From Bacillota bacterium (GTDB taxonomy: Bacteria > Actinomycetota > Aquicultoria > Aquicultorales > Aquicultoraceae), in contig JAIMBH010000009.1 in the NCBI GenBank assembly GCA_023511485.1, positions 1 through 64,000 on the forward strand: 64,000 bases of DNA, in the 5' to 3' direction. The notes under the pieces are model-generated. The model was given only the letters and a program-made list of their open reading frames with translations, was not told where the DNA came from and did not search any database. Position numbers and translations under genes: made by a program. Shown here piece by piece: positions 1-64,000 of the stretch; the first letter of the stretch is position 1; every line of letters begins with the position of its first letter.

Positions 1-491
1 ATTCTTACGGATGTTCTCACTTCAAGGTTGTCGTTTATGATTTGAGAAAACAGCCTGTCTGAAACTATGACAATTCTTTTGGCAATATTTTTTATGTTTT
101 CATCTATTGTGATATTTGTACCATTTGTAGCATTTGTAACACCACCAACTTCTAACAAAAGCCATCCAAGGTTTATTGGCTGTTTGGGTACTTCTCCATT
201 ATCCCATTTAATTATATAAGCCTTATCATCTTTCCCTGCCTCTTCAGGTATTTCTACAGCCGCACCGTTTCCTGCCCCACCATTATTTTTAAACCATTTT
301 TCAAGCAGGCTTCTTGTCATAATCCATACTGTGCCATTTATAGACGCTACAGGAAATAATAAGATTTCTGCGTCATAAAATCTCAGCATACCCTGTTTGC
401 TGTCTGTTCCAAAATATTTTTCAACTTCTTTTATAGCTTCCTCTCTTTTTTTCTTTTTTTCTGTAACGTCCCCAATGTCCCCGATGTCCAT
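1..491 (-). pseudogene. cmr4: cmr4 fragment: type III-B CRISPR RAMP protein, N-terminus missing, C-terminus beyond window
   Basis: Reading the minus strand from about 535 down to the left edge gives one open frame that leaves the window. From about position 480 onward it matches the Cmr4 (Cas7 group) layout: a KYFGTDSKQGMLRFYDAEI stretch, then LLFPVASINGTVWIMT, later INLGWLLLEV, and near the edge RIVIVSDRLFSQI followed by LEVRTSVRI. These correspond to the central strand and the C-terminal RIVxVSD...F...LEVxTRIRI segment of Cmr4, the backbone subunit of the Cmr RNA-targeting complex. The first ~90 residues expected for the family (the glycine-rich start and LPIQRE segment) are absent. Upstream codons match nothing, an in-frame stop lies at 534-536, and the only ATG (489-491) has no ribosome binding site. 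The gene is therefore 5'-truncated close to the IS at 619. cmr5/cmr6 could lie to the left; cmr1-3 are not to the right. The family call rests on motif recall, not a search. Confidence 0.75.
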
Positions 492-618
492 CGAAACAGC
501 TGCCGAGTAAGGCTTTGTGGTTTGGCAACTAATTTATGAAAAACTCTACCGAATAGCTCTGAGTTCAGGTCTGTAAGAATCTTTATTATATGAAAAATGA
601 GAGCTGGCCGGGAAAAAC

Positions 619-641
619 TGGACAGTCCCTTAAGTGATAAA
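619..641 (+). repeat. Left terminal inverted repeat of the IS3 element
   Basis: Outer block TGGACAG and inner block TTAAGTGATAAA separated by 4 nt. The inner block is perfectly inverted at the right end. Confidence 0.8.
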
Positions 642-686
642 TCTGCTCTAAAATGAAGATCAAGTAAGAATTTAAAGGAGCAGAAA

Positions 687-989
687 ATGACAAAACGACC
701 ACGAAGAAATCACACGGCAGCATTCAAAGCCAAAGTGGCTCTTGAGGCACTTAAAGGCGAGCAAACACTAGTGGAACTCTCCCAGAGATTTCAAGTCCAC
801 CAAAACCTAATCACAAAGTGGAAAAAGCAGCTACTTGACAATGCACAAGAAGTATTTGCTGATGGCAGAAGCCAAGAGACACAAGCAGACGTAAAAGAGC
901 TACATGCAAAGATCGGCGAGTTAACTATGGTGAACGATTTTTTATCAACAGCGCTCGGGCGCATAGCAGACCCGAGCGTAAAGAAATGA
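687..989 (+). CDS. IS3-family transposase OrfA
   Basis: This 100-residue protein is the DNA-binding half of an IS3 transposase. Residues ~1-50 form a helix-turn-helix of the HTH_Tnp_1 type (RRNHTAAFKAKVALEALKGE, then LSQRFQVHQNLITKWKKQ). Residues ~65-95 form a leucine-zipper-like helix used for oligomerisation. The start ATG is preceded by AAAGGAG at a good distance. The stop overlaps the orfB start in an ATGA tetranucleotide (986-989), so orfB can be made by translational coupling. Many IS3 elements also make an OrfAB fusion by -1 frameshifting; an A-rich stretch precedes the overlap but no strong A6G slippery site is seen. Confidence 0.93.
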   Translation: MTKRPRRNHTAAFKAKVALEALKGEQTLVELSQRFQVHQNLITKWKKQLLDNAQEVFADGRSQETQADVKELHAKIGELTMVNDFLSTALGRIADPSVKK

Positions 990-1816
990 TCGATAAAGAG
1001 TACGGGCTACCCATAACCAAGCAGTGCAAAATCCTTAAGCTCTCACGATCAAGCATCTACTATGTGCCAGCAGAGGTAAGCGAAAGGGATTTAAAACTCA
1101 TGAGAGAGATCGATGAGATCCACTTAAAGTACCCGTTTTACGGCAGCAGAAGAATTCGCAATGAGCTATGGGACAGGGGCTTTAAAGTTGGCCGGGGACA
1201 TGTAGCCACGTTGATGAAGAAGATGGGTATCGAGGCGCTCTACCCCAAGCCGAGGCTCTCAAAGCCTCATCCAGATCACAAAGTATACCCCTATCTTCTT
1301 AAGGGGCTTGATATCACCGAGGCTAACCACGTGTGGTGCGCAGATATTACCTACTTGCCAATGGCAAAGGGGTTCTGCTATCTGGTGGCCATCATGGACT
1401 GGGCCAGTAGAAAAGTTCTCTCATGGAGGCTCTCAAATACACTTGATGCATCATTTTGCACAGAAGCACTTGAAGAAGCTATTAGTCGCTTTGGAACGCC
1501 ACAGATATTTAATACCGACCAGGGCAGCCAGTTTACATCGGAGGCCTTTACCAGCATATTAATTGAAAATGGAATAAAGATTAGCATGGATGGCAAAGGG
1601 CGCTGGATGGATAACGTCTTTATCGAGCGTCTATGGAGAAACGTCAAATACGAAGAGGTGTATATTAAAGCATACGGATCGATTTCTGAAGCACGAAGAG
1701 AACTTAAGGAATACTTTGAGCTTTACAATCAACGGCGTCGGCATCAAGGTCTTGACGACCTAACGCCGGATGAGGTTTACTTTGCTACATTGAAGCAATT
1801 ACCGGCAGCGGTTTAG
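986..1816 (+). CDS. IS3-family transposase OrfB (DDE integrase core)
   Basis: The 276-residue catalytic half. An N-terminal HTH_21-like region (~35-95, with RRIRNELWDRGF) precedes an rve/DDE core: first Asp in WCADITYLP, second Asp in FNTDQGSQFTS, and the Glu in VFIERLWRNVKYEEVY, seven residues before the conserved Lys. The C-terminal YNQRRRHQGLDDLTPDEVY motif is typical of IS3 OrfB. The length is full and the frame uninterrupted, so the element could be active. It begins inside orfA at the ATGA overlap and ends 10 bp before the inner right terminal repeat. The best reading is the standard IS3 copy-out/paste-in transposase. Confidence 0.95.
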   Translation: MIDKEYGLPITKQCKILKLSRSSIYYVPAEVSERDLKLMREIDEIHLKYPFYGSRRIRNELWDRGFKVGRGHVATLMKKMGIEALYPKPRLSKPHPDHKVYPYLLKGLDITEANHVWCADITYLPMAKGFCYLVAIMDWASRKVLSWRLSNTLDASFCTEALEEAISRFGTPQIFNTDQGSQFTSEAFTSILIENGIKISMDGKGRWMDNVFIERLWRNVKYEEVYIKAYGSISEARRELKEYFELYNQRRRHQGLDDLTPDEVYFATLKQLPAAV

Positions 1817-1825
1817 CTTGAGCGG

Positions 1826-1857
1826 TTTATCACTTAAGAACTGCTTTTATCTGTCCA
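1826..1857 (-). repeat. Right terminal inverted repeat of the IS3 element
   Basis: Inverted copies of the two left-end blocks (TTTATCACTTAA at 1826-1837 and CTGTCCA at 1851-1857), here separated by 13 nt rather than 4 nt. Confidence 0.8.
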
Positions 1858-2037
1858 AAGAAACCCGGTCACCTCAATGTGTTGGCCTGGTATGGTTAAG
1901 CGCAAAGTTACAAAAGCAGAAGTCGAGAGCTATTTACCTGCTGGTAAAAGTGCTAGAATATAGTTTAGCTAACAAATTAGCTAATTTGGACGAAGATATA
2001 TGTAAAATAACTTAAGAGGTATATTTGATGCAAAGGA

Positions 2038-3156
2038 CTGAGTGCCTTCCGTAATGCTCGCCGTGTTGTTATTAAGCTTGGGACGAGCACCATAACAAAA
2101 AGTACTGGTAAGATCGATCATGATCAACTAAAGAACCTGGTAGATCAGATAGCTAAGCTTTATGCAAAAGGATACCAGGTTATTATAGTGTCCTCTGGTG
2201 CAATTGCTGCTGGGGTCGAGGGTCTTGGTTTAAAATCCAGGCCAAGGGATATACCCTCGCTTCAGGCCGCAGCATCTGTTGGACAGGGCTTGCTGATCCA
2301 TGAGTATGCGACTATTTTTAAGGTTCACGGCATTAAAGTTGGCCAGGTATTGCTAACCCAATACGATGTCGTCCAGCGCCAGCAGTATTTGAATTCAAGA
2401 AATGTTTTAAAGACACTCCTTAAACTTGGAATTATACCAATAATAAATGAGAACGACGCAACAGCTGTTGATGAGATCAAGTTTGGCGACAATGATACGC
2501 TAGCTGCATTAGTTGCAAATCTCGTTAAGGCTGATCTTTTGATCCTGCTATCAGATATAGACGGCCTCTACAGCGCCGACCCAAGGTATGTGGACAAAGT
2601 GAACCTTATCTACGAGGTAAAAGATATAACATCTGACATAGAAAAGATCGCCGGTGGTAATGGCAGCCACTTTAGCTCAGGCGGTATGGCAACTAAAATC
2701 CAGGCTGCAAGAATTGCGACATTTGCTCAGGTGGCGATGGTTATTGCCAATGGGCGAAGGGAAAATGTCTTATTGGATATAATGGAACAGAAAAAAGTTG
2801 GCACATTCTTTGCGCCGAGAAAGAAAAAATTAAGTGCACGCAAGCTTTGGATAGCTTTTGGCAAGGCAGCAACAGGTAGCATAACTGTCGATGATGGAGC
2901 AGTAAACGCCCTTGTATTGAGGGGAAAAAGTCTTCTGCCGGCAGGAATCGTTGTAAGTGAGGGTAGTTTCCAAGCAGGCGATGCCGTAGATATAAAGGAT
3001 TTGCAAGGACGTATCTTTGCGAAAGGAATTACCAACTATTCAACAGAAGAGGTTGACCAAATTAAAGGGCTTAAGAGTTCAGAGGTAATGAAAAGATATC
3101 CCGATAGCTTAAGCGAAGAAGTTGTTCATAGAGATTGTTTAGTAATACTACGTTAA
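2038..3156 (+). CDS. proB: Glutamate 5-kinase, start uncertain
   Basis: Catalyses ATP-dependent phosphorylation of glutamate, the first step of proline synthesis. The amino-acid-kinase domain (~1-260) shows VVIKLGTSTIT, IIVSSGAIAAG, INENDATAVDEIKFGDND and LLSDIDGLYSADP. A C-terminal PUA domain (~280-360, with VLRGKSLLPAGIV) follows. Homologous sequence begins by ~2047 (FRNARRVVIKLG), well upstream of the first GTG at 2188, which would delete the nucleotide-binding loop. No ATG/GTG/TTG exists in frame between the upstream TGA (2026-2028) and the core. CTG at 2038 would give 372 residues, the usual length. An ATG at 2028 has a good AAGAGG ribosome binding site but is out of frame and stops after 8 codons, so a 1-nt frameshift or sequencing error near the start is likely. 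Followed 13 bp later by proA. Confidence 0.88.
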   Translation: MSAFRNARRVVIKLGTSTITKSTGKIDHDQLKNLVDQIAKLYAKGYQVIIVSSGAIAAGVEGLGLKSRPRDIPSLQAAASVGQGLLIHEYATIFKVHGIKVGQVLLTQYDVVQRQQYLNSRNVLKTLLKLGIIPIINENDATAVDEIKFGDNDTLAALVANLVKADLLILLSDIDGLYSADPRYVDKVNLIYEVKDITSDIEKIAGGNGSHFSSGGMATKIQAARIATFAQVAMVIANGRRENVLLDIMEQKKVGTFFAPRKKKLSARKLWIAFGKAATGSITVDDGAVNALVLRGKSLLPAGIVVSEGSFQAGDAVDIKDLQGRIFAKGITNYSTEEVDQIKGLKSSEVMKRYPDSLSEEVVHRDCLVILR

Positions 3157-3169
3157 GGAGGCTTACAAC

Positions 3170-4438
3170 ATGGCTACGGCTGAAGATATAAAAGCCGAAG
3201 TAATGGAGATCGGTAGAAAGGCTAAATCGGCCGCCCGGGTAATGGCGACGATGAGTACAGAGAAGAAAAACAATGCGCTAACTAGCATGGCCGAAGCTCT
3301 TATCGCAAATGCTAGTATGATATTGGCCGCTAACGAGAAAGATATGGAGAATGCCACCGCAAGAGGAATTAGCTCATCTCTTATCGATCGGCTGATGCTT
3401 AACTCGATACGAATCAAAGAGATGGCCGAAAGCCTTGATGATGTCGCGGTTCTAACTGACCCAGTCGGTGAGACCATTAAGGGGTGGCGCACACCAAACG
3501 GGCTTGATATACGTATGGTAAGAGTTCCGCTTGGAGTAATCGGTGTTATTTATGAGGCACGGCCAAACGTAACAGTTGAGGCCGCAAGCCTATGCATTAA
3601 GAGCGGAAACGCTATCATCCTAAGAGGTGGCTCAATGGCACAGCACTCCAACCTCGCCTTGACAGAAGTTATATCCAACGCAGCTGCCGAGGCCGGGTTG
3701 CCCAAGGATGCTATCCAGGCGATAACTAATCCGAGCAGGGAAGCCGCTGTTGAGCTTATGAGGCTTGACCACTATGTCGATCTTCTTGTCCCAAGAGGTG
3801 GGCCAGAGCTGATTCACTCCGTGGTGTCAAATGCAACTGTGCCGGTTCTCTGGGCGGGCGCTGGAAACTGCCATGTCTATGTTGATGCGAGCGCAGACCT
3901 TGATATGGCCCAACGAATAGTTGTAAACGCGAAATGCCAGCGGCCAAGTGTCTGCAATGCAGCCGAGACGTTGCTGGTTAACAGCGCTATCGCAGACAAA
4001 TTCTTACCTATGGTTGCCGCAGATTTAAAGGCGCAAGGCGTAACAATGATAGGAGATGAGAGAACACGCCAGTTTGTACCTGAGGCGCAGCCGGCAACCG
4101 AAAAAGACTGGTATACCGAGTATCTTGAGCTTAAGATAGCCATTCGCGTGGTAGACTCAGTGCAGGAAGCGATTGATCATATAAACAAATACGGCACTAT
4201 GCACTCCGAAGCTATAATAACAGAGGATCTTGAATCAGCCCGGAAGTTTACCGAAGAGGTAGATGCGGCTGCAGTCTATGTAAACGCTTCCACGAGGTTT
4301 ACCGATGGCGGGCAATTTGGTTTAGGTGCTGAAATAGGCATAAGTACTCAGAAACTGCATGCTCGTGGTCCTATGGGCTTGACAGCACTGACATCTACAA
4401 AATACGTTATATACGGAACTGGTCAGATAAGGGCTTAG
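3170..4438 (+). CDS. proA: Gamma-glutamyl phosphate reductase
   Basis: NADPH-dependent reduction of glutamyl-5-phosphate to glutamate semialdehyde, the second step of proline synthesis. The 422-residue protein has full family length and the aldehyde-dehydrogenase fold. Visible motifs are VPLGVIGVIYEARPNVT, NAIILRGGS, the catalytic cysteine in RPSVCNAAETLLV, and a C-terminal FTDGGQFGLGAEIGIS plus RGPMGLTALTS. A strong AAGGAGG lies 11 nt before the ATG. It is in an operon with proB, and its stop is 22 bp before a 32-residue membrane peptide gene that also has a strong ribosome binding site. In many related genomes nadD follows proA; here nadD lies 39.6 kb away. Confidence 0.97.
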   Translation: MATAEDIKAEVMEIGRKAKSAARVMATMSTEKKNNALTSMAEALIANASMILAANEKDMENATARGISSSLIDRLMLNSIRIKEMAESLDDVAVLTDPVGETIKGWRTPNGLDIRMVRVPLGVIGVIYEARPNVTVEAASLCIKSGNAIILRGGSMAQHSNLALTEVISNAAAEAGLPKDAIQAITNPSREAAVELMRLDHYVDLLVPRGGPELIHSVVSNATVPVLWAGAGNCHVYVDASADLDMAQRIVVNAKCQRPSVCNAAETLLVNSAIADKFLPMVAADLKAQGVTMIGDERTRQFVPEAQPATEKDWYTEYLELKIAIRVVDSVQEAIDHINKYGTMHSEAIITEDLESARKFTEEVDAAAVYVNASTRFTDGGQFGLGAEIGISTQKLHARGPMGLTALTSTKYVIYGTGQIRA

Positions 4439-4460
4439 AAATTTACGGAGGTAAAATCGA

Positions 4461-4559
4461 ATGACTGCTGAGCAAATTGCCACATTGGTAATATTGGTTA
4501 TAATACTTGCTTTTAGTATTTGGGCTTACAGGCAATCAATAGCTGCGAAGAAAGAATAA
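4461..4559 (+). CDS. Small single-pass membrane peptide (32 aa), unknown function
   Basis: An ATG at 4461 is preceded by GGAGG (4447-4451) at an ideal 9-nt distance and opens a 32-codon frame ending in TAA. The product is a short polar N-terminus (MTAEQ), one hydrophobic helix (IATLVILVIILAFSIWAY), and a basic tail ending AAKKE, so a single membrane span with the positive side inside. It sits between proA and a strong terminator, so it is probably the last cistron of the proBA operon. No family is recognised. The ribosome binding site and terminator placement are the main arguments that it is real. Confidence 0.6.
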   Translation: MTAEQIATLVILVIILAFSIWAYRQSIAAKKE

Positions 4560-4585
4560 TGGGGTAAAAAGCCAAATAAAAAATA

Positions 4586-4618
4586 AAAAATAGGGTGGAG
4601 CTTATCCACCCTATTTTT
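4586..4618. terminator. Bidirectional intrinsic terminator
   Basis: Perfect 14-bp stem (4586-4599 with 4605-4618, loop GCTTA), A-run on the left and T-run on the right. It ends the proBA operon on + and the CBS gene on -. Confidence 0.88.
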
Positions 4619-4684
4619 AGTTACCACATTCAAAACCCCGTAAACCTAGTTTTTTGTCTTTAGAATCTAATCTCTAGTTTCTAG

Positions 4685-5122
4685 TTAGGCTGCCATCTCA
4701 GGACGGCTGGGTTCAGAAACTTCCTCCAATATTTCACCGGCCTTTTCCAAATCCTTTGTGCGCACAGCAATATCGCCAAGCGATACTACTCCTACAAGCA
4801 TACCGTTCTCGTCAAGAACCGGCAGTCTTCTAATCTGGAATTCTTCCATAATATTCTCGGCTTCTTCAACGTCGGTATCCGGGGATACTATATGTAAATC
4901 AGAACTCATTATCTCGCCGATACTACTATTTTCAATATCGCAACCTTCAGCAACACAGCGCACGACAATATCACGATCGGTTACTACGCCAACTAAGGTA
5001 TTGCCGTCCAGGATGGGCATAAAGCCTACGTTTAAATCCCGCATCATCGAAGCTACATCCATAATCGAGTCTGTGACCTGTGCCGCCTCTGGGTTTTGCG
5101 TCATAATTTCCCTTATCTTCAC
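4685..5122 (-). CDS. CBS-domain pair protein
   Basis: A stand-alone Bateman module of 145 residues, consisting of two CBS domains that usually bind adenosine nucleotides and act as energy or redox sensors. CBS1 (~1-60) begins VKIREIMTQNPEAAQV and contains LVGVVTDRDIVVR. CBS2 (~70-125) has IGEIMSSDLHIVSPDTD and RRLPVLDENGMLVGVVSLGDIA. The start is set at GTG (5120-5122), preceded by GGGAGGTGA at a suitable distance; a longer frame starting upstream lacks this. A 14-bp perfect palindrome lies 22 bp upstream. The molecular target is unknown. It is monocistronic and ends at the bidirectional terminator. Confidence 0.9.
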   Translation of the reverse strand: MKIREIMTQNPEAAQVTDSIMDVASMMRDLNVGFMPILDGNTLVGVVTDRDIVVRCVAEGCDIENSSIGEIMSSDLHIVSPDTDVEEAENIMEEFQIRRLPVLDENGMLVGVVSLGDIAVRTKDLEKAGEILEEVSEPSRPEMAA

Positions 5123-5143
5123 TTTATTCACCTCCCAAGTTTG

Positions 5144-5157
5144 CCAACTTAAGTTGG
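5144..5157. promoter_or_regulatory. 14-bp perfect palindrome upstream of the CBS gene
   Basis: CCAACTT followed directly by AAGTTGG, just upstream of the ribosome binding site of the CBS gene. It could be an operator for a dimeric repressor; no known motif is assigned. Confidence 0.4.
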
Positions 5158-5296
5158 ATATTCCCATTTTTGCTAACGAAAAACAGAAAAATGCCGATTA
5201 TAATCGCAGGTAACTGCAGGTAAAAAGCGGAAATAGCTTGATTAAAGAATAGCTTAGCGTTATTATAAGTATCAGGAAAATTATGGGAGGCAACTT

Positions 5297-5785
5297 ATGG
5301 ACGGCACGATATTGTTACTTGGTATTATAATTTTACTGGCGCTTTACGTGCTTGTAAGAAGCTTTTTAAGCTTTATAAGAGATGACTCAAGCAAACAAGA
5401 AGATAAAAAGCAGGCGTCACAGCTACCGCAGACAATGATATCGTCCCAGTTGTCAAAGACGGCGCAAGAGGCCGGAGGCGCTACAAAGACCATTGGCAGG
5501 TCTACAGCAGAGAGCACAACTGAGCCGGCACTGACTCAGGCCAGAACCGAACAGATAAAACCTGAAGCTGGCTCAGAAGAAGCAAAGCCTGCTGCAAGTG
5601 CCAAGAAAGCTTCGAAACCTGCGATGCCTCCCATCAGGACGCAAGGCCCGACAGAGGAACAGAGTGAGCGTATTGAAAAAATAGAGCGTATCCTGGTCGA
5701 AAGTTTCAAAAATAGGTCGCTTAGGGTTGTGCATGGAACAGGCGGCAACGCGGATAATGTAAGAGACATCAATTCTGCAAGCTAG
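5297..5785 (+). CDS. Membrane-anchored hypothetical protein with low-complexity linker
   Basis: A 162-residue protein of unknown function. Residues ~4-28 (ILLLGIIILLALYVLVRSFL) are a membrane anchor. Residues ~35-110 are a low-complexity linker rich in Ala, Lys, Glu, Ser and Thr. The C-terminus (~115-162) is charged and helical (EEQSERIEKIERILVESF) and ends in a Gly/Asn-rich tail. The GGGAGG at 5284 precedes the ATG. A strong terminator follows. The design (anchor, flexible linker, small cytoplasmic coil) suggests a tether or scaffold, but no family is recognised. Confidence 0.7.
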   Translation: MDGTILLLGIIILLALYVLVRSFLSFIRDDSSKQEDKKQASQLPQTMISSQLSKTAQEAGGATKTIGRSTAESTTEPALTQARTEQIKPEAGSEEAKPAASAKKASKPAMPPIRTQGPTEEQSERIEKIERILVESFKNRSLRVVHGTGGNADNVRDINSAS

Positions 5786-5863
5786 CGATCGGAAGTTTAG
5801 GAAGTTTATCTGGTTTATTAAAAGTTAAGAACATGCAAAGCATATTATAGGTGAGCAAGTTGT

Positions 5864-5887
5864 AAGGCTGGAATATTATCCAGCCTT
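5864..5887 (+). terminator. Intrinsic terminator after the 5297-5785 gene
   Basis: Stem AAGGCTGGA / TCCAGCCTT (9 bp), 6-nt loop, followed by a T-run. Confidence 0.85.
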
Positions 5888-6004
5888 TTTGTATATGCGA
5901 ATACGAACGGCCGATTTAATGTGTCGCCGAAATTATCTTTTTCGGGTATATTCAAAACAATCTCCCAAAGTAGTATAGCCCTATCTAGCTCTGGAAGTGG
6001 TTTC

Positions 6005-6943
6005 ATGAAACGCACTGTAGATCGATTTATAGGATGCTTACTAGGACTCGCAATAGGCGATGCTCTTGGTTCCCGTTTGGAAGGGTATGCGCCGGAAGCA
6101 GTAAAGAGGTCAAAAGCAAGTATGGATGAGTTCTTAGACGAGCTTTGGCAATGGAGTCGGGGTAGATGGACCGATGATACAAAGATGGCGGTTGCTCTTG
6201 CCGAGAGCATAGTGGAATCAGGGGGTTTCAATCCTGAGCAGGCTGCAAAAAAGTATCTGGAGTGGTACAGATCGGGGGACCTGAGAGGCATCGGAAATAT
6301 AACCCGCCAAAGTTTGGCCAATCTGGAGAGAGGATCAACCTGGCAGGAGAGCGGGATTAAGGCCGATTGGGCAGCCGGAAACGGAACAGCCATGAGAGTC
6401 GCCCCAATCGGTCTTCTAGATATGAACAACATTGCGAGATTAAGAGAAGATGCGAGGAATGACGCGATAATCACTCACAATAACCACGAGGCAATTAATG
6501 GAAGTATTGCGGTAGCTTATGCTATTGCCCGCATAGTAAAAGATGACATTGATAGCACGAAGTTAATTTACGATGTAGTCGATTTTATTGAGCCCTCAGA
6601 TGTTCTCCTTCGTCTGGAGGAGGCCCAAAAGCTTTTTGAGCAGGGTAGTTTTGCCGACTACGCGCTTAGTGAGCTTGGGACTAGTGGATATGTTGTCGAG
6701 ACGGTTGCAAGCTCATTTTTTTGCTTTATTTCATCGCCTGATAACTTTGAAGGGGCCATCTACAGCGCAATAAGAGGTGGTAATGATACCGACACTATTG
6801 CTGCTATTACAGGAGCTTTATCTGGCGCATACCTGGGCTTTGAAGGGATACCCTTAAAATGGAGAGAGGAAGTTGAAGATGCTTTAAAAATCGAGGCTCT
6901 CGCCACGCGCATCTACGAGATTGCAACAAAAACCGGTTCATAA
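6005..6943 (+). CDS. ADP-ribosylglycohydrolase (DraG/ARH family)
   Basis: Predicted to hydrolyse ADP-ribose from proteins or small ADP-ribosylated substrates. The family's binuclear metal motifs are visible: FIGCLLGLAIGDALGSRLEG near the N-terminus, RWTDDTKMAVALAESI (~60), NGTAMRVAPIGLL (~125), HNNHEAINGSIAVAYA (~160), and RGGNDTDTIAAITGALSGA near the C-terminus. The ATG at 6005 (312 aa) is preferred over a longer frame beginning at 5921, because homology starts right after it (KRTVDRFIGCLLG). The ribosome binding site is weak. No ADP-ribosyltransferase or dinitrogenase reductase gene is seen nearby, so a specific DraG role in nitrogen fixation is not supported. Confidence 0.93.
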   Translation: MKRTVDRFIGCLLGLAIGDALGSRLEGYAPEAVKRSKASMDEFLDELWQWSRGRWTDDTKMAVALAESIVESGGFNPEQAAKKYLEWYRSGDLRGIGNITRQSLANLERGSTWQESGIKADWAAGNGTAMRVAPIGLLDMNNIARLREDARNDAIITHNNHEAINGSIAVAYAIARIVKDDIDSTKLIYDVVDFIEPSDVLLRLEEAQKLFEQGSFADYALSELGTSGYVVETVASSFFCFISSPDNFEGAIYSAIRGGNDTDTIAAITGALSGAYLGFEGIPLKWREEVEDALKIEALATRIYEIATKTGS

Positions 6944-6964
6944 ATCTTTATTTTAGTGCGCAGT

Positions 6965-7008
6965 TTACCAGTGCCGCAGATAAGAGATATTAACCGCGGC
7001 ACTGGTAA
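6965..7008. repeat. 13-bp inverted repeat
   Basis: TTACCAGTGCCGC and its exact inverse (6996-7008) flank an 18-nt loop just after the ADP-ribosylglycohydrolase gene. There is no T-run, so it is either a weak terminator or an RNA-stabilising hairpin. Confidence 0.6.
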
Positions 7009-7040
7009 CTAGTGATTTAAACTGGTAACTGGCGACTTAA
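7001..7040 (+). repeat. Tandem 20-bp repeat, two copies
   Basis: ACTGGTAACTAGTGATTTAA and ACTGGTAACTGGCGACTTAA are adjacent imperfect copies that differ at three positions. Confidence 0.65.
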
Positions 7041-7068
7041 TTAACTTAATTAACTTAATTAACTTAAT
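7036..7068 (+). repeat. 9-bp tandem repeat CTTAATTAA, 3.7 copies
   Basis: Three full copies plus CTTAAT, immediately upstream of the ribosome binding site of the HAD gene. A simple repeat of this kind could vary in copy number by slippage and so alter upstream spacing. Confidence 0.85.
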
Positions 7069-7080
7069 CCGGGGGATTGC

Positions 7081-7728
7081 ATGATAAAAGCATTTATATT
7101 TGATATCGATGGGACGCTGATTGACACGAATCAACTCCATATTGATTCCTGGATAAAGGCCTTCAAGGAATTTGGGGTTACTGTGGCACGGAGTGACATC
7201 CAGCTACAGCTGGGTAGAAGGGCCACTGAAATCGCAAAGACCTTGCTTCCAAGAGAAAAGGAAGGCTATGTTGACTCAATCGTCGACAGGAAGCGAATCA
7301 TATTTAGAGAGCATTTCTCTGAGATAAAAGTATTTCCGATGGTAAAGGAGTTGTTTGGTTTTTTAAGCAGCAAGGCAATTAAAATTGCTCTTGCAACTTC
7401 TACTACCAGGCACGATGCGGAGTTTTACGTTGGGCTGATGTCGGTGGAAAGCTTTGTTGATGGCCTGATTGCCGCAGAAGATATTCTGCACTCAAAGCCA
7501 GACCCTGAAATATTTATGAAGTGTGCAGAGTTGCTTGGGGTTAAGCCGCATGAATCGGTTGCGATAGGAGACAGCACGCACGATATTCTGGCTTCCGTAC
7601 GGGCCGGAATGATACCGGTGGGTGTTTTGACAGGCGGCTATTCAAGGGAGGAGCTGCTAAAAACCGGCGCAGACAAGGTCTATCGCGATATAGCCGACCT
7701 CTATAACCACATAGGTGATATCCTCTAG
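7081..7728 (+). CDS. HAD-superfamily phosphatase (phosphoglycolate phosphatase / beta-phosphoglucomutase type)
   Basis: A 215-residue subfamily IA HAD hydrolase with all four motifs: FDIDGTLIDTNQ (nucleophile and acid Asp at ~8 and 10), LATSTTRHDAEFY (motif II Thr), KPDPEIF (motif III Lys) and AIGDSTHDILAS (motif IV Asp). A helical cap lies between residues ~15 and 85 (DSWIKAFKEFGVTV). The substrate cannot be told from sequence; candidates are phosphoglycolate, sugar phosphates or pyrophosphate. GGGGG precedes the ATG. It stands alone between the 9-bp tandem repeat and the TasA/SipW promoter. Confidence 0.88.
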   Translation: MIKAFIFDIDGTLIDTNQLHIDSWIKAFKEFGVTVARSDIQLQLGRRATEIAKTLLPREKEGYVDSIVDRKRIIFREHFSEIKVFPMVKELFGFLSSKAIKIALATSTTRHDAEFYVGLMSVESFVDGLIAAEDILHSKPDPEIFMKCAELLGVKPHESVAIGDSTHDILASVRAGMIPVGVLTGGYSREELLKTGADKVYRDIADLYNHIGDIL

Positions 7729-7765
7729 CCGAATATTATTTTCTCCTGAAAATAACACCAAACGC

Positions 7766-7794
7766 TTGAACACATAGCGCATATGGTGTAATAT
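7766..7794 (+). promoter_or_regulatory. Sigma-A-type promoter for the tasA-sipW operon
   Basis: TTGAAC, a 17-nt spacer, TAATAT, giving a leader of roughly 85 nt before the ATG at 7887. A GCGCATATG / CATATGTGC near-palindrome overlaps the -10 region. Confidence 0.6.
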
Positions 7795-7836
7795 GCATAT
7801 GTGCAATTGCACCAGCAAACTAGAACTACAGTTTGT

Positions 7837-7848
7837 AGCGTTAACGCT
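7837..7848. promoter_or_regulatory. 12-bp palindrome in the tasA leader
   Basis: AGCGTTAACGCT is a perfect palindrome between the promoter and the ribosome binding site, a possible operator for the matrix operon. Confidence 0.4.
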
Positions 7849-7886
7849 TTAGTTTCATTTTAGTTCAGTTGAACCAGGAGGGGCAG

Positions 7887-8411
7887 ATGAAGAAATTTTT
7901 ACTAATTGCGCTGGGCATAGCGCTCATACTAACTTTACTTACAGGTGTAACTTTCTCCTATATGACAGCCGAAGCAGAAAACCCAAGCAACACCATATCA
8001 ACCGGGTCTTTGCAAATAATAACCGAACCACAGCCTTTTATGAAAATCAGCGGACTAACGCCAGGAGGCGTCGCGCAGGAGGCTGCGGTTAATATATTTG
8101 CGAGCACTCCAACAAAATTCTTCTATAAAATAAGGGCCGTAAGGCAGACTGGAACAAGCACTAAGTTGTGGAATGCTTTAATGGTTGAGATCAAGGATGA
8201 TGTGACGGGTGAGACCTGGACCGGTAAATTAAACGGTCTTGAGACCACGTGGTTTGCAAGGCAGAATGGGGTTGAAAGCGGAGAAGACGGCCTTGGTCAT
8301 CTCATAAGATTTAAGGTTTGGATACCCCAAGAGGCTGATGTTGATGCGCAAACAACGGCTACGGCTGAGTTTAGATTTGATGCCGAGCAATGGCGACCTG
8401 CAACCAGTTAA
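7887..8411 (+). CDS. TasA/CalY-like secreted matrix protein with SipW-type signal peptide
   Basis: A 174-residue exported protein. The N-terminus KKFLLIALGIALILTLLT, then GVTFSYMTAEAENPSNTIST, is a SipW-dependent signal region of the kind that precedes TasA, camelysin and related beta-sheet surface proteins. The mature part (~40-174) starts GSLQIITEP and is beta-rich with polar repeats, like the camelysin fold. The start is the ATG at 7887 preceded by AGGAGGGG; the TTG 18 bp upstream is not needed. The next gene, 23 bp away, encodes the matching signal peptidase. TasA proteins form extracellular fibres in biofilms; a fibre or surface role here is inferred from family and context. Confidence 0.83.
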   Translation: MKKFLLIALGIALILTLLTGVTFSYMTAEAENPSNTISTGSLQIITEPQPFMKISGLTPGGVAQEAAVNIFASTPTKFFYKIRAVRQTGTSTKLWNALMVEIKDDVTGETWTGKLNGLETTWFARQNGVESGEDGLGHLIRFKVWIPQEADVDAQTTATAEFRFDAEQWRPATS

Positions 8412-8434
8412 TTGTCGCTTTAATGGAGGGATAA

Positions 8435-9070
8435 ATGCTGTTTTTAGGGCATGTTAGGCATATCTGGAGCAGTGCTTTCCTAAAGGATAGGTTGTTGGCT
8501 GTATCCACAGTCGCATTGATGCTGTTTTTTTCCATATTTATTGCCCTTATACTTTCCGGCAAGATCGGTCTTTTAATCGTAAAAAGTAGCAGCATGCGGC
8601 CATATATGGCGCCCGGTTCACTTCTTATCTTTAAGAAGGCCACCATTGCAGAGATTAAACCTGGTGAGGTGGTTGTTTTTTGCGAGGATCGATCTTCAAA
8701 TCTTCTTGTTACGCATAGAGTTGTAGATAGGGTTTTCAGCAAAGGCAAGATATTTCTTCAAACAAAAGGCGATGCCAACAACCGGTTTGATGCATCGCTG
8801 ATAGGTGAGAGCCAGTTGGTAGGCAAGGTGGTTTATGTCGTCCCTGGCATGGGTTGGGCGGTAAGTATTGCAAAAACTCCGGCGGGAATCCTGTTTTTAA
8901 ATACAGCCTTGATTGCCTTAATTCTTCTTATCATTGTTGATAAAATTAAAGCTAAGGAGAGATTGGCCTACCAAGCTGGTTTGGGTTTGATGTTACCCAA
9001 AGATGATATCTCAGGTAAAGGTGGCATTGTGCATAGTTTCACTAAAAACGCAGGCAGCAACGTAAATTAA
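8435..9070 (+). CDS. sipW: SipW-type (ER/archaeal-type) signal peptidase I
   Basis: A 211-residue membrane peptidase. An N-terminal span (~15-50, TVALMLFFSIFIALILSG) is followed by the serine box KSSSMRPYMAPGSLL, and by LVTHRVVDRV, which carries a catalytic His in place of the Lys of ordinary bacterial SPases, the mark of the S26B (SipW, SEC11) subgroup. A TKGDANNRFD box then GKVVYVVPGMGW follow. A second span lies at ~150-170. GGAGGG precedes the ATG. It forms a two-gene operon with the TasA-like substrate upstream and ends at a strong terminator. It likely processes that substrate at the outer membrane face. Confidence 0.93.
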   Translation: MLFLGHVRHIWSSAFLKDRLLAVSTVALMLFFSIFIALILSGKIGLLIVKSSSMRPYMAPGSLLIFKKATIAEIKPGEVVVFCEDRSSNLLVTHRVVDRVFSKGKIFLQTKGDANNRFDASLIGESQLVGKVVYVVPGMGWAVSIAKTPAGILFLNTALIALILLIIVDKIKAKERLAYQAGLGLMLPKDDISGKGGIVHSFTKNAGSNVN

Positions 9071-9092
9071 AAACCGGCCCTAGGCCGGTTTT
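9070..9092. terminator. Terminator between sipW and the convergent 9130-9471 gene
   Basis: Perfect 10-bp stem AAAACCGGCC / GGCCGGTTTT with a 3-nt loop; it works in both directions and begins at the last base of the sipW stop. Confidence 0.85.
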
Positions 9093-9129
9093 GCTTCTTG
9101 CTTAGATCTTTTTACCTAAGGCCTATTAC

Positions 9130-9471
9130 TTAGCCAGCTTCGCCACCGTATAGTAGCGTTAAATGGCGTTTCTTGCGTGATGTAGATTTGCGGCGGCGTG
9201 GCGCCTGCGAATCTTCATCATCGACGCGTTCGCCATCAAGGGCTTCATATCTTACTCTATGCAGGTATTGGCGCAGGTGAAGGCCAACGGTCTCAATATA
9301 CTGCAGGTCAAAATTGTGCTTCTGAGCTGCGACTTTAAGCGACATCTCTAGGATATCATCATCAAGATAGAGGATCAGCCCGCATTCTTCAAGAAACTTC
9401 TCACGCTCATCGCCGATCAGCCGTAAACCGCTGTAATTTTCCCAAGTTTTTAAGAATTCGTGCTTATCCAT
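9130..9471 (-). CDS. Hypothetical protein, 113 aa, basic tail
   Basis: Not recognised. Residues ~1-80 look globular and helical (DKHEFLKTWENYSGLRL, EECGLILYLDDDILEMSL). The C-terminus is strongly basic (QAPRRRKSTSRKKRHLTL), which suggests nucleic-acid or ribosome contact. The start is placed at the ATG at 9469-9471, with AGGA upstream; a TTG three codons earlier is possible. The gene is monocistronic and shares the terminator with sipW. Confidence 0.65.
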   Translation of the reverse strand: MDKHEFLKTWENYSGLRLIGDEREKFLEECGLILYLDDDILEMSLKVAAQKHNFDLQYIETVGLHLRQYLHRVRYEALDGERVDDEDSQAPRRRKSTSRKKRHLTLLYGGEAG

Positions 9472-9826
9472 GCCTGCCAATCCTAAAATCGTAAATTATC
9501 AAACTTACTTTTTTATCGGCAATTTCGCTGTATAACTAAAGTGCATTTAAACTAATAAAGCTTTACCATGTTCAATATGGTTAAAAGATATTTAGGCACA
9601 GGGTTTGGCAATTGATTGGAAATATAGGCGATTAATGGCCAGCTATGCCGTCTACTTCGAGAAAGTATCCGTTTACTACAGGAAAAGCACGCTGGCCAAT
9701 TATTTATTCGAACATACTAGTTTTATTGCTAGATTAGAATCAGGCGTAAACAGCTCATTGGCAAATTTTATTAGGCTATGCCCTTTGGACTGGTGAAGGT
9801 GTTTAAAAATGGAGGTGGGAGGGTTA
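9472..9826. other. Intergenic region without a supported gene
   Basis: About 355 bp between two divergent genes. A 63-codon frame from TTG at 9605 is present but has no ribosome binding site or recognisable domain, so it is not called. GGAGGTGGGAGGG at 9811-9823 serves the next gene. Confidence 0.5.
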
Positions 9827-10129
9827 GTGTCCACGACGGCCAGCTTTAAAAGTTTAATAAATAAGTTTAGTTTTCCGGATGAGGAAACCCCGAGTTGCTG
9901 GAGTTTAAACAAAGTTAAGAAGATACTTGGCGAGCTTGGGATTGGTAATTATAATATTAAGGAAAGGGAGAGAGTGGTGTACGTTGGCAGCCAAACCGAG
10001 CTAATGCGCATATTGCTCTACCTTGTGCCGTATGAAGTATCAAGCGAATACCATTTAACCCTTAGTAAATCAGATAATAGTATTAGGCTTCAGATAGGCT
10101 GCTGGCAGTTTGAAACGCATGCCCAGTAA
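9827..10129 (+). CDS. Hypothetical protein, ~100 aa
   Basis: Not recognised. It is a small mixed alpha/beta protein with a central KKILGELGIGNYNIKERERV segment and a C-terminal beta-rich part (YHLTLSKSDNSIRLQIG). Two starts are possible: GTG at 9827, 11 nt after GGAGG (9811-9815), or ATG at 9809, which overlaps that motif and has none of its own. The GTG is preferred. It lies 46 bp before the phosphodiesterase gene on the same strand. Confidence 0.55.
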   Translation: MSTTASFKSLINKFSFPDEETPSCWSLNKVKKILGELGIGNYNIKERERVVYVGSQTELMRILLYLVPYEVSSEYHLTLSKSDNSIRLQIGCWQFETHAQ

Positions 10130-10175
10130 TCTATTCATGCAAGCTTAGATTTATAAAATTACGCGAAGCAACTAT

Positions 10176-10667
10176 ATGAAAGCTCTGGTCATATCGGATA
10201 CTCATGTTCGCTCGGGAAGCGAAATAAGCAAACTTATCAGCATAATTAAGCCTTACGTAAGTGAAGCCGATATCATTATCCACGCCGGGGATTTAGTTTC
10301 AAGAGCCCTTATTAACTCCCTTAACGACCTTAAGCCTACCTATGCTGTTTCGGGAAATATGGATCAATACGATGTAGCGCAAACACTTCCGCAAAAGATG
10401 GTCTTCGAATTTGACTCCTTCAAAGTAGGGCTCACTCACGGTTCGGGGCCCGCTACGGGGTTAAGGGAACGGGTTTTCGATCTCTTTCAGTTAGATGCCG
10501 TTGATGCCATCATCTTCGGACACTCTCACCAACCCTACTTAGGCGTACAAGACGGCGTTTTAATGCTAAACCCAGGGAGCCCGACCGATACCAGGTTTGC
10601 CGATCGCAACACACTGGCGTTTTTATATGCAGACGACAAGCTTCGGGCAGAGATTATCGATATTTGA
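10176..10667 (+). CDS. YfcE/MJ0936-type metallophosphodiesterase
   Basis: A 163-residue calcineurin-like phosphoesterase. Metal-binding motifs are in order: VISDTHVRSG (D, H), IIHAGDLVS (D), VSGNMDQYD (N), GLTHGSG (H) and IFGHSHQPY (H,H), followed by LNPGSPTDTR. The single-domain length matches the YfcE/MJ0936 family, which hydrolyses artificial phosphodiesters; the natural substrate is usually unknown. No upstream GGAGG is evident. The adjacent nadE is convergent. Confidence 0.93.
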   Translation: MKALVISDTHVRSGSEISKLISIIKPYVSEADIIIHAGDLVSRALINSLNDLKPTYAVSGNMDQYDVAQTLPQKMVFEFDSFKVGLTHGSGPATGLRERVFDLFQLDAVDAIIFGHSHQPYLGVQDGVLMLNPGSPTDTRFADRNTLAFLYADDKLRAEIIDI

Positions 10668-10782
10668 GAGTGCCGCGGTTTGCCTGTGCTGCAGTTTAAT
10701 AGTATCGCAGAAAGAAATACTAACTTTCGCCTGGTGATGGGTAATTTAAGTAACTTGATTTTTGCGCTGGGATAGAAACCAG

Positions 10783-12525
10783 CTAGTAAATTTCTTCTCT
10801 GAAAGCATTTGTAATAGGCATGCGGCGGTCTTTGCCAAAGGCACGTGGACTTATTTTTATACCGATCGGTCCCTGACGGCGCTTGTATTCGTTTTGGTCA
10901 ACTTTGGCAACAGTCCACTTTACGTAATTTTCTGGCAATCCTTCGGCGATCAGATCTCCCATACTCTTTTCAGATTCCACATAACCGCGAAGTATCTGAT
11001 CAAGTATCGGATAGGGAGGAAGCGTATCTACATCCTTCTGTCCCGGCCGAAGCTCGGCGGATGGCTCTTTAGTTAAGACACGCTCTGGTATAACAGGCCA
11101 TCCGGCAATCTGATTTCTATACCGGGCAAGTTCATATACAGTTGTTTTAAGAATGTCTTTGAGAACTGCAAATCCTCCGACCATATCCCCATAAAGTGTT
11201 GTGTAGCCAACTGCGATTTCACTTTTATTGCCGGTTGCAATCACGAGCCATTTGAATTTATTTGAAAGGGACATAAGGATAATGCCCCTGATCCTTGATT
11301 GCATATTCTCTTCAGTTACATCTTCAGGCAAACCATCGAAAACAGCTGCCATTGTCGACTTCATTGCCGTAAATACCGGTTCGATAGGTATGTTAAGCAG
11401 TCTTATCCCAAGGTTATCCGCAAGCATCTTAGCGTCTTCAATGCTTGCTTTGGATGAGTAGCGAGATGGCATTGCGACGCCGGTTACATTTTCGGCCCCT
11501 AGAGCATCAACGCAGATTGCGGCGGTAAGAGATGAGTCTATGCCTCCGCTTAAGCCCAAGACAACCTGCTTAAAACCGTTCTTGTGCACGTAATCTCGAA
11601 GCCCGATTTTAAGAGCCTCATATATTTCAGCCATGGGCTCTAGAGCAGGGTGGATGGTTGCCCCCAACTTTTCTGCAGCCAGCTTGATTCTAAAATCCTC
11701 TATCTTGTATTTAACGACCTTCTGGTCTTCAGGCGCGCGCGCCCTTTGCCTCCGCTTGGGGTCAAATAGATGTTTTAAAGATACCTGGGATAAGTCAAGG
11801 TCGATAATTAAGAGATCTTCTTTAAATTGATGGCCTCTGGCAATGATATTGCCATCGGGAGCAGCAACGAGGCTTTGCCCATCAAAAACTAGCTCATCCT
11901 GTCCTCCCACTAGATTTACATATGCGATATAGACCTGGTTATCGTATGCGCGCATACCGACCATTTTTTCACGAAGGAGCCCTTTTTTGAAGCTGTAAGG
12001 AGAGCTTGAAATATTTACAATAAGCTGACAGCCTGGTTCCTGAGCTTGGTTAATCGTCGGCCCCTCTACAAACCATATGTCTTCGCAAATATTTACGCCA
12101 AAAGTAAATCCGTCCGCTTTAAAGATAGATACTTCAGCGCCTCGTTGAAAGTAGCGAAACTCATCAAATACGCCATAGTTTGGTAGAAACATCTTATGGT
12201 AAATACCTATGATTCTGCTGTTATACATCACGGCGGCTGCGTTATAGAGGTCGTTTACCATATTGGGGTAACCGATAATTACGATTATTCTATCCGATAT
12301 TGGCAGTAGCGATTGCAATGTCTCCCTGGTAGCTTCAATAAATCTAGGTTTTAGCAGGAGGTCTTCAGGTGGATAGCCGCAGAGTGAAAGCTCAGGGAAT
12401 GCAATTAACTGCACCCCGGTTTCTCTTGCCAGCTCTGTTTGTTTTGCTATTTTTTCTGCATTGCCTTGAAGGTCACCGACTGTAGTGTTAATCTGTGCTA
12501 ATGCAATCCGGACCGTCTTTGCCAT
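10783..12525 (-). CDS. nadE: Glutamine-dependent NAD+ synthetase
   Basis: Makes NAD+ from deamido-NAD+, ATP and glutamine. The 580-residue protein has an N-terminal nitrilase-type glutaminase (~1-260) with the Glu/Lys/Cys triad region (FPELSLCGYPPEDLLLKP, VNICEDIWF). The C-terminal synthetase (~290-580) has the PP-loop LGLSGGIDSSLTAAI and ATGNKSEIAVGYTTLYGD. Full length. It starts 5 bp after the GAF-SpoIIE phosphatase stop on the same strand, so the two are probably co-transcribed. It works in the same pathway as nadD at 44.0 kb. Confidence 0.97.
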   Translation of the reverse strand: MAKTVRIALAQINTTVGDLQGNAEKIAKQTELARETGVQLIAFPELSLCGYPPEDLLLKPRFIEATRETLQSLLPISDRIIVIIGYPNMVNDLYNAAAVMYNSRIIGIYHKMFLPNYGVFDEFRYFQRGAEVSIFKADGFTFGVNICEDIWFVEGPTINQAQEPGCQLIVNISSSPYSFKKGLLREKMVGMRAYDNQVYIAYVNLVGGQDELVFDGQSLVAAPDGNIIARGHQFKEDLLIIDLDLSQVSLKHLFDPKRRQRARAPEDQKVVKYKIEDFRIKLAAEKLGATIHPALEPMAEIYEALKIGLRDYVHKNGFKQVVLGLSGGIDSSLTAAICVDALGAENVTGVAMPSRYSSKASIEDAKMLADNLGIRLLNIPIEPVFTAMKSTMAAVFDGLPEDVTEENMQSRIRGIILMSLSNKFKWLVIATGNKSEIAVGYTTLYGDMVGGFAVLKDILKTTVYELARYRNQIAGWPVIPERVLTKEPSAELRPGQKDVDTLPPYPILDQILRGYVESEKSMGDLIAEGLPENYVKWTVAKVDQNEYKRRQGPIGIKISPRAFGKDRRMPITNAFREEIY

Positions 12526-12530
12526 TCATC

Positions 12531-14315
12531 TCAAGCAACCCTTCTTATTACCAAAAGCGCTACGTCATCTGAGAGCTTACCATGTGTAAAACTAAGTACC
12601 GCGTTGATTATGGTGTCAGCAATCTCTTGCGCAGGTTCATCAAGATTCTCAAGCAAAGTCTTAACAAGCCTTTCCTCACCGAAAAACTCTTTGCCTGAGC
12701 GCGCTTCAATAACGCCGTCGGTATAAGCAACAAACAGGTTTCCGGCGTGCATGGGTATAGTTTTTTCCCTGTAGCTATATTTGGATATGATTCCGATTGC
12801 GGGGTCATGCGTTGACAGAACCGCGCACGTTTTTTCGATCTGGTTAAGAAGGCAAGGATACGGGTGACCGGCATTAACAAAGGTAATTATTCCGGTCTTG
12901 GGGTCATAGGTAGCGCAAAATATAGTAATGAAGCTGGCTCTTTCTTCTTGTCGATCAATAAAATCATTTGCTTGGGTTAAGGCGTGTGCGGGAGAAAAGT
13001 TTTGGTATAAGTAGGCGCGCAGTATGGATTTAAGTACCGAAGTCGATGTTGCCGCCTCTATACCCTTGCCGGAAACATCTCCTATTACAAATGCATATCT
13101 GCCGTTAACCTCGTACAAGTCGTAGAAATCGCCTCCCACCAATGCTTCTTCAGTTGCAGAGAAATATCTAACCCCTACTTCTATGTTCGGTATTGGCGGT
13201 ATATGTTGCGGAAGCATGCGCCTTTGAAGCGACTCAGATATATGTCTCTGAGCTTCGTAGAGCCTTGAGTTCTCGATAGCTACTGCAGCCTGACGCCCTA
13301 TACCTTGGAGGATTGTGAGGTCTCGCTCATTAAACTTCTTTTGCGGGTCTCTGGTTGAAACCCATAATGTTCCAATGACTCGGCCCCTTAACAAAAGGGG
13401 CGTTATGGCTATAGCCCGCAGCCCAACGTTAGCGAAAACCTCAAGCCTACCGGAAAATTGTTGATAATCTTCGATAATAAACGGCTCTTTTCGCTGAATT
13501 GCAATGCCAGTCATTGTACCATTAACCGGCACATCGACCTTTGCGATGACTTCAGGTAGGTTATAGATAAAAGGATAGGTGACTATGTTCTTGCTCTCAT
13601 CAAGGAGGCCGACCGCAGCGGCATCCGCTTCGGTCAACTCTGTTGCGTTCCTGGCGATTCGATACATTAAATCGTTGAGATTCAGGCCGGCAGTTATATC
13701 CAGGGCTACCTTTAAAAGGGCGTCAAGGTCTTTGCTTCGCTTTTTTATTTCCTCACTTGATTTCCTAAGCTCTTCATAATACTCCGCGTTTTCGATTGCT
13801 ACAGCCGCCTGCCCAGCTACGGCTTCTAACAGCCCGGCCTGGTATCTTGTGAAGTATTTGTTCGGTGCCACGTTGAGAATCTCAATTACACCTGTAATCT
13901 TGCCTTTGCGCATGATAGGTGTTACTATCAATGACTTGACGCCAGCCTTGACAAAGCTTTCTATTCGTCTGGGGTAGAGCGAATAGTCATCAACTATAAT
14001 GGTCCTTCGTTTCTCAATGGCCTCGTAGAGCGCACCCTGGCCCAGCGGGGTCTCAAGCCTGGCTAAGATTTCTGGGGCTCTGTATGGGTAACGCTTGATA
14101 ACCGAACCTGTTCCATCAACGAGTGCGATGGTACCGGCATCTCCATCGCACAGTTCGGTTGCATGGTGGATAATCTTATGAAGCAGCTCATCAAGATTAA
14201 GCTCGGAAGAAATATCTATTAGAATTGAGAGCAGCGTATGCAGGTCTTTTCTTAGCTGCCGCAGGTCTGCCATCTTAAGCTGGCGCTCCCAGGGCTGTCG
14301 TGGGGCTGGTTCCAT
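12531..14315 (-). CDS. GAF-GAF-PP2C (SpoIIE/RsbU-type) serine phosphatase
   Basis: A 594-residue soluble sensor phosphatase. GAF1 (~35-180, DGDAGTIALVDGTGSVIKR) and GAF2 (~210-355, TEADAAAVGLLDESK) precede a PP2C-type domain (~385-594). Metal and catalytic motifs there are VGGDFYDLYEV, IGDVSGKGIEAAT, FVNAGHPYPCL, YTDGVIEARS and LSDDVALLVI. Such proteins dephosphorylate STAS anti-sigma antagonists in partner-switching systems. A STAS protein is at 24.4 kb, but it lacks the usual serine. AGAGGT precedes the ATG. The ligand of the GAF domains is unknown; no haem or chromophore motif is seen. Confidence 0.93.
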   Translation of the reverse strand: MEPAPRQPWERQLKMADLRQLRKDLHTLLSILIDISSELNLDELLHKIIHHATELCDGDAGTIALVDGTGSVIKRYPYRAPEILARLETPLGQGALYEAIEKRRTIIVDDYSLYPRRIESFVKAGVKSLIVTPIMRKGKITGVIEILNVAPNKYFTRYQAGLLEAVAGQAAVAIENAEYYEELRKSSEEIKKRSKDLDALLKVALDITAGLNLNDLMYRIARNATELTEADAAAVGLLDESKNIVTYPFIYNLPEVIAKVDVPVNGTMTGIAIQRKEPFIIEDYQQFSGRLEVFANVGLRAIAITPLLLRGRVIGTLWVSTRDPQKKFNERDLTILQGIGRQAAVAIENSRLYEAQRHISESLQRRMLPQHIPPIPNIEVGVRYFSATEEALVGGDFYDLYEVNGRYAFVIGDVSGKGIEAATSTSVLKSILRAYLYQNFSPAHALTQANDFIDRQEERASFITIFCATYDPKTGIITFVNAGHPYPCLLNQIEKTCAVLSTHDPAIGIISKYSYREKTIPMHAGNLFVAYTDGVIEARSGKEFFGEERLVKTLLENLDEPAQEIADTIINAVLSFTHGKLSDDVALLVIRRVA

Positions 14316-14524
14316 ATCTCTACCTCTTAAAGAATTATCGCTACGGTTTAATACAGTTTTAAAAATATTCCAAAGCAGTTATACCCGTTTAAGCACGGGA
14401 TTATTAAATCCCGCCGCTAACGCAAGCCCGCTAACAAGCTCTTGTTTAGGAAGCTATAAAGAAAGGTATATATTTAAGTATAATTAAGAAGTAGCTTGCA
14501 AGGCTTAAGAAGGAGGACAATTAT

Positions 14525-15103
14525 ATGATTTATGAGGCGAAGGATTACAGCAGACTTTTAGGCATGGAAGGATTTAGCGATACGCTACTTAATAATCACT
14601 TTACTCTTTATCAGGGATATGTAGCTAACACAAATAAGTTACTAGATATGTTTTCAAAAATGCTGTCTAGTGGAGAGGTTGCAACGCCAGAGTTTGCCGA
14701 GCTAAAGCGAAGATTTGGATGGGAATTCAACGGCATGAGGCTTCACGAATACTATTTTGAAAATCTTGGCGGGCAGGGTGAAATTGATAGGGATGGCAAG
14801 CTCGCCAGGAAACTGGCCGAAGATTTCGGAAGCTATGAAGCCTGGGAGAAGGAGTTTCGGGCGATTGGCGCTATGAGAGGCATAGGCTGGGCTGTTCTTT
14901 ACCAGGATAGCGCAACAGGAAAACTTATAAATTTCTGGATAAACGAGCATGATATGGGGCATCCTGCCGGTTGCAGGCCGATACTTATTATGGATGTATT
15001 TGAGCACGCATATATGGTCGATTACGGCGTCAAGAGGCCGGATTATATCGATGTGTTCTTTAAAAATATTAACTGGCAGGCTGTAGAGAAAAGGCTTGAT
15101 TAA
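14525..15103 (+). CDS. sodB: Superoxide dismutase, Fe/Mn family
   Basis: A 192-residue Fe/Mn superoxide dismutase that disproportionates superoxide in the cytoplasm. Candidate metal ligands are His in LLNNHFTLYQGYV (~26), His in FNGMRLHEYYFENLGG (~77), and Asp plus His in LIMDVFEHAYMVDYG (~160-164). An AAGGAGG sits at the proper distance from ATG. There is a -10-like TATAAT at 14479-14484. Metal preference cannot be decided from sequence. With two ferritin-like proteins and a nitroreductase in the same block, it suggests exposure to oxygen. Confidence 0.95.
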   Translation: MIYEAKDYSRLLGMEGFSDTLLNNHFTLYQGYVANTNKLLDMFSKMLSSGEVATPEFAELKRRFGWEFNGMRLHEYYFENLGGQGEIDRDGKLARKLAEDFGSYEAWEKEFRAIGAMRGIGWAVLYQDSATGKLINFWINEHDMGHPAGCRPILIMDVFEHAYMVDYGVKRPDYIDVFFKNINWQAVEKRLD

Positions 15104-15190
15104 GTTATTTGCATTTAGGGTATATATCCTAATAGAATTGTAGGCTTTAAGAGTTGGGAAGAGTCCCTACAAAGAAGGGAGGAGGCTGCC

Positions 15191-15466
15191 ATGAAATACA
15201 CAAAAGAATCCCTGGCTGAAAAACTAGTGCAGATGTACCCGGAGATTACTGAGCATGGGCTTGATTTAGATCTGGAATTCAGCGACGAGAAAAATGCTTG
15301 GGTTGTTGGTCTGAGGAAAGGAGAACACAAACTAACCACACATCTTGAGAAAAAGGATGCAGACGAATGCATTAATGGGGTCAAATGCATTTATCTTGGT
15401 GTCCAAATCGGCCAGTTTGTTCAAAACTTTGAAGAAGACGAAGCCAAGGCAGGCGTAAAGGCGTAA
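15191..15466 (+). CDS. Small hypothetical protein (91 aa)
   Basis: Not recognised. The acidic 91-residue protein has a MKYTKESLAEKLVQMYPEI N-terminal helix, an LDLEFSDEKNAWVVGLRKG beta region, and a C-terminal AGVKA tail. AAGGGAGGAGG precedes the ATG, so the gene is well translated. It is tail-to-tail with the DUF2249-like gene, 5 bp between stops, and 87 bp after sod. Confidence 0.75.
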   Translation: MKYTKESLAEKLVQMYPEITEHGLDLDLEFSDEKNAWVVGLRKGEHKLTTHLEKKDADECINGVKCIYLGVQIGQFVQNFEEDEAKAGVKA

Positions 15467-15471
15467 AGCCT

Positions 15472-15726
15472 TTACGCTGCATGCTTTTTCACTTCTATAA
15501 TTGCCTCGTCGGATGCAATTTCCCGTGTTGCCAAAACGGAGAGGCCGGCTGTTTCAGCAAGACCGGCTACCTGGTTTACAGGCTCATTCATGTTCTCCGG
15601 ATCTACAACGACTGTTGCTTCCTGTCCAGGGCTTAGTTCATCTGATATCCTATTGAAAGTATCCTCGAAAAACTTCATAGGGTCCGGTCCATACTGCATA
15701 TTTCTCAGATCATATCGCTCTGGCAA
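15472..15726 (-). CDS. DUF2249/TusA-like small protein
   Basis: About 84 residues. The order ERYDLRN...KFFEDTFNRISDELSPGQ, then EATVVVDPENMNEPVNQ, then AGLSVLATREIASDEAIIEV, matches the TusA-like fold of DUF2249 proteins (beta-alpha-beta with a D/E-rich first loop). The catalytic Cys of TusA sulfurtransferases is not visible. The start is set at TTG (15724-15726), 7 nt after GGAGGG; the longer frame would begin inside that motif. The function is unknown; relatives occur beside respiratory and nitric-oxide genes. Confidence 0.65.
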   Translation of the reverse strand: MPERYDLRNMQYGPDPMKFFEDTFNRISDELSPGQEATVVVDPENMNEPVNQVAGLAETAGLSVLATREIASDEAIIEVKKHAA

Positions 15727-16294
15727 TTTAAATCCCTCCAAATCATTTTTGCGTTATATCTCATATCTCTTCTTAAATTTTCCCCATACCATCATTTGAC
15801 CTAAACGCATAAAGTAAGAAAGGCTGCCGCGCAAAAATAGGAGAGAATTGGAATATCGCTAACTATAAAGTGCAGGTTGAGTTTTCTGTACCTATGGCCT
15901 AGGTTCTCTTTAAGGAAAACTGTACGCTTTAACATATAGATGCCGCAGGTAAACAAACTATATGAGATGCATTCTCAAATAGTCAAAAATATTTTTTTCT
16001 GCTTTATCTGTGATTTTGAGCCAGCGCAATTGGTCTTTAGGTTGTGGGAGGGCTGTGAAGGATAAACTATCAACCATAACTTAAAACATTAACACCCGGT
16101 TTATTATCGACAAGGCTTTTGAAATGTTCTAATATTTAAAATACCTCTAGGGGTAAAACGGAAAACATCGCCGATTTAGCAGTGCTAAGGCCGTATCCCA
16201 GTTAAGCTCTGGGAAGGTGCGAAAGTTAAGGTGTTTAACGCATCTAACCATAAATGGTTAAACCGGTACTGATTCGTAAGGAAAGGTTGTTAGG
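15727..16294. other. 568-bp intergenic region with a hairpin-rich leader
   Basis: No supported ORF. The right third (16176-16260) holds four successive short hairpins described separately. The left part shows no clear repeat or gene. Confidence 0.6.
16176..16260 (+). ncRNA. Hairpin-rich leader RNA upstream of the 16295 lipoprotein gene (class unknown)
   Basis: Four consecutive hairpins: TTAGC/GCTAA (16176-16188), CCCAG/CTGGG (16197-16213), GTTAA/TTAAC (16225-16239) and TAACCAT/ATGGTTA (16245-16260). The linker GGAAGGTGCGAAAG lies between the second and third. The lipoprotein start follows 34 bp later. The hallmark cores of c-di-GMP, cobalamin, SAM, TPP and c-di-AMP riboswitches were looked for by eye and not found. 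It may be a regulatory leader of an unknown class or a coincidental set. Confidence 0.35.
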
Positions 16295-16807
16295 TTGAGC
16301 GCTAAAACAAAAATATTGCTGACGGTAAGTGTTGTTGTCATATCGATCTTTACGATAACAGCATGCGACAGGCAAAGCGATGGCCTGTCTGGAAATGCGG
16401 AAGGCCAAAGAGCTAATAAACCCCAGCAGGACATTGTAAGCGAGTTGGAATCCAAAAATGTGAGGGCAAATAAGCCTGCGGAAAATGAGCTCTTTGTTAC
16501 CATAATATCGGTTACTTCTCCTGTAAGCCCTGGCGGAACTCCAACAACTGTTTTTGTAAAAACTAAGCCTGGAGCGGTTTGCAATATAAAGGCCGGATAT
16601 AAAGGCGGCTCTAATGAGGAGAAAGCTCTGACTGAAAAAGTAGCTGACGCAAACGGTCTTGTATCGTGGAGCTGGACGGTAGATCCATCGGTATCCTTAG
16701 GCACATATCCTATAACGGTAACGGCAACTGATCCTGCCGGGAGCGGTAAAATTGTGACAGTACAAGAAAATATCGAGGTTAAAACCGCAGAGGAATGCAA
16801 AAAGTGA
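16295..16807 (+). CDS. Lipoprotein with C-terminal Ig-like domain
   Basis: A 170-residue predicted lipoprotein starting with TTG at 16295. Residues ~3-23 are a lipoprotein signal (KILLTVSVVVISIFTITAC) with the lipobox I-T-A-C. The N-terminal ~30 mature residues are polar and probably disordered. The C-terminal domain (~65-165, VTSPVSPGGTPTTVFVKTKP, then GTYPITVTATDPAG) has the alternating beta pattern of bacterial Ig-like folds. The role is unknown; cell-surface adhesion or sensing is a guess. The hairpin-rich leader is immediately upstream and a strong terminator downstream. Confidence 0.75.
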   Translation: MSAKTKILLTVSVVVISIFTITACDRQSDGLSGNAEGQRANKPQQDIVSELESKNVRANKPAENELFVTIISVTSPVSPGGTPTTVFVKTKPGAVCNIKAGYKGGSNEEKALTEKVADANGLVSWSWTVDPSVSLGTYPITVTATDPAGSGKIVTVQENIEVKTAEECKK

Positions 16808-16854
16808 AGTACTAAGAAATAGCTGGATCGGTGATCTCGCTAAGCAATAAGGTT

Positions 16855-16881
16855 AAAAAAGGATATTTTCGTCCTTTTTTT
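16855..16881 (+). terminator. Intrinsic terminator after the lipoprotein gene
   Basis: AAAAAAGGA / TCCTTTTTT stem with an 8-nt loop and T-run. Confidence 0.85.
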
Positions 16882-17132
16882 GTTTTAATGTCCTTTTATG
16901 CGCAATCTACCAGTTTAATATTTGCTGCATTTGTGCAAACACTTACTTGAAACTTAAAACCAGACTTCTAAAACGGGATACTAAGCACTAAGAACTAAAA
17001 ACTAGCTACGATTTTAACAAGTAGACTTAGTTCCTTGTTATAGTTAATAATCAGGGGTCTTTCAGTTTTCAACCAGGTTAGAGGTCGGTCTAATTTTCGG
17101 TACTTTTCGGTGCCTAAATGGAGGTTTGGGTT

Positions 17133-18053
17133 ATGGAAAGTAAATATGCAAGAGTGGCATTAGTAAAAACAGAATTTGTCGATAGAGGGATTGAGCAAAC
17201 CATTGAACTTGCTGGTGGGCTTACTGGGCTTGAGCCGGGCATGGTTGTTCTTATTAAACCAAACGTAAACTCAAACGACCCTTTCCCGGCGACGTCTAAT
17301 CCTGAAACTGTAGTTGCGCTTGTTAATTATGTTAAACAGTATAAGCCAAGACAGATTATCGTAGGCGATGCCTCAAATGCAAGCTATCTGCCGACTGTCG
17401 ATTCCATGCGGGACCTTGGTATTTACCAGGCGGCACAAGAAGCTGGGGCTGATGTGGTTGGTTTCGAAGAGGGGGTCTGGGTTGAGGTGGCTCCACCTGG
17501 GGCCAAACATTGGCACCAATTCAAAGTTTCTGAGGTGCTTCTAAACGCAGATTATGTAATATCGCAATGCGTTGTGAAAACGCATTTTCTTGCGGGCTAT
17601 TCGATGGCTCTAAAGAACTGGATGGGTGTCGTTGATCACCGCAGCCGATATTCGCTCCATATGTCGGCTCGCGACCTATTTTACAAAAGGATAGCCGAGC
17701 TTAACCTTGCACGACCTGCTGATTTCGTACTGCTTGATGGGACATGGGCGATGGTTACAGGAGGGCCTTTTCATGGGGATACTATTAATGCGAATCTTAT
17801 GGTGGCGACGGCTAATATAACGGCTGCGGATGCCGTAGGATTATCAATCCTTAAATATCTGGGTACGACCGAGCGGATTGAAAATGTTAGCGTATGGAGC
17901 CAGCCTGTGCTTCGCCACGGCGTAGAGATCGGCTTGGGTGCGAAATCGGGAGCCGATATCGAATTGATCTGCAGGAACTTTGACGATGTGGACGTCTTGA
18001 AAGATTTTTTAGAAATACCTAAAGAACCTGAAGAGCGGCCAAAAAGCGCATAG
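17133..18053 (+). CDS. DUF362 domain protein
   Basis: A 306-residue DUF362 family protein, a group often fused to or near ferredoxin-like modules. Typical features are VVLIKPNVNSNDPFPATSNP, IIVGDASNASYLPT, ISQCVVKTHFLAGYSMALKN and ADAVGLSILKYLG. No CxxCxxC ferredoxin extension is present. The ATG at 17133 is chosen because GGAGG (17120-17124) lies 9 nt upstream; an in-frame ATG at 17118 overlaps that motif. The biochemical role is not established for this form. Confidence 0.88.
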   Translation: MESKYARVALVKTEFVDRGIEQTIELAGGLTGLEPGMVVLIKPNVNSNDPFPATSNPETVVALVNYVKQYKPRQIIVGDASNASYLPTVDSMRDLGIYQAAQEAGADVVGFEEGVWVEVAPPGAKHWHQFKVSEVLLNADYVISQCVVKTHFLAGYSMALKNWMGVVDHRSRYSLHMSARDLFYKRIAELNLARPADFVLLDGTWAMVTGGPFHGDTINANLMVATANITAADAVGLSILKYLGTTERIENVSVWSQPVLRHGVEIGLGAKSGADIELICRNFDDVDVLKDFLEIPKEPEERPKSA

Positions 18054-18055
18054 AA

Positions 18056-18805
18056 TTAATTAACGTGATTACAGAGCTTTTCCTCATAGGTGCCCTCAGC
18101 ATGGTCTTCTTTTTGTGGAGGCAGGTAGTTGGTTATCGGGTAACTTGCGCCGGAGTTTTGGTTCTCAAGTGCCATAGCGTTCATCATTTCGCGCAGTACC
18201 AGCGAGACAGCCTGGGTTCTGTCTCTGACCTTGAGTTTTCTTAATATAACTTTTATATGGGATTTCACCGTTTCGGGACTAAGATAGAGGATATCTGCTA
18301 TTTCACGGTTTGTATGGCCAAGCAGCAGGAGGTTAAGTATTTCCTGCTGGCGCGCACCAAGGCTATTTAAGACATAACCGTTGCCCGTGCTATGAATCTG
18401 CTTCATATAGTGGCTGTGAATATAAGTTTCGCCACGAGCTACTGTTCTTATAGCTTCGACCATATCGCTACTGCTGATCGTTTTTAGGCAATGTCCCTTG
18501 ATACCAAGCTGACGGGCAAAATCAAAACGGTTCTTGTTGCTCCAATCGGTTATCGAGATAAAGTTAATACTTGCGGTGAGGGGTCTGAAATCGTCCACGA
18601 CCTGCTTTATTTGATTTATCTGGGGCGGTTCGATTGATTGGGCATCGATGATCACCACATTTGGCGATTTTTGCAGGGCTAACGCCTTACACCCGACAAG
18701 GTCGCCGGTAATGCCAACCAGGGAAATATCAGCAGTTTTTGAAAGTATTTCCCGCAAACCATGGATAATAAGGTCAGCTTTTGTTACGAGTGCAACTCGG
18801 ATCAT
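18056..18805 (-). CDS. LuxR-family response regulator
   Basis: A 249-residue two-domain regulator. The N-terminal receiver-like domain (~1-120) keeps a likely phospho-accepting Asp (NVVIIDAQ) and the conserved Lys (HCLKTISSS). The usual DD/DE acidic pair near residue 9 is reduced to KADL, so phosphorylation may be weak. The C-terminal LuxR HTH (~140-215) reads LGARQQEILNLLLLGHTNRE, IADILYLSPETVKSHIKVIL, KLKVRDRTQAVSL. The tail (~215-249) is low in conservation. It stops 2 bp after the convergent DUF362 gene; no histidine kinase is nearby. Confidence 0.9.
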   Translation of the reverse strand: MIRVALVTKADLIIHGLREILSKTADISLVGITGDLVGCKALALQKSPNVVIIDAQSIEPPQINQIKQVVDDFRPLTASINFISITDWSNKNRFDFARQLGIKGHCLKTISSSDMVEAIRTVARGETYIHSHYMKQIHSTGNGYVLNSLGARQQEILNLLLLGHTNREIADILYLSPETVKSHIKVILRKLKVRDRTQAVSLVLREMMNAMALENQNSGASYPITNYLPPQKEDHAEGTYEEKLCNHVN

Positions 18806-19043
18806 GCCACTCTCCTTGCCAGTTATCCGCCTACTCTAGGGTAACAGAAATCAAGCAACAAATCATCCTATTGAGTGAAAGCATAAGCTTTAAGAAAGCA
18901 ATTTTGCAGCTCAAATATAAAGTTGTGTTAGCTATTTGTCGAAAAACAAAGCAACAGGTTTAAAAAATTTCTTAAGCAGCCCAGGTACTTCAAATCTTGG
19001 CTTTTTACTATCTTATGATCGAATATTATACCAGGAGGATTAT

Positions 19044-20780
19044 ATGAATCGGTTTTTTGAAAAGGTTCGCTCAATGAAGATGGGTCACTTAATTATGGGT
19101 GCCGTTGCTCTGACATTAATTCCTATATTAATAGAGGGCAGCGCAACTGTAATCGGCGTTATGTCGGTAGGTAGCCGCACTAAAAATTTCCAAAACAATG
19201 CAAGAGTTATGCAAAACCTGGACGAGCTGAGGTATACCTTCCAAAACTATCGCATAAGCGTATATCAAATGCTGTATATGATGGATAACAGCAGGCTTGA
19301 AGAACTAAACAGGCTAAATAGTGAGATGGATAGGCTTATTGGTGAGATGAAAAAAAGTGGCGTCGATGCCGAGTCCATCGCCGATATAGAGGCCAAGCGA
19401 ACTGCATACATGGCAGAAGTAAAACCGATTCTAGATAACTATACCAATAAAGATTATGTCTTAACGCTTATTCCTAAAGCCATATCGGCTCAAAATGAAT
19501 ATATGTCTACTCTTGATGCTATGGAGAAAAGAGTAGACAGTAGCGAGAAAAAAGCTTCGCAAGACGTTCAGGACTCTGTATCAAATTTAGTCCGCACTAT
19601 AACGCTCTCGGTTATATTAACTGCCATTATTGTAATTATAGTCGCTTTTCTGATTCAGCGCGTTATCATTGTCCCGCTTCGGGAATCGTTTAGCAAATTG
19701 GGAGAAATGTCACGAAGTCTTGCATTGTCAAGCCAGGAGCTTTTAAACAATGCTAACGAGATAAGCCAGGCGACATCGCAAATTACCACAACTATCGGGC
19801 AGGTTGCGGCAGGTGCCGGCGAGCAAAGCAGAAACGCCAGCGAGGTCGAGAGCCTGGTAGGACAGATCTCAAATATTATTAATCAGGTTGCAGTTGGTGC
19901 GCAAACTCAGGCAACTAGCGTAGCCGATACTGCAGCCAGTGTTAACCAGCTAATAGAGTCGATCAACAAGGTATCAGAGAGTTCACACATGGTGGCTGAG
20001 GTTGTTGATTCGACCTCAACCACTGCCGAGAGAGGAAAATCTGCTGTTGGGGAGACTGTAACCGGCATGCAAAGGATTAAAGACACTGTCTTAGACAGTG
20101 CCAACAAAATACAGACCCTTGGAGAGAAGTCAAAACAAATCGGTGAGATCATAGAAGTAATAGATGACATAGCAGAGCAGACCAATCTACTTGCTCTTAA
20201 TGCTGCGATAGAGGCAGCAAGAGCAGGAGAGCACGGTAAAGGATTTGCAGTAGTTGCAGATGAGGTAAGAAAACTAGCTGAAAGAAGTGCCCGTGCAACA
20301 GGTGAGATAGCAGAGCTTATAAAAGGAATTCAGGACGAGACAATGCAGGCTGTGGAGGCTATGCAGAGAGGTACTTCTGAAGTTGAGGCTGGCTCTGAGC
20401 TTGCACACCATGCCGGAACTGCTATTGAGGAGATGATGGCCTCAATTAGACAGGTGATTATGCAGATAGCCAGCGTGTCTGAGAGTGCCGAGCAAATGGC
20501 CTTTGCGAGCAATCAAGTCTCGCAGGCAATTGACCAGATTGCCGCAATCAGCCAGGAGAATTCTGCGTCAGCTGAGGAAGTCGCCTCGTCAACAGGAAGC
20601 CTGGTTAATGCGGTGAGTTCGATTGCTGCGTCAGCTGAGGAAAGTGCCGCATCCGCCGAGGAGGTTTCGGCTACTTCAGAAGAACAGGCCGCCTCAGTGC
20701 AGGAGATTGCTGCTAAAGTTCAAACATTGGCAAGCATGTCTGATGAGCTGGATAAGATGGTTGCAAGCTTTAAGCTCTAA
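19044..20780 (+). CDS. Methyl-accepting chemotaxis protein
   Basis: A 578-residue chemoreceptor. TM1 is ~10-36 ([20 protein letters not shown]). A periplasmic/extracellular four-helix-bundle-like ligand domain spans ~37-180. TM2 is ~185-208 ([17 protein letters not shown]). The cytoplasmic signalling hairpin has the conserved tip [20 protein letters not shown], then [21 protein letters not shown] clear HAMP is not obvious, and there is no C-terminal CheR pentapeptide. The start ATG at 19044 has AGGAGG just upstream; a longer frame from 18936 lacks one. No che genes are in the window, so the receptor is an orphan here. Confidence 0.93.
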
Positions 20781-21011
20781 AATGAAACATTTGAGCTCGT
20801 AAGCTCGGTGCGCAGCCCTTTAAGGCGCAAATAAAGGCATATGGTCTACAAGGTAGCAAATTTTAATCTATAGATTAAAATTAAGCGGTAACATCTTAAA
20901 CAGTAAAGCTAAACATAAACCTAATGGCCAAAAAGCGCTGGTAAACACTATCATAAGGTCATATATCCGGTAAAGATTATACATACCTAAGGGTAAACTG
21001 GAGAGTTAATA
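20781..21011. other. Intergenic region without gene
   Basis: 231 bp, AT-rich, convergent ends of the MCP and the 21012 gene. A CATACCTAAGGGTAAAC stretch near 20980 resembles ATACCTCTAGGGGTAAAAC at 16141-16159; the meaning is unclear. Confidence 0.4.
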
Positions 21012-21209
21012 TCAATCGGATTTCTTTTTCTTCCTTATCTTTCTGTGTCGTATCTGCTCTGGCGTTATCTCAGGAGACGTAATCGGATAAACGGGTCGTT
21101 CTTCGGCCTCAGCGTGCTCCTCTTCTTTTCGCATCAAATGGCCCCGTCTTTTACCTGTCTCTGTATCTTCTTCGGTGTCGGGTAAAATATGGTCTCTTTC
21201 CTCAGCCAT
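21012..21209 (-). CDS. Small charged hypothetical protein (65 aa)
   Basis: Not recognised. It is highly charged and low-complexity (EERDHILPDTEEDTETGKRR, EEEHAEAEERP), ending in a lysine-rich RKIRKKKKSD tail. It is probably disordered. AGAGGTGA precedes the ATG at a suitable distance, which supports translation. Confidence 0.6.
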   Translation of the reverse strand: MAEERDHILPDTEEDTETGKRRGHLMRKEEEHAEAEERPVYPITSPEITPEQIRHRKIRKKKKSD

Positions 21210-21439
21210 AAAAAATCACCTCTATAGCTTATTTCCATAAAATGTTTTAGACAAATCACAAAATTTGCTCGGTAAAGCCGCTAAATAGATGCTTTATTAG
21301 AGGTAGCGGAATGAAAACAATCTGGCGATAGGGGTAGAAGATGTGGCAGGGCTATTGCTAAAATGTTATCATTGCTTTCATTCTGCAACCGGAGGGCTTA
21401 AAGAGAGGTTAAAAAGTTACAATTTAATTGGAGGTGTTT

Positions 21440-22222
21440 ATGCTGGGAAACCTGGGTGAGTTCAGGAAATCGATTATCATTATTATCCTGGTAGCGCTAA
21501 TCGCTATCTCGATTGCCGTAGCTGGTTGTTCGACTAAGGTTGAGGTCAGCAAGAGCACAGAAGGCGTAAAGGAAGGTGCCGGTGGGGCTGAGATGGTTGA
21601 GCTTAAAAGACCCGAAGTTGTTAAGTCGGGAAGTGAGGCCTTAAAATTACTAGAAGATGGAAATAAAAGGTTTGCGGAAGATAGGCTGGCGTCAAAGGAT
21701 GTTGGGTCCAGTAGGCGGGCGGAGCTAGTGGAGGGGCAGAAGCCCTTTGCTATAATCCTAAGCTGTTCCGATTCCCGTGTCCCGCCGGAAATAGTTTTCG
21801 ACGAGGGACTTGGGGACTTATTTGTTATCCGGGTTGCAGGCAATGTTGCAGATACAGTAGCGCTTGGAAGTATTGAGTATGCTGTAGAGCACCTACACGT
21901 ACCGCTGCTGATTGTTATGGGCCACAGCGGTTGCGGTGCCGTAAAAGCTACTGTAGAGGGCGGTGATATCCCACCAAACATCGCAGCAATCGCTGAGAAG
22001 ATCAAGCCTTCGGTTGATATTGCTAAGTCTAAAGAAAAAGAGGAAGATGCAATTATCGAAGCAGCGGTTACTGAAAATGTTAAGGCTGTTATTAAGGACA
22101 TTAAGGCGCATAGTTCGATAGTCAAAGAGATGTCAGAAAGCGGGAAACTTAAGGTTGTTGGAGCCAAGTACGATCTTAAGACAGGAAAGGTCGAATTTAT
22201 AGATAGCGGCTCAGCTGAATAG
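21440..22222 (+). CDS. Exported beta-carbonic anhydrase lipoprotein
   Basis: A 260-residue beta-class carbonic anhydrase (CO2/bicarbonate interconversion) with a lipoprotein signal. Residues ~10-30 are hydrophobic (SIIIIILVALIAISIAVAGC) with lipobox V-A-G-C and Cys30. A short linker precedes the enzyme (~55-255). Zinc and active-site motifs are intact: ILSCSDSRVPPEIVFD, RVAGNVAD, IEYAVEHLHVPLLIVMGHSG followed by CGAVKA. TTGGAGGTG precedes ATG 21440. Most bacterial beta-CAs are cytoplasmic, so a membrane-anchored external form suggests bicarbonate capture or pH control at the surface. Confidence 0.92.
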   Translation: MLGNLGEFRKSIIIIILVALIAISIAVAGCSTKVEVSKSTEGVKEGAGGAEMVELKRPEVVKSGSEALKLLEDGNKRFAEDRLASKDVGSSRRAELVEGQKPFAIILSCSDSRVPPEIVFDEGLGDLFVIRVAGNVADTVALGSIEYAVEHLHVPLLIVMGHSGCGAVKATVEGGDIPPNIAAIAEKIKPSVDIAKSKEKEEDAIIEAAVTENVKAVIKDIKAHSSIVKEMSESGKLKVVGAKYDLKTGKVEFIDSGSAE

Positions 22223-22422
22223 GTTAGGTTATAATTGTTATTTTACGATTATCGGGCGGGTGGTTTAAGTACTTCCCGCCCTAGGTCTTTTATCTGAGCT
22301 ATCTTCAACAATTCGATAGATTTTTATTCGATAGATTTTCGGCTTTCAGTTCTCAGGTATACAGAGCCAACAAATAGACTATAATATGTTAAACTAGGTG
22401 AAGCAAAAAGCTGGAGGTTGTC

Positions 22423-22959
22423 ATGGGTAATTACAAAGACGATTTGCTTCAGATATTAAAAGAAAAGGCGCTAGTTTTTGGCGAGGTCACGCTCTCCTCA
22501 GGCGAGAAAAGCAATTATTATATTGATTGCAGAAGAGTGACTTTGGATGCAAAAGGTGCGTTTTTAGTAGGTGAGGTGCTATCGGATATGCTAGAGGATG
22601 CCGATGCAGTGGGGGGGCTGACGCTCGGTGCAGATCCGATAGCAGCTGCAATAGCAGTGCGAAGTTACGAGAAGGGAAATCCTGTTTCAGCATTTATTGT
22701 AAGAAAAGGACAGAAGGCGCACGGCATGATGAAACGCATAGAAGGCCCTATCGCTTCTAACTCGAAAGTTGTCATTGTCGATGATGTAATCACTAAAGGC
22801 GGTTCTGTACTTGAGGCTATAGAAGCCGCCGAATCTGAAGGCCATCGGGTATTAAAAGCCATATGTCTTGTAGATAGGCAGCAGGGTGGAAGCGACATGA
22901 TAAGGAGCAAGGGCTATAAGCTTGAGGTCTTATTCAACCCTGCCGATCTCGGTATCTAG
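22423..22959 (+). CDS. pyrE: Orotate phosphoribosyltransferase
   Basis: Transfers phosphoribosyl from PRPP to orotate in UMP synthesis. It has 178 residues, with a type I PRTase fold: substrate hood SSGEKSNYYIDCRRV, GLTLGADPIAAAIA, VRKGQKAHG, and the PRPP loop VVIVDDVITKGGSVLEAIEA. GCTGGAGG precedes the ATG. A TATAAT lies ~40 bp upstream. It stands apart from other pyr genes. The sequence is the short form seen in Gram-positive and archaeal relatives. Confidence 0.95.
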   Translation: MGNYKDDLLQILKEKALVFGEVTLSSGEKSNYYIDCRRVTLDAKGAFLVGEVLSDMLEDADAVGGLTLGADPIAAAIAVRSYEKGNPVSAFIVRKGQKAHGMMKRIEGPIASNSKVVIVDDVITKGGSVLEAIEAAESEGHRVLKAICLVDRQQGGSDMIRSKGYKLEVLFNPADLGI

Positions 22960-23051
22960 ATATCCATCAACTATCTTTTCTCTCAACTAACGTTTTCAAT
23001 AAACCAATTGAGTAGTTAAAAGAAGTTTTAAAAAGGGTTTGGCTCATATAC

Positions 23052-23080
23052 TTTCCTTGTCGGCATAATTGGTGTATAAT
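23052..23080 (+). promoter_or_regulatory. Putative promoter of the DsrE selenoprotein gene
   Basis: TTTCCT, 17-nt spacer, then a perfect TATAAT (23075-23080). It gives a leader of ~160 nt. Confidence 0.45.
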
Positions 23081-23098
23081 ATACCCCGTATAGTATGA

Positions 23099-23125
23099 GC
23101 ATGTCAGAGGGGCTATCTGACATGC
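23099..23125 (+). promoter_or_regulatory. 10-bp inverted repeat in the DsrE gene leader
   Basis: GCATGTCAGA / TCTGACATGC with a 7-nt loop starts about 19 nt after the -10 box. It could be an operator or an attenuator hairpin; no T-run follows directly. Confidence 0.55.
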
Positions 23126-23247
23126 ATGAATTAGAGCAAACAAAAGGCGGTTACCAGTTTAGAAGGATCGCATACTCGCCGATAACTATATAAATTAAAT
23201 GTATGGCAACTAATAACGGTGGCAATCCTTAGATTTTTAGGAGGTTA

Positions 23248-23748
23248 GTGTTGAGCGAAGCGACTACGACTATGCCCAAAAAAGCAACTATCATTGCCTG
23301 GAGTGACGATTTAGACAAGGTCTATCCCCAATTAATTTTAGCGACTACCGCAGCAGCTTACGATGTGGAGGTCACCGTATTTGTCACCTTCTGGGGGCTC
23401 TTGGCTTTTAAGAAGAAAAACCTGGGCATCACAGGCAAAGACTGGATGACCAAGATGATGGGGTTCATGAAAAGGGGATCAACAGATAGGCTCAAGATTT
23501 CCCAGATGAATATGGGTGGCATGGGAACCTGGATGATGAGGCAGATCTTTAAGAAAGAGAAGGTTGCAAGCCTTGATAGCCTGATTGAGATGGCTATGCT
23601 ATCCGGTGTTAAATTCATCCCCTGACAAATGACAATGGATGCTTTTGGATTAAAGCATGAGGATTTAATCGATGGGATGGAGCCAGCTGCTGGTGCTTCA
23701 ATGGCAATTGCCGCTGCCTTGGAATCACAGATTAACTGGTTTATTTAA
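23248..23748 (+). CDS. DsrE-family protein with in-frame TGA at the active-site position: probable selenoprotein
   Basis: The frame from GTG 23248 (or TTG 23251), after GGAGG at 23240-23244, runs 125 codons to a TGA at 23623-23625. It continues without another stop to TAA at 23746-23748, giving 166 residues, the usual length of DsrE/DsrF/DrsH-like proteins. Homology is continuous across the TGA: upstream MNMGGMGTWMMRQIF and SLIEMAMLSGVKFIP, downstream QMTMDAFGLKHEDLIDGMEP. Family members have KFIACxMSMDVMGI here, with Cys exactly where TGA stands, so residue 126 is predicted to be selenocysteine. A SECIS-like hairpin begins 13 nt after the TGA. DsrE-like selenoproteins are known in other bacteria. 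Standard gene callers would end the gene at 23625 and lose the redox residue. Alternatives: a Cys-codon sequencing error (TGT/TGC to TGA) or a dead gene. No sel genes are in the window. Confidence 0.85.
23639..23658 (+). promoter_or_regulatory. Candidate bacterial SECIS element
   Basis: Perfect 7-bp stem ATGCTTT / AAAGCAT with apical loop TGGATT containing guanines. The apical loop lies about 21-26 nt after the TGA (23623-23625), inside the range reported for bacterial SECIS elements. It is within the coding sequence, as expected for bacterial SelB recognition. Confidence 0.7.
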
Positions 23749-23812
23749 GGGAACCCAAATATAGTAACTTTGAGTAACTTTGCAGAATAATTTTTCAGAT
23801 AATCCAGCCGGG

Positions 23813-23856
23813 AAACCGGTGCCGGGCAACGTACAAAATATTCCCGGCACCGGTTT
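23813..23856. terminator. Bidirectional terminator
   Basis: 14-bp stem (23813-23826 with 23843-23856), 16-nt loop, TTTT on the right. It separates the convergent DsrE and FKBP genes. Confidence 0.82.
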
Positions 23857-23868
23857 TAAATTACGATC

Positions 23869-24294
23869 CTAATCTTGGACGTCTATGACTTCAACGTCAA
23901 TTTTAAGAGTTTTGCCTGCCATGGGATGATTGAAGTCGATATCAACGTAGTCGGGCTTTACGTCCTTAACTACTCCGATATACGTGTTGCCATCCTGGCT
24001 CATTGCCTGTAGTTGCATTCCTATTTGTGGCTCAATATCTGGTGGCAAGTCTTCCTTTGGAACATGAAGCACTTTGTCTTCGACGTAATCTCCGTAAGCA
24101 TCCTCAGGCTGAATAACCAATTCTTTTTTGGCACCTTTATCTAGCCCCTCTACACCTTTTTCCAAACCCGGAATAACTTGACCTGAGCCCTGGACGTAAA
24201 TGAGTGGCTCGTTTGGTTCCGTCTGGTCTATTAGCTGGTTATTGACATAAACTTTATAATCTAGTGTTACAACTGAGCCATCTTTAATTGACAT
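23869..24294 (-). CDS. FKBP-type peptidyl-prolyl isomerase (SlyD-like)
   Basis: A 141-residue cytoplasmic prolyl isomerase/chaperone. The FKBP fold is split by an insert-in-flap domain. Motifs: LIYVQGSGQVIPGLEKGVEG, KKELVIQPEDAYGDY, IGMQLQAMSQDG and VDIDFNHPMAGKTLKIDVEV. No His-rich metal-binding tail as in E. coli SlyD. GAAAGGA precedes the ATG. A second FKBP gene of the same length lies at 27.4 kb, and the two are clear paralogues. Confidence 0.93.
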   Translation of the reverse strand: MSIKDGSVVTLDYKVYVNNQLIDQTEPNEPLIYVQGSGQVIPGLEKGVEGLDKGAKKELVIQPEDAYGDYVEDKVLHVPKEDLPPDIEPQIGMQLQAMSQDGNTYIGVVKDVKPDYVDIDFNHPMAGKTLKIDVEVIDVQD

Positions 24295-24432
24295 GAGAAA
24301 TCCTTTCTACTCGTGAAATCGGCATTGCTGTCAGTCAGGGTTCAGTCGGACCTGCATGACAAATATTTTATACCGATTTGTGTCTTTTTTAACCATGGCT
24401 ATAATGACGATAGATCGCAGGTCACAGTTGTT

Positions 24433-24807
24433 TTAAGCAGGGTGTGCTTTCAATCGTGCCATAGCTTCATCTATACTTTTGAGCATCTTGCAGCTTTCAC
24501 GCACCCGCAGGACATCGTATATGTTCTTGATTTTTTCAACGGGGTTAACAAGAAGAATTTCACCCCCTGCCTCCGCCATTTTTATGCAGCAATTATCAAG
24601 TGCATGAAAGCCCGCAACATCAATAAACTCAAGATGCTTTATATCTATTATAATACGTTTGTATCCAGCATCAATCAAGGCACCTACAGCTCCGTGGGTG
24701 AAGGGTGCAGTAAAGCCATCGCATTCACCCTTAAGGATAATTAACGGAATGCCGTTTATTGTTCCTATATCAATGCTTAGTCGCACCTGCTTTTCTTCAC
24801 CGGCCAT
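24433..24807 (-). CDS. STAS-domain protein lacking the phosphorylatable serine
   Basis: A 124-residue single STAS domain, the fold of anti-sigma-factor antagonists. Visible segments are LSIDIGTINGIPLIILKGEC, RIIIDIKHLEFIDVAGFHAL and GGEILLVNPVEKIKNIYDVL. In classical antagonists the loop is D-S-S-G, and the serine is phosphorylated by an anti-sigma kinase. Here it is D-V-A-G, so the switch by phosphorylation seems absent. It could bind its partner constitutively or act outside sigma control. The SpoIIE-type phosphatase at 12.5 kb is the only partner-switch relative in the window; no anti-sigma kinase is nearby. Confidence 0.85.
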   Translation of the reverse strand: MAGEEKQVRLSIDIGTINGIPLIILKGECDGFTAPFTHGAVGALIDAGYKRIIIDIKHLEFIDVAGFHALDNCCIKMAEAGGEILLVNPVEKIKNIYDVLRVRESCKMLKSIDEAMARLKAHPA

Positions 24808-24999
24808 ATCGCACCACGTTTTAATTTATCCCAAATTATGTCGGTGTACACATTTAGATTTTGATGCTTGCGACTTCTTATTTAAGCCGGCTATTGATAG
24901 AATGTTCATTAACCAGGTTTGGAGATTGGGCTGAGGTTCAGGTTTTAAGATACAGTTCTAAAGCAAGTTTAAAGCCTGGGCAGGCAGCCGGTATCTTTT

Positions 25000-25965
25000 G
25001 TGAGGCAACTATTGATCAACGGTGAAGTTTTTCAAGCCAGGGAACTCATACAGGGTGTACATATCTACTTCTTGATTGCTTTGCTTTCTTTGGCATCTCT
25101 TCTGGTTATTCTAAGTATAGTAAAAAGTAAATTTACCGGCCAGGTTCTCGCTGCAAACATCTTCATATTGCTGCTTGGTTTTTTATTTCTTTCCTGGTAC
25201 CACTACAAAATCTTTATGGGGGTCGAACTGGTTGACCCTCTAAACAGGGTTGTAATGGGCAGGTTAAGGGCTCCGTTGTGGATCGAGAACGAAAAACTCT
25301 ACTTCTGGGCTATATTCTTAGGCTTGTTCTCATACGCTGTTTACAGGCGATATAAAGAGGGTCTGTTCTCACGGTGGCTGAACATAGCATTTAGTGCCTT
25401 TATTTTTCTTACTATGCTGTCATCTAGCCCTTTTTCTTCTCCATTGCCAGGTCTCTTCAAGGAGATCTTAAATTACCAGGCGGCTATGGGAAGTGGAGAT
25501 GTCAACATACAGGTGCAAAACTTTCAGAGTTTTTATGGAAGGGTTGAGTATTATTACAACTCGGCTTATATGTGGATACACCCGCCACTTCTTTTTATCT
25601 CCTACGCTGCCCTTATTGTCTCATTTCTTGCATCTGTGTTTATGCTTATCAAGAGGGAAGAGTTATACGATCGGATAGCTTATAGCTACGCCAAGTTAGG
25701 CTATCTTATTCTTACGCTGGGTATGCTCGTTAGCTATCCGTGGGCGTTAACAGCCTGGGCAAATGAGCCCTGGTGGTGGTCGCCCAAAATCAATATGTCG
25801 ATCATAATGTGGATGTTTTATACAGCTTATCTTCACTCCAGGCTTCACCTGCATAGGCGGGGGATGTGGAATGCGACTGCAGTCCTTGGAATGTTATGTT
25901 TTCTCACGCTTGTATTGACATACATAACTACCTATGTTATACCAGGCGTTCACTCATATGGATAA
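25000..25965 (+). CDS. CcsA/CcmF-like cytochrome c biogenesis membrane protein, degenerate WWD motif
   Basis: A 321-residue membrane protein with about eight spans. WIHPPLLFISYAALI matches the P-His region, and ALTAWANEPWWWSPKINMS, then MWMFYTAYLHSR, matches the tryptophan-rich haem-handling WWD motif of CcsA/CcmF. The usual WxWDPKE is replaced by WWWSPKI, so the Asp is lost. N-terminal spans are ~20-40 and 48-66. It is followed 19 bp later by a second membrane protein. GTG at 25000 is used as start; no clear ribosome binding site is seen and a TTG at 25012 is possible. Haem delivery to a cytochrome is the family role; whether this variant does so is open. Confidence 0.75.
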   Translation: MRQLLINGEVFQARELIQGVHIYFLIALLSLASLLVILSIVKSKFTGQVLAANIFILLLGFLFLSWYHYKIFMGVELVDPLNRVVMGRLRAPLWIENEKLYFWAIFLGLFSYAVYRRYKEGLFSRWLNIAFSAFIFLTMLSSSPFSSPLPGLFKEILNYQAAMGSGDVNIQVQNFQSFYGRVEYYYNSAYMWIHPPLLFISYAALIVSFLASVFMLIKREELYDRIAYSYAKLGYLILTLGMLVSYPWALTAWANEPWWWSPKINMSIIMWMFYTAYLHSRLHLHRRGMWNATAVLGMLCFLTLVLTYITTYVIPGVHSYG

Positions 25966-25984
25966 ACGAACAGACAGGTGAGGT

Positions 25985-26662
25985 ATGCTTAAAATAGAAA
26001 AACCTGGGACTTATGATTATATACTGGCCATCGCAACCATAGTGATACTGGTTGTACTTTCAGCGATTTTCATCTACGGCACGGTTGAAAGCTGGATTAA
26101 CTCGATTAAGGACCCTGGCTGGAATACCGGCTGGCTTTATGTGGATTATCTGAAGCGCATGAACTCGTACGCTTATCCATTTGCGGTGGCGCTCGTAATC
26201 CTGCTTTGCATGTGCATACCAAAGAGATTTGTTCCAAGAGGGTATTTACTGCAGTTTAGCCTGATACTTCTGGCCATTGATGCTGCTGTTGGCATCCAGT
26301 GGGGTCTTGTTGTAGGCCTTGGTTTTTTGCTATTTATATCGGCAGTTGTTCAAACTGCCACCGCAATAATGGTTGTAATAAAATCGGGAAGTTTAGTATT
26401 TGAGAGGGACGGAGTCATAGCCCAGCTAGGGTCCGCACTTCTTCACCTCGGTTTTGTCATCTTTGGTTTTGATTTAGTCGCAATTAGAGATCCACAGGCA
26501 CACTTAAATGTCTTTTGGTTTTCAACGGTTCTGGTCATCCTTGGCCTCGTATTATCTTTTTATTCAAGGGAGCTATCATCTACCGCAAAGAAGTTGCGTG
26601 GGGAGCGGATAGCATCAGGTGCAACCGAGGGAACGGGTACAGTTAATCGCTGGCCATTATAG
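25985..26662 (+). CDS. Multi-spanning membrane protein, partner of the CcsA-like gene, function unknown
   Basis: A 225-residue protein with about five to six hydrophobic segments (YILAIATIVILVVLSAIFIY, YPFAVALVILLCMCI, LLQFSLILLAIDAAVGI, ALLHLGFVIFGFDLVAI). GGTGAGGT lies just before the ATG. No CxxCH, WWD or ResB motif is recognised. Because it starts 19 bp after the CcsA-like gene on the same strand, it is probably co-expressed and may replace the ResB-type partner found in other system II cytochrome c assembly operons. That is inference from position only. Confidence 0.65.
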   Translation: MLKIEKPGTYDYILAIATIVILVVLSAIFIYGTVESWINSIKDPGWNTGWLYVDYLKRMNSYAYPFAVALVILLCMCIPKRFVPRGYLLQFSLILLAIDAAVGIQWGLVVGLGFLLFISAVVQTATAIMVVIKSGSLVFERDGVIAQLGSALLHLGFVIFGFDLVAIRDPQAHLNVFWFSTVLVILGLVLSFYSRELSSTAKKLRGERIASGATEGTGTVNRWPL

Positions 26663-26855
26663 AATTACGGAAATTGCGGTCGATGGTGTGCAGTCGCAAG
26701 TATCAATTCGGACGGTTGACTTCTTTTATGCTAAAGCACCTCAATATGAATCCTGGGGTGAATCCTGGGGCAAAATTAACGTATCTTGGATTATTTACTT
26801 TTTGTAAATTTATTGGGAAAATCAATCATTAGATTGACCTTGAGGAGACTGTGAG

Positions 26856-27353
26856 ATGGCTAACCGCAAAGCAAAGAGCAAGACCAATATCAGCAGGGCA
26901 AAGAAAGCTAAGCCTAAACCAATAGCCGGCAAGCCGGTCGCTAATAGTAATAACCAGCTTACGAATAAAATACTGCCTCTGGCCATAATTGTCATAGCGA
27001 TAATTGCACTAATTTTTGGGCTGTCATCTTTCCTGTCAAAACCAAGCGATCAAATTAACCCTTTACCTGAGGGGTCGATGGTGGAGAAAATACCGGTCGG
27101 ACAGATGGTGATACCAAATGCTGTTACCGTAACTTATAAAATGGAAGAACTTTCTGGGTCGGATTGCACCAAGCAGATTGTCGCCGAGCTTCAGAAACTT
27201 GGGGGCATTGCTACCGTAAGAGCCGATTATGCAAACCAGCTCTTTGAGGTAAAATACGACCCTGCTAAAATAAAGCTGGAGCAAATCACCGAAGCGCTTA
27301 ATAAAGGCGAACATCCGGGCCAGCCGACCGAACAAAAAATAATTGGAAATTAA
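26856..27353 (+). CDS. Membrane-anchored HMA-like domain protein without CxxC
   Basis: A 165-residue protein. A basic N-terminus (KAKSKTNISRAKKAKPKP) is followed by a membrane span at ~42-62 (LPLAIIVIAIIALIFGLSSF). The C-terminal external domain (~93-155) has the beta-alpha-beta-beta-alpha-beta pattern of heavy-metal-associated domains: VTYKMEELSGSDCTKQIVAE, GIATVRADYANQLFEVKYD, EQITEALNKG. The CxxC metal site is replaced by G-S-D-C with one Cys, so metal binding is doubtful. TTGAGGAG precedes the ATG. It is tail-to-tail with the FKBP gene with no spacing. Confidence 0.7.
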   Translation: MANRKAKSKTNISRAKKAKPKPIAGKPVANSNNQLTNKILPLAIIVIAIIALIFGLSSFLSKPSDQINPLPEGSMVEKIPVGQMVIPNAVTVTYKMEELSGSDCTKQIVAELQKLGGIATVRADYANQLFEVKYDPAKIKLEQITEALNKGEHPGQPTEQKIIGN

Positions 27354-27779
27354 TTAGTTTGAGACTTCTAGTATCTCCACTTCAAAGCGAAGTGTTTTTC
27401 CGGCCAACTGGTGATTGAAATCAATAGTGACTGTTTCATCAGTTACCTTGGTAATTATTCCAACGACCATTTCGCCTTCTGGAGATCTTGCAGGAACCTC
27501 CATTCCTTCGTGTACATCAGCCTCTTTAGGGATTTTAGCTTTTGGTATATTTACTATTCTATCGTCGCGGATAGTTCCATATCCATCTTCAGGTTTGACC
27601 ACGACCTCTACTTTATCTCCAGCTTTAAGTCCCCTTAGAGCTTTTTCCAGGCCAGGCACAAGCGTACCTTCGCCATGAGTGTATATCATTGGCTGCCCTG
27701 GTAGGGTCTCATCCATTATCTCTTCACCAGAGAAAAGCCTGTATGAGAATTTTACCTCTGAACCTTTTTTGATCCTCAT
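27354..27779 (-). CDS. FKBP-type peptidyl-prolyl isomerase (second paralogue)
   Basis: A 141-residue SlyD-like isomerase, paralogue of the 23.9-kb gene. Motifs: MIYTHGEGTLVPGLEKALRG, KVEVVVKPEDGYGTI, GMEVPARSPEGEMVVGI and VTIDFNHQLAGKTLRFEVEI. The ATG at 27777-27779 is chosen because AGAGGG lies just upstream; a longer frame to 27869 reads through the start of the neighbouring gene's end. It follows the ferritin-like gene by 16 bp, so the two may share a transcript. Confidence 0.93.
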   Translation of the reverse strand: MRIKKGSEVKFSYRLFSGEEIMDETLPGQPMIYTHGEGTLVPGLEKALRGLKAGDKVEVVVKPEDGYGTIRDDRIVNIPKAKIPKEADVHEGMEVPARSPEGEMVVGIITKVTDETVTIDFNHQLAGKTLRFEVEILEVSN

Positions 27780-27795
27780 TAAAAACCCTCTTTCT

Positions 27796-28314
27796 CTAAC
27801 CAAATATCCATCCGCCATATTCCTCAAAGTAATAAGCGGGGTCTGCCAGGTATCTCTTTGATGAGGCAAGAAGGTCGTAATGCTCCGTTTCTTCGGCGAG
27901 CATGAATCTAAAGAAAGTTTCTACCTGTTCTTCCTTAGCCTCACTTACGGCTTGCTCGTAAAGATTGATACTTTTAGCCTCAAGCAACATCGCTACGTCA
28001 TATATATCAAGGTCATTGCTGTCTGGCTTGATGTTTTTCTCCACAGTTTGCCTACGGTCTTGAACCAGATCGCGAATTCTCTCTGGCAAATCAAAAACGC
28101 ATTCGGTTTCAACGTCGAACCAATCCCGGTTAAGCAGCGAGTTATTGAAAGCCTCTATTTTTCTGATGTGCTCAACCTCTTCAAGTGCAAGAAATGTCAG
28201 AACTTCCTTTGCAAATGGATCTTGCACTTTATCAATTAACTGGCGGTAGAACGCTTCGCCATTGCGTTCGAATTCAATTGCTGTTCGTAGCGCTTCGCAA
28301 TACGCCTCATCCAT
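27796..28314 (-). CDS. Ferritin-like / rubrerythrin-type di-iron protein
   Basis: A 172-residue four-helix di-iron protein without a rubredoxin tail. Iron-ligand motifs appear in pairs: AIEFERNGEAFY (~12-20), ALEEVEHIRKIE (~43-50), LEAKSINLYEQA (~112) and AEETEHYDLL (~140). The family includes erythrin-vacuolating and peroxide-scavenging proteins. The start is ATG (28312-28314) about 8 nt after AAGGA; an ATG six codons earlier overlaps that motif. It is transcribed with the FKBP gene and divergently from the TetR operon. Confidence 0.88.
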   Translation of the reverse strand: MDEAYCEALRTAIEFERNGEAFYRQLIDKVQDPFAKEVLTFLALEEVEHIRKIEAFNNSLLNRDWFDVETECVFDLPERIRDLVQDRRQTVEKNIKPDSNDLDIYDVAMLLEAKSINLYEQAVSEAKEEQVETFFRFMLAEETEHYDLLASSKRYLADPAYYFEEYGGWIFG

Positions 28315-28517
28315 GCAGATCATTCCTTTCATGAGCTTAGATTAGAATATCTGTTCTAAATTGCCTATGCAAGTCTTGATGCCATATATTGTAAATCTTT
28401 TAAATCGCTGCTTGGATTGATGCCGATGAGTAGAGTTATAGTGTAGCCGGTAGGCGGCATAGGTTAGCCGATGGGTGGGAATATGCCGGCGAGCTTTTGA
28501 GTAAATAATCGAAATAA

Positions 28518-28564
28518 TTGACCGTCTGGTCAAAAATACTATAATTAAAATGACCAATTGGTCG
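28518..28564 (+). promoter_or_regulatory. tetR-operon promoter overlapped by two TGACC-N-GGTCA operators
   Basis: A -35 TTGACC (28518-28523), 16-nt spacer and perfect -10 TATAAT (28540-28545). The first palindrome TTGACC-GTCT-GGTCAA (28518-28533) covers the -35. The second, GACCAATTGGTC (28552-28563), covers the start site. Both share TGACC/GGTC half-sites, so they look like one regulator's operators, most likely the TetR protein encoded just downstream (autorepression). Confidence 0.78.
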
Positions 28565-28618
28565 AAAATATAGGTAAAGACTTTTTGTTAAAGACCTTTT
28601 TGCGGAAGGAATTTCGGC

Positions 28619-29269
28619 ATGTTTGACTTTGAAGATACCGATAGCCTAATAGATTTACTTGAATATGAAGTGCGTCCTATGAGTAAGAGCGAGCGCACGC
28701 GTCTTAAAATAATGGCAAGTGCCGCTAAGGTCTTTAACGAAAAGGGCTTTGCTGAGGCGTCCATTAAGGATATAGCTGATGATGCTGGTATCGCTAAGGG
28801 AACGATTTATTACTATATCGAGAAAAAGGAAGACCTCTTTTTAATGCTGGTAAATTTTGGGCAGGCACGTCTCTTTGCAAAGGTTGAGAAAGGCCTTAAA
28901 AAAGCAACCACGGCATCCGAAAAAATCGAAACGATAATTCGCGCTCACCTCAAAATGTTAAAAATATTAGGACCGGTTATGCCTGCATTTGCTCAAAACC
29001 TGTTGACCGTAAACTCAAAAACCAGGGAAGCCATAGCCGGATTTCGGGAGCGATATGTGAACTATATTGCATCTGCAATAGAAGAAGGAATCGCATCTGG
29101 GGAGTTCAGGCAAGTAGATTCAAAAAAGACTGCTGTTGCAATTATAGGTATGGTGTTGGGGCAACTTCTTCAGTACAGGTTGTTTACCGGCGTGTTCAAT
29201 GTAAAAGAAATTGGCGATACTACGATGGATATGGTTATCAAGGGCTTAAGGAAAACTCATGAGGAATAA
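28619..29269 (+). CDS. TetR-family transcriptional repressor
   Basis: A 216-residue regulator. The HTH is at ~25-75 (RTRLKIMASAAKVFNEKGFA, then EASIKDIADDAGIAKGTIYY, YYIEKKEDLF). The C-terminal helical ligand domain has a FadR/YcdC-like length. AAGGA lies before the ATG. It is the first gene of a seven-gene efflux operon, and its 3' end overlaps the first HlyD gene. Two palindromes overlapping the promoter are its likely operators. The inducer is unknown; TetR regulators of efflux usually bind an exported compound. Confidence 0.92.
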   Translation: MFDFEDTDSLIDLLEYEVRPMSKSERTRLKIMASAAKVFNEKGFAEASIKDIADDAGIAKGTIYYYIEKKEDLFLMLVNFGQARLFAKVEKGLKKATTASEKIETIIRAHLKMLKILGPVMPAFAQNLLTVNSKTREAIAGFRERYVNYIASAIEEGIASGEFRQVDSKKTAVAIIGMVLGQLLQYRLFTGVFNVKEIGDTTMDMVIKGLRKTHEE

Positions 29270-30437
29270 AATCCTGGGCTTATCGATAAAGGCCAAGATT
29301 ATAGCGTTAATTGTTGCGGCAGTTTTGATATCTGCTTCGCTGGCGATTTTTGTTGAAGCTGGGCAGGGAAGCAGAGCAATTGCGGCTTCCGGCGTTTTAG
29401 GAGCAGAGAGAGTTGCTGTAAGTGTGCCGACTGACTTGGCTTTGCTCGTAGCCGTTACAGACAAGATACCGTCGAATAGCATGACTAAGCAGCTAATGCC
29501 GGTTGGGACTGTGAACAGCTTGAAAATTGAACCGGGCTCTCACGTTAAAAAAGGCGACGTTCTGCTTACGGTCTCCGAGGAGATGGCGCTGCAAAACCTA
29601 AATAAAGCGCAGGCTCAATACGACAATTTATCGGCAACTATAGACAGCCTGAACGATAGCCGTAATGACCTTTCAAAAAAAAGAAGCGATCTGGACACTA
29701 ACGAAGCCAGCTTAAGGGCCAACCGTGCTAAGGCAATAAATGACTTTAATGAGAAGTATGCGGCTGGGCAAGCACAAATCAAACAGCTTGAAGCTCAGCT
29801 TGCCGCCCTTAAGACAAAAGGCGGTAATCCAGCTCAAATCGCCCAGCTTGAGGCTACGATCTCGCAAGCTAGGGCTGGGCAGGAGGCTGGCAAGAAGCAA
29901 TTTGACAAGGCTCTAGGGCAGATGGACTTAGGCCTTGCAAAGATATCCCAAGGCAAAAGACAGATTGATGAAGGCAATTCTGCGCTTGCGAGAAAAATTG
30001 CCCTGCTTGAGAAAAGAAGGGTGCAGGCTGAGACAGGCCTTGCTTTAGCAAGGAGAATAGTTGATTCTACGAAAATCCGAGCCGGAGCTTCAGGTATGAT
30101 TACGGAAATGAGAATCGCAGAGGGCTCTGTTTTATACCCTGGACAACGGCTGATGTCGATTATCCAAACCGATAAGCTAAGAATCGATTTATATATACCG
30201 CTTGATCGGATCAAAGAAGTAAGAATAGGCGACCCGGCTGAAGCTTTGGTCGATGCGGCACCTGATGTGGTGTTCAAAGGTAAGGTAGTGGAGATCGGCC
30301 AAAAGGCAATCTTCGCGCCGTCTAATATAACAACGGATGAGCTTGAACTAGTAAGGGTTGTTAAGGTAACCGTTGAGATCGGCAACAAGCAAGGTATTCT
30401 TAAAGCCGGAATGCCGGTAGATGTGAAAATCTTTTGA
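29259..30437 (+). CDS. HlyD-family periplasmic/membrane-fusion adaptor (long coiled coil)
   Basis: A 392-residue adaptor. Residues ~8-30 are a signal anchor (KAKIIALIVAAVLISASLAI). Two biotinyl-lipoyl halves flank a long coiled-coil hairpin (~105-265) with Gln/Lys/Ala-rich heptads (AQIKQLEAQLAALKTKGGNP). The second half has GASGMITEMRIAEGSVLYPG, followed by a beta-barrel (LRIDLYIPLDRIKEVRIGD). It overlaps the TetR stop by 11 bp. In Gram-positive-type cells such adaptors act with ABC or MFS exporters at the membrane. A second adaptor follows 29 bp later. Confidence 0.88.
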   Translation: MRNKILGLSIKAKIIALIVAAVLISASLAIFVEAGQGSRAIAASGVLGAERVAVSVPTDLALLVAVTDKIPSNSMTKQLMPVGTVNSLKIEPGSHVKKGDVLLTVSEEMALQNLNKAQAQYDNLSATIDSLNDSRNDLSKKRSDLDTNEASLRANRAKAINDFNEKYAAGQAQIKQLEAQLAALKTKGGNPAQIAQLEATISQARAGQEAGKKQFDKALGQMDLGLAKISQGKRQIDEGNSALARKIALLEKRRVQAETGLALARRIVDSTKIRAGASGMITEMRIAEGSVLYPGQRLMSIIQTDKLRIDLYIPLDRIKEVRIGDPAEALVDAAPDVVFKGKVVEIGQKAIFAPSNITTDELELVRVVKVTVEIGNKQGILKAGMPVDVKIF

Positions 30438-30466
30438 TTTGCACACAATTTGCGATGGAGGTCGAT

Positions 30467-31237
30467 ATGAAGAAAAAGCTGATTGTTGTCCCGCTGGCGT
30501 TGCTTATGCTGGCCGGAGCGTATGCCGGCTGGTACGCTTATGCATCCAACAGCAAATCTGCAGATGGGAAGATCGAAGGTTCCGGAACAATAGAGGCGGT
30601 GGAGTTAAACATCAGTTCTCAAATAGCCGCTGTGGTTACGGATATCAAGGTAAAGGAAGGGGATCGGGTTAAGAAGGGCGATGTACTTGTTACTCTTGAT
30701 GATAGCCTGCTAAAGAATCAGGTAGCGGTAGCCCAAGCTGGCGTTGACGCTGCAAATGCAGCGGTTGATGATGCTGATACCGATGCTAAAAAGCGCGCGG
30801 CTCAGGCTCAAGTGGACCAAGCTAAGGCAAATCTCTCAATGGCACAGATTCAGCAGGGTTATGCGACAATTACATCGCCACTCGATGGATTTGTTCTGAG
30901 CCTGCCTTTATCTGTAGGCGAGATGGCAAATCCGGGGTCAACCGTGGCTGTTGTGGGCAAGGCATCCGAACTCAAGCTCACTATCTACGTTGACGAGAAA
31001 GAGCTTGGCAAGATAAAGGTAGGCCAGGAAGCTAAAGTTAAAGTGGATGCTTATACAGACAAGGTTTTTAATGGTAAGGTGGTCGAAATTGCATCTAATG
31101 CGGAGTTTACTCCGCAAAACGTACAAACCAAAGAGCAGAGAAGCAGCCTTGTATTCGCAGTAACCATAAAAGTAGGTGACCCCGAAGGGCTGCTTAAGCC
31201 GGGTATGCCGGCAGACGCAGTGTTGGCTAGGAGCTAA
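30467..31237 (+). CDS. HlyD-family adaptor (short), efflux component
   Basis: A 256-residue adaptor with a signal anchor at ~5-22 (LIVVPLALLMLAGAYAGWYA), the lipoyl half GSGTIEAVELNISSQIAAVV, a short coiled coil (~85-125), and the second half YATITSPLDGFVLSLPLSVG. A beta-barrel follows (LKLTIYVDEKELGKIKVGQ). The start is set at ATG 30467, preceded by GGAGG; the longer frame from 30434 overlaps the previous gene. It resembles YbhG/EmrA-type partners of ABC-2 exporters and lies 4 bp before the first ATPase gene. Confidence 0.9.
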   Translation: MKKKLIVVPLALLMLAGAYAGWYAYASNSKSADGKIEGSGTIEAVELNISSQIAAVVTDIKVKEGDRVKKGDVLVTLDDSLLKNQVAVAQAGVDAANAAVDDADTDAKKRAAQAQVDQAKANLSMAQIQQGYATITSPLDGFVLSLPLSVGEMANPGSTVAVVGKASELKLTIYVDEKELGKIKVGQEAKVKVDAYTDKVFNGKVVEIASNAEFTPQNVQTKEQRSSLVFAVTIKVGDPEGLLKPGMPADAVLARS

Positions 31238-31241
31238 ATAA

Positions 31242-32198
31242 ATGAACAAGACCATTATTGAGGTCGAAAACTTAATAGTTGATTTTCCCGGCGTTCGCGC
31301 TGTTGATGGTTTGAGCCTGCGTGTGGGTGAAGGGGAAATATTTGGCCTTGTGGGACCTGATGGCGCTGGCAAAACCACAACTATTAGAGTGCTCGCAACT
31401 ATCCTAAAACCTACCGCGGGTTCGGTCAAGGTCTGGGGCAAAGACATCTTGCTTGAGCCACGTGCTGTACGAGGCAAAATAGGCTATATGTCACAAAAGT
31501 TCAATCTATATGCGGATTTGACCGTAGAGGAAAACCTACGTTTCTTTGCCGACATATATGGCATATCGGATACCGAGCGCAAAAAGAGGATGAAGGAACT
31601 ACTAAAATTTGCGCGCTTGGAAGAGTTTACTGGCCGCCGTGCTGAGTTTTTATCCGGTGGCATGAAGCAAAAACTCGCGCTTGCATGCACACTTATGTAT
31701 GAACCGAAGATATTGTTTCTTGACGAGCCGACTACAGGTGTTGACCCGGTCAGCCGACGCGAGTTCTGGGCGATCCTATCTGAGCTTAGAGGCAGGGGCA
31801 TAACGCTTTTTGTATCGACACCGTATATGGATGAAGCAGAGCGCTGCTCAACAGTTGCCTTTATGGATGGTGGGATAATAAAAGTTAGCGATACCCCGCA
31901 ATCCATAAAGGCATCTTTTAGCGGCGAAATAGTCGAGTTGATTGCAAGGCCGCAAAGGGATGCCCGAAAGCTATTAAGCGAGCTTAAATATGTGCGGGAT
32001 GTCGAGATTTACGGTGAACGTCTGCAGCTTACTGTAGACTCAGCTCATGAGGCCATAGAGCGGCTTAAACGAGACCTACCCGATAGGATTGAGTTGGTAT
32101 CTCTGGTAGCGAAAGCTCCAACAATGGAGAGCGCGTTCATTGAGATGATCAAAAGAAAATCCGAAGACCAGAGCTTAAGGATGAGGGAAAGATCGTGA
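31242..32198 (+). CDS. ABC transporter ATPase, first, with altered H-loop
   Basis: A 318-residue nucleotide-binding protein of the YbhF/RbbA-like group. Walker A GLVGPDGAGKTTT, Q-loop YMSQKF, signature FLSGGMKQKLALA, and Walker B ILFLDEPTTGVDP. The H-loop reads FVSTPYMDEAE, with Pro where most ATPases have His. The second ATPase of the operon has the normal FVTTHYMDEAE, so the pair probably makes an asymmetric heterodimer. In E. coli YbhF both halves are fused in one chain; here they are separate genes. It overlaps the first permease gene (GTGA). Confidence 0.95.
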   Translation: MNKTIIEVENLIVDFPGVRAVDGLSLRVGEGEIFGLVGPDGAGKTTTIRVLATILKPTAGSVKVWGKDILLEPRAVRGKIGYMSQKFNLYADLTVEENLRFFADIYGISDTERKKRMKELLKFARLEEFTGRRAEFLSGGMKQKLALACTLMYEPKILFLDEPTTGVDPVSRREFWAILSELRGRGITLFVSTPYMDEAERCSTVAFMDGGIIKVSDTPQSIKASFSGEIVELIARPQRDARKLLSELKYVRDVEIYGERLQLTVDSAHEAIERLKRDLPDRIELVSLVAKAPTMESAFIEMIKRKSEDQSLRMRERS

Positions 32199-33325
32199 GA
32201 ATGATTCGGTCAATTATGCGAAAAGAGTTCTTACATATCCTGCGCGACCCGAGGACGCTTGGTATTACCCTTTTCTTGCCACTGTTTCAGTTACTTATGT
32301 TCGGCTATGCATTAAGCCTCGATGTTAACCATATTCGCACTGCTATTTATGATAATGATAGAACTGCAAGCAGCCGTAAGCTGGTCGAAAGTTTCTCAAG
32401 TTCGGGTTACTTCGATATAGTTGACAGACCAAATAAAGCTGATTTTACCCAGCGCCTGGATTCAGGCAGAGTCAAAGTCGCCATAATCATCCCTCGAGGG
32501 TTTGAGAGCAAGTTAAAATCGGATGAGGATACAAAAATCCAGGTGTTGGTTGATGGTTCAGACCCTAATTTCGCGCGGGTCGGTGTGGGTTATTCGTCGA
32601 TGATTATTAGCCGGTTCTCCCAAAACGCTACGGCCGAGTCGCTTTACAAAAAAGGTATTGAAATCCGACAGGGAATACCCCCAATAGACGCTAAAGCGAG
32701 AGTCTGGTACAATCCGGAACTCCGAAGCGTAAATTATATTGTGCCTGGCCTAATGGCGCTTATTATGATGACGGTTACCACGATAAACATCTCAGTTGCT
32801 CTGGTGCGGGAAAAGGAGAGGGGCACGTTGGAGAACCTTGTTGTTTCGCCTATCAAAAGCTGGGAACTCATTATCGGGAAGATAATACCCTATGTCATCA
32901 TTGCCTTCTTTGAGGCTGCTCTTATAACCGGAGTGGGAACCCTTTGGTTCAATGTACCCATGCAGGGAAGTCTTACGCTGCTTTTCCTAAGTCTCATAGT
33001 GTACGTTGCGGGAACTCTTGCTATGGGACTTGTAATTTCTGCGGTCACAGAATCGCAGCAGGTTGCAAGTTTTGCATCGTTTCTGACTACGTTCCTGCCA
33101 GCGTTTTTACTCTCAGGATTTGTATTTCCAATAAAGAGCATGCCGCTGGTTTTACAGTTAATAACTTATCTTGTGCCAGCCAGATATTTCTTGGTTGTTA
33201 TAAGAGGTATTTTCCTGAAGGGCACCTCTGTTAGTACTCTATGGCCTAATTTACTGGCGCTTGTAGCATTTGCCGTGCTTATGATCACCATCGCTTCGCT
33301 TCGCTTGAGGAGGGTGCTGGCATGA
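32195..33325 (+). CDS. ABC-2 type permease, first
   Basis: A 376-residue permease of the ABC-2 (YbhS/YbhR) group. An N-terminal span (~20-42) is followed by a large external domain (~45-170) and five C-terminal spans (~175-375). VPGLMALIMMTVTTINISVA and the intracellular coupling segment EKERGTLENLVVSPIKSWEL are characteristic, followed by LPAFLLSGFVFPIKSMP. The GTG start overlaps the ATPase stop, and the stop overlaps the next permease start by ATGA, so the genes are translationally coupled. Confidence 0.95.
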   Translation: MRMIRSIMRKEFLHILRDPRTLGITLFLPLFQLLMFGYALSLDVNHIRTAIYDNDRTASSRKLVESFSSSGYFDIVDRPNKADFTQRLDSGRVKVAIIIPRGFESKLKSDEDTKIQVLVDGSDPNFARVGVGYSSMIISRFSQNATAESLYKKGIEIRQGIPPIDAKARVWYNPELRSVNYIVPGLMALIMMTVTTINISVALVREKERGTLENLVVSPIKSWELIIGKIIPYVIIAFFEAALITGVGTLWFNVPMQGSLTLLFLSLIVYVAGTLAMGLVISAVTESQQVASFASFLTTFLPAFLLSGFVFPIKSMPLVLQLITYLVPARYFLVVIRGIFLKGTSVSTLWPNLLALVAFAVLMITIASLRLRRVLA

Positions 33326-34452
33326 TGCGCATCCTTATGCTTGCACGGAAAGAGATATTGCAGCTTTTGCGGGATAAGAGATTATTACCATTGGCTTTTA
33401 TCGCACCGCTTTTGCAGCTAATCCTCTTTGGTTACGTTGTCCAAACAGAAGTAAAAGATATTGGCATGGTGGTTGCCGATTACGACCGCACGGCTGAGAG
33501 CAGGGTTATGGCTGAGAAATTTGCCAATGCTGGATATTTTGAGATAGTAAAGCATGTTAATAGCGAAGCCGATATACCTACATATTTGCGATCTGATAAA
33601 GCCACACTTGGTCTTATTATCCCAAAGGGCTTTGAACATGCTATAAAGAATGGGCGCACGGCTGAGCTAATGCTTGTGCTTGATGGCTCCGATGCAAACA
33701 CCGGTGTACAGGCGCAGCAATACGCAATGCGTATAATCGCGGCGCGGTCGCAGGAATTGATGAACAGCAGACTTAACACGATAAATGCACTGAGCGCTAG
33801 GATAGTAAACGTAAGCTCTAGGGTTAGGGTTTGGTATAACCCTGATTTAAAAAGCGTAAACTATATGGTACCTGGTTTAATCGGGATGATTCTTACCATC
33901 ATCACGACAATCCTGACTTCGGTGGCGATTGTAAAAGAACGGGAGCGAGGCACTCTCGAGCAGTTGGTTGTAACTCCCATAAAACGCTGGGAGCTGATAT
34001 TGGGCAAGATTCTGCCTTATGTAATAATCTCCTTTATCGAGGTGGCATTGGTAGTCTCCCTTGGCGTTGTTTGGTTCGGAGTTCCTTTTAGGGGAAATGT
34101 CCTCTTGCTTCTTGCGCTCTGCGTTGCCTTCTTGTTTACAACAGTTGGTCAGGGGCTCTTGGTCTCAACGGTATCGCGCACCCAACACCAGGCGCAAATG
34201 ACGGCTTGGTTTTTTATGATGCCGGCAATTATGTTCTCTGGTTTTATCTTTCCTATCGAAAATATGCCGAAGGCAATACAGCTAGTGACTTATCTGGTGC
34301 CGCTGCGATACTTCTTAGTTATTGTAAGGGGGATATTCCTTAAGGGCGTTGGAATGGAAGAATTATGGGATCAGGCGCTGATACTAATGCTTCTTGGGAT
34401 TTTAATTTTTAGCATAAGCGTTTTTAGATTCCAGAAGAGGTTTACAGATTAG
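33322..34452 (+). CDS. ABC-2 type permease, second
   Basis: A 376-residue paralogue of the first permease, with exactly the same length and layout: N-terminal span ~20-42, external domain to ~170, then five spans. Shared motifs are VPGLIGMILTIITTILTSVA, ERERGTLEQLVVTPIKRWEL and MFSGFIFPIENMPKAIQLVT. The two permeases likely form the heterodimeric channel. Start ATGA overlap with the upstream gene. It is followed after 93 bp by the second ATPase. Confidence 0.95.
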   Translation: MMRILMLARKEILQLLRDKRLLPLAFIAPLLQLILFGYVVQTEVKDIGMVVADYDRTAESRVMAEKFANAGYFEIVKHVNSEADIPTYLRSDKATLGLIIPKGFEHAIKNGRTAELMLVLDGSDANTGVQAQQYAMRIIAARSQELMNSRLNTINALSARIVNVSSRVRVWYNPDLKSVNYMVPGLIGMILTIITTILTSVAIVKERERGTLEQLVVTPIKRWELILGKILPYVIISFIEVALVVSLGVVWFGVPFRGNVLLLLALCVAFLFTTVGQGLLVSTVSRTQHQAQMTAWFFMMPAIMFSGFIFPIENMPKAIQLVTYLVPLRYFLVIVRGIFLKGVGMEELWDQALILMLLGILIFSISVFRFQKRFTD

Positions 34453-34545
34453 CTTACAGGTTAGAGATTAGAGCCTCGGACAGGTCCGGAAGGGCCAGTG
34501 TGCCTAAGCGATAAAGTTAAAAACTAAATAGAACGGTGAAAGTAG

Positions 34546-35502
34546 TTGGATAAAGCAAACAATAGTTATGAAAAATCGATAATTGTTGATGGGCTTACCA
34601 AGAAATTTGGTGATTTTATAGCGGTGAATGACGTCTCTTTTGATGTCCGGCGCGGTGAGATATTCGGCTTTTTAGGCCCAAACGGCTCAGGAAAATCAAC
34701 GACAATCCGTATGCTTTGTGGCATTCTTGAGCCAAGTGGAGGCAGGGCAAGTATCCTGGGTATAGACGTCAAGAAAAACCCAGAGGAAATCAAGCAGCAC
34801 ATCGGTTATATGTCGCAAAAGTTCAGTCTCTATGAAGACCTTACTGTTGATGAGAACCTCGACTTTTATGGCGGCATCTATGGTCTTAAAAACAGGCGCT
34901 TAGCTGAGCGCAAGGATTTCGTGTTTGAGATGGCTGGGTTAAAGGGTAGAGAGCATGAACTTGCCGCAAATCTTTCTACTGGGTGGAAACAGAGATTGGC
35001 TTTGGGATGCGCTATTATACATGAGCCCGAAATGGTCTTTCTTGATGAGCCGACTGGCGGAGTTGATCCGGTTTCAAGGAGGAACTTTTGGGAGATGCTG
35101 TATCATATGGCCGAATCCGGAACGACGCTTTTTGTGACGACGCACTATATGGACGAGGCTGAGCACTGCCATAGGATAGGGTTTATATATCAGGGCAGAA
35201 TGATCGCGTTAGGCACGCCGGATGAGCTAAAGAAGCAGCACATGCAGGGCAGCATTATCGAGGTTGCTGTCGATACATCCCAGGATGCCCTCAAGGCTAT
35301 ATCCTCAGCTCCTGGTGTCGAGGATGCATACTTCTACGGAGCCACCATCCACGCTAAAGTGGACTCCGCAGAAAAGGGCATACCGTTGGTCGAGAAGTAT
35401 CTGAAAGGGTTAGGGTATAAGGGATTTTTGGTGCATGAAGTGCAACCCAGCCTGGAGGATGTTTTTGTAAACCTACTGGAAACTAGAAAAACCGGAGGCT
35501 AG
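34546..35502 (+). CDS. ABC transporter ATPase, second
   Basis: A 318-residue ATPase, partner of the first. Walker A FLGPNGSGKSTTIRMLCG, Q-loop YMSQKFS, Walker B MVFLDEPTGGVDP and normal H-loop FVTTHYMDEAEH. The signature is NLSTGWKQRLALG, with Thr replacing the usual second Gly (LSGG), so this one has a weak signature and a good H-loop, and the other has the reverse: the hallmark of an asymmetric ABC dimer with a single consensus site. A TTG start after GGTGA. The operon terminator overlaps its stop. Confidence 0.95.
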   Translation: MDKANNSYEKSIIVDGLTKKFGDFIAVNDVSFDVRRGEIFGFLGPNGSGKSTTIRMLCGILEPSGGRASILGIDVKKNPEEIKQHIGYMSQKFSLYEDLTVDENLDFYGGIYGLKNRRLAERKDFVFEMAGLKGREHELAANLSTGWKQRLALGCAIIHEPEMVFLDEPTGGVDPVSRRNFWEMLYHMAESGTTLFVTTHYMDEAEHCHRIGFIYQGRMIALGTPDELKKQHMQGSIIEVAVDTSQDALKAISSAPGVEDAYFYGATIHAKVDSAEKGIPLVEKYLKGLGYKGFLVHEVQPSLEDVFVNLLETRKTGG

Positions 35503-35547
35503 ATTTGTGGACTAGTGCCTTAATTTAAAATCACACCTCCGGTTTTT
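35487..35547 (+). terminator. Terminator of the TetR-ABC operon
   Basis: 12-bp stem AAAAACCGGAGG / CCTCCGGTTTTT with a 37-nt loop; the left arm overlaps the end of the coding sequence. Confidence 0.7.
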
Positions 35548-35565
35548 AATCTTAAGTGACTGTTT

Positions 35566-36000
35566 TTAAGCGTACGGGTAAAGGTGTCTCTTAAAATCAT
35601 TTAATTGGTTGAGTAGCTTAACATGTTTCCTCTCGTCCTCTAAAAGGTAGGATAAGAGGTGGCGAATCACAAAATGCCGGCTGTTCTCGAGTTCCTTCTC
35701 GGCAAGCATTACGGAATTTTTCTCCAGCTTAAGATGGTTGTCCAATAGCTCGGAGATGGCCCCAAGCTCTTCAGGGCTTAATAAAATTGTGCCATTGAGC
35801 GCATCTTCTATAACATTTAGGATCTCTTTGTGCTTATGAGAATCGGCTTTGATAATGCCGGCTACTGTTTTTACAAGCGCATTGCTGCTTGACCCTATTA
35901 TCTTATCACAACTTTCAATAGTTACATCCTCCAAATCTTTCCATTTCTTTATGTCTTCTTCAAAATCCGATCCTTTCTCAACCATGTCACGAATAGCCAT
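35566..36000 (-). CDS. Ferritin-like helical-bundle protein, 144 aa
   Basis: A 144-residue all-helical protein with His/Glu clusters that resemble a ferritin-like di-metal bundle: KADSHKHKEILNVIEDAL, HLKLEKNSVMLAEKELENSR and LLEDERKHVKLLNQL. The paired ExxH pattern is partial, so metal binding is plausible but not certain. AGGAGG precedes the ATG. It is monocistronic, converging with the ABC operon. Alternative reading: a hemerythrin-like or stress coiled-coil protein. Confidence 0.65.
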   Translation of the reverse strand: MAIRDMVEKGSDFEEDIKKWKDLEDVTIESCDKIIGSSSNALVKTVAGIIKADSHKHKEILNVIEDALNGTILLSPEELGAISELLDNHLKLEKNSVMLAEKELENSRHFVIRHLLSYLLEDERKHVKLLNQLNDFKRHLYPYA

Positions 36001-36145
36001 TTCAATACCTCCTTATTGTTGTCTTTAAATTACCCGGCACAAGCTAAGCTACTATACGCTTTATATACCTAAAACTTTACATTTTTATGCTTTGTTTTAA
36101 ACTCAAATGCAGATAAATTATTTGTAGCATGGGCATGGGGTACAA

Positions 36146-36784
36146 ATGGTTGAGCAGGCTAATAAGACAGCTGAGATAATAAATCGCCTGAGGAAAGAAT
36201 ATCCGGATGCAAAGATAGCTCTTGTCTATTCAAACCCCGTTGAGCTTCTTATTGCGGTGATTCTTTCGGCTCAGTGCACGGATAAAAAGGTAAATGAGGT
36301 CACAAGAGAACTGTTCAAAAAGTATAGAAGCGTCTATGACTTTGCAGATGCTTCGCTTGAAGAACTTGAAGCAGATATAAGGCCTACCGGCTTTTATAGA
36401 AATAAAGCTAGAAATATTAAAAGTGTGGCTAATATACTGATAAGGGATTTTGGCGGGGAGGTTCCAAAGAGCATGCAGGAGTTAACGCGTTTCCCTGGAG
36501 TCGCGCGGAAGACCGCTAATGTCGTGCTGGGAAACGCGTTTGGCATAGTCGAAGGCATAGCGGTTGATACACATGTCAAGCGTCTTTCAAGACGGCTTGG
36601 GCTAAGTAAAAACAACGATCCTGAAAAGATCGAGCGTGACCTGATGGATAGTGTACCGAGAGAAGAGTGGTTTAATTTTACCTATTTGTTGATTGAGCAT
36701 GGACGGGCTGTATGCGATGCCAAAAGGCCCCGGTGTGATAGCTGTATTTTAAACGATATCTGCCCCTCTGCACTTAAGCTCTAA
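36146..36784 (+). CDS. nth: Endonuclease III (DNA glycosylase/AP lyase)
   Basis: Removes oxidised pyrimidines and nicks AP sites. The 212-residue protein has the usual length. HhH-GPD motif TRFPGVARKTANVVLG carries the catalytic Lys, and the catalytic Asp is in GIAVDTHVKRLSRRLG. The C-terminal iron-sulfur loop has four Cys with the C-x6-C-x2-C-x5-C spacing (CDAKRPRCDSCILNDIC). Its neighbours are not repair genes; a UdgX-like glycosylase is 5 kb away. Confidence 0.96.
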   Translation: MVEQANKTAEIINRLRKEYPDAKIALVYSNPVELLIAVILSAQCTDKKVNEVTRELFKKYRSVYDFADASLEELEADIRPTGFYRNKARNIKSVANILIRDFGGEVPKSMQELTRFPGVARKTANVVLGNAFGIVEGIAVDTHVKRLSRRLGLSKNNDPEKIERDLMDSVPREEWFNFTYLLIEHGRAVCDAKRPRCDSCILNDICPSALKL

Positions 36785-36857
36785 GCCTGCAGGAATTTAA
36801 TGGCTCTTGGTGATTTTGATTTAAGTCAAAGGATTTATCAGCGAACTTTTCTATACT

Positions 36858-36873
36858 AAGATATAGATATCTT
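36858..36873. promoter_or_regulatory. NsrR-like palindrome upstream of the ygbA-like gene
   Basis: AAGATAT-AG-ATATCTT, 18 bp before the gene's GTG. The AAGAT...ATCTT half-sites look like NsrR operator halves known from enteric bacteria, where ygbA is an NsrR target. The match is only partial, so assignment is tentative. Confidence 0.4.
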
Positions 36874-36890
36874 TTTTGGGTGGTGCTAAG

Positions 36891-37250
36891 GTGCCTGTAT
36901 TTGAACCCAGGGTTCGGCATGATATCGGTATTTTGGCAAAGTTTGTTGAAATATATTGCCGCAAGAACCATAGCAAAGAGGACAAAATACCTTTCTACTA
37001 TAAAGGCAGGGGAAGCGAAGAGCTGGATTTACCCAAGATGTTGCTTTGTGAGCGCTGCTTTAAGCTTCTCAACCATGGGATAGCCAAGCGGGCTATGTGC
37101 CCGATGGATCCCAAGCCCATGTGTAAGAAGTGCCCCAACCAGTGCTATCATCCGTTCTATAAAGAACAGATCAGGGAAGTAATGAAGTTCTCAGGAATTT
37201 ACCTTGTAAAAAGAGGGCGCCTGGACATGCTGTATCACTACTTGGCATAA
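36891..37250 (+). CDS. YgbA-type (nitrous oxide-stimulated promoter) family protein
   Basis: A ~119-residue cysteine-rich protein of the YgbA_NO family, whose E. coli member is induced by nitric oxide through NsrR and is needed for growth recovery after nitrosative stress. Motifs: LPKMLLCERCFKLLNHGIAK, CPMDPKPMCKKCPNQCYHPF and IREVMKFSGIYLVKRGR. At least seven Cys are present, which could bind metal or Fe-S. The start is GTG at 36891 or TTG at 36876; neither has a strong ribosome binding site. A nitroreductase gene follows 62 bp later. Confidence 0.85.
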   Translation: MPVFEPRVRHDIGILAKFVEIYCRKNHSKEDKIPFYYKGRGSEELDLPKMLLCERCFKLLNHGIAKRAMCPMDPKPMCKKCPNQCYHPFYKEQIREVMKFSGIYLVKRGRLDMLYHYLA

Positions 37251-37312
37251 AGTGCAGGTAAGCGATAAGAGAACGGTCTTGATGTGCCGACTATTCTAAA
37301 CTGGAGGATGCG

Positions 37313-37822
37313 GTGGAACTACTTGATACTATAAAGACCAGAAGAAGCATTAGAAAATATTCCGGCAAGCCGGTAAGTGATGAGGATATCGACAAAATAC
37401 TCGAAGCTGGGCGGTGGGCTCCATCTGGTCTTAATAACCAACCCTGGCGGTTTGCAGTTATCAGGCGAAATGAAACAAAGGAGGAGGTAGCTAATGCTAC
37501 TGAATATAGGTCTACTGTTCTAGGGGCCAATGTTTTAATCGCAGTGTTTCTGGACAACTCAGTTTCATATAACCGCATAAAAGATATTCAGGCGATGGGA
37601 GCCTGCATACAAAATATGCTTCTTGAAGCGCACTCTCTAGGTTTGGGTGCATGCTGGCTAGGACAGATACTTGCAAATAGAGAACAGGTGGAAAGATTGG
37701 TAGGTGCTCCAGATAGTTTTGAGCTTATGGCTGTTATTGCCATAGGTCATCCAGCATCAACATCTCAAAAGGGTAGAAGGAACCGCCTAGATGAGTTGGT
37801 TTTTTTAAGAGAAGAGATTTAG
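37313..37822 (+). CDS. Nitroreductase-family FMN protein
   Basis: A 169-residue nitroreductase fold. The FMN-binding N-terminus ELLDTIKTRRSIRKYSGKPV is followed by EAGRWAPSGLNNQPWRFAVI. The middle reads GACIQNMLLEAHSLGLGACW. These short forms reduce quinones or nitro compounds, or act as flavin-dependent dehalogenases; the substrate is open. CTGGAGG precedes the GTG. It overlaps the convergent sugar dehydrogenase gene by 4 bp. Confidence 0.9.
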   Translation: MELLDTIKTRRSIRKYSGKPVSDEDIDKILEAGRWAPSGLNNQPWRFAVIRRNETKEEVANATEYRSTVLGANVLIAVFLDNSVSYNRIKDIQAMGACIQNMLLEAHSLGLGACWLGQILANREQVERLVGAPDSFELMAVIAIGHPASTSQKGRRNRLDELVFLREEI

Positions 37823-38970
37823 AAGTTGTCTTTGATCTGATTCAGCTTCCTGATGATATTACTCTCGATGACATATATATCGCCGTCCGGGGATTGGGCA
37901 ATGCCTATAATAGATGAGCCTGCCTGGTATATGACCTTATCTTGCCGCACCTGATCGCGAACTGTGCTGGTTAGTTCGATAGCATGAAGATTATCTGTGT
38001 TATATGTGCCAAAGATAAACCAATCTTTGAGTTTCGGAAATATATTGCCGGTATAGAATATAGCCTGTGTAGGTGCAATCGGCCGTCTGTAGACGATAAG
38101 GGGATTAATAAATCGCTTATCATTGCTCTTCCCAAGCACAATTGGCCAACCGTAATTACCGCCTTTTACAATCCTGTTTATTTCATCGTCTCTGGTCGGA
38201 CCGTTCTCTGTGATATATAAGGCCTTTGTTTTCGGGTCAAAGGCCATGCCAAATACATTTCGGTGGCCGTATGAGTAGACAGGCGAGTTTTTGAATGGGT
38301 TGTCATCTGGGATTTTGCCGTCTGGTCTTACCCGTAAAATCTTTCCTGCGGTCGAGCTTATATCTTGGGCTAAACTACGGTTTCCTGTCTCTCCAGTCGA
38401 TATGTAAAGGTTACCGTCAGGTCCAAAAGCTAGTATACCGCCGTTGTGAATTCTTCCGCCGGGGATGTTATCAACAATAACTTCTGGTTCTGGTGCCGCA
38501 GTATTGCTTTCGTTTTCTTTAAACCTAACTACCCTGTTAGTTAAGCGTCCATTTTTAACATAGGTGTGATAAATATAGACGTAAGGTTGAGCTTGAAAGT
38601 TAGGATGTAGAGCTATCCCTAAGAGACCTGTCTCATTATAGCCGCTTAGCTGTGGAACGTTTACTGTTGCAAAGGGCTTTCTTAGCAAACGGTGGTTGGC
38701 GAAGACCCTAATGCGGCCGATACGTTCGGTTATAAATATTCGCCGGTCGGGGGTAAAAGCCATAGCTATCGGTTGGTTAAGCCCGGTTATAGTTTGCGGG
38801 AAGGCTGGCTTCCTGGCTCTCTCTTTGCCACCCTGAGTTGTTACGGTAGATTTGGCGGTGGTCGTAGTTATTGGGCTGGTTTGCCCTGCGCAGCCGGCAA
38901 AAAGATACAAGCAAGCAGCAATTACCGCCATAATGGATAATGCTGAGGCCCAACTCCATCTCTTTTCCAT
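37819..38970 (-). CDS. PQQ-dependent sugar dehydrogenase-like lipoprotein
   Basis: A 383-residue six-bladed beta-propeller of the GdhB/Asd/YliI family, which oxidise sugars with PQQ. Residues ~5-27 are a lipoprotein signal ending LFAGC. Family motifs: NQPIAMAFTPDRRIFITERI, GLLGIALHPNFQ, RIHNGGILAFGPDGNLYIST and YGHRNVFGMAFDPKTKALYI, followed by NEINRI-like DEINRIVKGGNYGWP. The start ATG at 38968-38970 follows GGAG; a longer frame from 39027 is rejected. No PQQ synthesis genes are in the window, so the cofactor may be imported or absent. Confidence 0.88.
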   Translation of the reverse strand: MEKRWSWASALSIMAVIAACLYLFAGCAGQTSPITTTTAKSTVTTQGGKERARKPAFPQTITGLNQPIAMAFTPDRRIFITERIGRIRVFANHRLLRKPFATVNVPQLSGYNETGLLGIALHPNFQAQPYVYIYHTYVKNGRLTNRVVRFKENESNTAAPEPEVIVDNIPGGRIHNGGILAFGPDGNLYISTGETGNRSLAQDISSTAGKILRVRPDGKIPDDNPFKNSPVYSYGHRNVFGMAFDPKTKALYITENGPTRDDEINRIVKGGNYGWPIVLGKSNDKRFINPLIVYRRPIAPTQAIFYTGNIFPKLKDWFIFGTYNTDNLHAIELTSTVRDQVRQDKVIYQAGSSIIGIAQSPDGDIYVIESNIIRKLNQIKDNF

Positions 38971-39010
38971 ATTGGGATTATCTCCAATTTTTTGAGGCCT
39001 AATCAGCCTT

Positions 39011-40330
39011 TTATTCTGCGCTCTCAAGCAAGTTCCGGCGAATAAAGAGCATTATTGAGGTCAGCATAAGAATAACCGCACCGATAGCAACGGCAGTGGG
39101 GCTACCTAACAGATTTGCGATCGATCCGATGAAGAAGCTTCCAATGGGAGCAAGCCCTATAAAACACCAGACAAAAAGGCTCATTATTCGACCTCTGAAC
39201 TCGGTTGGTACGGCAGCCTGGAGCGAAGTGTTGGTCGCCGATACCGATATAAGAAATGATATCCCTATCCCAGCTTGTGCGATAATGGATACGATAAATT
39301 CTCTTGATAGGGCAAAGATAAATAAAAATATGCTGTAGCTAAGGATACTGAATTTGATAAGTGTTTTCCGCTGCACAGAATGAGAGAGCCCCGCTACAAT
39401 GAGCGCTCCTAACACGGCGCCAAAACCGCTCGCAGCCATAAGATAACCAAGACCTCCGGGCCCGACTTTGAGGATATCCCGAGCAAAGACGGGCATAAGG
39501 ACGGTATGCGACATGCCGAATATGGAAAGAATGCCAAGTGATATAAGGAGCATGGCTATAGAGATGTCTCTGCGTGCGTAATTTATGCCGCTGATTAGGT
39601 TTTGCCAGATATTTCCGCTGACTTTAGCTGTTTTCACCGGACGCGGTTTAATTAACACAAGAGCGACGATTACCGCTAAGAAACTTAGCGCATTTATATA
39701 GAAAGATGGCGCTACGCCCAGCCTGGCAATTATAATGCCCGCAACGGCAGGGCCTACTAACCTTGCTGCATTAAACTGGGCTGAGTTAAGTGCGACGGCA
39801 TTCATCAGGTCTTTTCTTGGTACTAGCTCGGGGATTAGTGCCTGCCAGGCGGGAAAGTTAAAGCTGCTTGCAATTCCAGCGGCAAGGGATATGGCAAGTA
39901 TTATCAGGATGTTCGCAACTCTTAATGAAACTAATAATCCGAGGACAAACGCCAGAACCATTAGAATTATCTGACTTATTATTAAAAGCGATCTTCTTTC
40001 ATACCTATCAGCAATAACTCCACCAACGAGTGCCAGGAAGAACGTGGGGAGGCTTGAAGTAAAATTAACCAACCCAAGGCTAAACTCCGAATTTGTGACC
40101 TGGAAAACAAACCAGCCAAGGGCAACCGACTGAATCCACGTCCCTATATTAGAGAGGAAAGCTCCCGACCACAGGTAACGATATTCAGGGTAACGAAGAG
40201 AAATAAAAAGCCGCCCCCGCCTTGTTGTTGTTTCTATGATTGCCGTTTCGGGAGAGGTCGTCTCAGCTTCTATTATCTCCGTCTGCAGTAATTTACTATC
40301 GCTATTGGCTTGGTTGTTATTAGCGGTCAT
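39011..40330 (-). CDS. MFS exporter (EntS/MFS_3 type)
   Basis: A 439-residue transporter with 12 predicted spans. After a polar N-terminal ~38 residues come FISLRYPEYRYLWSGAFLSN, GTWIQSVALGWFVFQVTNSE, DRYERRSLLIISQ and VPRKDLMNAVALNSAQFNAA, followed by RLVGPAVAG, all typical of the EntS-like group that exports siderophores or drugs. The substrate is unknown. No clear ribosome binding site is visible before the ATG. It lies 40 bp upstream of the sugar dehydrogenase on the same strand. Confidence 0.92.
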   Translation of the reverse strand: MTANNNQANSDSKLLQTEIIEAETTSPETAIIETTTRRGRLFISLRYPEYRYLWSGAFLSNIGTWIQSVALGWFVFQVTNSEFSLGLVNFTSSLPTFFLALVGGVIADRYERRSLLIISQIILMVLAFVLGLLVSLRVANILIILAISLAAGIASSFNFPAWQALIPELVPRKDLMNAVALNSAQFNAARLVGPAVAGIIIARLGVAPSFYINALSFLAVIVALVLIKPRPVKTAKVSGNIWQNLISGINYARRDISIAMLLISLGILSIFGMSHTVLMPVFARDILKVGPGGLGYLMAASGFGAVLGALIVAGLSHSVQRKTLIKFSILSYSIFLFIFALSREFIVSIIAQAGIGISFLISVSATNTSLQAAVPTEFRGRIMSLFVWCFIGLAPIGSFFIGSIANLLGSPTAVAIGAVILMLTSIMLFIRRNLLESAE

Positions 40331-40865
40331 CTATCATCAATATTCTATTTACCCACTAACGTATTGCTAAGTCAACCTAGCCCAATATCCCAAGAATTTT
40401 AAAGTTGTATTATAATAGCGTATTATGATTACAGCTATGGATTATAAGCCCATATAGGTCTGGCAAAAAAAATCGAAGCAATTAGTAAATTCGGAGGATT
40501 CAAGTTTAGAGCTTGCTTATCCTCGCTGCAGATGAGCTGAAATTTAATGCCTGCCCGGTCTAATGCTCTTACCAGTTGAAGAAGGTAATTAATGCCGTAA
40601 TATTGTTGCTGCAGATGGGGGATGTATAAATGCAGTTAGGTCATTTGAAACGCCTTTTTGATATCTATACTATTGTACCCCTAGCGGTAATTATATAAAC
40701 AAAATGATGACATAAGTTTATATAAGCACTTCAGTGGTAAACATAAATAGCAGGTCATGAAAAAGCATATTAGCAATTGGTAAATCTGCAAATTATAAAT
40801 GCTTATACTTAAAGCTCAAGGATAAATAAATAGCTTAAAGATATTAGTCTGCGGGAGTGTGGCTG
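40331..40865. other. 535-bp intergenic region, no supported gene
   Basis: AT-rich. It contains a perfect 10-bp inverted repeat (TTATATAAAC at 40691-40700 and GTTTATATAA at 40716-40725). A 22-codon frame from ATG at ~40631 has a GGGGGA upstream but is too short to call. Confidence 0.5.
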
Positions 40866-41507
40866 CTAAGTTAAAAGGGCTGCAATTATACCAACAAGAA
40901 ATATTCCATCAAATACTCCTGCTCCACCTATGCTAATAGCCAGGGCTCCCATATTGCGTACTTTACCCAGGTTCAGTAAGTCTGCACCCGTTAGAGTCCC
41001 GAGAACTCCCGATATAAATGCGACAGGGGCTGGATTGTCAGGGGCTAGCGTATACGCCAAAATTGCCGATATGATCGGCGGAATAAAAGCGGGCATAGCT
41101 ATGCCAACGCCAGGAACGACTCTTGCAAGGATTTTTGAAACAGCTGTAATCACAACCGTTGCGATTATTGTGGGCAGCAAAGGTGCTTTAGGTAAGAAGT
41201 ATAAGGCCAGCAAAACAGGTATCAAAGCACCGCCTACATTGATAAAAATAACCTGCTCGGCAACCCTTGGAGGATAATAAAAGAATGGGAAAGGTAGCCG
41301 GCGGTCTTCGATTACGGTGATCTTGCGGCGTGATATGGGGATGTTTATATATCCACCAACTATGATGCTTAAGAATATAAGGAATGTTTCGACTGGTGAG
41401 AGCCCTAGCTTGGTAAAAGATATTGCTATAGCGTTAAATAAAAACAAGACAAAGACAAAAAAGAGCAAAAAAGCAAGGATTACAGGTACAAATATTGCAC
41501 GCCTCAT
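40866..41507 (-). CDS. DUF1614 membrane protein
   Basis: A 213-residue membrane protein with about seven spans, for example FVPVILAFLLFFVFVLFLFN, then VETFLIFLSIIVGGYINIPI. Motifs SRRKITVIEDRRLPFPFF, FINVGGALIPVLLALYFLPK and ALAISIGGAGVFDGIFLVGI fit the DUF1614 family. The function is unknown. ATTTGGAGG precedes the ATG. It follows the UdgX-like gene by 12 bp on the same strand, so probably co-transcribed. Confidence 0.85.
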   Translation of the reverse strand: MRRAIFVPVILAFLLFFVFVLFLFNAIAISFTKLGLSPVETFLIFLSIIVGGYINIPISRRKITVIEDRRLPFPFFYYPPRVAEQVIFINVGGALIPVLLALYFLPKAPLLPTIIATVVITAVSKILARVVPGVGIAMPAFIPPIISAILAYTLAPDNPAPVAFISGVLGTLTGADLLNLGKVRNMGALAISIGGAGVFDGIFLVGIIAALLT

Positions 41508-41519
41508 TTTTCCTCCAAA

Positions 41520-42146
41520 TTATGCTGCAGCGGCCGGCTTTATAATATCTCTTATTTTTTGCAAGTCTTCTCTAAATTCCTGCATTCTTTCTTCGCCTTC
41601 ACTGACCATAAAAGCCCTTAGTATTGCTGCTGGGTGGAAGGTAGGTAAAACAGCTATCCCATGCCAGTTAAAAAACTTACCATGATCTTGGGTAAGCTTA
41701 AAATCCTTTCCTAGAAACCACTGGCTGGCTTTGGCACCTAAAGCTACAATAAGCTTCGGTTTTACCACTGCTATCTCGCGCTCTAGAAACTCTCGCTCGA
41801 GGTTTATCTGTCTCGCAGATGGCGGCTTATTGCTCCTCTTACCGCCGGGGATTTTCTTGCACGACCTGTACTTGACCACGTTAGTTATATAAAAATCTTG
41901 GTCTACTTCAAACCCTAAGTCCCTCAGTACGTCTTCGAGTAGCTTACCGGCTCGGCCAACAAATGGTTTCTGCTGCTTCTCTTCTTGTTCGCCAGGTCCC
42001 TCGCCAACCAGCATGCAATTGGCATCGGGATTGCCGCGGGGAAATACCGGGGTATTGCCTACATCCGGAAGCTCTCGACACTGCCTACAGTTTGCAATGT
42101 CCTCTTCAATCTTTTTTATGACTTCGCTTTTATCTAGTTCGGACAT
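41520..42146 (-). CDS. Uracil-DNA glycosylase, UdgX-like loop variant
   Basis: A 208-residue UDG-superfamily protein. Motif A VGEGPGEQEE and the VGRAGKLLEDVL helix are present, with motif B TFHPAAILR. Two N-terminal Cys are in CRQC (20,23). In family-4 UDGs the next Fe-S ligands are KCRP and an AAC; here these are KYRS (Tyr93) and no Cys, with Cys96 nearby. Between them is an ~8-residue longer loop, PGGKRSNKPPS, which matches the GGKRRIHKTPS insert of UdgX, the enzyme that becomes covalently linked to DNA via that His. The His is missing here. So it looks UdgX-related but likely noncovalent. Confidence 0.8.
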   Translation of the reverse strand: MSELDKSEVIKKIEEDIANCRQCRELPDVGNTPVFPRGNPDANCMLVGEGPGEQEEKQQKPFVGRAGKLLEDVLRDLGFEVDQDFYITNVVKYRSCKKIPGGKRSNKPPSARQINLEREFLEREIAVVKPKLIVALGAKASQWFLGKDFKLTQDHGKFFNWHGIAVLPTFHPAAILRAFMVSEGEERMQEFREDLQKIRDIIKPAAAA

Positions 42147-42473
42147 CAGGGTTTGGATACCTCAAATCAAGTTGATGTAAACGAATCTCACACACCTTGG
42201 ATAAGTAAATAATGGAAAAAGGTATAAGTTGGCGACCGTATAAATATAATCCGCGGTTTAGTGTAGCGTTTTTATAGTTCCGCACGGGGGTATAAGATTA
42301 GCTGATTGGGAGGGAAAATATCGGTATTTGGCAGCAGTAATTGCAGCATTTAAACAAGTAAATGAGCTTAGTTGCAATATAAAACTCTCAAAGCAGATTG
42401 CTGTATAGCTAGTCTCTTAGATATTGCAAACCTGCTCACCCCATTTGGTGAGCATTATGTCAGGAGGATGGTA
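42147..42473. other. 327-bp leader region of the glycosyltransferase-CBS gene
   Basis: No gene. A GCTCACC/GGTGAGC hairpin (42434-42453) lies just upstream of the ribosome binding site; its GG pair could affect translation. TATAAT-like AT-rich stretches are near 42243. A frame reaching back to 42372 is judged not to be coding. Confidence 0.5.
42434..42453 (+). promoter_or_regulatory. 7-bp hairpin before the GT-CBS ribosome binding site
   Basis: GCTCACC, loop CCATTT, GGTGAGC, ending 8 nt before AGGAGG. A possible translation regulator. Confidence 0.4.
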
Positions 42474-43889
42474 ATGAAGATAGCTATGGTCGCAGGCCCC
42501 TGGCTTCCTGTACCGCCAACCGGCTATGGTGGAGCTGAACTAGTTGTAAGTCAACTCGCCGACGGTTTGGTGGAAAGAGGCCATGAAGTAGTACTCTTTG
42601 CATCTGGTGACTCGAAAACTAAAGCAAAACTAGTACCTATTGTTGCACACCATATTGGTCAGGACTGGCCTGGCTATGGTCTGCCGCTTCAAAATGCATT
42701 TTCCGAGTATTCGTTTGTAAGGTCGTTCATAGAAAAAGTAGACATAATTCATGACCACACAATGCATCATAATACCTGGCTTCCAGTAAAGTGTATTTAC
42801 ACACTCCACGGTCCTGCAGAATGGGGTGCCGAGCTTGCCCGCAGGATGAGCGCGTTCGGCCAGCAAAATTATTTTGTGGCCATAAGCAACACCCAACGCC
42901 GTTTTTACGGTGAAGAGGGAATCAACTTCGTCAAGACCGTCTATAACGGGATCGATCTTACAAAAGTGCCTTTCTCCGAGAAAAAGCAGGATTACTTGTT
43001 TTTTATTGGACGGGCAAATAGAGAAAAAGGTCTGGACCTTGCTGTTAGGATTGCCATTGCGGCCAAGCGGAAGTTAATAATGGCCATAAAGATGACTGAG
43101 GCCCATGAAAAGGAATATTTTAGAGAGGTTGTTAAGCCGCTTCTTCAAAAGGCAGATGTTGAGATAAGGGGAGATATAACAATTGAAGAGAAATTTGAAC
43201 TCTATAAAAATGCCTATGCAACGCTTTTTACCAGCCAATGGGAAGAGCCTTTTGGGCTTGTTATGATCGAGTCGATGGCCACAGGTACTCCCGTTATAGC
43301 GTTAAAAAGAGGCGCGGCTGCCGAGGTTATTAAGGATGGCGTCACCGGCTTTTTAGGCAATACACTTGATGACTTGATTAAGGCAGTATATAGGGTTCCC
43401 GAGATCAAGCCTGATATTTGTCGACAATATGTGGCTGAGAATTTTTCTGTCGAGAAAATGGTTGATGGTTATGAGGATGCCTATAAGATGGTTCTCTATG
43501 GAATTAAGCGGGCGGTAACAGCCAAAGATGTTATGACCACAGAAGTAGTTACGGTAACCCCAGAGACCACAAGAGAGGAGCTTATAAAAATACTCGCCCG
43601 GTATGACATCAGTGGCGTTCCAGTTATGGCTAACGGTAGGCTTGTAGGGATAGTGAGTGAGGATGATATACTGGCTAAACCTGCGGCGGAAAAGGTAAAG
43701 GATATGATGACAAGAAACGTTATCACTGTTAACGAGCGGGATTCTGTCTACAGGGTTGCCTCTGTTATAATAAGAAATAGGATCAAGCGTGTTCCTGTTA
43801 TGGATAACAGCCGTTTGGTTGGGATAATAAGCAGGCATGATTTGGTGAGGGCGCTTGCCCTTGAGAAATATGGAACAGCGGCAGCATGA
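42474..43889 (+). CDS. GT4-type glycosyltransferase fused to two CBS domains
   Basis: A 471-residue fusion. Residues ~1-340 are a GT-B family 4 glycosyltransferase: MKIAMVAGPWLPVPPTGYGG, RGHEVVLFASGDS, FIGRANREKGLDLAVRIAIA, and the nucleotide-sugar loop EEPFGLVMIESMATGTPVIA. Residues ~349-468 are two CBS domains: VMTTEVVTVTPETTREEL, ARYDISGVPVMANGRLVGIV, then MMTRNVITVNERDSVYRV and RIKRVPVMDNSRLVGIISRH. CAGGAGG precedes ATG 42474. CBS domains bind AMP/ATP, so the sugar transfer may be gated by energy state. The frame is continuous; no stop separates the halves. Confidence 0.93.
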   Translation: MKIAMVAGPWLPVPPTGYGGAELVVSQLADGLVERGHEVVLFASGDSKTKAKLVPIVAHHIGQDWPGYGLPLQNAFSEYSFVRSFIEKVDIIHDHTMHHNTWLPVKCIYTLHGPAEWGAELARRMSAFGQQNYFVAISNTQRRFYGEEGINFVKTVYNGIDLTKVPFSEKKQDYLFFIGRANREKGLDLAVRIAIAAKRKLIMAIKMTEAHEKEYFREVVKPLLQKADVEIRGDITIEEKFELYKNAYATLFTSQWEEPFGLVMIESMATGTPVIALKRGAAAEVIKDGVTGFLGNTLDDLIKAVYRVPEIKPDICRQYVAENFSVEKMVDGYEDAYKMVLYGIKRAVTAKDVMTTEVVTVTPETTREELIKILARYDISGVPVMANGRLVGIVSEDDILAKPAAEKVKDMMTRNVITVNERDSVYRVASVIIRNRIKRVPVMDNSRLVGIISRHDLVRALALEKYGTAAA

Positions 43890-44035
43890 AAATGTGCTAA
43901 AGTCTAAAAGCGCCAAATCGCCAATGCCTTGCCTACACATAACTTCCGCACCGAGCGACCAAAACGTATTTTTCCTGGTATAATTATCATTATGGAGCAC
44001 GGGAAGCTTACTACCGATTATTTTAAAGGTGTTCG

Positions 44036-44674
44036 ATGTCTAAAGAGAAAAAGCGCTACCGCATAGGGATAATGGGGGGTACATTTAACCCAATCCATTA
44101 TGGTCATTTGGTTACAGCTGAAGAAGCGCTTTACCAGTTTAAACTGGATAAAGTAGTTTTTATGCCTGCCGGGCAACCCCCTCATAAAAGAGATAAAGAA
44201 ATACTGTCTCCGGAAGACAGGTATTTGTTAACTGTAATAGCAACCGCATCTAATCCGGATTTTGAGGTCTCAAGACTTGAGATAGAGCGGGTGGGGCCAT
44301 CGTACACTGTGGATACTCTACTGGAGCTGCATGAGGTATATGGTCCTGAGACCGACATGTTCTTTATAACGGGAGCAGATGCAGTCTGGGAAATACTCAC
44401 GTGGAAGGACGCCGAAAAACTTGTTGAGCTAACCGAGTTTATAGCGGCAACTAGGCCGGGTTATAGCCTGGAAAAATTCAAGAAGCTTCACGTTTTACCT
44501 GAGGGTGAGCATAGGGTAAAAGGGAAGCCAAGGGTATCGATTATGGAGATACCCGCTTTGGCAATATCCTCAACAGATATAAGGAGAAGGGTACGAGAGA
44601 ACCGTCCTATTAGATATCTTGTGCCCGAAGGTGTGGCAAGCTATATACAAAAAAGTGGCTTTTGGAGAGACTAG
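44036..44674 (+). CDS. nadD: Nicotinate-nucleotide adenylyltransferase
   Basis: Forms deamido-NAD from nicotinate mononucleotide and ATP. The 212-residue protein has the nucleotidyltransferase motifs IMGGTFNPIHYGHLVTAEEA and ISSTDIRRRVRENRPIRYLV, and KVVFMPAGQPPHK for substrate binding. It starts the housekeeping run nadD-yqeK-LytR-rsfS, as in many Gram-positive and actinobacterial genomes. A weak AAAGGTG precedes the ATG. It acts in the same pathway as nadE at 10.8 kb. Confidence 0.96.
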   Translation: MSKEKKRYRIGIMGGTFNPIHYGHLVTAEEALYQFKLDKVVFMPAGQPPHKRDKEILSPEDRYLLTVIATASNPDFEVSRLEIERVGPSYTVDTLLELHEVYGPETDMFFITGADAVWEILTWKDAEKLVELTEFIAATRPGYSLEKFKKLHVLPEGEHRVKGKPRVSIMEIPALAISSTDIRRRVRENRPIRYLVPEGVASYIQKSGFWRD

Positions 44675-44831
44675 GAATTGCCGACTTTCGATATTATGAT
44701 TATTGATTGAAAAGGTCTCTCTAATTCTTTCCTCCAGAAGAGGATCAAGTGAGGGTGTAACTTTACGGCTTCTAGCTTATGAATCTCAGGTGAGGATCGC
44801 TTATCTTCACTGCTATAAGCCATGACGGACT

Positions 44832-45407
44832 ATGAACTATAACGCAGAGCAAATTAAGGAAAAACTGAAGAGCAAGCTGCTTCCGCAGCACTATGACCAT
44901 TGTGTGAGGACTGCTGAGGCGGCGGTAAGAATGGCCCAGGCTTTTGGGGTAAATGAAGAAAAAGCATATTTAGCGGGGCTTCTGCATGACTATGCCAGGT
45001 CAATGAGCTCAGATGAACTTATATCTGAAGCCAAGAGGTTGGGCCTTGGGATAAATCCAGTCGAGGCGGCATTTCCCTATCTACTTCATGCACAGGTAGG
45101 CGCACGGCTAATTGAAATAGACTTAGGCATTATGGACAAGGAAATCATTGATGCCATAGAGAATCATACGCTTGGCTCAACATCAATGACGCCGCTTGCC
45201 AAAATAATCTATGTAGCAGATATGATTGAGCCAGGAAGGCCTTACCAAGGTCTTGATGCGCTAAGGCGTATTGCCTTAGACGATTTGGATGAAGTGTTTA
45301 GGGAAGCATATATACACTCGCTTGAATACCTTATTAGGGTTAGAAAACTAATACATCCATTGACGGTTGAGGTATGGAACAAGTTGATTGCGAAGCAACA
45401 TGTCTAA
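44832..45407 (+). CDS. yqeK: YqeK-type HD phosphohydrolase
   Basis: A 191-residue HD-domain protein, likely bis(5'-nucleosyl)-tetraphosphatase (Ap4A hydrolase), the activity known for YqeK. HD motif YLAGLLHDYARSMS, further metal ligands His in HYDHCVRTAEAAVRMA and ENHTLGSTSM, and VADMIEPGR. It lies 157 bp after nadD, in the usual context. The stop overlaps the next gene's start by 8 bp. Confidence 0.93.
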   Translation: MNYNAEQIKEKLKSKLLPQHYDHCVRTAEAAVRMAQAFGVNEEKAYLAGLLHDYARSMSSDELISEAKRLGLGINPVEAAFPYLLHAQVGARLIEIDLGIMDKEIIDAIENHTLGSTSMTPLAKIIYVADMIEPGRPYQGLDALRRIALDDLDEVFREAYIHSLEYLIRVRKLIHPLTVEVWNKLIAKQHV

Positions 45408-46539
45408 ATTATTCAAGGCTGCAGGTGCAGGCGAAAATTTAGAGAACCAGGAACTTTTAAGCGAAGATAGCACAGGGCAAAGGGTTAAATCCCGCCGCCG
45501 CATATTAATTGCATCTGCAATTTCTACAGGCTCCATTTTGGTTATATTAATAGTTGCACTGCTTGCTTTTGGATTTATGGCGACAGGGGAAAAATCTAAT
45601 TCTAAGCATAAAAGCAGCGATAAAGCATCTATCCCTGCTAAAAATTCCACTAAAAGGACTGAGCACGCAAACAAAAGCCAACTCAACAATCTAGAACAGA
45701 AGACCATAGCAAGTCTTGATAGCACGAGTACACCGATGGTCAAGCAGATTTTGAACACCCTCATTATTGGCGTTGATAACTCAGGTGTAAACCGTAATGC
45801 CAAAGGTATTTTGTTTGCTAGGATTGATACATTAAGCGGAGTCGTGCAGGCCATCAATATACCGGAGAGGACGTATCTAAATGTAAGTGGTGTTGGCGTT
45901 GACCAAATAGGTCAGACCTATGCCGACGGCTTGGATTCAACCAAAAGAACCGTTGAGGATTTACTTCAGGTACAGGTCGATAGCCATATTATCATGCGTT
46001 ATGAGGATTTTGATTACCTAGTTAGCGGGAGCCGGTTCAAGATAGCCTTTGAAAGGGCGATTGAAACCAGCTTTTCGGAGAGCGAAAAGAACCTCTACGC
46101 CAAAGAAGTGGCAAAAATAGACCTTGCAAAGGTAAGTGTATTTCCGCTTCCGGTAAGGCTCATCAGCATAAACGGCGAGCCTTATTATGAGCCCAATAAC
46201 GAGGAAATAGGCCGTCTGTTAGAGTCATTGTGGGGAATAAAAATGTTAGTAAAAACTGAGACTACGCGGGTATTAATACTGAACGGGTCCGGACAGCCTG
46301 GGGTTGGAAGAGTGGTTTCAGACAAACTAAAAGCCGGCGGTTTTATTATTGTGGACGTGAAGAATGCAAGCAATTTTAACTATAAAAAGACCATTATAGT
46401 GGCCTACAAAGAAAATTATATGGATAAGGCGCAAATGGTGCAAAGGCTTCTCGGAACCGGAGAGGTAATCTACCATTCAGTTGCTCAGGATGTAGCTGAG
46501 ATAGCTGTCATAATAGGCGCTGATTTCAAGGCATATTAG
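45400..46539 (+). CDS. Degenerate LCP/LytR_C-type membrane protein
   Basis: A 379-residue membrane-anchored protein. A cytoplasmic ~35 residues precede a span (~36-60, ILIASAISTGSILVILIVAL). Residues ~118-275 resemble a LytR-CpsA-Psr domain (TLIIGVDNSGVNRNAKGILF, VVQAINIPERTYLNV). The C-terminal ~90 residues are a LytR_C domain (TRVLILNGSGQPGVGRVVSD, then KLKAGGFIIVDV). LCP catalytic arginine motifs (RSDT, IPRDT) are not conserved, so teichoic-acid or glycan ligation is doubtful. ATG 45400 overlaps the yqeK stop. This family often sits between yqeK and rsfS. Confidence 0.85.
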   Translation: MSKLFKAAGAGENLENQELLSEDSTGQRVKSRRRILIASAISTGSILVILIVALLAFGFMATGEKSNSKHKSSDKASIPAKNSTKRTEHANKSQLNNLEQKTIASLDSTSTPMVKQILNTLIIGVDNSGVNRNAKGILFARIDTLSGVVQAINIPERTYLNVSGVGVDQIGQTYADGLDSTKRTVEDLLQVQVDSHIIMRYEDFDYLVSGSRFKIAFERAIETSFSESEKNLYAKEVAKIDLAKVSVFPLPVRLISINGEPYYEPNNEEIGRLLESLWGIKMLVKTETTRVLILNGSGQPGVGRVVSDKLKAGGFIIVDVKNASNFNYKKTIIVAYKENYMDKAQMVQRLLGTGEVIYHSVAQDVAEIAVIIGADFKAY

Positions 46540-46552
46540 AGGAGGGTAGCAT

Positions 46553-46909
46553 CTGGAACCGAAGGATATTGCAGAACTGGCTGCATCTGCTGCAGCCGAC
46601 AAACAAGCAAACGATATCGTTATAATACATATCGGGGATATCTTTGTGATTACGGATTATTTTGTTATCTGTAGCGGTCAGACAAATCGTCAGGTTCAAA
46701 CAATTGCAAATAACGTCGAAGAAAGATTACGTGAACACAAGGTCAAGAAACTGCGTCTTGAAAGTGACAAGCAGGGTAATTGGATATTAATCGACTTTGG
46801 TGCGGTTGTTGTCCATATTCTCACGCAGGAGCAGCGCGATTATTACCAGCTTGAGAGGCTTTGGTCTGATGCACCACACCGAAAGTGGGAAGTAGTGAAA
46901 GGGACATAG
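46553..46909 (+). CDS. rsfS: Ribosomal silencing factor RsfS, apparent CTG start
   Basis: Binds L14 and blocks subunit joining in stationary phase. Homology starts at LEPKDIAELAASAA, then DIVIIHIGDIFVITDYFVIC, and goes on to RDYYQLERLW near the C-terminus. The first usual start in frame, GTG at 46646, would cut off ~31 residues that belong to the core. The only good start is CTG at 46553, with GGAGGG (46541-46546) 6 nt upstream; it gives 118 residues, the normal length. No ATG, GTG or TTG occurs in frame between the preceding gene and 46646. CTG starts are rare, so this is unusual. It follows the LCP gene by 13 bp. Confidence 0.9.
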   Translation: MEPKDIAELAASAAADKQANDIVIIHIGDIFVITDYFVICSGQTNRQVQTIANNVEERLREHKVKKLRLESDKQGNWILIDFGAVVVHILTQEQRDYYQLERLWSDAPHRKWEVVKGT

Positions 46910-47083
46910 CGCAGATTCTCCATTAGCTTATTTAAGCTAATGGATAGATAGCCAGTCGATATTGAAAAGTTGAAAAGGAGATATAATCATAACCCATAAT
47001 ATCTGCATTTATCTGGGAGCAGTGGAGGAAAGAAAAGCTAAAACTCCTTAGAAGCTCTTTAAGTAACTGTCTTCTTGCCTTAA

Positions 47084-47112
47084 TTGACATCGCCGTTATA
47101 AATCATTAATAT
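47084..47112 (+). promoter_or_regulatory. Promoter of tRNA-Ala
   Basis: TTGACA (47084-47089), 17-nt spacer, TAATAT (47107-47112), 24 bp before the tRNA 5' end. An almost ideal sigma-A promoter. Confidence 0.8.
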
Positions 47113-47136
47113 ATGTAGGGATATTTTTGCAAATCT

Positions 47137-47208
47137 GGGGCCATAGCTCAGCGGGAGAGCACTTGGCTGGCAGCCAAGGGGTCGGGGGTTCAAATCCCCC
47201 TGGCTCCA
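47137..47208 (+). tRNA. tRNA-Ala (GGC anticodon)
   Basis: A 72-nt cloverleaf. Acceptor GGGGCCA pairs with TGGCTCC (one G-T pair), D-arm GCTC/GAGC, anticodon stem CTTGG/CCAAG around the 7-nt loop CTGGCAG (anticodon GGC), and T-arm GGGGG-TTCAAAT-CCCCC. The 3' CCA is not encoded. Followed at once by a long palindromic terminator. Confidence 0.96.
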
Positions 47209-47211
47209 CAT

Positions 47212-47245
47212 ATAATAAAGCCCACTAATTAGTGGGCTTTATTAT
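47212..47245. terminator. Terminator of tRNA-Ala
   Basis: Near-perfect 34-nt palindrome centred at 47228/47229 (core AAAGCCCACTAA and its inverse), ending in TTTATTATT. Confidence 0.85.
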
Positions 47246-47264
47246 TGTACCGATAATCGAAAAT

Positions 47265-47367
47265 AAAAATTGAAAATCAACTGGGTTATTGAGAGCAAGC
47301 TAGAAAGGTGAGAGCATATTTAAGGAAGAGCATTTTCGATTCGGTTGATTCTTGATTTTCAATTTTT
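47265..47367. repeat. 16-bp inverted repeat in the leuS upstream region
   Basis: AAAAATTGAAAATCAA (47265-47280) and its exact inverse (47352-47367). A second pair, ATCGAAAAT/ATTTTCGAT, interleaves with it. No T-box motif is seen. Confidence 0.75.
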
Positions 47368-47505
47368 GAATTATCTAGCCCTCGCTATTTAATTCTTTTT
47401 ATGCGATATTTCCTATAAAATGTTAGATACTATGCAGGCATCTCAAGATATTGACGATAATTTTGCTGAAGGAGACTTTTAGATTTCACTTTCAGGAGGT
47501 TCGGC

Positions 47506-49977
47506 GTGACCGAGAGATATAATCACAAGGAAATTGAGGAGAAATGGCAGAAAGCATGGGAAGAAGGGGATATTTTCCGCACTTATGAGGACCCATTGAA
47601 GCCCGAAAAATACATACTGGAGATGTTTCCGTACCCGTCGGGTGAGCTTCATATGGGCCACGTGCGCAACTATTCGATAGGAGATGTTGTTGCCAGATAT
47701 AACAAGATGCGGGGGTATAACATCCTGCATCCTATAGGTTACGATGCCTTCGGTCTTCCTGCTGAAAACGCGGCTATTGCCAGGGGCATCCATCCGGCAC
47801 AATGGACCTTCAGCAATATAGAGAATATGCGAAAGCAACTGAAGCAGCTTGGCTTAAGTTATGATTGGAGCCGCGAGGTTGTAACGGCAAATCCCGACTA
47901 TTACAGATGGGGCCAGTGGCTATTCTTGAAGTTCTACGAGCGTGGATTAGCGTACCGCAAAAAAGCGCAGGTTAACTGGTGCCCAAGCTGCGAGACTGTC
48001 CTTGCAAACGAGCAGGTGGAAGCCGGAAGGTGCTGGCGCTGCGGAAGTATTGCCGAACTGCGTGACCTGGAGCAGTGGTTCTTTAAAATTACTGATTATG
48101 CTGAGAGGCTGCTTAATGACTTAGAGCTTTTGACTGGCTGGCCGGAGCGTGTCCGCATCATGCAGCGCAATTGGATTGGAAGAAGCGAAGGCGCGTATGT
48201 TGATTTTAAGGTTAAGGGCAGTGATAAGATAATCACCGTCTTTACAACAAGGCCCGATACGCTCTATGGCGCGACATTTTTCCTGCTCGCTCCAGAACAT
48301 CCTATAGTCAACGAGCTAGTTAAAGGAACTGATTATGAGGCGGGGGCTAAAGAATTCAGACAAAAAGTCGCTGCTGAGACAGAAATCGACCGCACTTCAG
48401 CCGAGAAAGAGAAAAATGGCTACTTCACGGGTGCCTATGTAATAAATCCAGTAAACGGCGAGGAAATTCCGGTTTATCTGGCGGACTATGTACTCATGGG
48501 GTATGGTACCGGTGCGGTTATGGCGGTTCCGGCGCATGACCAGCGCGACTTTGAGTTTGCTACTAAATATGGTCTTCCAATTAAGGTGGTTATAGAGCCG
48601 GCTGGAGAGAAGTTGAACCCGACTATGATGGCGCAAGCGTATGAGGGCGAAGGCGTCATGGTAAATTCTGGCCCATTTAACGGCACACCTCAGACCGAGG
48701 GAATTAAGAAGGTCACCGAATATCTTGAGAACAAAGGTGTCGGAAGAGCGGCGGTTAACTATCGCCTGCGCGATTGGTTAATATCAAGACAGCGCTACTG
48801 GGGAAACCCTATACCTATAGTCTACTGTGAGAGGTGCGGCATAGTGCCTGTTCCTGAGGCGGATCTGCCGGTTATATTACCAGAAGATGTAGAGATTACA
48901 GGAAAAGGCGGCTCGCCGCTTGGAAAAGTTGAATCTTTTGTTAACACGACTTGTCCGCACTGCGATGGGCCGGCAAGACGCGAGACCGACACGATGGATA
49001 CGTTTTTTGATTCGTCTTGGTATTTCTTGCGTTACTGCAGCCCGCATGAAGATAAACTTCCATTTGACAAAGATGCTGTTGACTACTGGATGCCGGTAGA
49101 TCAATACATTGGTGGTATTGAGCACGCGGTACTCCACCTGCTTTACTCCAGGTTCTTTACAAAGGTACTTTACGATATGGGTTTGTTAAGTGTAGTTGAG
49201 CCATTTACCAATCTTTTGACACAGGGTATGGTTATCAAGGATGGCGCGAAGATGTCCAAATCAAAAGGTAATGTTGTTGACCCTGGTATGATTATCGATA
49301 AATATGGCGCAGATACGGCTCGGCTCTTTATTTTGTTTGCTGCACCTCCTGAAAAGGAGCTGGAGTGGAGCGACCGTGGGGTCGAGGGTTCTTATCGGTT
49401 CCTAAATAGGGTTTGGAGACTAGTGCTAGAGAACAAAGATTTTATTGCCGGTACTCCTGCTGTTGAATCGCTTGATTCAGATTCGGCGGCGAGAGATTTG
49501 CGCTCACTGGTGCACAGAACCATACGGCGTGTTACTGCTGACATTGAGCGTTTCAGCTTTAATACCGCAATAAGTGCAATTATGGAGCTGGTTAACGCAA
49601 TGTATAAATATAATGATAAAGACAAGAAGCATGCAGGGGTTATAAAAGAGGCGATAGACAACCTTATACTTATGCTCTCACCGTTTGCTCCACATATAGC
49701 TGAGGAGCTCTGGAGCAACCTTGGAAATAGAGAGAGTGTTTATCTGCAAGCCTGGCCGAAATATGACCCCGAGCTTGCAAAGACTGAAGAAGTGACCCTG
49801 GTTGTCCAAGTCAATGGCAAAGTACGGGATAAGATTACTGTTGCCGCCGATATTTCTGAAGATGAAATGAAAAAAGTAGCCCTTGAATCGGAACGTGTTC
49901 TTGCCCATGTTGGAGACAAGCACGTCAAAAACATCTTCATTGTGCCGGGTAAGCTGGTCAATATAGTAGTTAAGTAA
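47506..49977 (+). CDS. leuS: Leucyl-tRNA synthetase
   Basis: An 823-residue class I synthetase, usual bacterial length. HIGH motif [20 protein letters not shown] (residues ~43-62). Zinc-type Cys pairs: CPSCETVL and CWRCGS. Editing domain with [25 protein letters not shown] motif [15 protein letters not shown]-terminal anticodon and extension domains end [13 protein letters not shown]. The GTG start is preceded by AGGAGG. It has its own terminator, and follows rsfS and the tRNA gene in the usual order. Confidence 0.98.
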
Positions 49978-50039
49978 TTCTTGCTTTTTGATTTATGCCG
50001 GCAATTGAAATAATCTAATTAAAATAATCTAAATGAAGT

Positions 50040-50062
50040 GCAGCCCATAAGGGCTGCTTTTT
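50040..50062 (+). terminator. leuS terminator
   Basis: GCAGCCC / GGGCTGC stem with a 4-nt loop and T-run. Confidence 0.88.
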
Positions 50063-50202
50063 CTTCTGGCTTCAGATTTAAGGTGATGAATCAGATTTAA
50101 GGCAATGAGCACCCCAATCTGCATATCCTTTATCTACGGTTTTTTTGAAAGAATTATTGACGGCAAGAAGGGAAAATCGTGTTTATGTAGAATTGCCTAT
50201 AT

Positions 50203-50898
50203 ATGCAAAAGCATACTTGGGCAAAATGCAAGCCAAATATCGAAGAGTTGGTGCTGCTTGCAAGGGAGAAGATGGCGGACAGCGGGCTCGTGATTGAGAA
50301 GCGCCAGGCAGCAGTGATTGTTTTGCTGCTTATATTTATAGTTTCCGGTAGCCTATTACTTTATATGAAATCTAAGCCACGACCGGTTGCTGTATCAAAG
50401 GCGGTGGATAAGCCAGAGCAAACTTCTAAAAGGGACTTGCCGGCAAAAGTTGAGGATGCTTGTATGCTATATATCCATGTGGCGGGTGCGGTTGTTAATC
50501 CAGGAGTATATCGTCTTAAAGAAGGAAGTCGGGTTATTGATGCTGTTAACGCAGCAGGGGGTGGATTGGATTCTGCCGACGAGGGAGCGCTTAACCTTGC
50601 CGCTAAGGTCTTCGATGGGCAGAAGATTTATATGCCCAAGAAAGGCGAGGTGCCCCAGCAAACCATATCTTTACAGGCTGGGGCTGATGGATCCACAGGC
50701 GATGCTAAAATTAACCTCAATACGGCGACGCTTGAGCAGCTCGATGCGCTTCCTGGAATAGGGCAGGTAACCGCCACAAGAATAATTGAGTACAGAAATA
50801 AGCGCGGCCCATTTAAAAGGGTCGATGACTTAAAAGAAATCGATGGGATAGGCAACAAGAAGTTTGATCAGATCAAGGACCGGTTGTGTGTTGAGTGA
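50203..50898 (+). CDS. comEA: ComEA competence DNA-binding protein
   Basis: A membrane-anchored DNA receptor for natural transformation. From ATG 50203 it has 231 residues. A span lies at ~37-55 (AAVIVLLLIFIVSGSLLLY), then a SLBB domain (~88-150, IHVAGAVVNPGVYRLKEGSR) and two helix-hairpin-helix motifs (~165-230, INLNTATLEQLDALPGIGQV, IDGIGNKKFDQIKDR). A second in-frame ATG at 50272 has AAGGGAG upstream and would give 208 residues, nearer the common N-terminus. It overlaps comEC by 11 bp. Confidence 0.93.
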   Translation: MQKHTWAKCKPNIEELVLLAREKMADSGLVIEKRQAAVIVLLLIFIVSGSLLLYMKSKPRPVAVSKAVDKPEQTSKRDLPAKVEDACMLYIHVAGAVVNPGVYRLKEGSRVIDAVNAAGGGLDSADEGALNLAAKVFDGQKIYMPKKGEVPQQTISLQAGADGSTGDAKINLNTATLEQLDALPGIGQVTATRIIEYRNKRGPFKRVDDLKEIDGIGNKKFDQIKDRLCVE

Positions 50899-53209
50899 GC
50901 TTCGCCTACCGCCTATTCTTGTTTTTACAATCGCGCTCATGGCCGGCATAATCTTAGCCGACCTGTTTCGCCCCGGATTTACCTTGTCACTAATCCTATT
51001 TCTTTGCGGTATAGCCATTTATCTGATTGCGACGATGAAAAACCTGCTTTTAAGGTTTGTTTCATCTGCACTCATGTTTCTGCTACTGGGAATGCTTTTG
51101 ACATCGCTTGCTGCCGCCAAGCTCGATGCCGGTTTACTTTATAAATACGCAAGAGAGTCTTCTTATGTAACGGTAGAAGGTAGACTGGTCAGTGACCCAA
51201 AACTGCAGAATGGAGTTTCAAGTTTTGATCTTGAAGTTGGCAAGCTGTCTGTTGGCGATAAAAGCTGGCTGATTAACGAAAAGCTTAAAGCCAAAATCCG
51301 CTCCAGAGATCGCATAAGGCTTTATATGGGGCAGGGTGTAAGGATATCTGGACATCTAGAGCTTCCTAAGTCTGACGGCGATTTAAACTACCGTTGGTAT
51401 CTGTATCATAAAGGAATAACGTCAATTTTGGTTGCTTCGAGCGAGGATATCAACCGCGCTGATAACGCTTTCTCGCTAATGTCTTTTGCCGGCTCGATCC
51501 GACATTGGATCAAAGAGCGAAACATGTCTCGTCTGCCTGTTGATCAGGCTGCCTTGCTTAACGGCATCATACTTGGAGATGACTCCGACATACCGGAGGA
51601 TGTAGGGGATTCATTTAGGGCAACTGGCCTTACCCATATACTTGCAGCATCTGGCATGAACATTGCTCTTGTACTGACTGCACTGTGGCCTTTACTTCGC
51701 TTACTTCGTTTGCACGCAAAGTGGCAATATTTTATCCTTGTCTTGGCTGCCGCCCTCTACACGTTAGTTAGCGGAATGTCCCCATCTATTAGCCGGGCTT
51801 TTCTTATGGCAACTATTGCTCTTACCGCGTGGGTAATTGGAAGGGAAGGAAATATCATTGCATCGCTATCAGCCGCGGCCATGATAATCCTTATTGCTGA
51901 CCCTTTAATTCTTTATGATATAGGTTTTCAACTATCATTTGCCGCTACCGCCTTCCTAATCTCTTTTGTACCTGTGTTTGATGGAATGATAGATGTTCTG
52001 CCTAGGCCTTTAAGGTCTGCGCTATCAGTAGCATTCGCTGCCCAAATTGGCGTTATTCCTTTAATTGCTTACTACTTTGGACAGCTATCGGCAATCTCGT
52101 TAATAGCGAATCTGGTAGTTGTGCCACTTGCCGGACCGGTACTGATTTTAGGTATGGCAGTACTGCCGGTTGATTCCATAGCGCCGTATTTAGCAAAGCC
52201 GGCTTATACGCTGCTGTCGGTGATGCTTAGAGCAATGATTTTAGGGGCTAAAATACTGTTTAAATACCCAAGCGCTACTTTATACTTGAACCAACCTTCA
52301 CTCGGCACTGTCATTATCTATTACATTGTTATCGCATGTATATATGTATATATACGCAAACTTAACCTAAAGTTGAGGTTAAGTAATGTAATAATAATCA
52401 TTGCTATCATATCGCTTGCTCCAATTTGCTGGCAAATCGCAAGGTCTGTTAGCTCTTCTGAGTTTGAGGTGACTTTCCTGGATGTAGGGCAAGGGGACAG
52501 CGCTATTGTATCCGGACCAGACGGATCGGTGATACTCATCGATAGTGGGCCTAATCCGGGGATTATCAAACGCAAGTTAGACCAAAGAGGAATTAAAAAG
52601 ATCGATGCTATAATAGTTACCCACGCTCACAGCGATCATTTGGGTGCACTAGATAGGTTAATCGATAGCTATAACATTGGAGGAATCTTGTATCCAGCAG
52701 GCATAGACAGAACAAGGGCTTTATCTATTATATTATCAAGCGCAAAAAGAAAAGGAATCAAGTGTACTTCACTTGATACTGGGGATATTTTGCATGTCGG
52801 AAGTTGTCTCGAGGTTGACATTCTTTACGCAGGAGCAGATGGAGAAGAAAACGATAACTCGGCTGTAACCATGATCAAATATAGTAAGCTGAGCCTGCTG
52901 TTTACAGGTGATGCCGGCGGTGAAATCGAGAGGCAGTTGATACAGGAGAGAAAAAGTATCGATGCCGACATCCTTAAGGTAGGACACCACGGAAGCTCCG
53001 TTTCAAGCACAAGAGATTTCCTTTGCGCCGTTACGCCTTGCATCTCTGTCATATCGGTTGGCAGGAATAACATGTATGGGCACCCCGCGAGGTCAACAAT
53101 TGATCGCCTACTAGATGTCGGTTCAAAGATTTATCGCACAGACAGGAATGGGGATGTTACAATTAAATCGGATGGTAATGCTTATCAGGTGTATGTTGAG
53201 AAGGAGTAG
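50888..53209 (+). CDS. comEC: ComEC/Rec2 DNA uptake channel
   Basis: A ~773-residue membrane protein that forms the DNA uptake pore. N-terminal spans and DUF4131-like OB region (~1-210) precede the Competence domain (~210-480, ILAASGMNIALVLTALWPLL, SPSISRAFLMATIALTAWVI). The C-terminal beta-lactamase-like domain (~525-770) has FLDVGQGDSAIVSGPDGSVI, VTHAHSDHLGALDRLID and VGHHGSSVSS. The start is GTG 50888 or TTG 50891 after AAGGA, overlapping comEA. Natural competence is suggested, though no pilus genes are in this window. Confidence 0.95.
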   Translation: MLSELRLPPILVFTIALMAGIILADLFRPGFTLSLILFLCGIAIYLIATMKNLLLRFVSSALMFLLLGMLLTSLAAAKLDAGLLYKYARESSYVTVEGRLVSDPKLQNGVSSFDLEVGKLSVGDKSWLINEKLKAKIRSRDRIRLYMGQGVRISGHLELPKSDGDLNYRWYLYHKGITSILVASSEDINRADNAFSLMSFAGSIRHWIKERNMSRLPVDQAALLNGIILGDDSDIPEDVGDSFRATGLTHILAASGMNIALVLTALWPLLRLLRLHAKWQYFILVLAAALYTLVSGMSPSISRAFLMATIALTAWVIGREGNIIASLSAAAMIILIADPLILYDIGFQLSFAATAFLISFVPVFDGMIDVLPRPLRSALSVAFAAQIGVIPLIAYYFGQLSAISLIANLVVVPLAGPVLILGMAVLPVDSIAPYLAKPAYTLLSVMLRAMILGAKILFKYPSATLYLNQPSLGTVIIYYIVIACIYVYIRKLNLKLRLSNVIIIIAIISLAPICWQIARSVSSSEFEVTFLDVGQGDSAIVSGPDGSVILIDSGPNPGIIKRKLDQRGIKKIDAIIVTHAHSDHLGALDRLIDSYNIGGILYPAGIDRTRALSIILSSAKRKGIKCTSLDTGDILHVGSCLEVDILYAGADGEENDNSAVTMIKYSKLSLLFTGDAGGEIERQLIQERKSIDADILKVGHHGSSVSSTRDFLCAVTPCISVISVGRNNMYGHPARSTIDRLLDVGSKIYRTDRNGDVTIKSDGNAYQVYVEKE

Positions 53210-53318
53210 ACCTAGAGTAGGTTGTCATGCTGCAGTTATCTATACAGCTGCGCTGCTAAAAACCTTTTAGTTACTAGTTACACTGCAATGTGACAGTGCT
53301 AAGCACTGATTCTAGGGA

Positions 53319-54305
53319 ATGGAAATGAAGCAGGCAAAACAGAAACCGCTAAAGCCGGTTTACCTTATTTATGGTGACAAGAAGATGATAGAGGATGCGC
53401 TTGCCCGTCTTAAAAGGCGTATCTCAGCCCAATTTAATCTTGATTTTAACTTTGATCACTTCAATGGTTCTTCAGACAGTGCACTTGATATCATTCAGGC
53501 TGCAAATACGCTGCCGTTTATGTCAGAGAAAAGACTGGTAGTCGTAAAGGATGCCGATAAGCTTTCTGCGGATGATACTTTAAAGCTGGCAAGATATGCG
53601 GAAAGCCCTTCTAAGACTACCTGTCTAGTTTTAGTTGCTGGGTCTGTTAATAAGGCTGGCAAACTATATAAGGCTGTCGAGAAGAGCGGGGAGGTTGCTG
53701 AGTATAAGCTTAAAGGCAGCCTCGTTGCCTGGATAAAAAACGAATTCAACGGGTGGGGAAAGCTTGTTTCAGATTCTATTGCTAAATATTTACTTGACAT
53801 GGTTGGATCAGACCTTTTAAGGCTAAGTGTAGAAATAGAGAAAATAAGCCTCTACTGTACTGAGGAACGCATTATCGACCCGAACGAGATCGATCCGATT
53901 GTGGCCAGGTCGTTTGAGACTTCTGTGTTTGATCTTGCAGAAAGAATTGGTGAGAGAAATATCCCTAAGGCTATTGAGACTCTACATTTTCTGCTACAGC
54001 AGCGGGAGCCACCGCTTGCAATTTTAAACTTAATTGCTAGGCATTTCAGACTGACTCTTAGAGCAAAAATTTGGGTTGAGCAGGGGCGCGATAGCAAATA
54101 TCTTATTGAAAATCTGACAGGGGCTGAGGGCAAAAAGCTACCTTACTTCGCAGTAAACAAATACAGGGAACAGAGCTATAATTTCTCCGTCGATGAGCTG
54201 AAAAAAATATTCGAACGTATCCTTGAGGCTGATATTGCGCTTAAGTCGAGCCTTCAACCCCCAGAAGCCATTCTTGAAGATCTGATTATTCAGCTGGCTG
54301 CATAA
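53319..54305 (+). CDS. holA: DNA polymerase III delta subunit
   Basis: The 328-residue clamp-loader wrench. The N-terminal Rossmann-like part has KPVYLIYGDKKMIEDALARL and the YFPFxSEKRLVVVK-type stretch TLPFMSEKRLVVVKDADKL. Residues ~160-190 (DLLRLSVEIEKISLYC) and the C-terminal helical part (PPLAILNLIARHFRLTLRAK) follow the HolA family. Location directly between comEC and rpsT is a conserved arrangement. The start is ATG 53319, with a second ATG at 53325. Confidence 0.95.
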   Translation: MEMKQAKQKPLKPVYLIYGDKKMIEDALARLKRRISAQFNLDFNFDHFNGSSDSALDIIQAANTLPFMSEKRLVVVKDADKLSADDTLKLARYAESPSKTTCLVLVAGSVNKAGKLYKAVEKSGEVAEYKLKGSLVAWIKNEFNGWGKLVSDSIAKYLLDMVGSDLLRLSVEIEKISLYCTEERIIDPNEIDPIVARSFETSVFDLAERIGERNIPKAIETLHFLLQQREPPLAILNLIARHFRLTLRAKIWVEQGRDSKYLIENLTGAEGKKLPYFAVNKYREQSYNFSVDELKKIFERILEADIALKSSLQPPEAILEDLIIQLAA

Positions 54306-54322
54306 CGTAACGGTTAGTAAGT

Positions 54323-54589
54323 TTAGCCGGCTAATTTATTGAATTTTTTCATTAAGCTTGATTTCTTGTTTGCGGCGTTGTTTTTGTGGATGATGCCTTT
54401 TTCGGCTGCTTTATCCAGCTTCTTTATAGCTATATCGAGTGCTGATTTAGCAGCATCCCGATCACCGGCTGCTACTGCATTGTTAAATTTGGTGATGTAA
54501 GTTTTTAGAGCCGACCTAACGCTTTTATTGCGAATGCGCTGGCGCTCCGCTACTTTGATCCGCTTAATTTGCGACTTAATATTCGCCAA
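54323..54589 (-). CDS. rpsT: 30S ribosomal protein S20
   Basis: An 88-residue basic helical protein that binds the 5' domain of 16S rRNA. ANIKSQIKRIKVAERQRIRN, then KSVRSALKTYITKFNNAVAA, matches S20, as does the C-terminal HKNNAANKKSSLMKKFNKL. The minus orientation between two + genes holA and murJ is common near rpsT. AGGAGG precedes the ATG. Confidence 0.97.
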   Translation of the reverse strand: MANIKSQIKRIKVAERQRIRNKSVRSALKTYITKFNNAVAAGDRDAAKSALDIAIKKLDKAAEKGIIHKNNAANKKSSLMKKFNKLAG

Positions 54590-54803
54590 GGTTATCCTCC
54601 TTTACCTTCAGAACAGAGAAATTTTATCACAGCATTTTCCAAACCGCAAGATAACCACAAGATAAAGCGTCATAATCAACACAATAAATAGCCAAAACAA
54701 CCGATAAATAGCATTATACATAAAAAACGAATTGTTTAAATTCGCTGTGCTATAATCTTTAAGACCGCTTAAAACCGGGAAGTTCAGGGGTTAAAACAGC
54801 AGA

Positions 54804-56420
54804 ATGCAGGATGAAAACATAATCGCTGGCGATGCTGATAAATCGCCGTCCATCGCTAAATCGACAGCTAAAATGTCAGTGGCCACTACTTTCAGCCGGT
54901 TAACCGGCTTTATGCGAAATATGGCGCTGGCTTACGCGCTTGGTAGCGGTGTTCTAAACGATACCTTTGCCACCGCAAACGTTATGCCCAATATTATATT
55001 CGAACTTCTTATGGGAGGTATTTTAGGCTCGGTTATTATTCCGGTTTACGTCCAGTACCTGGCCGAGAAGAGCGATAACGAATCCCGCTACATGATTAGC
55101 AACCTCACAAATATCATATTTGTTCTCGCTGCAGCTCTAAGCTTACTGGCTGCAGTGTTCGCACCGTTTCTTGTACACCTTATAACAATACGTGAGCCGT
55201 CCAGGGAAACGCCCTTAATGGTCATGTTCTTCAGAATATTTGCGTTCCAAATAATGTTTTACGCGCTCGCTGCGGTCTTTACCGGCGTACTAAACTCACA
55301 CCGCCGATTTACAGTGCCCATGGTGGTTCCAATCCTAAATAACATAATTGTGATTGCAACGGTACTTGGTCTCTATCTGCCGTTTTACAAAAGCAATCCT
55401 CATTTTGCCCAAACGGCTTTGGCAGTTGGGACAACGGCTGGGGTGGCTGCGCTCGCAGTGGCTCAGATTCCGTATGTCTTAAGGGTAGGGCTGACTCTGA
55501 GGCCGGTACTTGATTTCCGTCATCCAGCGGTAAAACAAATTGCCAGGCTGGGACTTCCGATGATCGGTTTTGCAGCTACGGTACAGCTTAATACTTACGT
55601 TATTTACATGCTTCTGCAAGAGGATAAGGGTGGGGCAATGGCGTATATGAACTCGCTTGCTTTCTTTCAGCTGCCTTACGCAATTTTTGTTGTATCGATA
55701 GTTACGGCTATTTTCCCCGAACTTTCTCGTTATGCTAACAGTAAAAACTTTACTAAATTTAAAAGTACGCTGTCTTTAGGCCTGCGTGTGACGTCGTTTA
55801 TAACCATCCCTTCAGCCGTTTTTGTCGCCGTAATGGCAAAGCCCATAATCGGTCTTACCTTACAGCACGGAAATTTCGATGAGGCAGGTACCGAAATAAC
55901 AGCTGGCATGCTTACCGCATTCTCATTCGCCTTGCTATCGTACTCACTTTACAACACGCTCACCAGGGTTTATTATTCTCTGCAGGACACAAAAACGCCG
56001 CTAAAAATCGGTGCCTTGAGCATCCCGCTGCAAATCGTGTTTAACTTTCTGCTCTATGAAACGCTTGGGGCTTGGGGTCTGCCAATTTCTTACGGGTTGG
56101 CGCTTACTTTTGCGGTAATCATACAGCTATATATCTTAAGGAAAAAAATAGGCCCGATAGGGGCCTCGATTATATTAAGGGCTATAGTTAAGCAGTTCGT
56201 GGCGGCAATTCCGATGGGGCTCTCAGTGTTTCTGGTATATTACTTGCTCCAAGGTGCTCCGATGCCGCGCATGCTTGTCCAGACATTTGAGATTGCCATT
56301 GCGGCTGTGGTGGCTGCTGTAGTTTATTTGGGAATGGCGCTACTGCTTGGCGTTGAAGAGGTCGATTTTATTAAACAGATATCAAGAAGATTTATGCGAG
56401 CAAGGATGAAAACAATTTAA
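54804..56420 (+). CDS. murJ: Lipid II flippase MurJ (MviN)
   Basis: A 538-residue MATE-like flippase with about 14 spans that exports lipid II for peptidoglycan. SVATTFSRLTGFMRNMALAYAL is typical (MurJ N-terminus), followed by NVMPNIIFELLMGGILGSVI, VFTGVLNSHRRFTVP and YSLQDTKTPLKIGALSIPLQ. Start ATG 54804, with a weak ribosome binding site. The stop codon is directly next to the lepA start, so the two are likely co-translated. Confidence 0.95.
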   Translation: MQDENIIAGDADKSPSIAKSTAKMSVATTFSRLTGFMRNMALAYALGSGVLNDTFATANVMPNIIFELLMGGILGSVIIPVYVQYLAEKSDNESRYMISNLTNIIFVLAAALSLLAAVFAPFLVHLITIREPSRETPLMVMFFRIFAFQIMFYALAAVFTGVLNSHRRFTVPMVVPILNNIIVIATVLGLYLPFYKSNPHFAQTALAVGTTAGVAALAVAQIPYVLRVGLTLRPVLDFRHPAVKQIARLGLPMIGFAATVQLNTYVIYMLLQEDKGGAMAYMNSLAFFQLPYAIFVVSIVTAIFPELSRYANSKNFTKFKSTLSLGLRVTSFITIPSAVFVAVMAKPIIGLTLQHGNFDEAGTEITAGMLTAFSFALLSYSLYNTLTRVYYSLQDTKTPLKIGALSIPLQIVFNFLLYETLGAWGLPISYGLALTFAVIIQLYILRKKIGPIGASIILRAIVKQFVAAIPMGLSVFLVYYLLQGAPMPRMLVQTFEIAIAAVVAAVVYLGMALLLGVEEVDFIKQISRRFMRARMKTI

Positions 56421-58223
56421 ATGAATCAGAAAAATATAAGAAATTTTAGCATAATAGCACATATAGACCATGGCAAATCTACGCTTGCGGATAGGTTGCT
56501 TGAGCTGACGCACGCTGTGTCTGAGCGTGAGATGGTGGACCAAATCCTCGATTCGATGGATCTTGAACGCGAGCGTGGCATCACTATTAAGGCGCGCGCC
56601 GTTAGGATCAATTACAGGGCTAAGGACGGAAAGGAATATGTCTTAAATCTCATCGACACGCCGGGGCACGTTGATTTTACTTATGAGGTATCAAGAAGCC
56701 TTGCTGCCTGCGAGGGTGCCCTTCTTGTCGTTGATGCTGCTCAGGGTGTTGAGGCTCAGACTCTTGCCAATACGTTTCTTGCTTTAGAAAACAACCTGGA
56801 GATAGTGCCGGTCATAAATAAAATAGACCTGCCGAGTGCTGATCCAGAGAGGGTTGCAGGTGAGATAGAGGAAAGTCTCGGAATTGATGCAGGCGATGCC
56901 TTGATGGTCAGCGCGAAAACAGGCGAGGGGGCAGAGGAAGTACTCGAAGCGATAGTCAGAAAAATCCCCGGGCCGAAAGGCGATCCCTATGCACCACTAA
57001 AAGCACTCATCTTCGACTCGCTATACGATCCTTACCGTGGGGTTATAGTCTACATCAGGGTAGTCGATGGTTCGATCAAGCCAGGACAGAAGATAAAGAT
57101 GATGGCGACAGGCCGTATTGCCGAGGTTGAAGAGATTGGTGTGCTTCGTCCTGCAATGGATAAAGTAGGCGAGCTTGGCCCAGGCGAGGTGGGTTACCTT
57201 ATCGCCGGAATCAAGGATGTTCGCGACAGTAAGGTTGGTGATACGATAACTTATGCTAAGCATGGGGCAGAAGAGCCGCTTCCCGGTTATCGCGAGGCTA
57301 AGCCGATGGTCTTCTGCGGTCTTTACCCGGTAGACGGTGGCCAGTATGAAGATTTGCGGGACGCTCTCTCCAAATTGCAGCTTAACGATCCGGCACTTGT
57401 TTATGAGCCTGAAACGTCATCTGCTCTTGGTTTTGGCTTTAGATGCGGTTTCCTCGGGCTCCTACATATGGAGATAATTAAAGAAAGACTTGAGAGGGAA
57501 TACAACCTCGAACTTGTTGCAACGGCTCCAAGTGTTGCATACCGGATTACTAAGACTAATGGGGAGCAAGTAATTATACGCAATCCATCAGAGATGCCGG
57601 CTCCTCACATCATTGAAAAAATGGAGGAGCCGTTTGTCTCGGCTGTTATACTTCTTCCTAGTGATTATGTGGGAACGGTCATGGAGCTTTGTCAAGAGAG
57701 GCGCGGCGAGTTTAAAAACATGCAGTATTTGAGCGAGAACAGAGTCGAGATTCATTATGACCTGCCGCTTGCAGAGATATTACTTGACTTCTTCAATCAG
57801 TTGAAGTCGCGTACGCGTGGATATGCATCGCTTGATTATGAGCATAAGGGTTATAAAGTAACCGATCTGGTTAAGCTGGATATACTGCTTGCGGGCACAC
57901 TGGTTGATGCGTTCTCCTGTATTGTGCCCAAAGAGAAGGCATATCCGATAGGAAGGGAACTTACAAACAAGCTGCGGGAGATTATCCCAAGGCAAATGTT
58001 TGAAGTTGTAATCCAGGCGGCCATTGGGAGCAAGATTATCGCACGCGAGTCGGTAAAAGCAAAAAGAAAAGATGTTCTTGCCAAATGCTATGGCGGTGAC
58101 ATAACAAGAAAGCGCAAGCTTCTCGAGAAGCAAAAAGAAGGCAAACGCAGGATGAAGCAAGTTGGACGGGTCGAAGTCCCTCAAGAAGCTTTTATGCAGG
58201 TGTTGCGAGTTGAAGATAAGTAG
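56421..58223 (+). CDS. lepA: Elongation factor 4 (LepA)
   Basis: A 600-residue translational GTPase that back-translocates ribosomes. GTPase motifs: [16 protein letters not shown] (P-loop), [22 protein letters not shown] and SAKTGEG. Domain II-V features [39 protein letters not shown] and [20 protein letters not shown] are LepA-specific. It starts immediately after the murJ stop without its own spaced ribosome binding site. Full length. Confidence 0.98.
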
Positions 58224-58227
58224 CGGG

Positions 58228-58292
58228 CATGGTTCATAGATAGATTTTTGCTGGGTATTACCACTTTACATGCCACACCTCTATGAACCATG
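58228..58292. repeat. 13-bp inverted repeat between lepA and the DUF3096 gene
   Basis: CATGGTTCATAGA (58228-58240) and its exact inverse (58280-58292), with a 39-nt loop. Probably a bidirectional terminator or stability hairpin at the convergent gene ends. Confidence 0.65.
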
Positions 58293-58320
58293 ACCTGTGA
58301 ATGGCGAATAATATCTTTGC

Positions 58321-58467
58321 CTAGTTTCTTCTTGCATTTATTAATCCAGAAATTCCGACGACCACAAGGTAGGCGGCGACGGCGTAGCTTAGAGCTTGCG
58401 GGAAGATAAATATTAATGCTCCAAATAAGATTGCTAGAATCGCAGTAGTGATGAATGAGTAATTCAA
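58321..58467 (-). CDS. DUF3096-like small membrane protein (48 aa)
   Basis: A 48-residue protein from TTG (58465-58467), with GGGAGG on the minus strand at a suitable distance. The sequence NYSFITTAILAILFGALIFI, then FPQALSYAVAAYLVVVGISG, and a short basic tail (LINARRN), gives two membrane spans separated by FPQ. This matches the DUF3096 pattern of about 45-50 residues. The function is unknown. It is too short for many gene callers. Confidence 0.78.
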   Translation of the reverse strand: MNYSFITTAILAILFGALIFIFPQALSYAVAAYLVVVGISGLINARRN

Positions 58468-58613
58468 AGTCTGAAACCTCCCAGCTTATTGTTCTGTATC
58501 TGGTTGATTCTTCACTTAATAAACGAGAAAAGTCGCAACAGGTTACGTTTATTTATATAAGATGAGCGCAAGAGACAACGCCGCGCATGTTTCCTGCGCT
58601 CTATTAACTTGCC

Positions 58614-58868
58614 TTACGCTGCTTTCATTTTGTCCTCTATCTCAGGACAGCTTACAACATCGACCGGAGAATTATACATTTCATGCGAGCAGGCCATCAA
58701 TAAATCCCGCATCGGCATCATTTTTCCTTTATCAACCTCAACTTGACGGTTACCTACCTGTTCTATCAGGTCATTGCGGCTAATAGGGAAGTTAACTCCT
58801 TCAAGTGCCTGGGTTAATGAGGCGGTGCCGTAAGCTTCGCCCTTTTCTGGTCCGGGTCTATGTTCCAC
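58614..58868 (-). CDS. DUF2795-like small protein
   Basis: A ~84-residue protein. ASLTQALEGVNFPISRNDLI and CPEIEDKMKAA fit the DUF2795 pattern (L-x-G-v-x-yPas-x-dLi and a C-terminal Y-x-S-p-x-dV). The family is small and of unknown function, frequent in Actinomycetota. GTG at 58866-58868 is chosen because AAGGAGG lies about 9 nt upstream; a longer ATG frame to 58898 is less likely. Confidence 0.7.
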   Translation of the reverse strand: MEHRPGPEKGEAYGTASLTQALEGVNFPISRNDLIEQVGNRQVEVDKGKMMPMRDLLMACSHEMYNSPVDVVSCPEIEDKMKAA

Positions 58869-58958
58869 CTGGCAATCCTCCTTTAGCTTAGCTTGCACAT
58901 TTTCTATGCTTGTTAATCTACATAACTTGTACCCGCGGTAGTGCTTGTTAAACGATTA

Positions 58959-58986
58959 TTGACATCCTTCCAACAAAAGATATAAG
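58959..58986 (+). promoter_or_regulatory. Promoter upstream of the Rrf2-phosphatase gene
   Basis: TTGACA, 16-nt spacer, TATAAG. The leader would be ~105 nt. Confidence 0.6.
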
Positions 58987-59097
58987 GTTGTTATAAACAA
59001 GACTAAAATAGTCTGAATTTAAATCGGAAGAATGACCGACCGTATATATCGCTATAGGCTTGAAATACCCCGGTAACCCCGATTTTTAAGGAGCAAC

Positions 59098-60210
59098 ATG
59101 CAGGTCAGTAAAAGATCTGAATATGCAATTCTTAGCGCTATCTATCTGGCAAAAAGCAAGAGGTTTTGCGATATAAATGAGATCGCAGGGTCGCAGAAAC
59201 TCCCAGTATCTTTTGCTGCAAAGACGCTTCAGGCTCTTGTGAGGGTGGGGATATTAATTTCAAAGCGGGGTGTTGGCGGCGGATTTTGTTTAGCACGTCC
59301 GGCGGCAGAAATAAGCCTTCTTGAACTAGTTGAAGCTGTTGATGGAGCAATGGCTATTAGCAGCTGCTTGAAAGATAACAGTTCATTTAGTCCTAATAAC
59401 CGTTTGCTTCGATCTATATGGGGGCGGGTACAAGGCGCTATTATATCTGAACTGAGCGGGATGACCCTCGCCGATATAATTGCCGGGGACACTAGCAATG
59501 GAAAAAGTACGCATAAGAGGCCGGTTATACTCTGCGATTTCGATGGGACTATAAGCAGAAAAGATGTATCCGATACAATCTTTACGCTATGGCTTGGCGA
59601 TAAGTGGTCCGAGATAGACCAGGAGTGGCACGACGGTAAAATCTCAATGGTTGGGCTGTATAAGAAGTGCTGGTCGCTTGTTAGTGCATCTGAGGAGGAA
59701 CTGCAGTCGTTTGTCGATAGTATCGACATAGACCTTTACTTTAGTGAGTTTGTTCGTAAGGTTAGGGAATCGGACATATCTATATACCTAGTAAGTGACG
59801 GTTTCGACTATTTCATAGAAAGGATTATGGGCCGTTATGGCCTTGCTGATATTAAATATTACGCAAACGGACTTTCATTTGTTAATGGAAAACCAAAATT
59901 AGCGTTTAGAAATCAGCACCCTGAGTGTATCCAATGCGCAAACTGCAAGAAGTTTGTAATAGACGAGAAGCGAAGGGATGTCGAATTTGTTATCTATATC
60001 GGCAATGGTCTGTCCGATAGGTGTGCTGCTAGGCATGCCGATCTTGTGTTTGCAAAGGATAGCCTGCTTAAATATTGCAAGGATGAAGGGATAGCTTATG
60101 TGCCATATGAGAACTTTGGTGAAATTATAAAGTATTTGCATGGCCAGGGGGTACTTAGCGGTGAGCTATCAGCCTTTAGCCTAAAGAAAAAAGCAATAAA
60201 AAGCTATTAG
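59098..60210 (+). CDS. Rrf2-type transcription regulator fused to MtnX-like HAD phosphatase
   Basis: A 370-residue fusion. Residues ~1-135 are an Rrf2 winged helix (MQVSKRSEYAILSAIYLAKS, QKLPVSFAAKTLQALVRVGI, ISKRGVGGGFCLARP). Residues ~140-355 are a HAD phosphatase with LCDFDGTISRKDVSDTI (nucleophile Asp147, acid Asp149), IYLVSDGFDYFIERIM, CIQCANCKKFVI and YIGNGLSDRCAARHAD, like MtnX of the methionine salvage pathway. The Fe-S cysteines of IscR-type Rrf2 are reduced to Cys90, so no cluster is expected. AAGGAG precedes the ATG. A DNA-binding head on a metabolic phosphatase suggests control by a phosphorylated metabolite. Confidence 0.92.
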   Translation: MQVSKRSEYAILSAIYLAKSKRFCDINEIAGSQKLPVSFAAKTLQALVRVGILISKRGVGGGFCLARPAAEISLLELVEAVDGAMAISSCLKDNSSFSPNNRLLRSIWGRVQGAIISELSGMTLADIIAGDTSNGKSTHKRPVILCDFDGTISRKDVSDTIFTLWLGDKWSEIDQEWHDGKISMVGLYKKCWSLVSASEEELQSFVDSIDIDLYFSEFVRKVRESDISIYLVSDGFDYFIERIMGRYGLADIKYYANGLSFVNGKPKLAFRNQHPECIQCANCKKFVIDEKRRDVEFVIYIGNGLSDRCAARHADLVFAKDSLLKYCKDEGIAYVPYENFGEIIKYLHGQGVLSGELSAFSLKKKAIKSY

Positions 60211-60228
60211 CTTAGAAGAGATTGATCC

Positions 60229-62067
60229 ATGGAAAACAAAGCAAGACTTGTTGAACAATTAAAGAGCGTGCCGTCTAGTCCAGGCGTTTATATCTATAAG
60301 GATTCCAATGGTCGGGTCATATATGTCGGAAAGGCGAAATCCTTGAGATCGCGTATGCGCTCGTACTTTAACAGTAGCGACCATTCGCCAAAAACACGGG
60401 CACTTATCGATAGGATAGCGGATTTTGAGTTCTACGTGACTGGAAGCGAAGTCGAGGCGCTTGTTCTTGAGGTGAATCTCATTAAGAAATACCGCCCGGC
60501 TTTTAACGTGTCTTACAGAGATGATAAGAGCTACCCATATATTGCAATAACCTGGCAGGATGATTACCCACGCGTTTTAATAACGAGGGAGCGTCACCGG
60601 CGGGGGACCAAGTACTATGGTCCCTACACCAGCATCCAGGCAGTGCGCGAGACATTTGATACGCTGCGGCGAATCTTTCCGTTCAGGACATGCAGGCGCA
60701 GCAGACCGGGCAAGTCGACCGGCTCGCCATGCTTGAACTACCACATAAAGAGGTGCTTAGGCCCGTGTATCGGTGCGATTTCGAAGAGTGATTACCGGGA
60801 GATGATCGAAAAGGTTGAAATGTTCTTAGAAGGCCATCCCGAGCCTGTAATCGATCAGCTTGAGGTGGAAATGAAGCAAGCTTCCGCAAGACTTGAGTTT
60901 GAACATGCTGCCCGAGTTAGAGATAGGCTTGAGGCGGCCAAGGTAGTTCTGCAGAAACAAAAAGTCGTCTCGGAGGCTGGAGAAGATTTCGACGTTATTG
61001 GACTTAGCATCGACGGAGCAGCCGGCTGCATAAATCTATCGACTGTTCGTGACGGTAAGCTAATCGGCAGCAAGAACTTTATACTTGATAGAGGAGAATC
61101 GAGCGATGATATCTTAAGTGCTTTCATTAAGCAGAATTACATCAGCTCAACTTCTGTACCACCACAGATACTCCTGCCTACAGAAATCGAGGATAGGGGG
61201 CTAATCGAGGAGCTGCTGAGCCAATTAAGGGGCACCAAAGTCACGCTTAAGGTCCCACAGAGGGGAGATAAGTGTGACCTTGTTAGTATGGCCTCGGCCA
61301 ATGCCCAATATGCTTTGGGCATGTCTTTAGTTAAGCATTCCTGGGAGAAGGAGACATCGACAAGGGCGCTCGGCATGCTGGCTTCGGCCTTGGGGCTTTC
61401 CCAGATACCGCTGCGCATCGAGTGCTTCGATATTTCGACCATTCATGGCCGGAATTCTGTGGGCTCGATGGTAGTATTTAAAGACGGCCGTCCGGCAAAA
61501 GATGATTATAGGAAGTTCCGCATCAGCCGCGTTGAGGGAATGAACGATTACGCGATGATGTATGAGGTTATAAGCCGACGGCTCGAACATAGAAAGGCAA
61601 ACTTTGACCCATCGTTTTCCGATGAACCCGACCTAATTATTGTCGATGGAGGAAAGCCTCAGCTTTCCGCCGCAGTCTCCGCCATGCAGAAAGCAGGCTT
61701 TGAGGATATTCCGGTCTTTGGTCTAGCCAAGCGCGAAGAAGAGATATACGCTCCTGGTATTGATAAGCCGATCAGACTTGACCGCGGCTCTGACGCTTTA
61801 AAATTATTACAGAGGGTACGGGACGAGGCACACCGCTTTGCGATTACGTACCATAGAAGCCTTCGCGGAAAAGCCATGGTCGAATCTGCTTTAGATAAAA
61901 TACCGGGCATTGGCGAGAACAGGAAACGGCTTTTACTCAAACACTTCGGGTCTCCAGCTGCAATTGCGGCTGCCGACTTGGAAGAATTAAAAAGCGTACC
62001 CGGTCTGCCGGGTATAGTAGCAGAGCGGGTCCATCGGCACTTCCATCACAACGAGGGCTTAAGTTAA
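60229..62067 (+). CDS. uvrC: UvrABC excinuclease subunit C
   Basis: A 612-residue nucleotide-excision nuclease. The N-terminal GIY-YIG domain has SSPGVYIYKDSNGRVIYVGK. A UvrB-binding UVR motif at ~200-235, the RNase H-like second nuclease (ECFDISTIHGRNSVGSMVVF, PDLIIVDGGKPQLSAAVSAM), and two C-terminal HhH motifs (LDKIPGIGENRKRLLLKHFG) are all present. The start is ATG 60229. The stop overlaps the ogt start by one base, so the repair genes are coupled. uvrC-rapZ-yvcK is a conserved order. Confidence 0.97.
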   Translation: MENKARLVEQLKSVPSSPGVYIYKDSNGRVIYVGKAKSLRSRMRSYFNSSDHSPKTRALIDRIADFEFYVTGSEVEALVLEVNLIKKYRPAFNVSYRDDKSYPYIAITWQDDYPRVLITRERHRRGTKYYGPYTSIQAVRETFDTLRRIFPFRTCRRSRPGKSTGSPCLNYHIKRCLGPCIGAISKSDYREMIEKVEMFLEGHPEPVIDQLEVEMKQASARLEFEHAARVRDRLEAAKVVLQKQKVVSEAGEDFDVIGLSIDGAAGCINLSTVRDGKLIGSKNFILDRGESSDDILSAFIKQNYISSTSVPPQILLPTEIEDRGLIEELLSQLRGTKVTLKVPQRGDKCDLVSMASANAQYALGMSLVKHSWEKETSTRALGMLASALGLSQIPLRIECFDISTIHGRNSVGSMVVFKDGRPAKDDYRKFRISRVEGMNDYAMMYEVISRRLEHRKANFDPSFSDEPDLIIVDGGKPQLSAAVSAMQKAGFEDIPVFGLAKREEEIYAPGIDKPIRLDRGSDALKLLQRVRDEAHRFAITYHRSLRGKAMVESALDKIPGIGENRKRLLLKHFGSPAAIAAADLEELKSVPGLPGIVAERVHRHFHHNEGLS

Positions 62068-62600
62068 TGGGTATTAAAGGCTTCAATATATATCGGACAG
62101 AGTGGGGAGTGGGGGCCGCTATCTTTAGTGAGATGGGTCTTGCAGGTATTGTATTTCCACATTCTGATGAAGTTGCGCTGGAAGAGGAGATTGTTAAGAA
62201 TTTCGGCAAGCAAGATTATAGGGAAGATTTAGGCCAAGACTTATGCTCATCTTTAGGTAGATACTTTAGTGGAGAGCGGGTTCAGTTCGATTATCAGCTG
62301 GATTACACCGGGGTTACGGAGTTTCAGAGGAAGGTATATGAGACTTTAAAGGCTGTACCTTACGGTGAGACTACTACTTACAAGAGGTTAGCAGAGCAAT
62401 GCGGAAGCCCAATGGCTGCAAGGGCAGTAGGTGGTGCTATGGCGAGAAACCCGTACCCTGTAGTTGTTCCGTGCCATAGAGTCCTGAAAAGTGATGGTAG
62501 CATAGGAGGTTGGAGCGGTAAACGGGGTTGGAAAGAAAGAATGCTTGTCATAGAGGGCATATTGCCAATTAGCTATGCAGAAAAAGTTGGTCTAGAATAA
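62067..62600 (+). CDS. ogt: Methylated-DNA--protein-cysteine methyltransferase
   Basis: A 177-residue suicide repair protein that takes alkyl groups from O6-alkylguanine. The C-terminal domain has TEFQRKVYETLKAVPYGETT, the acceptor cysteine in PVVVPCHRVLKSDGSIGG, and GGAMARNPYP. The N-terminal ~70 residues are the RNase H-like cap. The ATG shares its first base with the uvrC stop, so translation is coupled to excision repair. Not fused to an Ada domain. Confidence 0.95.
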   Translation: MGIKGFNIYRTEWGVGAAIFSEMGLAGIVFPHSDEVALEEEIVKNFGKQDYREDLGQDLCSSLGRYFSGERVQFDYQLDYTGVTEFQRKVYETLKAVPYGETTTYKRLAEQCGSPMAARAVGGAMARNPYPVVVPCHRVLKSDGSIGGWSGKRGWKERMLVIEGILPISYAEKVGLE

Positions 62601-62813
62601 AATGAATGCGCTAATTACCAGGAGGCTGGCAGGGCTAATACGAAAGCTCTGCTCCTTTCCTCTGGGAAGAGTATCTAGCGAGGGTGAAATATTATGGTTT
62701 CTAGCTTTAGGTTTCTGAGCCAGAAACGATGCCCTTTTCTCAAGAATTGAGGTGTGGTTTACCGAAATATTAATAGATACTAAATCTAATGGAATAGCGA
62801 GGTTGGGTTATAA

Positions 62814-63692
62814 TTGGAGAACAAGCATATTGAATTTGCAATCATAACGGGGTTATCCGGTGCGGGGAAGTCTGAAGCTATTAAGTGCTTTGAAGATATG
62901 GGTTTTTTCTGCATAGATAACCTGCCGCCTTCCTTGATTCCTAAGATGGCTGAACTGTGCACTCTGCCGGGAAGTAAGGTAAGGCAGGTTGCGACGGTGT
63001 GCGATGTCAGGGGTCGGGAATTTTTTGACGCTCTTCTTGGCGAGCTCCAGAAATTGAAATCTCAGGAAATAAAGTATCAAATACTATTCCTTGAGGCGTC
63101 TGATGAGGCACTTATCAAGCGCTTTAAGGAAACTCGGCGACGCCATCCGCTTGCCGAAGAAGGCGCAATCATTGATGGTATTCATCAAGAACGCCACATT
63201 ATGGAGCAGTTGCGCGGTCAGGCAAATCTTGTTATAGATACGAGCGATCTCGCACCTTTCGAGCTTAAAGATAAGATACGCACAGCTATCTTGAAGAAAG
63301 ACAAGCAAAAGAAAGGTATTATGATTACCGTTATGTCCTTTGGATATAAATACGGTATGCCCTTGGATGCAGACCTTGTGATGGATGTCCGCTTCCTGCC
63401 GAATCCTCATTATATCGAGTCGCTTAGGCATTTTGACGGCACAAACGAAAATGTATGTAATTTTGTGCTAAACAGGTCGGAGACCCAAACTTTTTTAAAA
63501 AAGTTTAGAAGCCTCGTGGCATTTCTTCTTCCCAGATACGTTGCAGAAGGAAAGACTCACCTAACCATTGCAATCGGGTGTACGGGCGGTACGCATCGAT
63601 CGGTTGCTATTGCCGAGCAGGTCTCTGGATTTTTAAAAGGAAAGGGATACAACGTTGTTGTCCGTCATAGGGATGTGAAGAGAAAGAAATAG
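62814..63692 (+). CDS. rapZ: RapZ/YvcJ nucleotide-binding adapter protein
   Basis: A 292-residue P-loop protein. Walker A ITGLSGAGKSEAIKCFEDMG followed by FFCIDNLPPSLIPKMAEL. The Asp of Walker B sits in TVCDVRGREFFDALLGEL. C-terminal motifs SFGYKYGMPLDADLVMDVRF, LPNPHYIESLR and IGCTGGTHRSVAIAEQ fit the family. YvcJ affects competence in Bacillus; RapZ recruits RNase E in enterics. A TTG start; GAGG lies ~10 nt upstream. It sits between ogt and yvcK, the usual arrangement. Confidence 0.95.
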   Translation: MENKHIEFAIITGLSGAGKSEAIKCFEDMGFFCIDNLPPSLIPKMAELCTLPGSKVRQVATVCDVRGREFFDALLGELQKLKSQEIKYQILFLEASDEALIKRFKETRRRHPLAEEGAIIDGIHQERHIMEQLRGQANLVIDTSDLAPFELKDKIRTAILKKDKQKKGIMITVMSFGYKYGMPLDADLVMDVRFLPNPHYIESLRHFDGTNENVCNFVLNRSETQTFLKKFRSLVAFLLPRYVAEGKTHLTIAIGCTGGTHRSVAIAEQVSGFLKGKGYNVVVRHRDVKRKK

Positions 63693-63749
63693 GTCTAGAA
63701 GTGCAAAGTCTATGCTTTGTTTTTTAAGAATGAAGAGGTATGTTAAGGT

Positions 63750-64000
63750 ATGCCGAAAATAAAAGCCGTGGCAATCGGTGGGGGGACTGGGTTGCCGGTT
63801 GCGCTGAAGTGTTTAAAACAATATGCCGATGAGATCACAGCTATTGTTAGTGTTGCTGACGACGGCGGTAGCTCTGGGAGGCTTCGCCGAGATATAGGAA
63901 TACTTCCACCAGGCGATATAAGAAACTGTCTTGTAGCTCTGGCAAAAGACGAGCAAATGGCGAGGTTATTTAAATACCGTTTTACCCAAGGCGATGGTAT
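63750..64000 (+). CDS. yvcK: YvcK/CofD-like gluconeogenesis and cell-shape factor (3' end beyond window)
   Basis: The first ~83 codons are in the window. [20 protein letters not shown] followed by [32 protein letters not shown] and [10 protein letters not shown] matches the UDP-sugar-binding N-terminus of YvcK, related to CofD. In Bacillus and Mycobacterium YvcK controls cell shape and gluconeogenic growth, and whiA usually follows. The start is ATG 63750, 3' truncated by the window edge. Confidence 0.95.

Follow-up and report, generated by a model that had tools for sequence, protein, structure and literature searches.

Proteins of the DsrE superfamily carry persulfide sulfur on a conserved cysteine, with TusA and rhodaneses as exchange partners. 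Selenocysteine (Sec) versions with a UxxC motif have been known since 2005; these DsrE-like selenoproteins belong to PF02635 and were described from the Sargasso Sea, the GOS data and Desulfovibrio vulgaris (PMC1088965, PMC2398784, PMC1794560). They are included in reviews of 2022 and 2026 (see also PMC13188914), and COG2210/PF13686 is not mentioned in the searched parts of the main texts of these reviews. A literature text search for DrsH together with selenoprotein returned nothing relevant. The Sec form of PF13686 presented below, which has a UxxT motif, is thus not listed in the main-text catalogues as far as these were covered, which is not the same as being unknown. The mechanism, decoding of UGA as Sec, is already well known, and the Sec form of PF13686 is the addition.

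The gene comes from an uncultured bacterium and is located in the window, i.e., the whole stretch of 64,000 nucleotides that was analyzed. Its features are the following:

23239..23244, plus strand: ribosome-binding site AGGAGG, present also 5' of the starts of the orthologues
23251..23748, plus strand: DsrE/DsrF/DrsH-like (PF13686) predicted selenoprotein gene, running from TTG to the TAA stop, 165 residues including Sec; alternative GTG start at 23248
23623..23625, plus strand: TGA codon, predicted Sec, at the conserved cysteine of the family, motif U-Q-M-T
23626..23745, plus strand: 40 codons past the Sec codon, conserved at the protein level, with mostly third-position and synonymous changes

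A preliminary description of this DNA had reported an in-frame TGA exactly at the family's cysteine, homology on both sides of it, a normal family length of 166 residues and a 125-residue product without the key residue under standard annotation. All of this was borne out, with one correction concerning the length. The TGA at 23623-23625 is the sole interruption of the frame 23248-23748 (plus strand), and readthrough leads to 166 residues and ends with TAA, while translation table 11 alone yields a product of 125 residues. The match to the PF13686 (DrsE_2) profile runs unbroken over the TGA (residues 11-165, model positions 3-156 of 156, E 9.5e-50), and the full-length protein scores 169 bits against a curated cut-off of 25. 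PF02635 (DsrE) also matches, but more weakly (32.7 bits, cut-off 22.7, 9.2e-08). Full length was thus confirmed, but not the number of 166, because the orthologues begin at GTG or TTG codons that align with TTG 23251 and have GGAGG upstream, which makes TTG 23251 the better start and gives the protein 165 residues.

The alignment across the TGA, which had been proposed as a check, revealed the same TGA in two relatives, G002 and G003 (79% identity), and a cysteine in all others. The codon aligned with the TGA is TGC or TGT in every cysteine-bearing relative fetched, and a cysteine also occupies this position in the homologues of solved structure, 3pnx and 2qs7. No other cysteine position is common to the examined relatives, and Sec is the sole Cys/Sec residue of the window protein, as it is of the Sec proteins of G002 and G003. 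The original proposal of a probable selenoprotein is supported by the Sec machinery, the recurrence of the TGA, the cysteine orthologues and the coding tail, and we put the probability at about 94% that the gene encodes a full-length DsrE-like protein, in which UGA 23623-23625 would be decoded as Sec through the SelB and tRNA-Sec of the organism itself, under the direction of the downstream hairpin. The selenol would then replace the conserved active-site thiol of the family. Sec insertion itself is predicted here from the sequence.

The recurrence of the TGA was analyzed at two levels. Of the class, 36 genomes were covered; a match at E 1e-15 occurs in 14 of them, and in three of the 14 (the window genome, G002 and G003) the matching gene has one internal TGA. 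Among 397 genomes of the phylum, PF13686 genes are present in 128, some 150 genes in total. Only three of these genes have an internal stop, in all three cases TGA, at the same codon and within one bacterial family; a TAA, a TAG or a stop at another position was found in none of the some 150 genes. Among named relatives, Candidatus Aquicultor secundus (L019) is the nearest, with 92% identity in the DsrE-like protein, alongside other Actinomycetota assemblies.

The stretch past the TGA was compared with that of relatives. Between the window gene and the cysteine congener G006, the 40 codons past the TGA contain 14 synonymous and 2 replacement changes, and the upstream part 56 and 9. When the window gene is set against that of G003, which likewise has TGA, the numbers are 17 and 9 past the TGA and 54 and 24 upstream, and 24 of the 33 differing bases in the tail are at third positions. 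The two closest Sec genes differ by 4 synonymous and 3 replacement changes in the tail versus 28 and 5 upstream, which is too few to judge. Judged from these substitution counts, the tail past the TGA is evolving as translated protein. This constraint bears on the alternative of a true nonsense mutation, with a recent pseudogene or a truncated protein as its result. A single substitution would suffice to turn TGC into TGA, and two close congeners have kept TGC and the same hairpin, but the explanation is improbable in view of the constrained tail, the identical stop in two other genomes and the lack of any other type or position of stop in the PF13686 genes, and also because the truncated form would be devoid of the family's conserved cysteine.

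The assembly of the window's genome (G000) comprises 2.37 Mb in 58 contigs and is estimated to be 100% complete. The preliminary description had proposed to search it for selA, selB, tRNA-Sec and selD, with a lack of the first three to count against a selenoprotein, and all four were found, side by side on one strand of a contig of the same assembly:

contig C47, 323-414: tRNA-Sec, 76.2 bits, also detected by ARAGORN as tRNA-SeC with anticodon tca
contig C47, 555-2444: selB, 415 bits
contig C47, 2701-4074: selA, 639 bits
contig C47, 4365-5282: selD, 368 bits, itself interrupted by a single in-frame TGA (SGUAAKMSPGDL)

Two molybdopterin oxidoreductases of the formate dehydrogenase type encoded in the genome have a TGA in HCARL-U-HSPTVAGL and HQARI-U-HSATVAGL. 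The machinery on C47, the TGA of selD, the TGAs of the two oxidoreductases and the fact that TGA remains the terminator of ordinary window genes, e.g., 29259-30437 and 31242-32198, make it very probable that the organism uses selenocysteine. All three genomes with the Sec gene have both selA and tRNA-Sec, as do the cysteine-bearing genomes G005, G007, G009 and G010 of the same family. In the congener G006 (L018/L039, 97% complete), which has a cysteine in the DsrE gene, neither selA nor a high-scoring tRNA-Sec was found. Two side observations were made: SelD (C47, L032) is a predicted selenoprotein itself, with a small G-loop hairpin that starts 10 nt past its TGA, and the formate dehydrogenase-type genes have their in-frame TGA in a known Sec context at position 1729 of L065 and position 1765 of L067.

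The UGA could also be read through by a near-cognate tRNA (e.g., for Trp or Cys) or as part of a general code change, i.e., not by SelB. The Sec codon stands in the context UGAC, which is often described as leaky, but such a reading is even less probable than a nonsense mutation, as UGA still terminates ordinary window genes, the relatives have at this position cysteine, the residue that Sec replaces, and the genome contains further Sec genes in addition to the Sec machinery. Least probable is a sequencing or assembly error at 23623-23625 with TGC as the true codon, which appears very unlikely because the identical TGA in two separately assembled genomes of a family with the full machinery would require the error three times, even though the nearest relatives have TGC and the window stems from a 58-contig assembly.

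The element proposed to direct decoding as Sec is located downstream of the TGA:

23639..23658, plus strand: SECIS-like hairpin, 7-bp stem AUGCUUU/AAAGCAU (23639-23645 with 23652-23658), loop UGGAUU

The arms and the G-containing loop were confirmed as originally described; the hairpin starts 13 nt past the TGA, the G is at loop position 2, and the loop lies 20 nt past the TGA. Bacterial SECIS elements are described as having a stem of 4-16 bp, a loop of 3-9 nt, a G at the first or second loop position and a UGA-to-loop distance of 16-37 nt (PMC13188914). The window hairpin agrees with all of these rules (7 bp, 6 nt, position 2, 20 nt). A published energy cut-off is -7.5 kcal/mol (PMC13188914), and the minimum free energy is -6.7 kcal/mol for the window and -8.1 kcal/mol for G002 and G003 (ViennaRNA, 45 nt), whereby the stretch and the parameters behind the cut-off may differ. 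The three Sec genes all have the seven pairs intact; as the second pair, G002 and G003 have C-G where the window has U-A, a change that is synonymous on one side and leads to a His/Arg difference on the other.

The likeness to bacterial SECIS elements held for the rules on stem, loop, G and spacing and for the conservation in three genes, but not for the weight of the hairpin as evidence, because it is equally perfect (7/7) in two cysteine congeners. Folding found the stem, but not beyond chance: the energy is ordinary (z -0.7 for 46 nt), there is a competing alternative fold on a 61-nt stretch, and 6.0% of the in-frame codons in 13 window genes precede a hairpin of equal or better quality when the same rules for loop and spacing are applied. 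As stand-alone proof of a SECIS element the hairpin was thus rejected. In random synonymous codings the same peptide forms a 7-bp stem in 2.3% of cases with His and in 0.7% with Arg, which is suggestive only. The covariation signal is weak because only one compensatory change exists, i.e., one pair is changed on both sides, and 29 of 500 shuffles scored as high; in the alignment used (A1) the other seven stretches start 9 bases after that of the window, and the stem columns are correctly aligned. In the cysteine genes of G005, G009 and G010 one or two stem pairs are lost. Taken together, the hairpin is consistent with a SECIS element as judged from its sequence, but it is not the main proof of Sec. 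A separate observation is that G006, in spite of its cysteine and of the missing selA and high-scoring tRNA-Sec, has kept a perfect hairpin, which is possibly the trace of a lost Sec form.

The genes around the locus were compared with those of the orthologous loci:

22423..22959, plus strand: orotate phosphoribosyltransferase-like gene (pyrE-like), upstream neighbor in orthologous loci
23869..24294, minus strand: FKBP-type peptidyl-prolyl isomerase, convergent downstream neighbor in most orthologous loci
24433..24807, minus strand: STAS-domain protein, conserved neighbor

The common gene order is pyrE-like, dsrE, usually FKBP, STAS and a cytochrome-c-assembly-like gene; in G002 and G003 the dsrE gene has no adjoining FKBP gene. 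Because this order is common to them, the Sec and Cys genes are orthologues. A Sao-type selenoprotein operon was considered and rejected, as there was no such NCBIfam match and the neighbors are housekeeping-like. Between a chemoreceptor gene and the pyrE-like gene, the window also contains a gene for a carbonic anhydrase (Pro_CA) whose N-terminus is lipoprotein-like (21428-22222); it was not found there in those relatives for which the fetched sequence extends over the site.

In the gene tree, the Sec and Cys forms are interspersed and the Sec sequences do not form one group. A single origin with a single Sec clade was rejected on this tree, with a p-AU of 0.0016 for the DNA (codon and hairpin masked) and of 0.0008 for the protein. 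Sec and Cys thus appear to have been switched at least twice in this bacterial family, whatever the direction of change, with the reservation that the gene is short and several forks are open.

With one selenol, no thiol and no internal bridge, transfer to or from a partner or reduction with an external thiol would be the most likely mode of action. The chances are about even that the protein takes part in the trafficking of sulfur or selenium, as a carrier or reductant with a single selenol; as it has no second cysteine for an internal bridge, it would form an Se-S intermediate with a partner, for instance a TusA protein. The genome has three TusA genes. The DsrE-like gene does not share an operon with sulfur or selenium genes that would point to its partner, so it is the family that points to a trafficking role. 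Elsewhere in the genome, another DsrE-like open frame (C13:68922-69460) lies beside one of the three TusA genes (C13:69245), a more usual sulfur-transfer pair.

The Sec form would be an addition to a widespread sulfur-trafficking family, and recognizing it mends an annotation from which the key residue would be missing, along with the final quarter of the protein. With the Sec/Cys orthologue pair, nature provides a clean experiment on why selenium is used in a protein, because Sec is the only Cys/Sec residue and near-identical Cys orthologues exist, one of them (G006) without selA and tRNA-Sec. If the prediction is true, the pairs with 91-93% identity would allow testing what selenium adds to sulfur/selenium transfer. 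On balance, we favor the view that the gene represents an uncatalogued selenoprotein subfamily, i.e., a Sec-containing DrsE_2 with UxxT, a single selenol and no thiol, with at least two Sec/Cys switches within one bacterial family and near-identical Sec/Cys pairs (91-93%).

Several known systems can be compared with the window protein. SelD and the formate dehydrogenase selenoproteins of the same genome share with it the in-frame TGA, and SelD also a hairpin with a G-containing loop, but they belong to well-known families with a fold unrelated to the DsrE-like protein. The sulfur carrier DsrE2 (NCBIfam NF047629) aligns over the full length, but identity with this equivalogue was rejected, since its score of 94.7 bits falls well short of the curated cut-off (210 bits). 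The cysteine-containing DrsE_2 proteins (PF13686), e.g., 3pnx, annotated as 'putative sulfurtransferase dsrE', and 2qs7, have the same length and family, but cysteine in place of the predicted Sec, and in the phylum searched the Sec form was found only in three genomes of one bacterial family. The known DsrE-like selenoproteins (PF02635) likewise have Sec within the DsrE superfamily, and the window protein also matches their profile; they have UxxC, whereas the window protein has UxxT (UQMT, the same in G002 and G003), belongs primarily to PF13686 and has no second cysteine.
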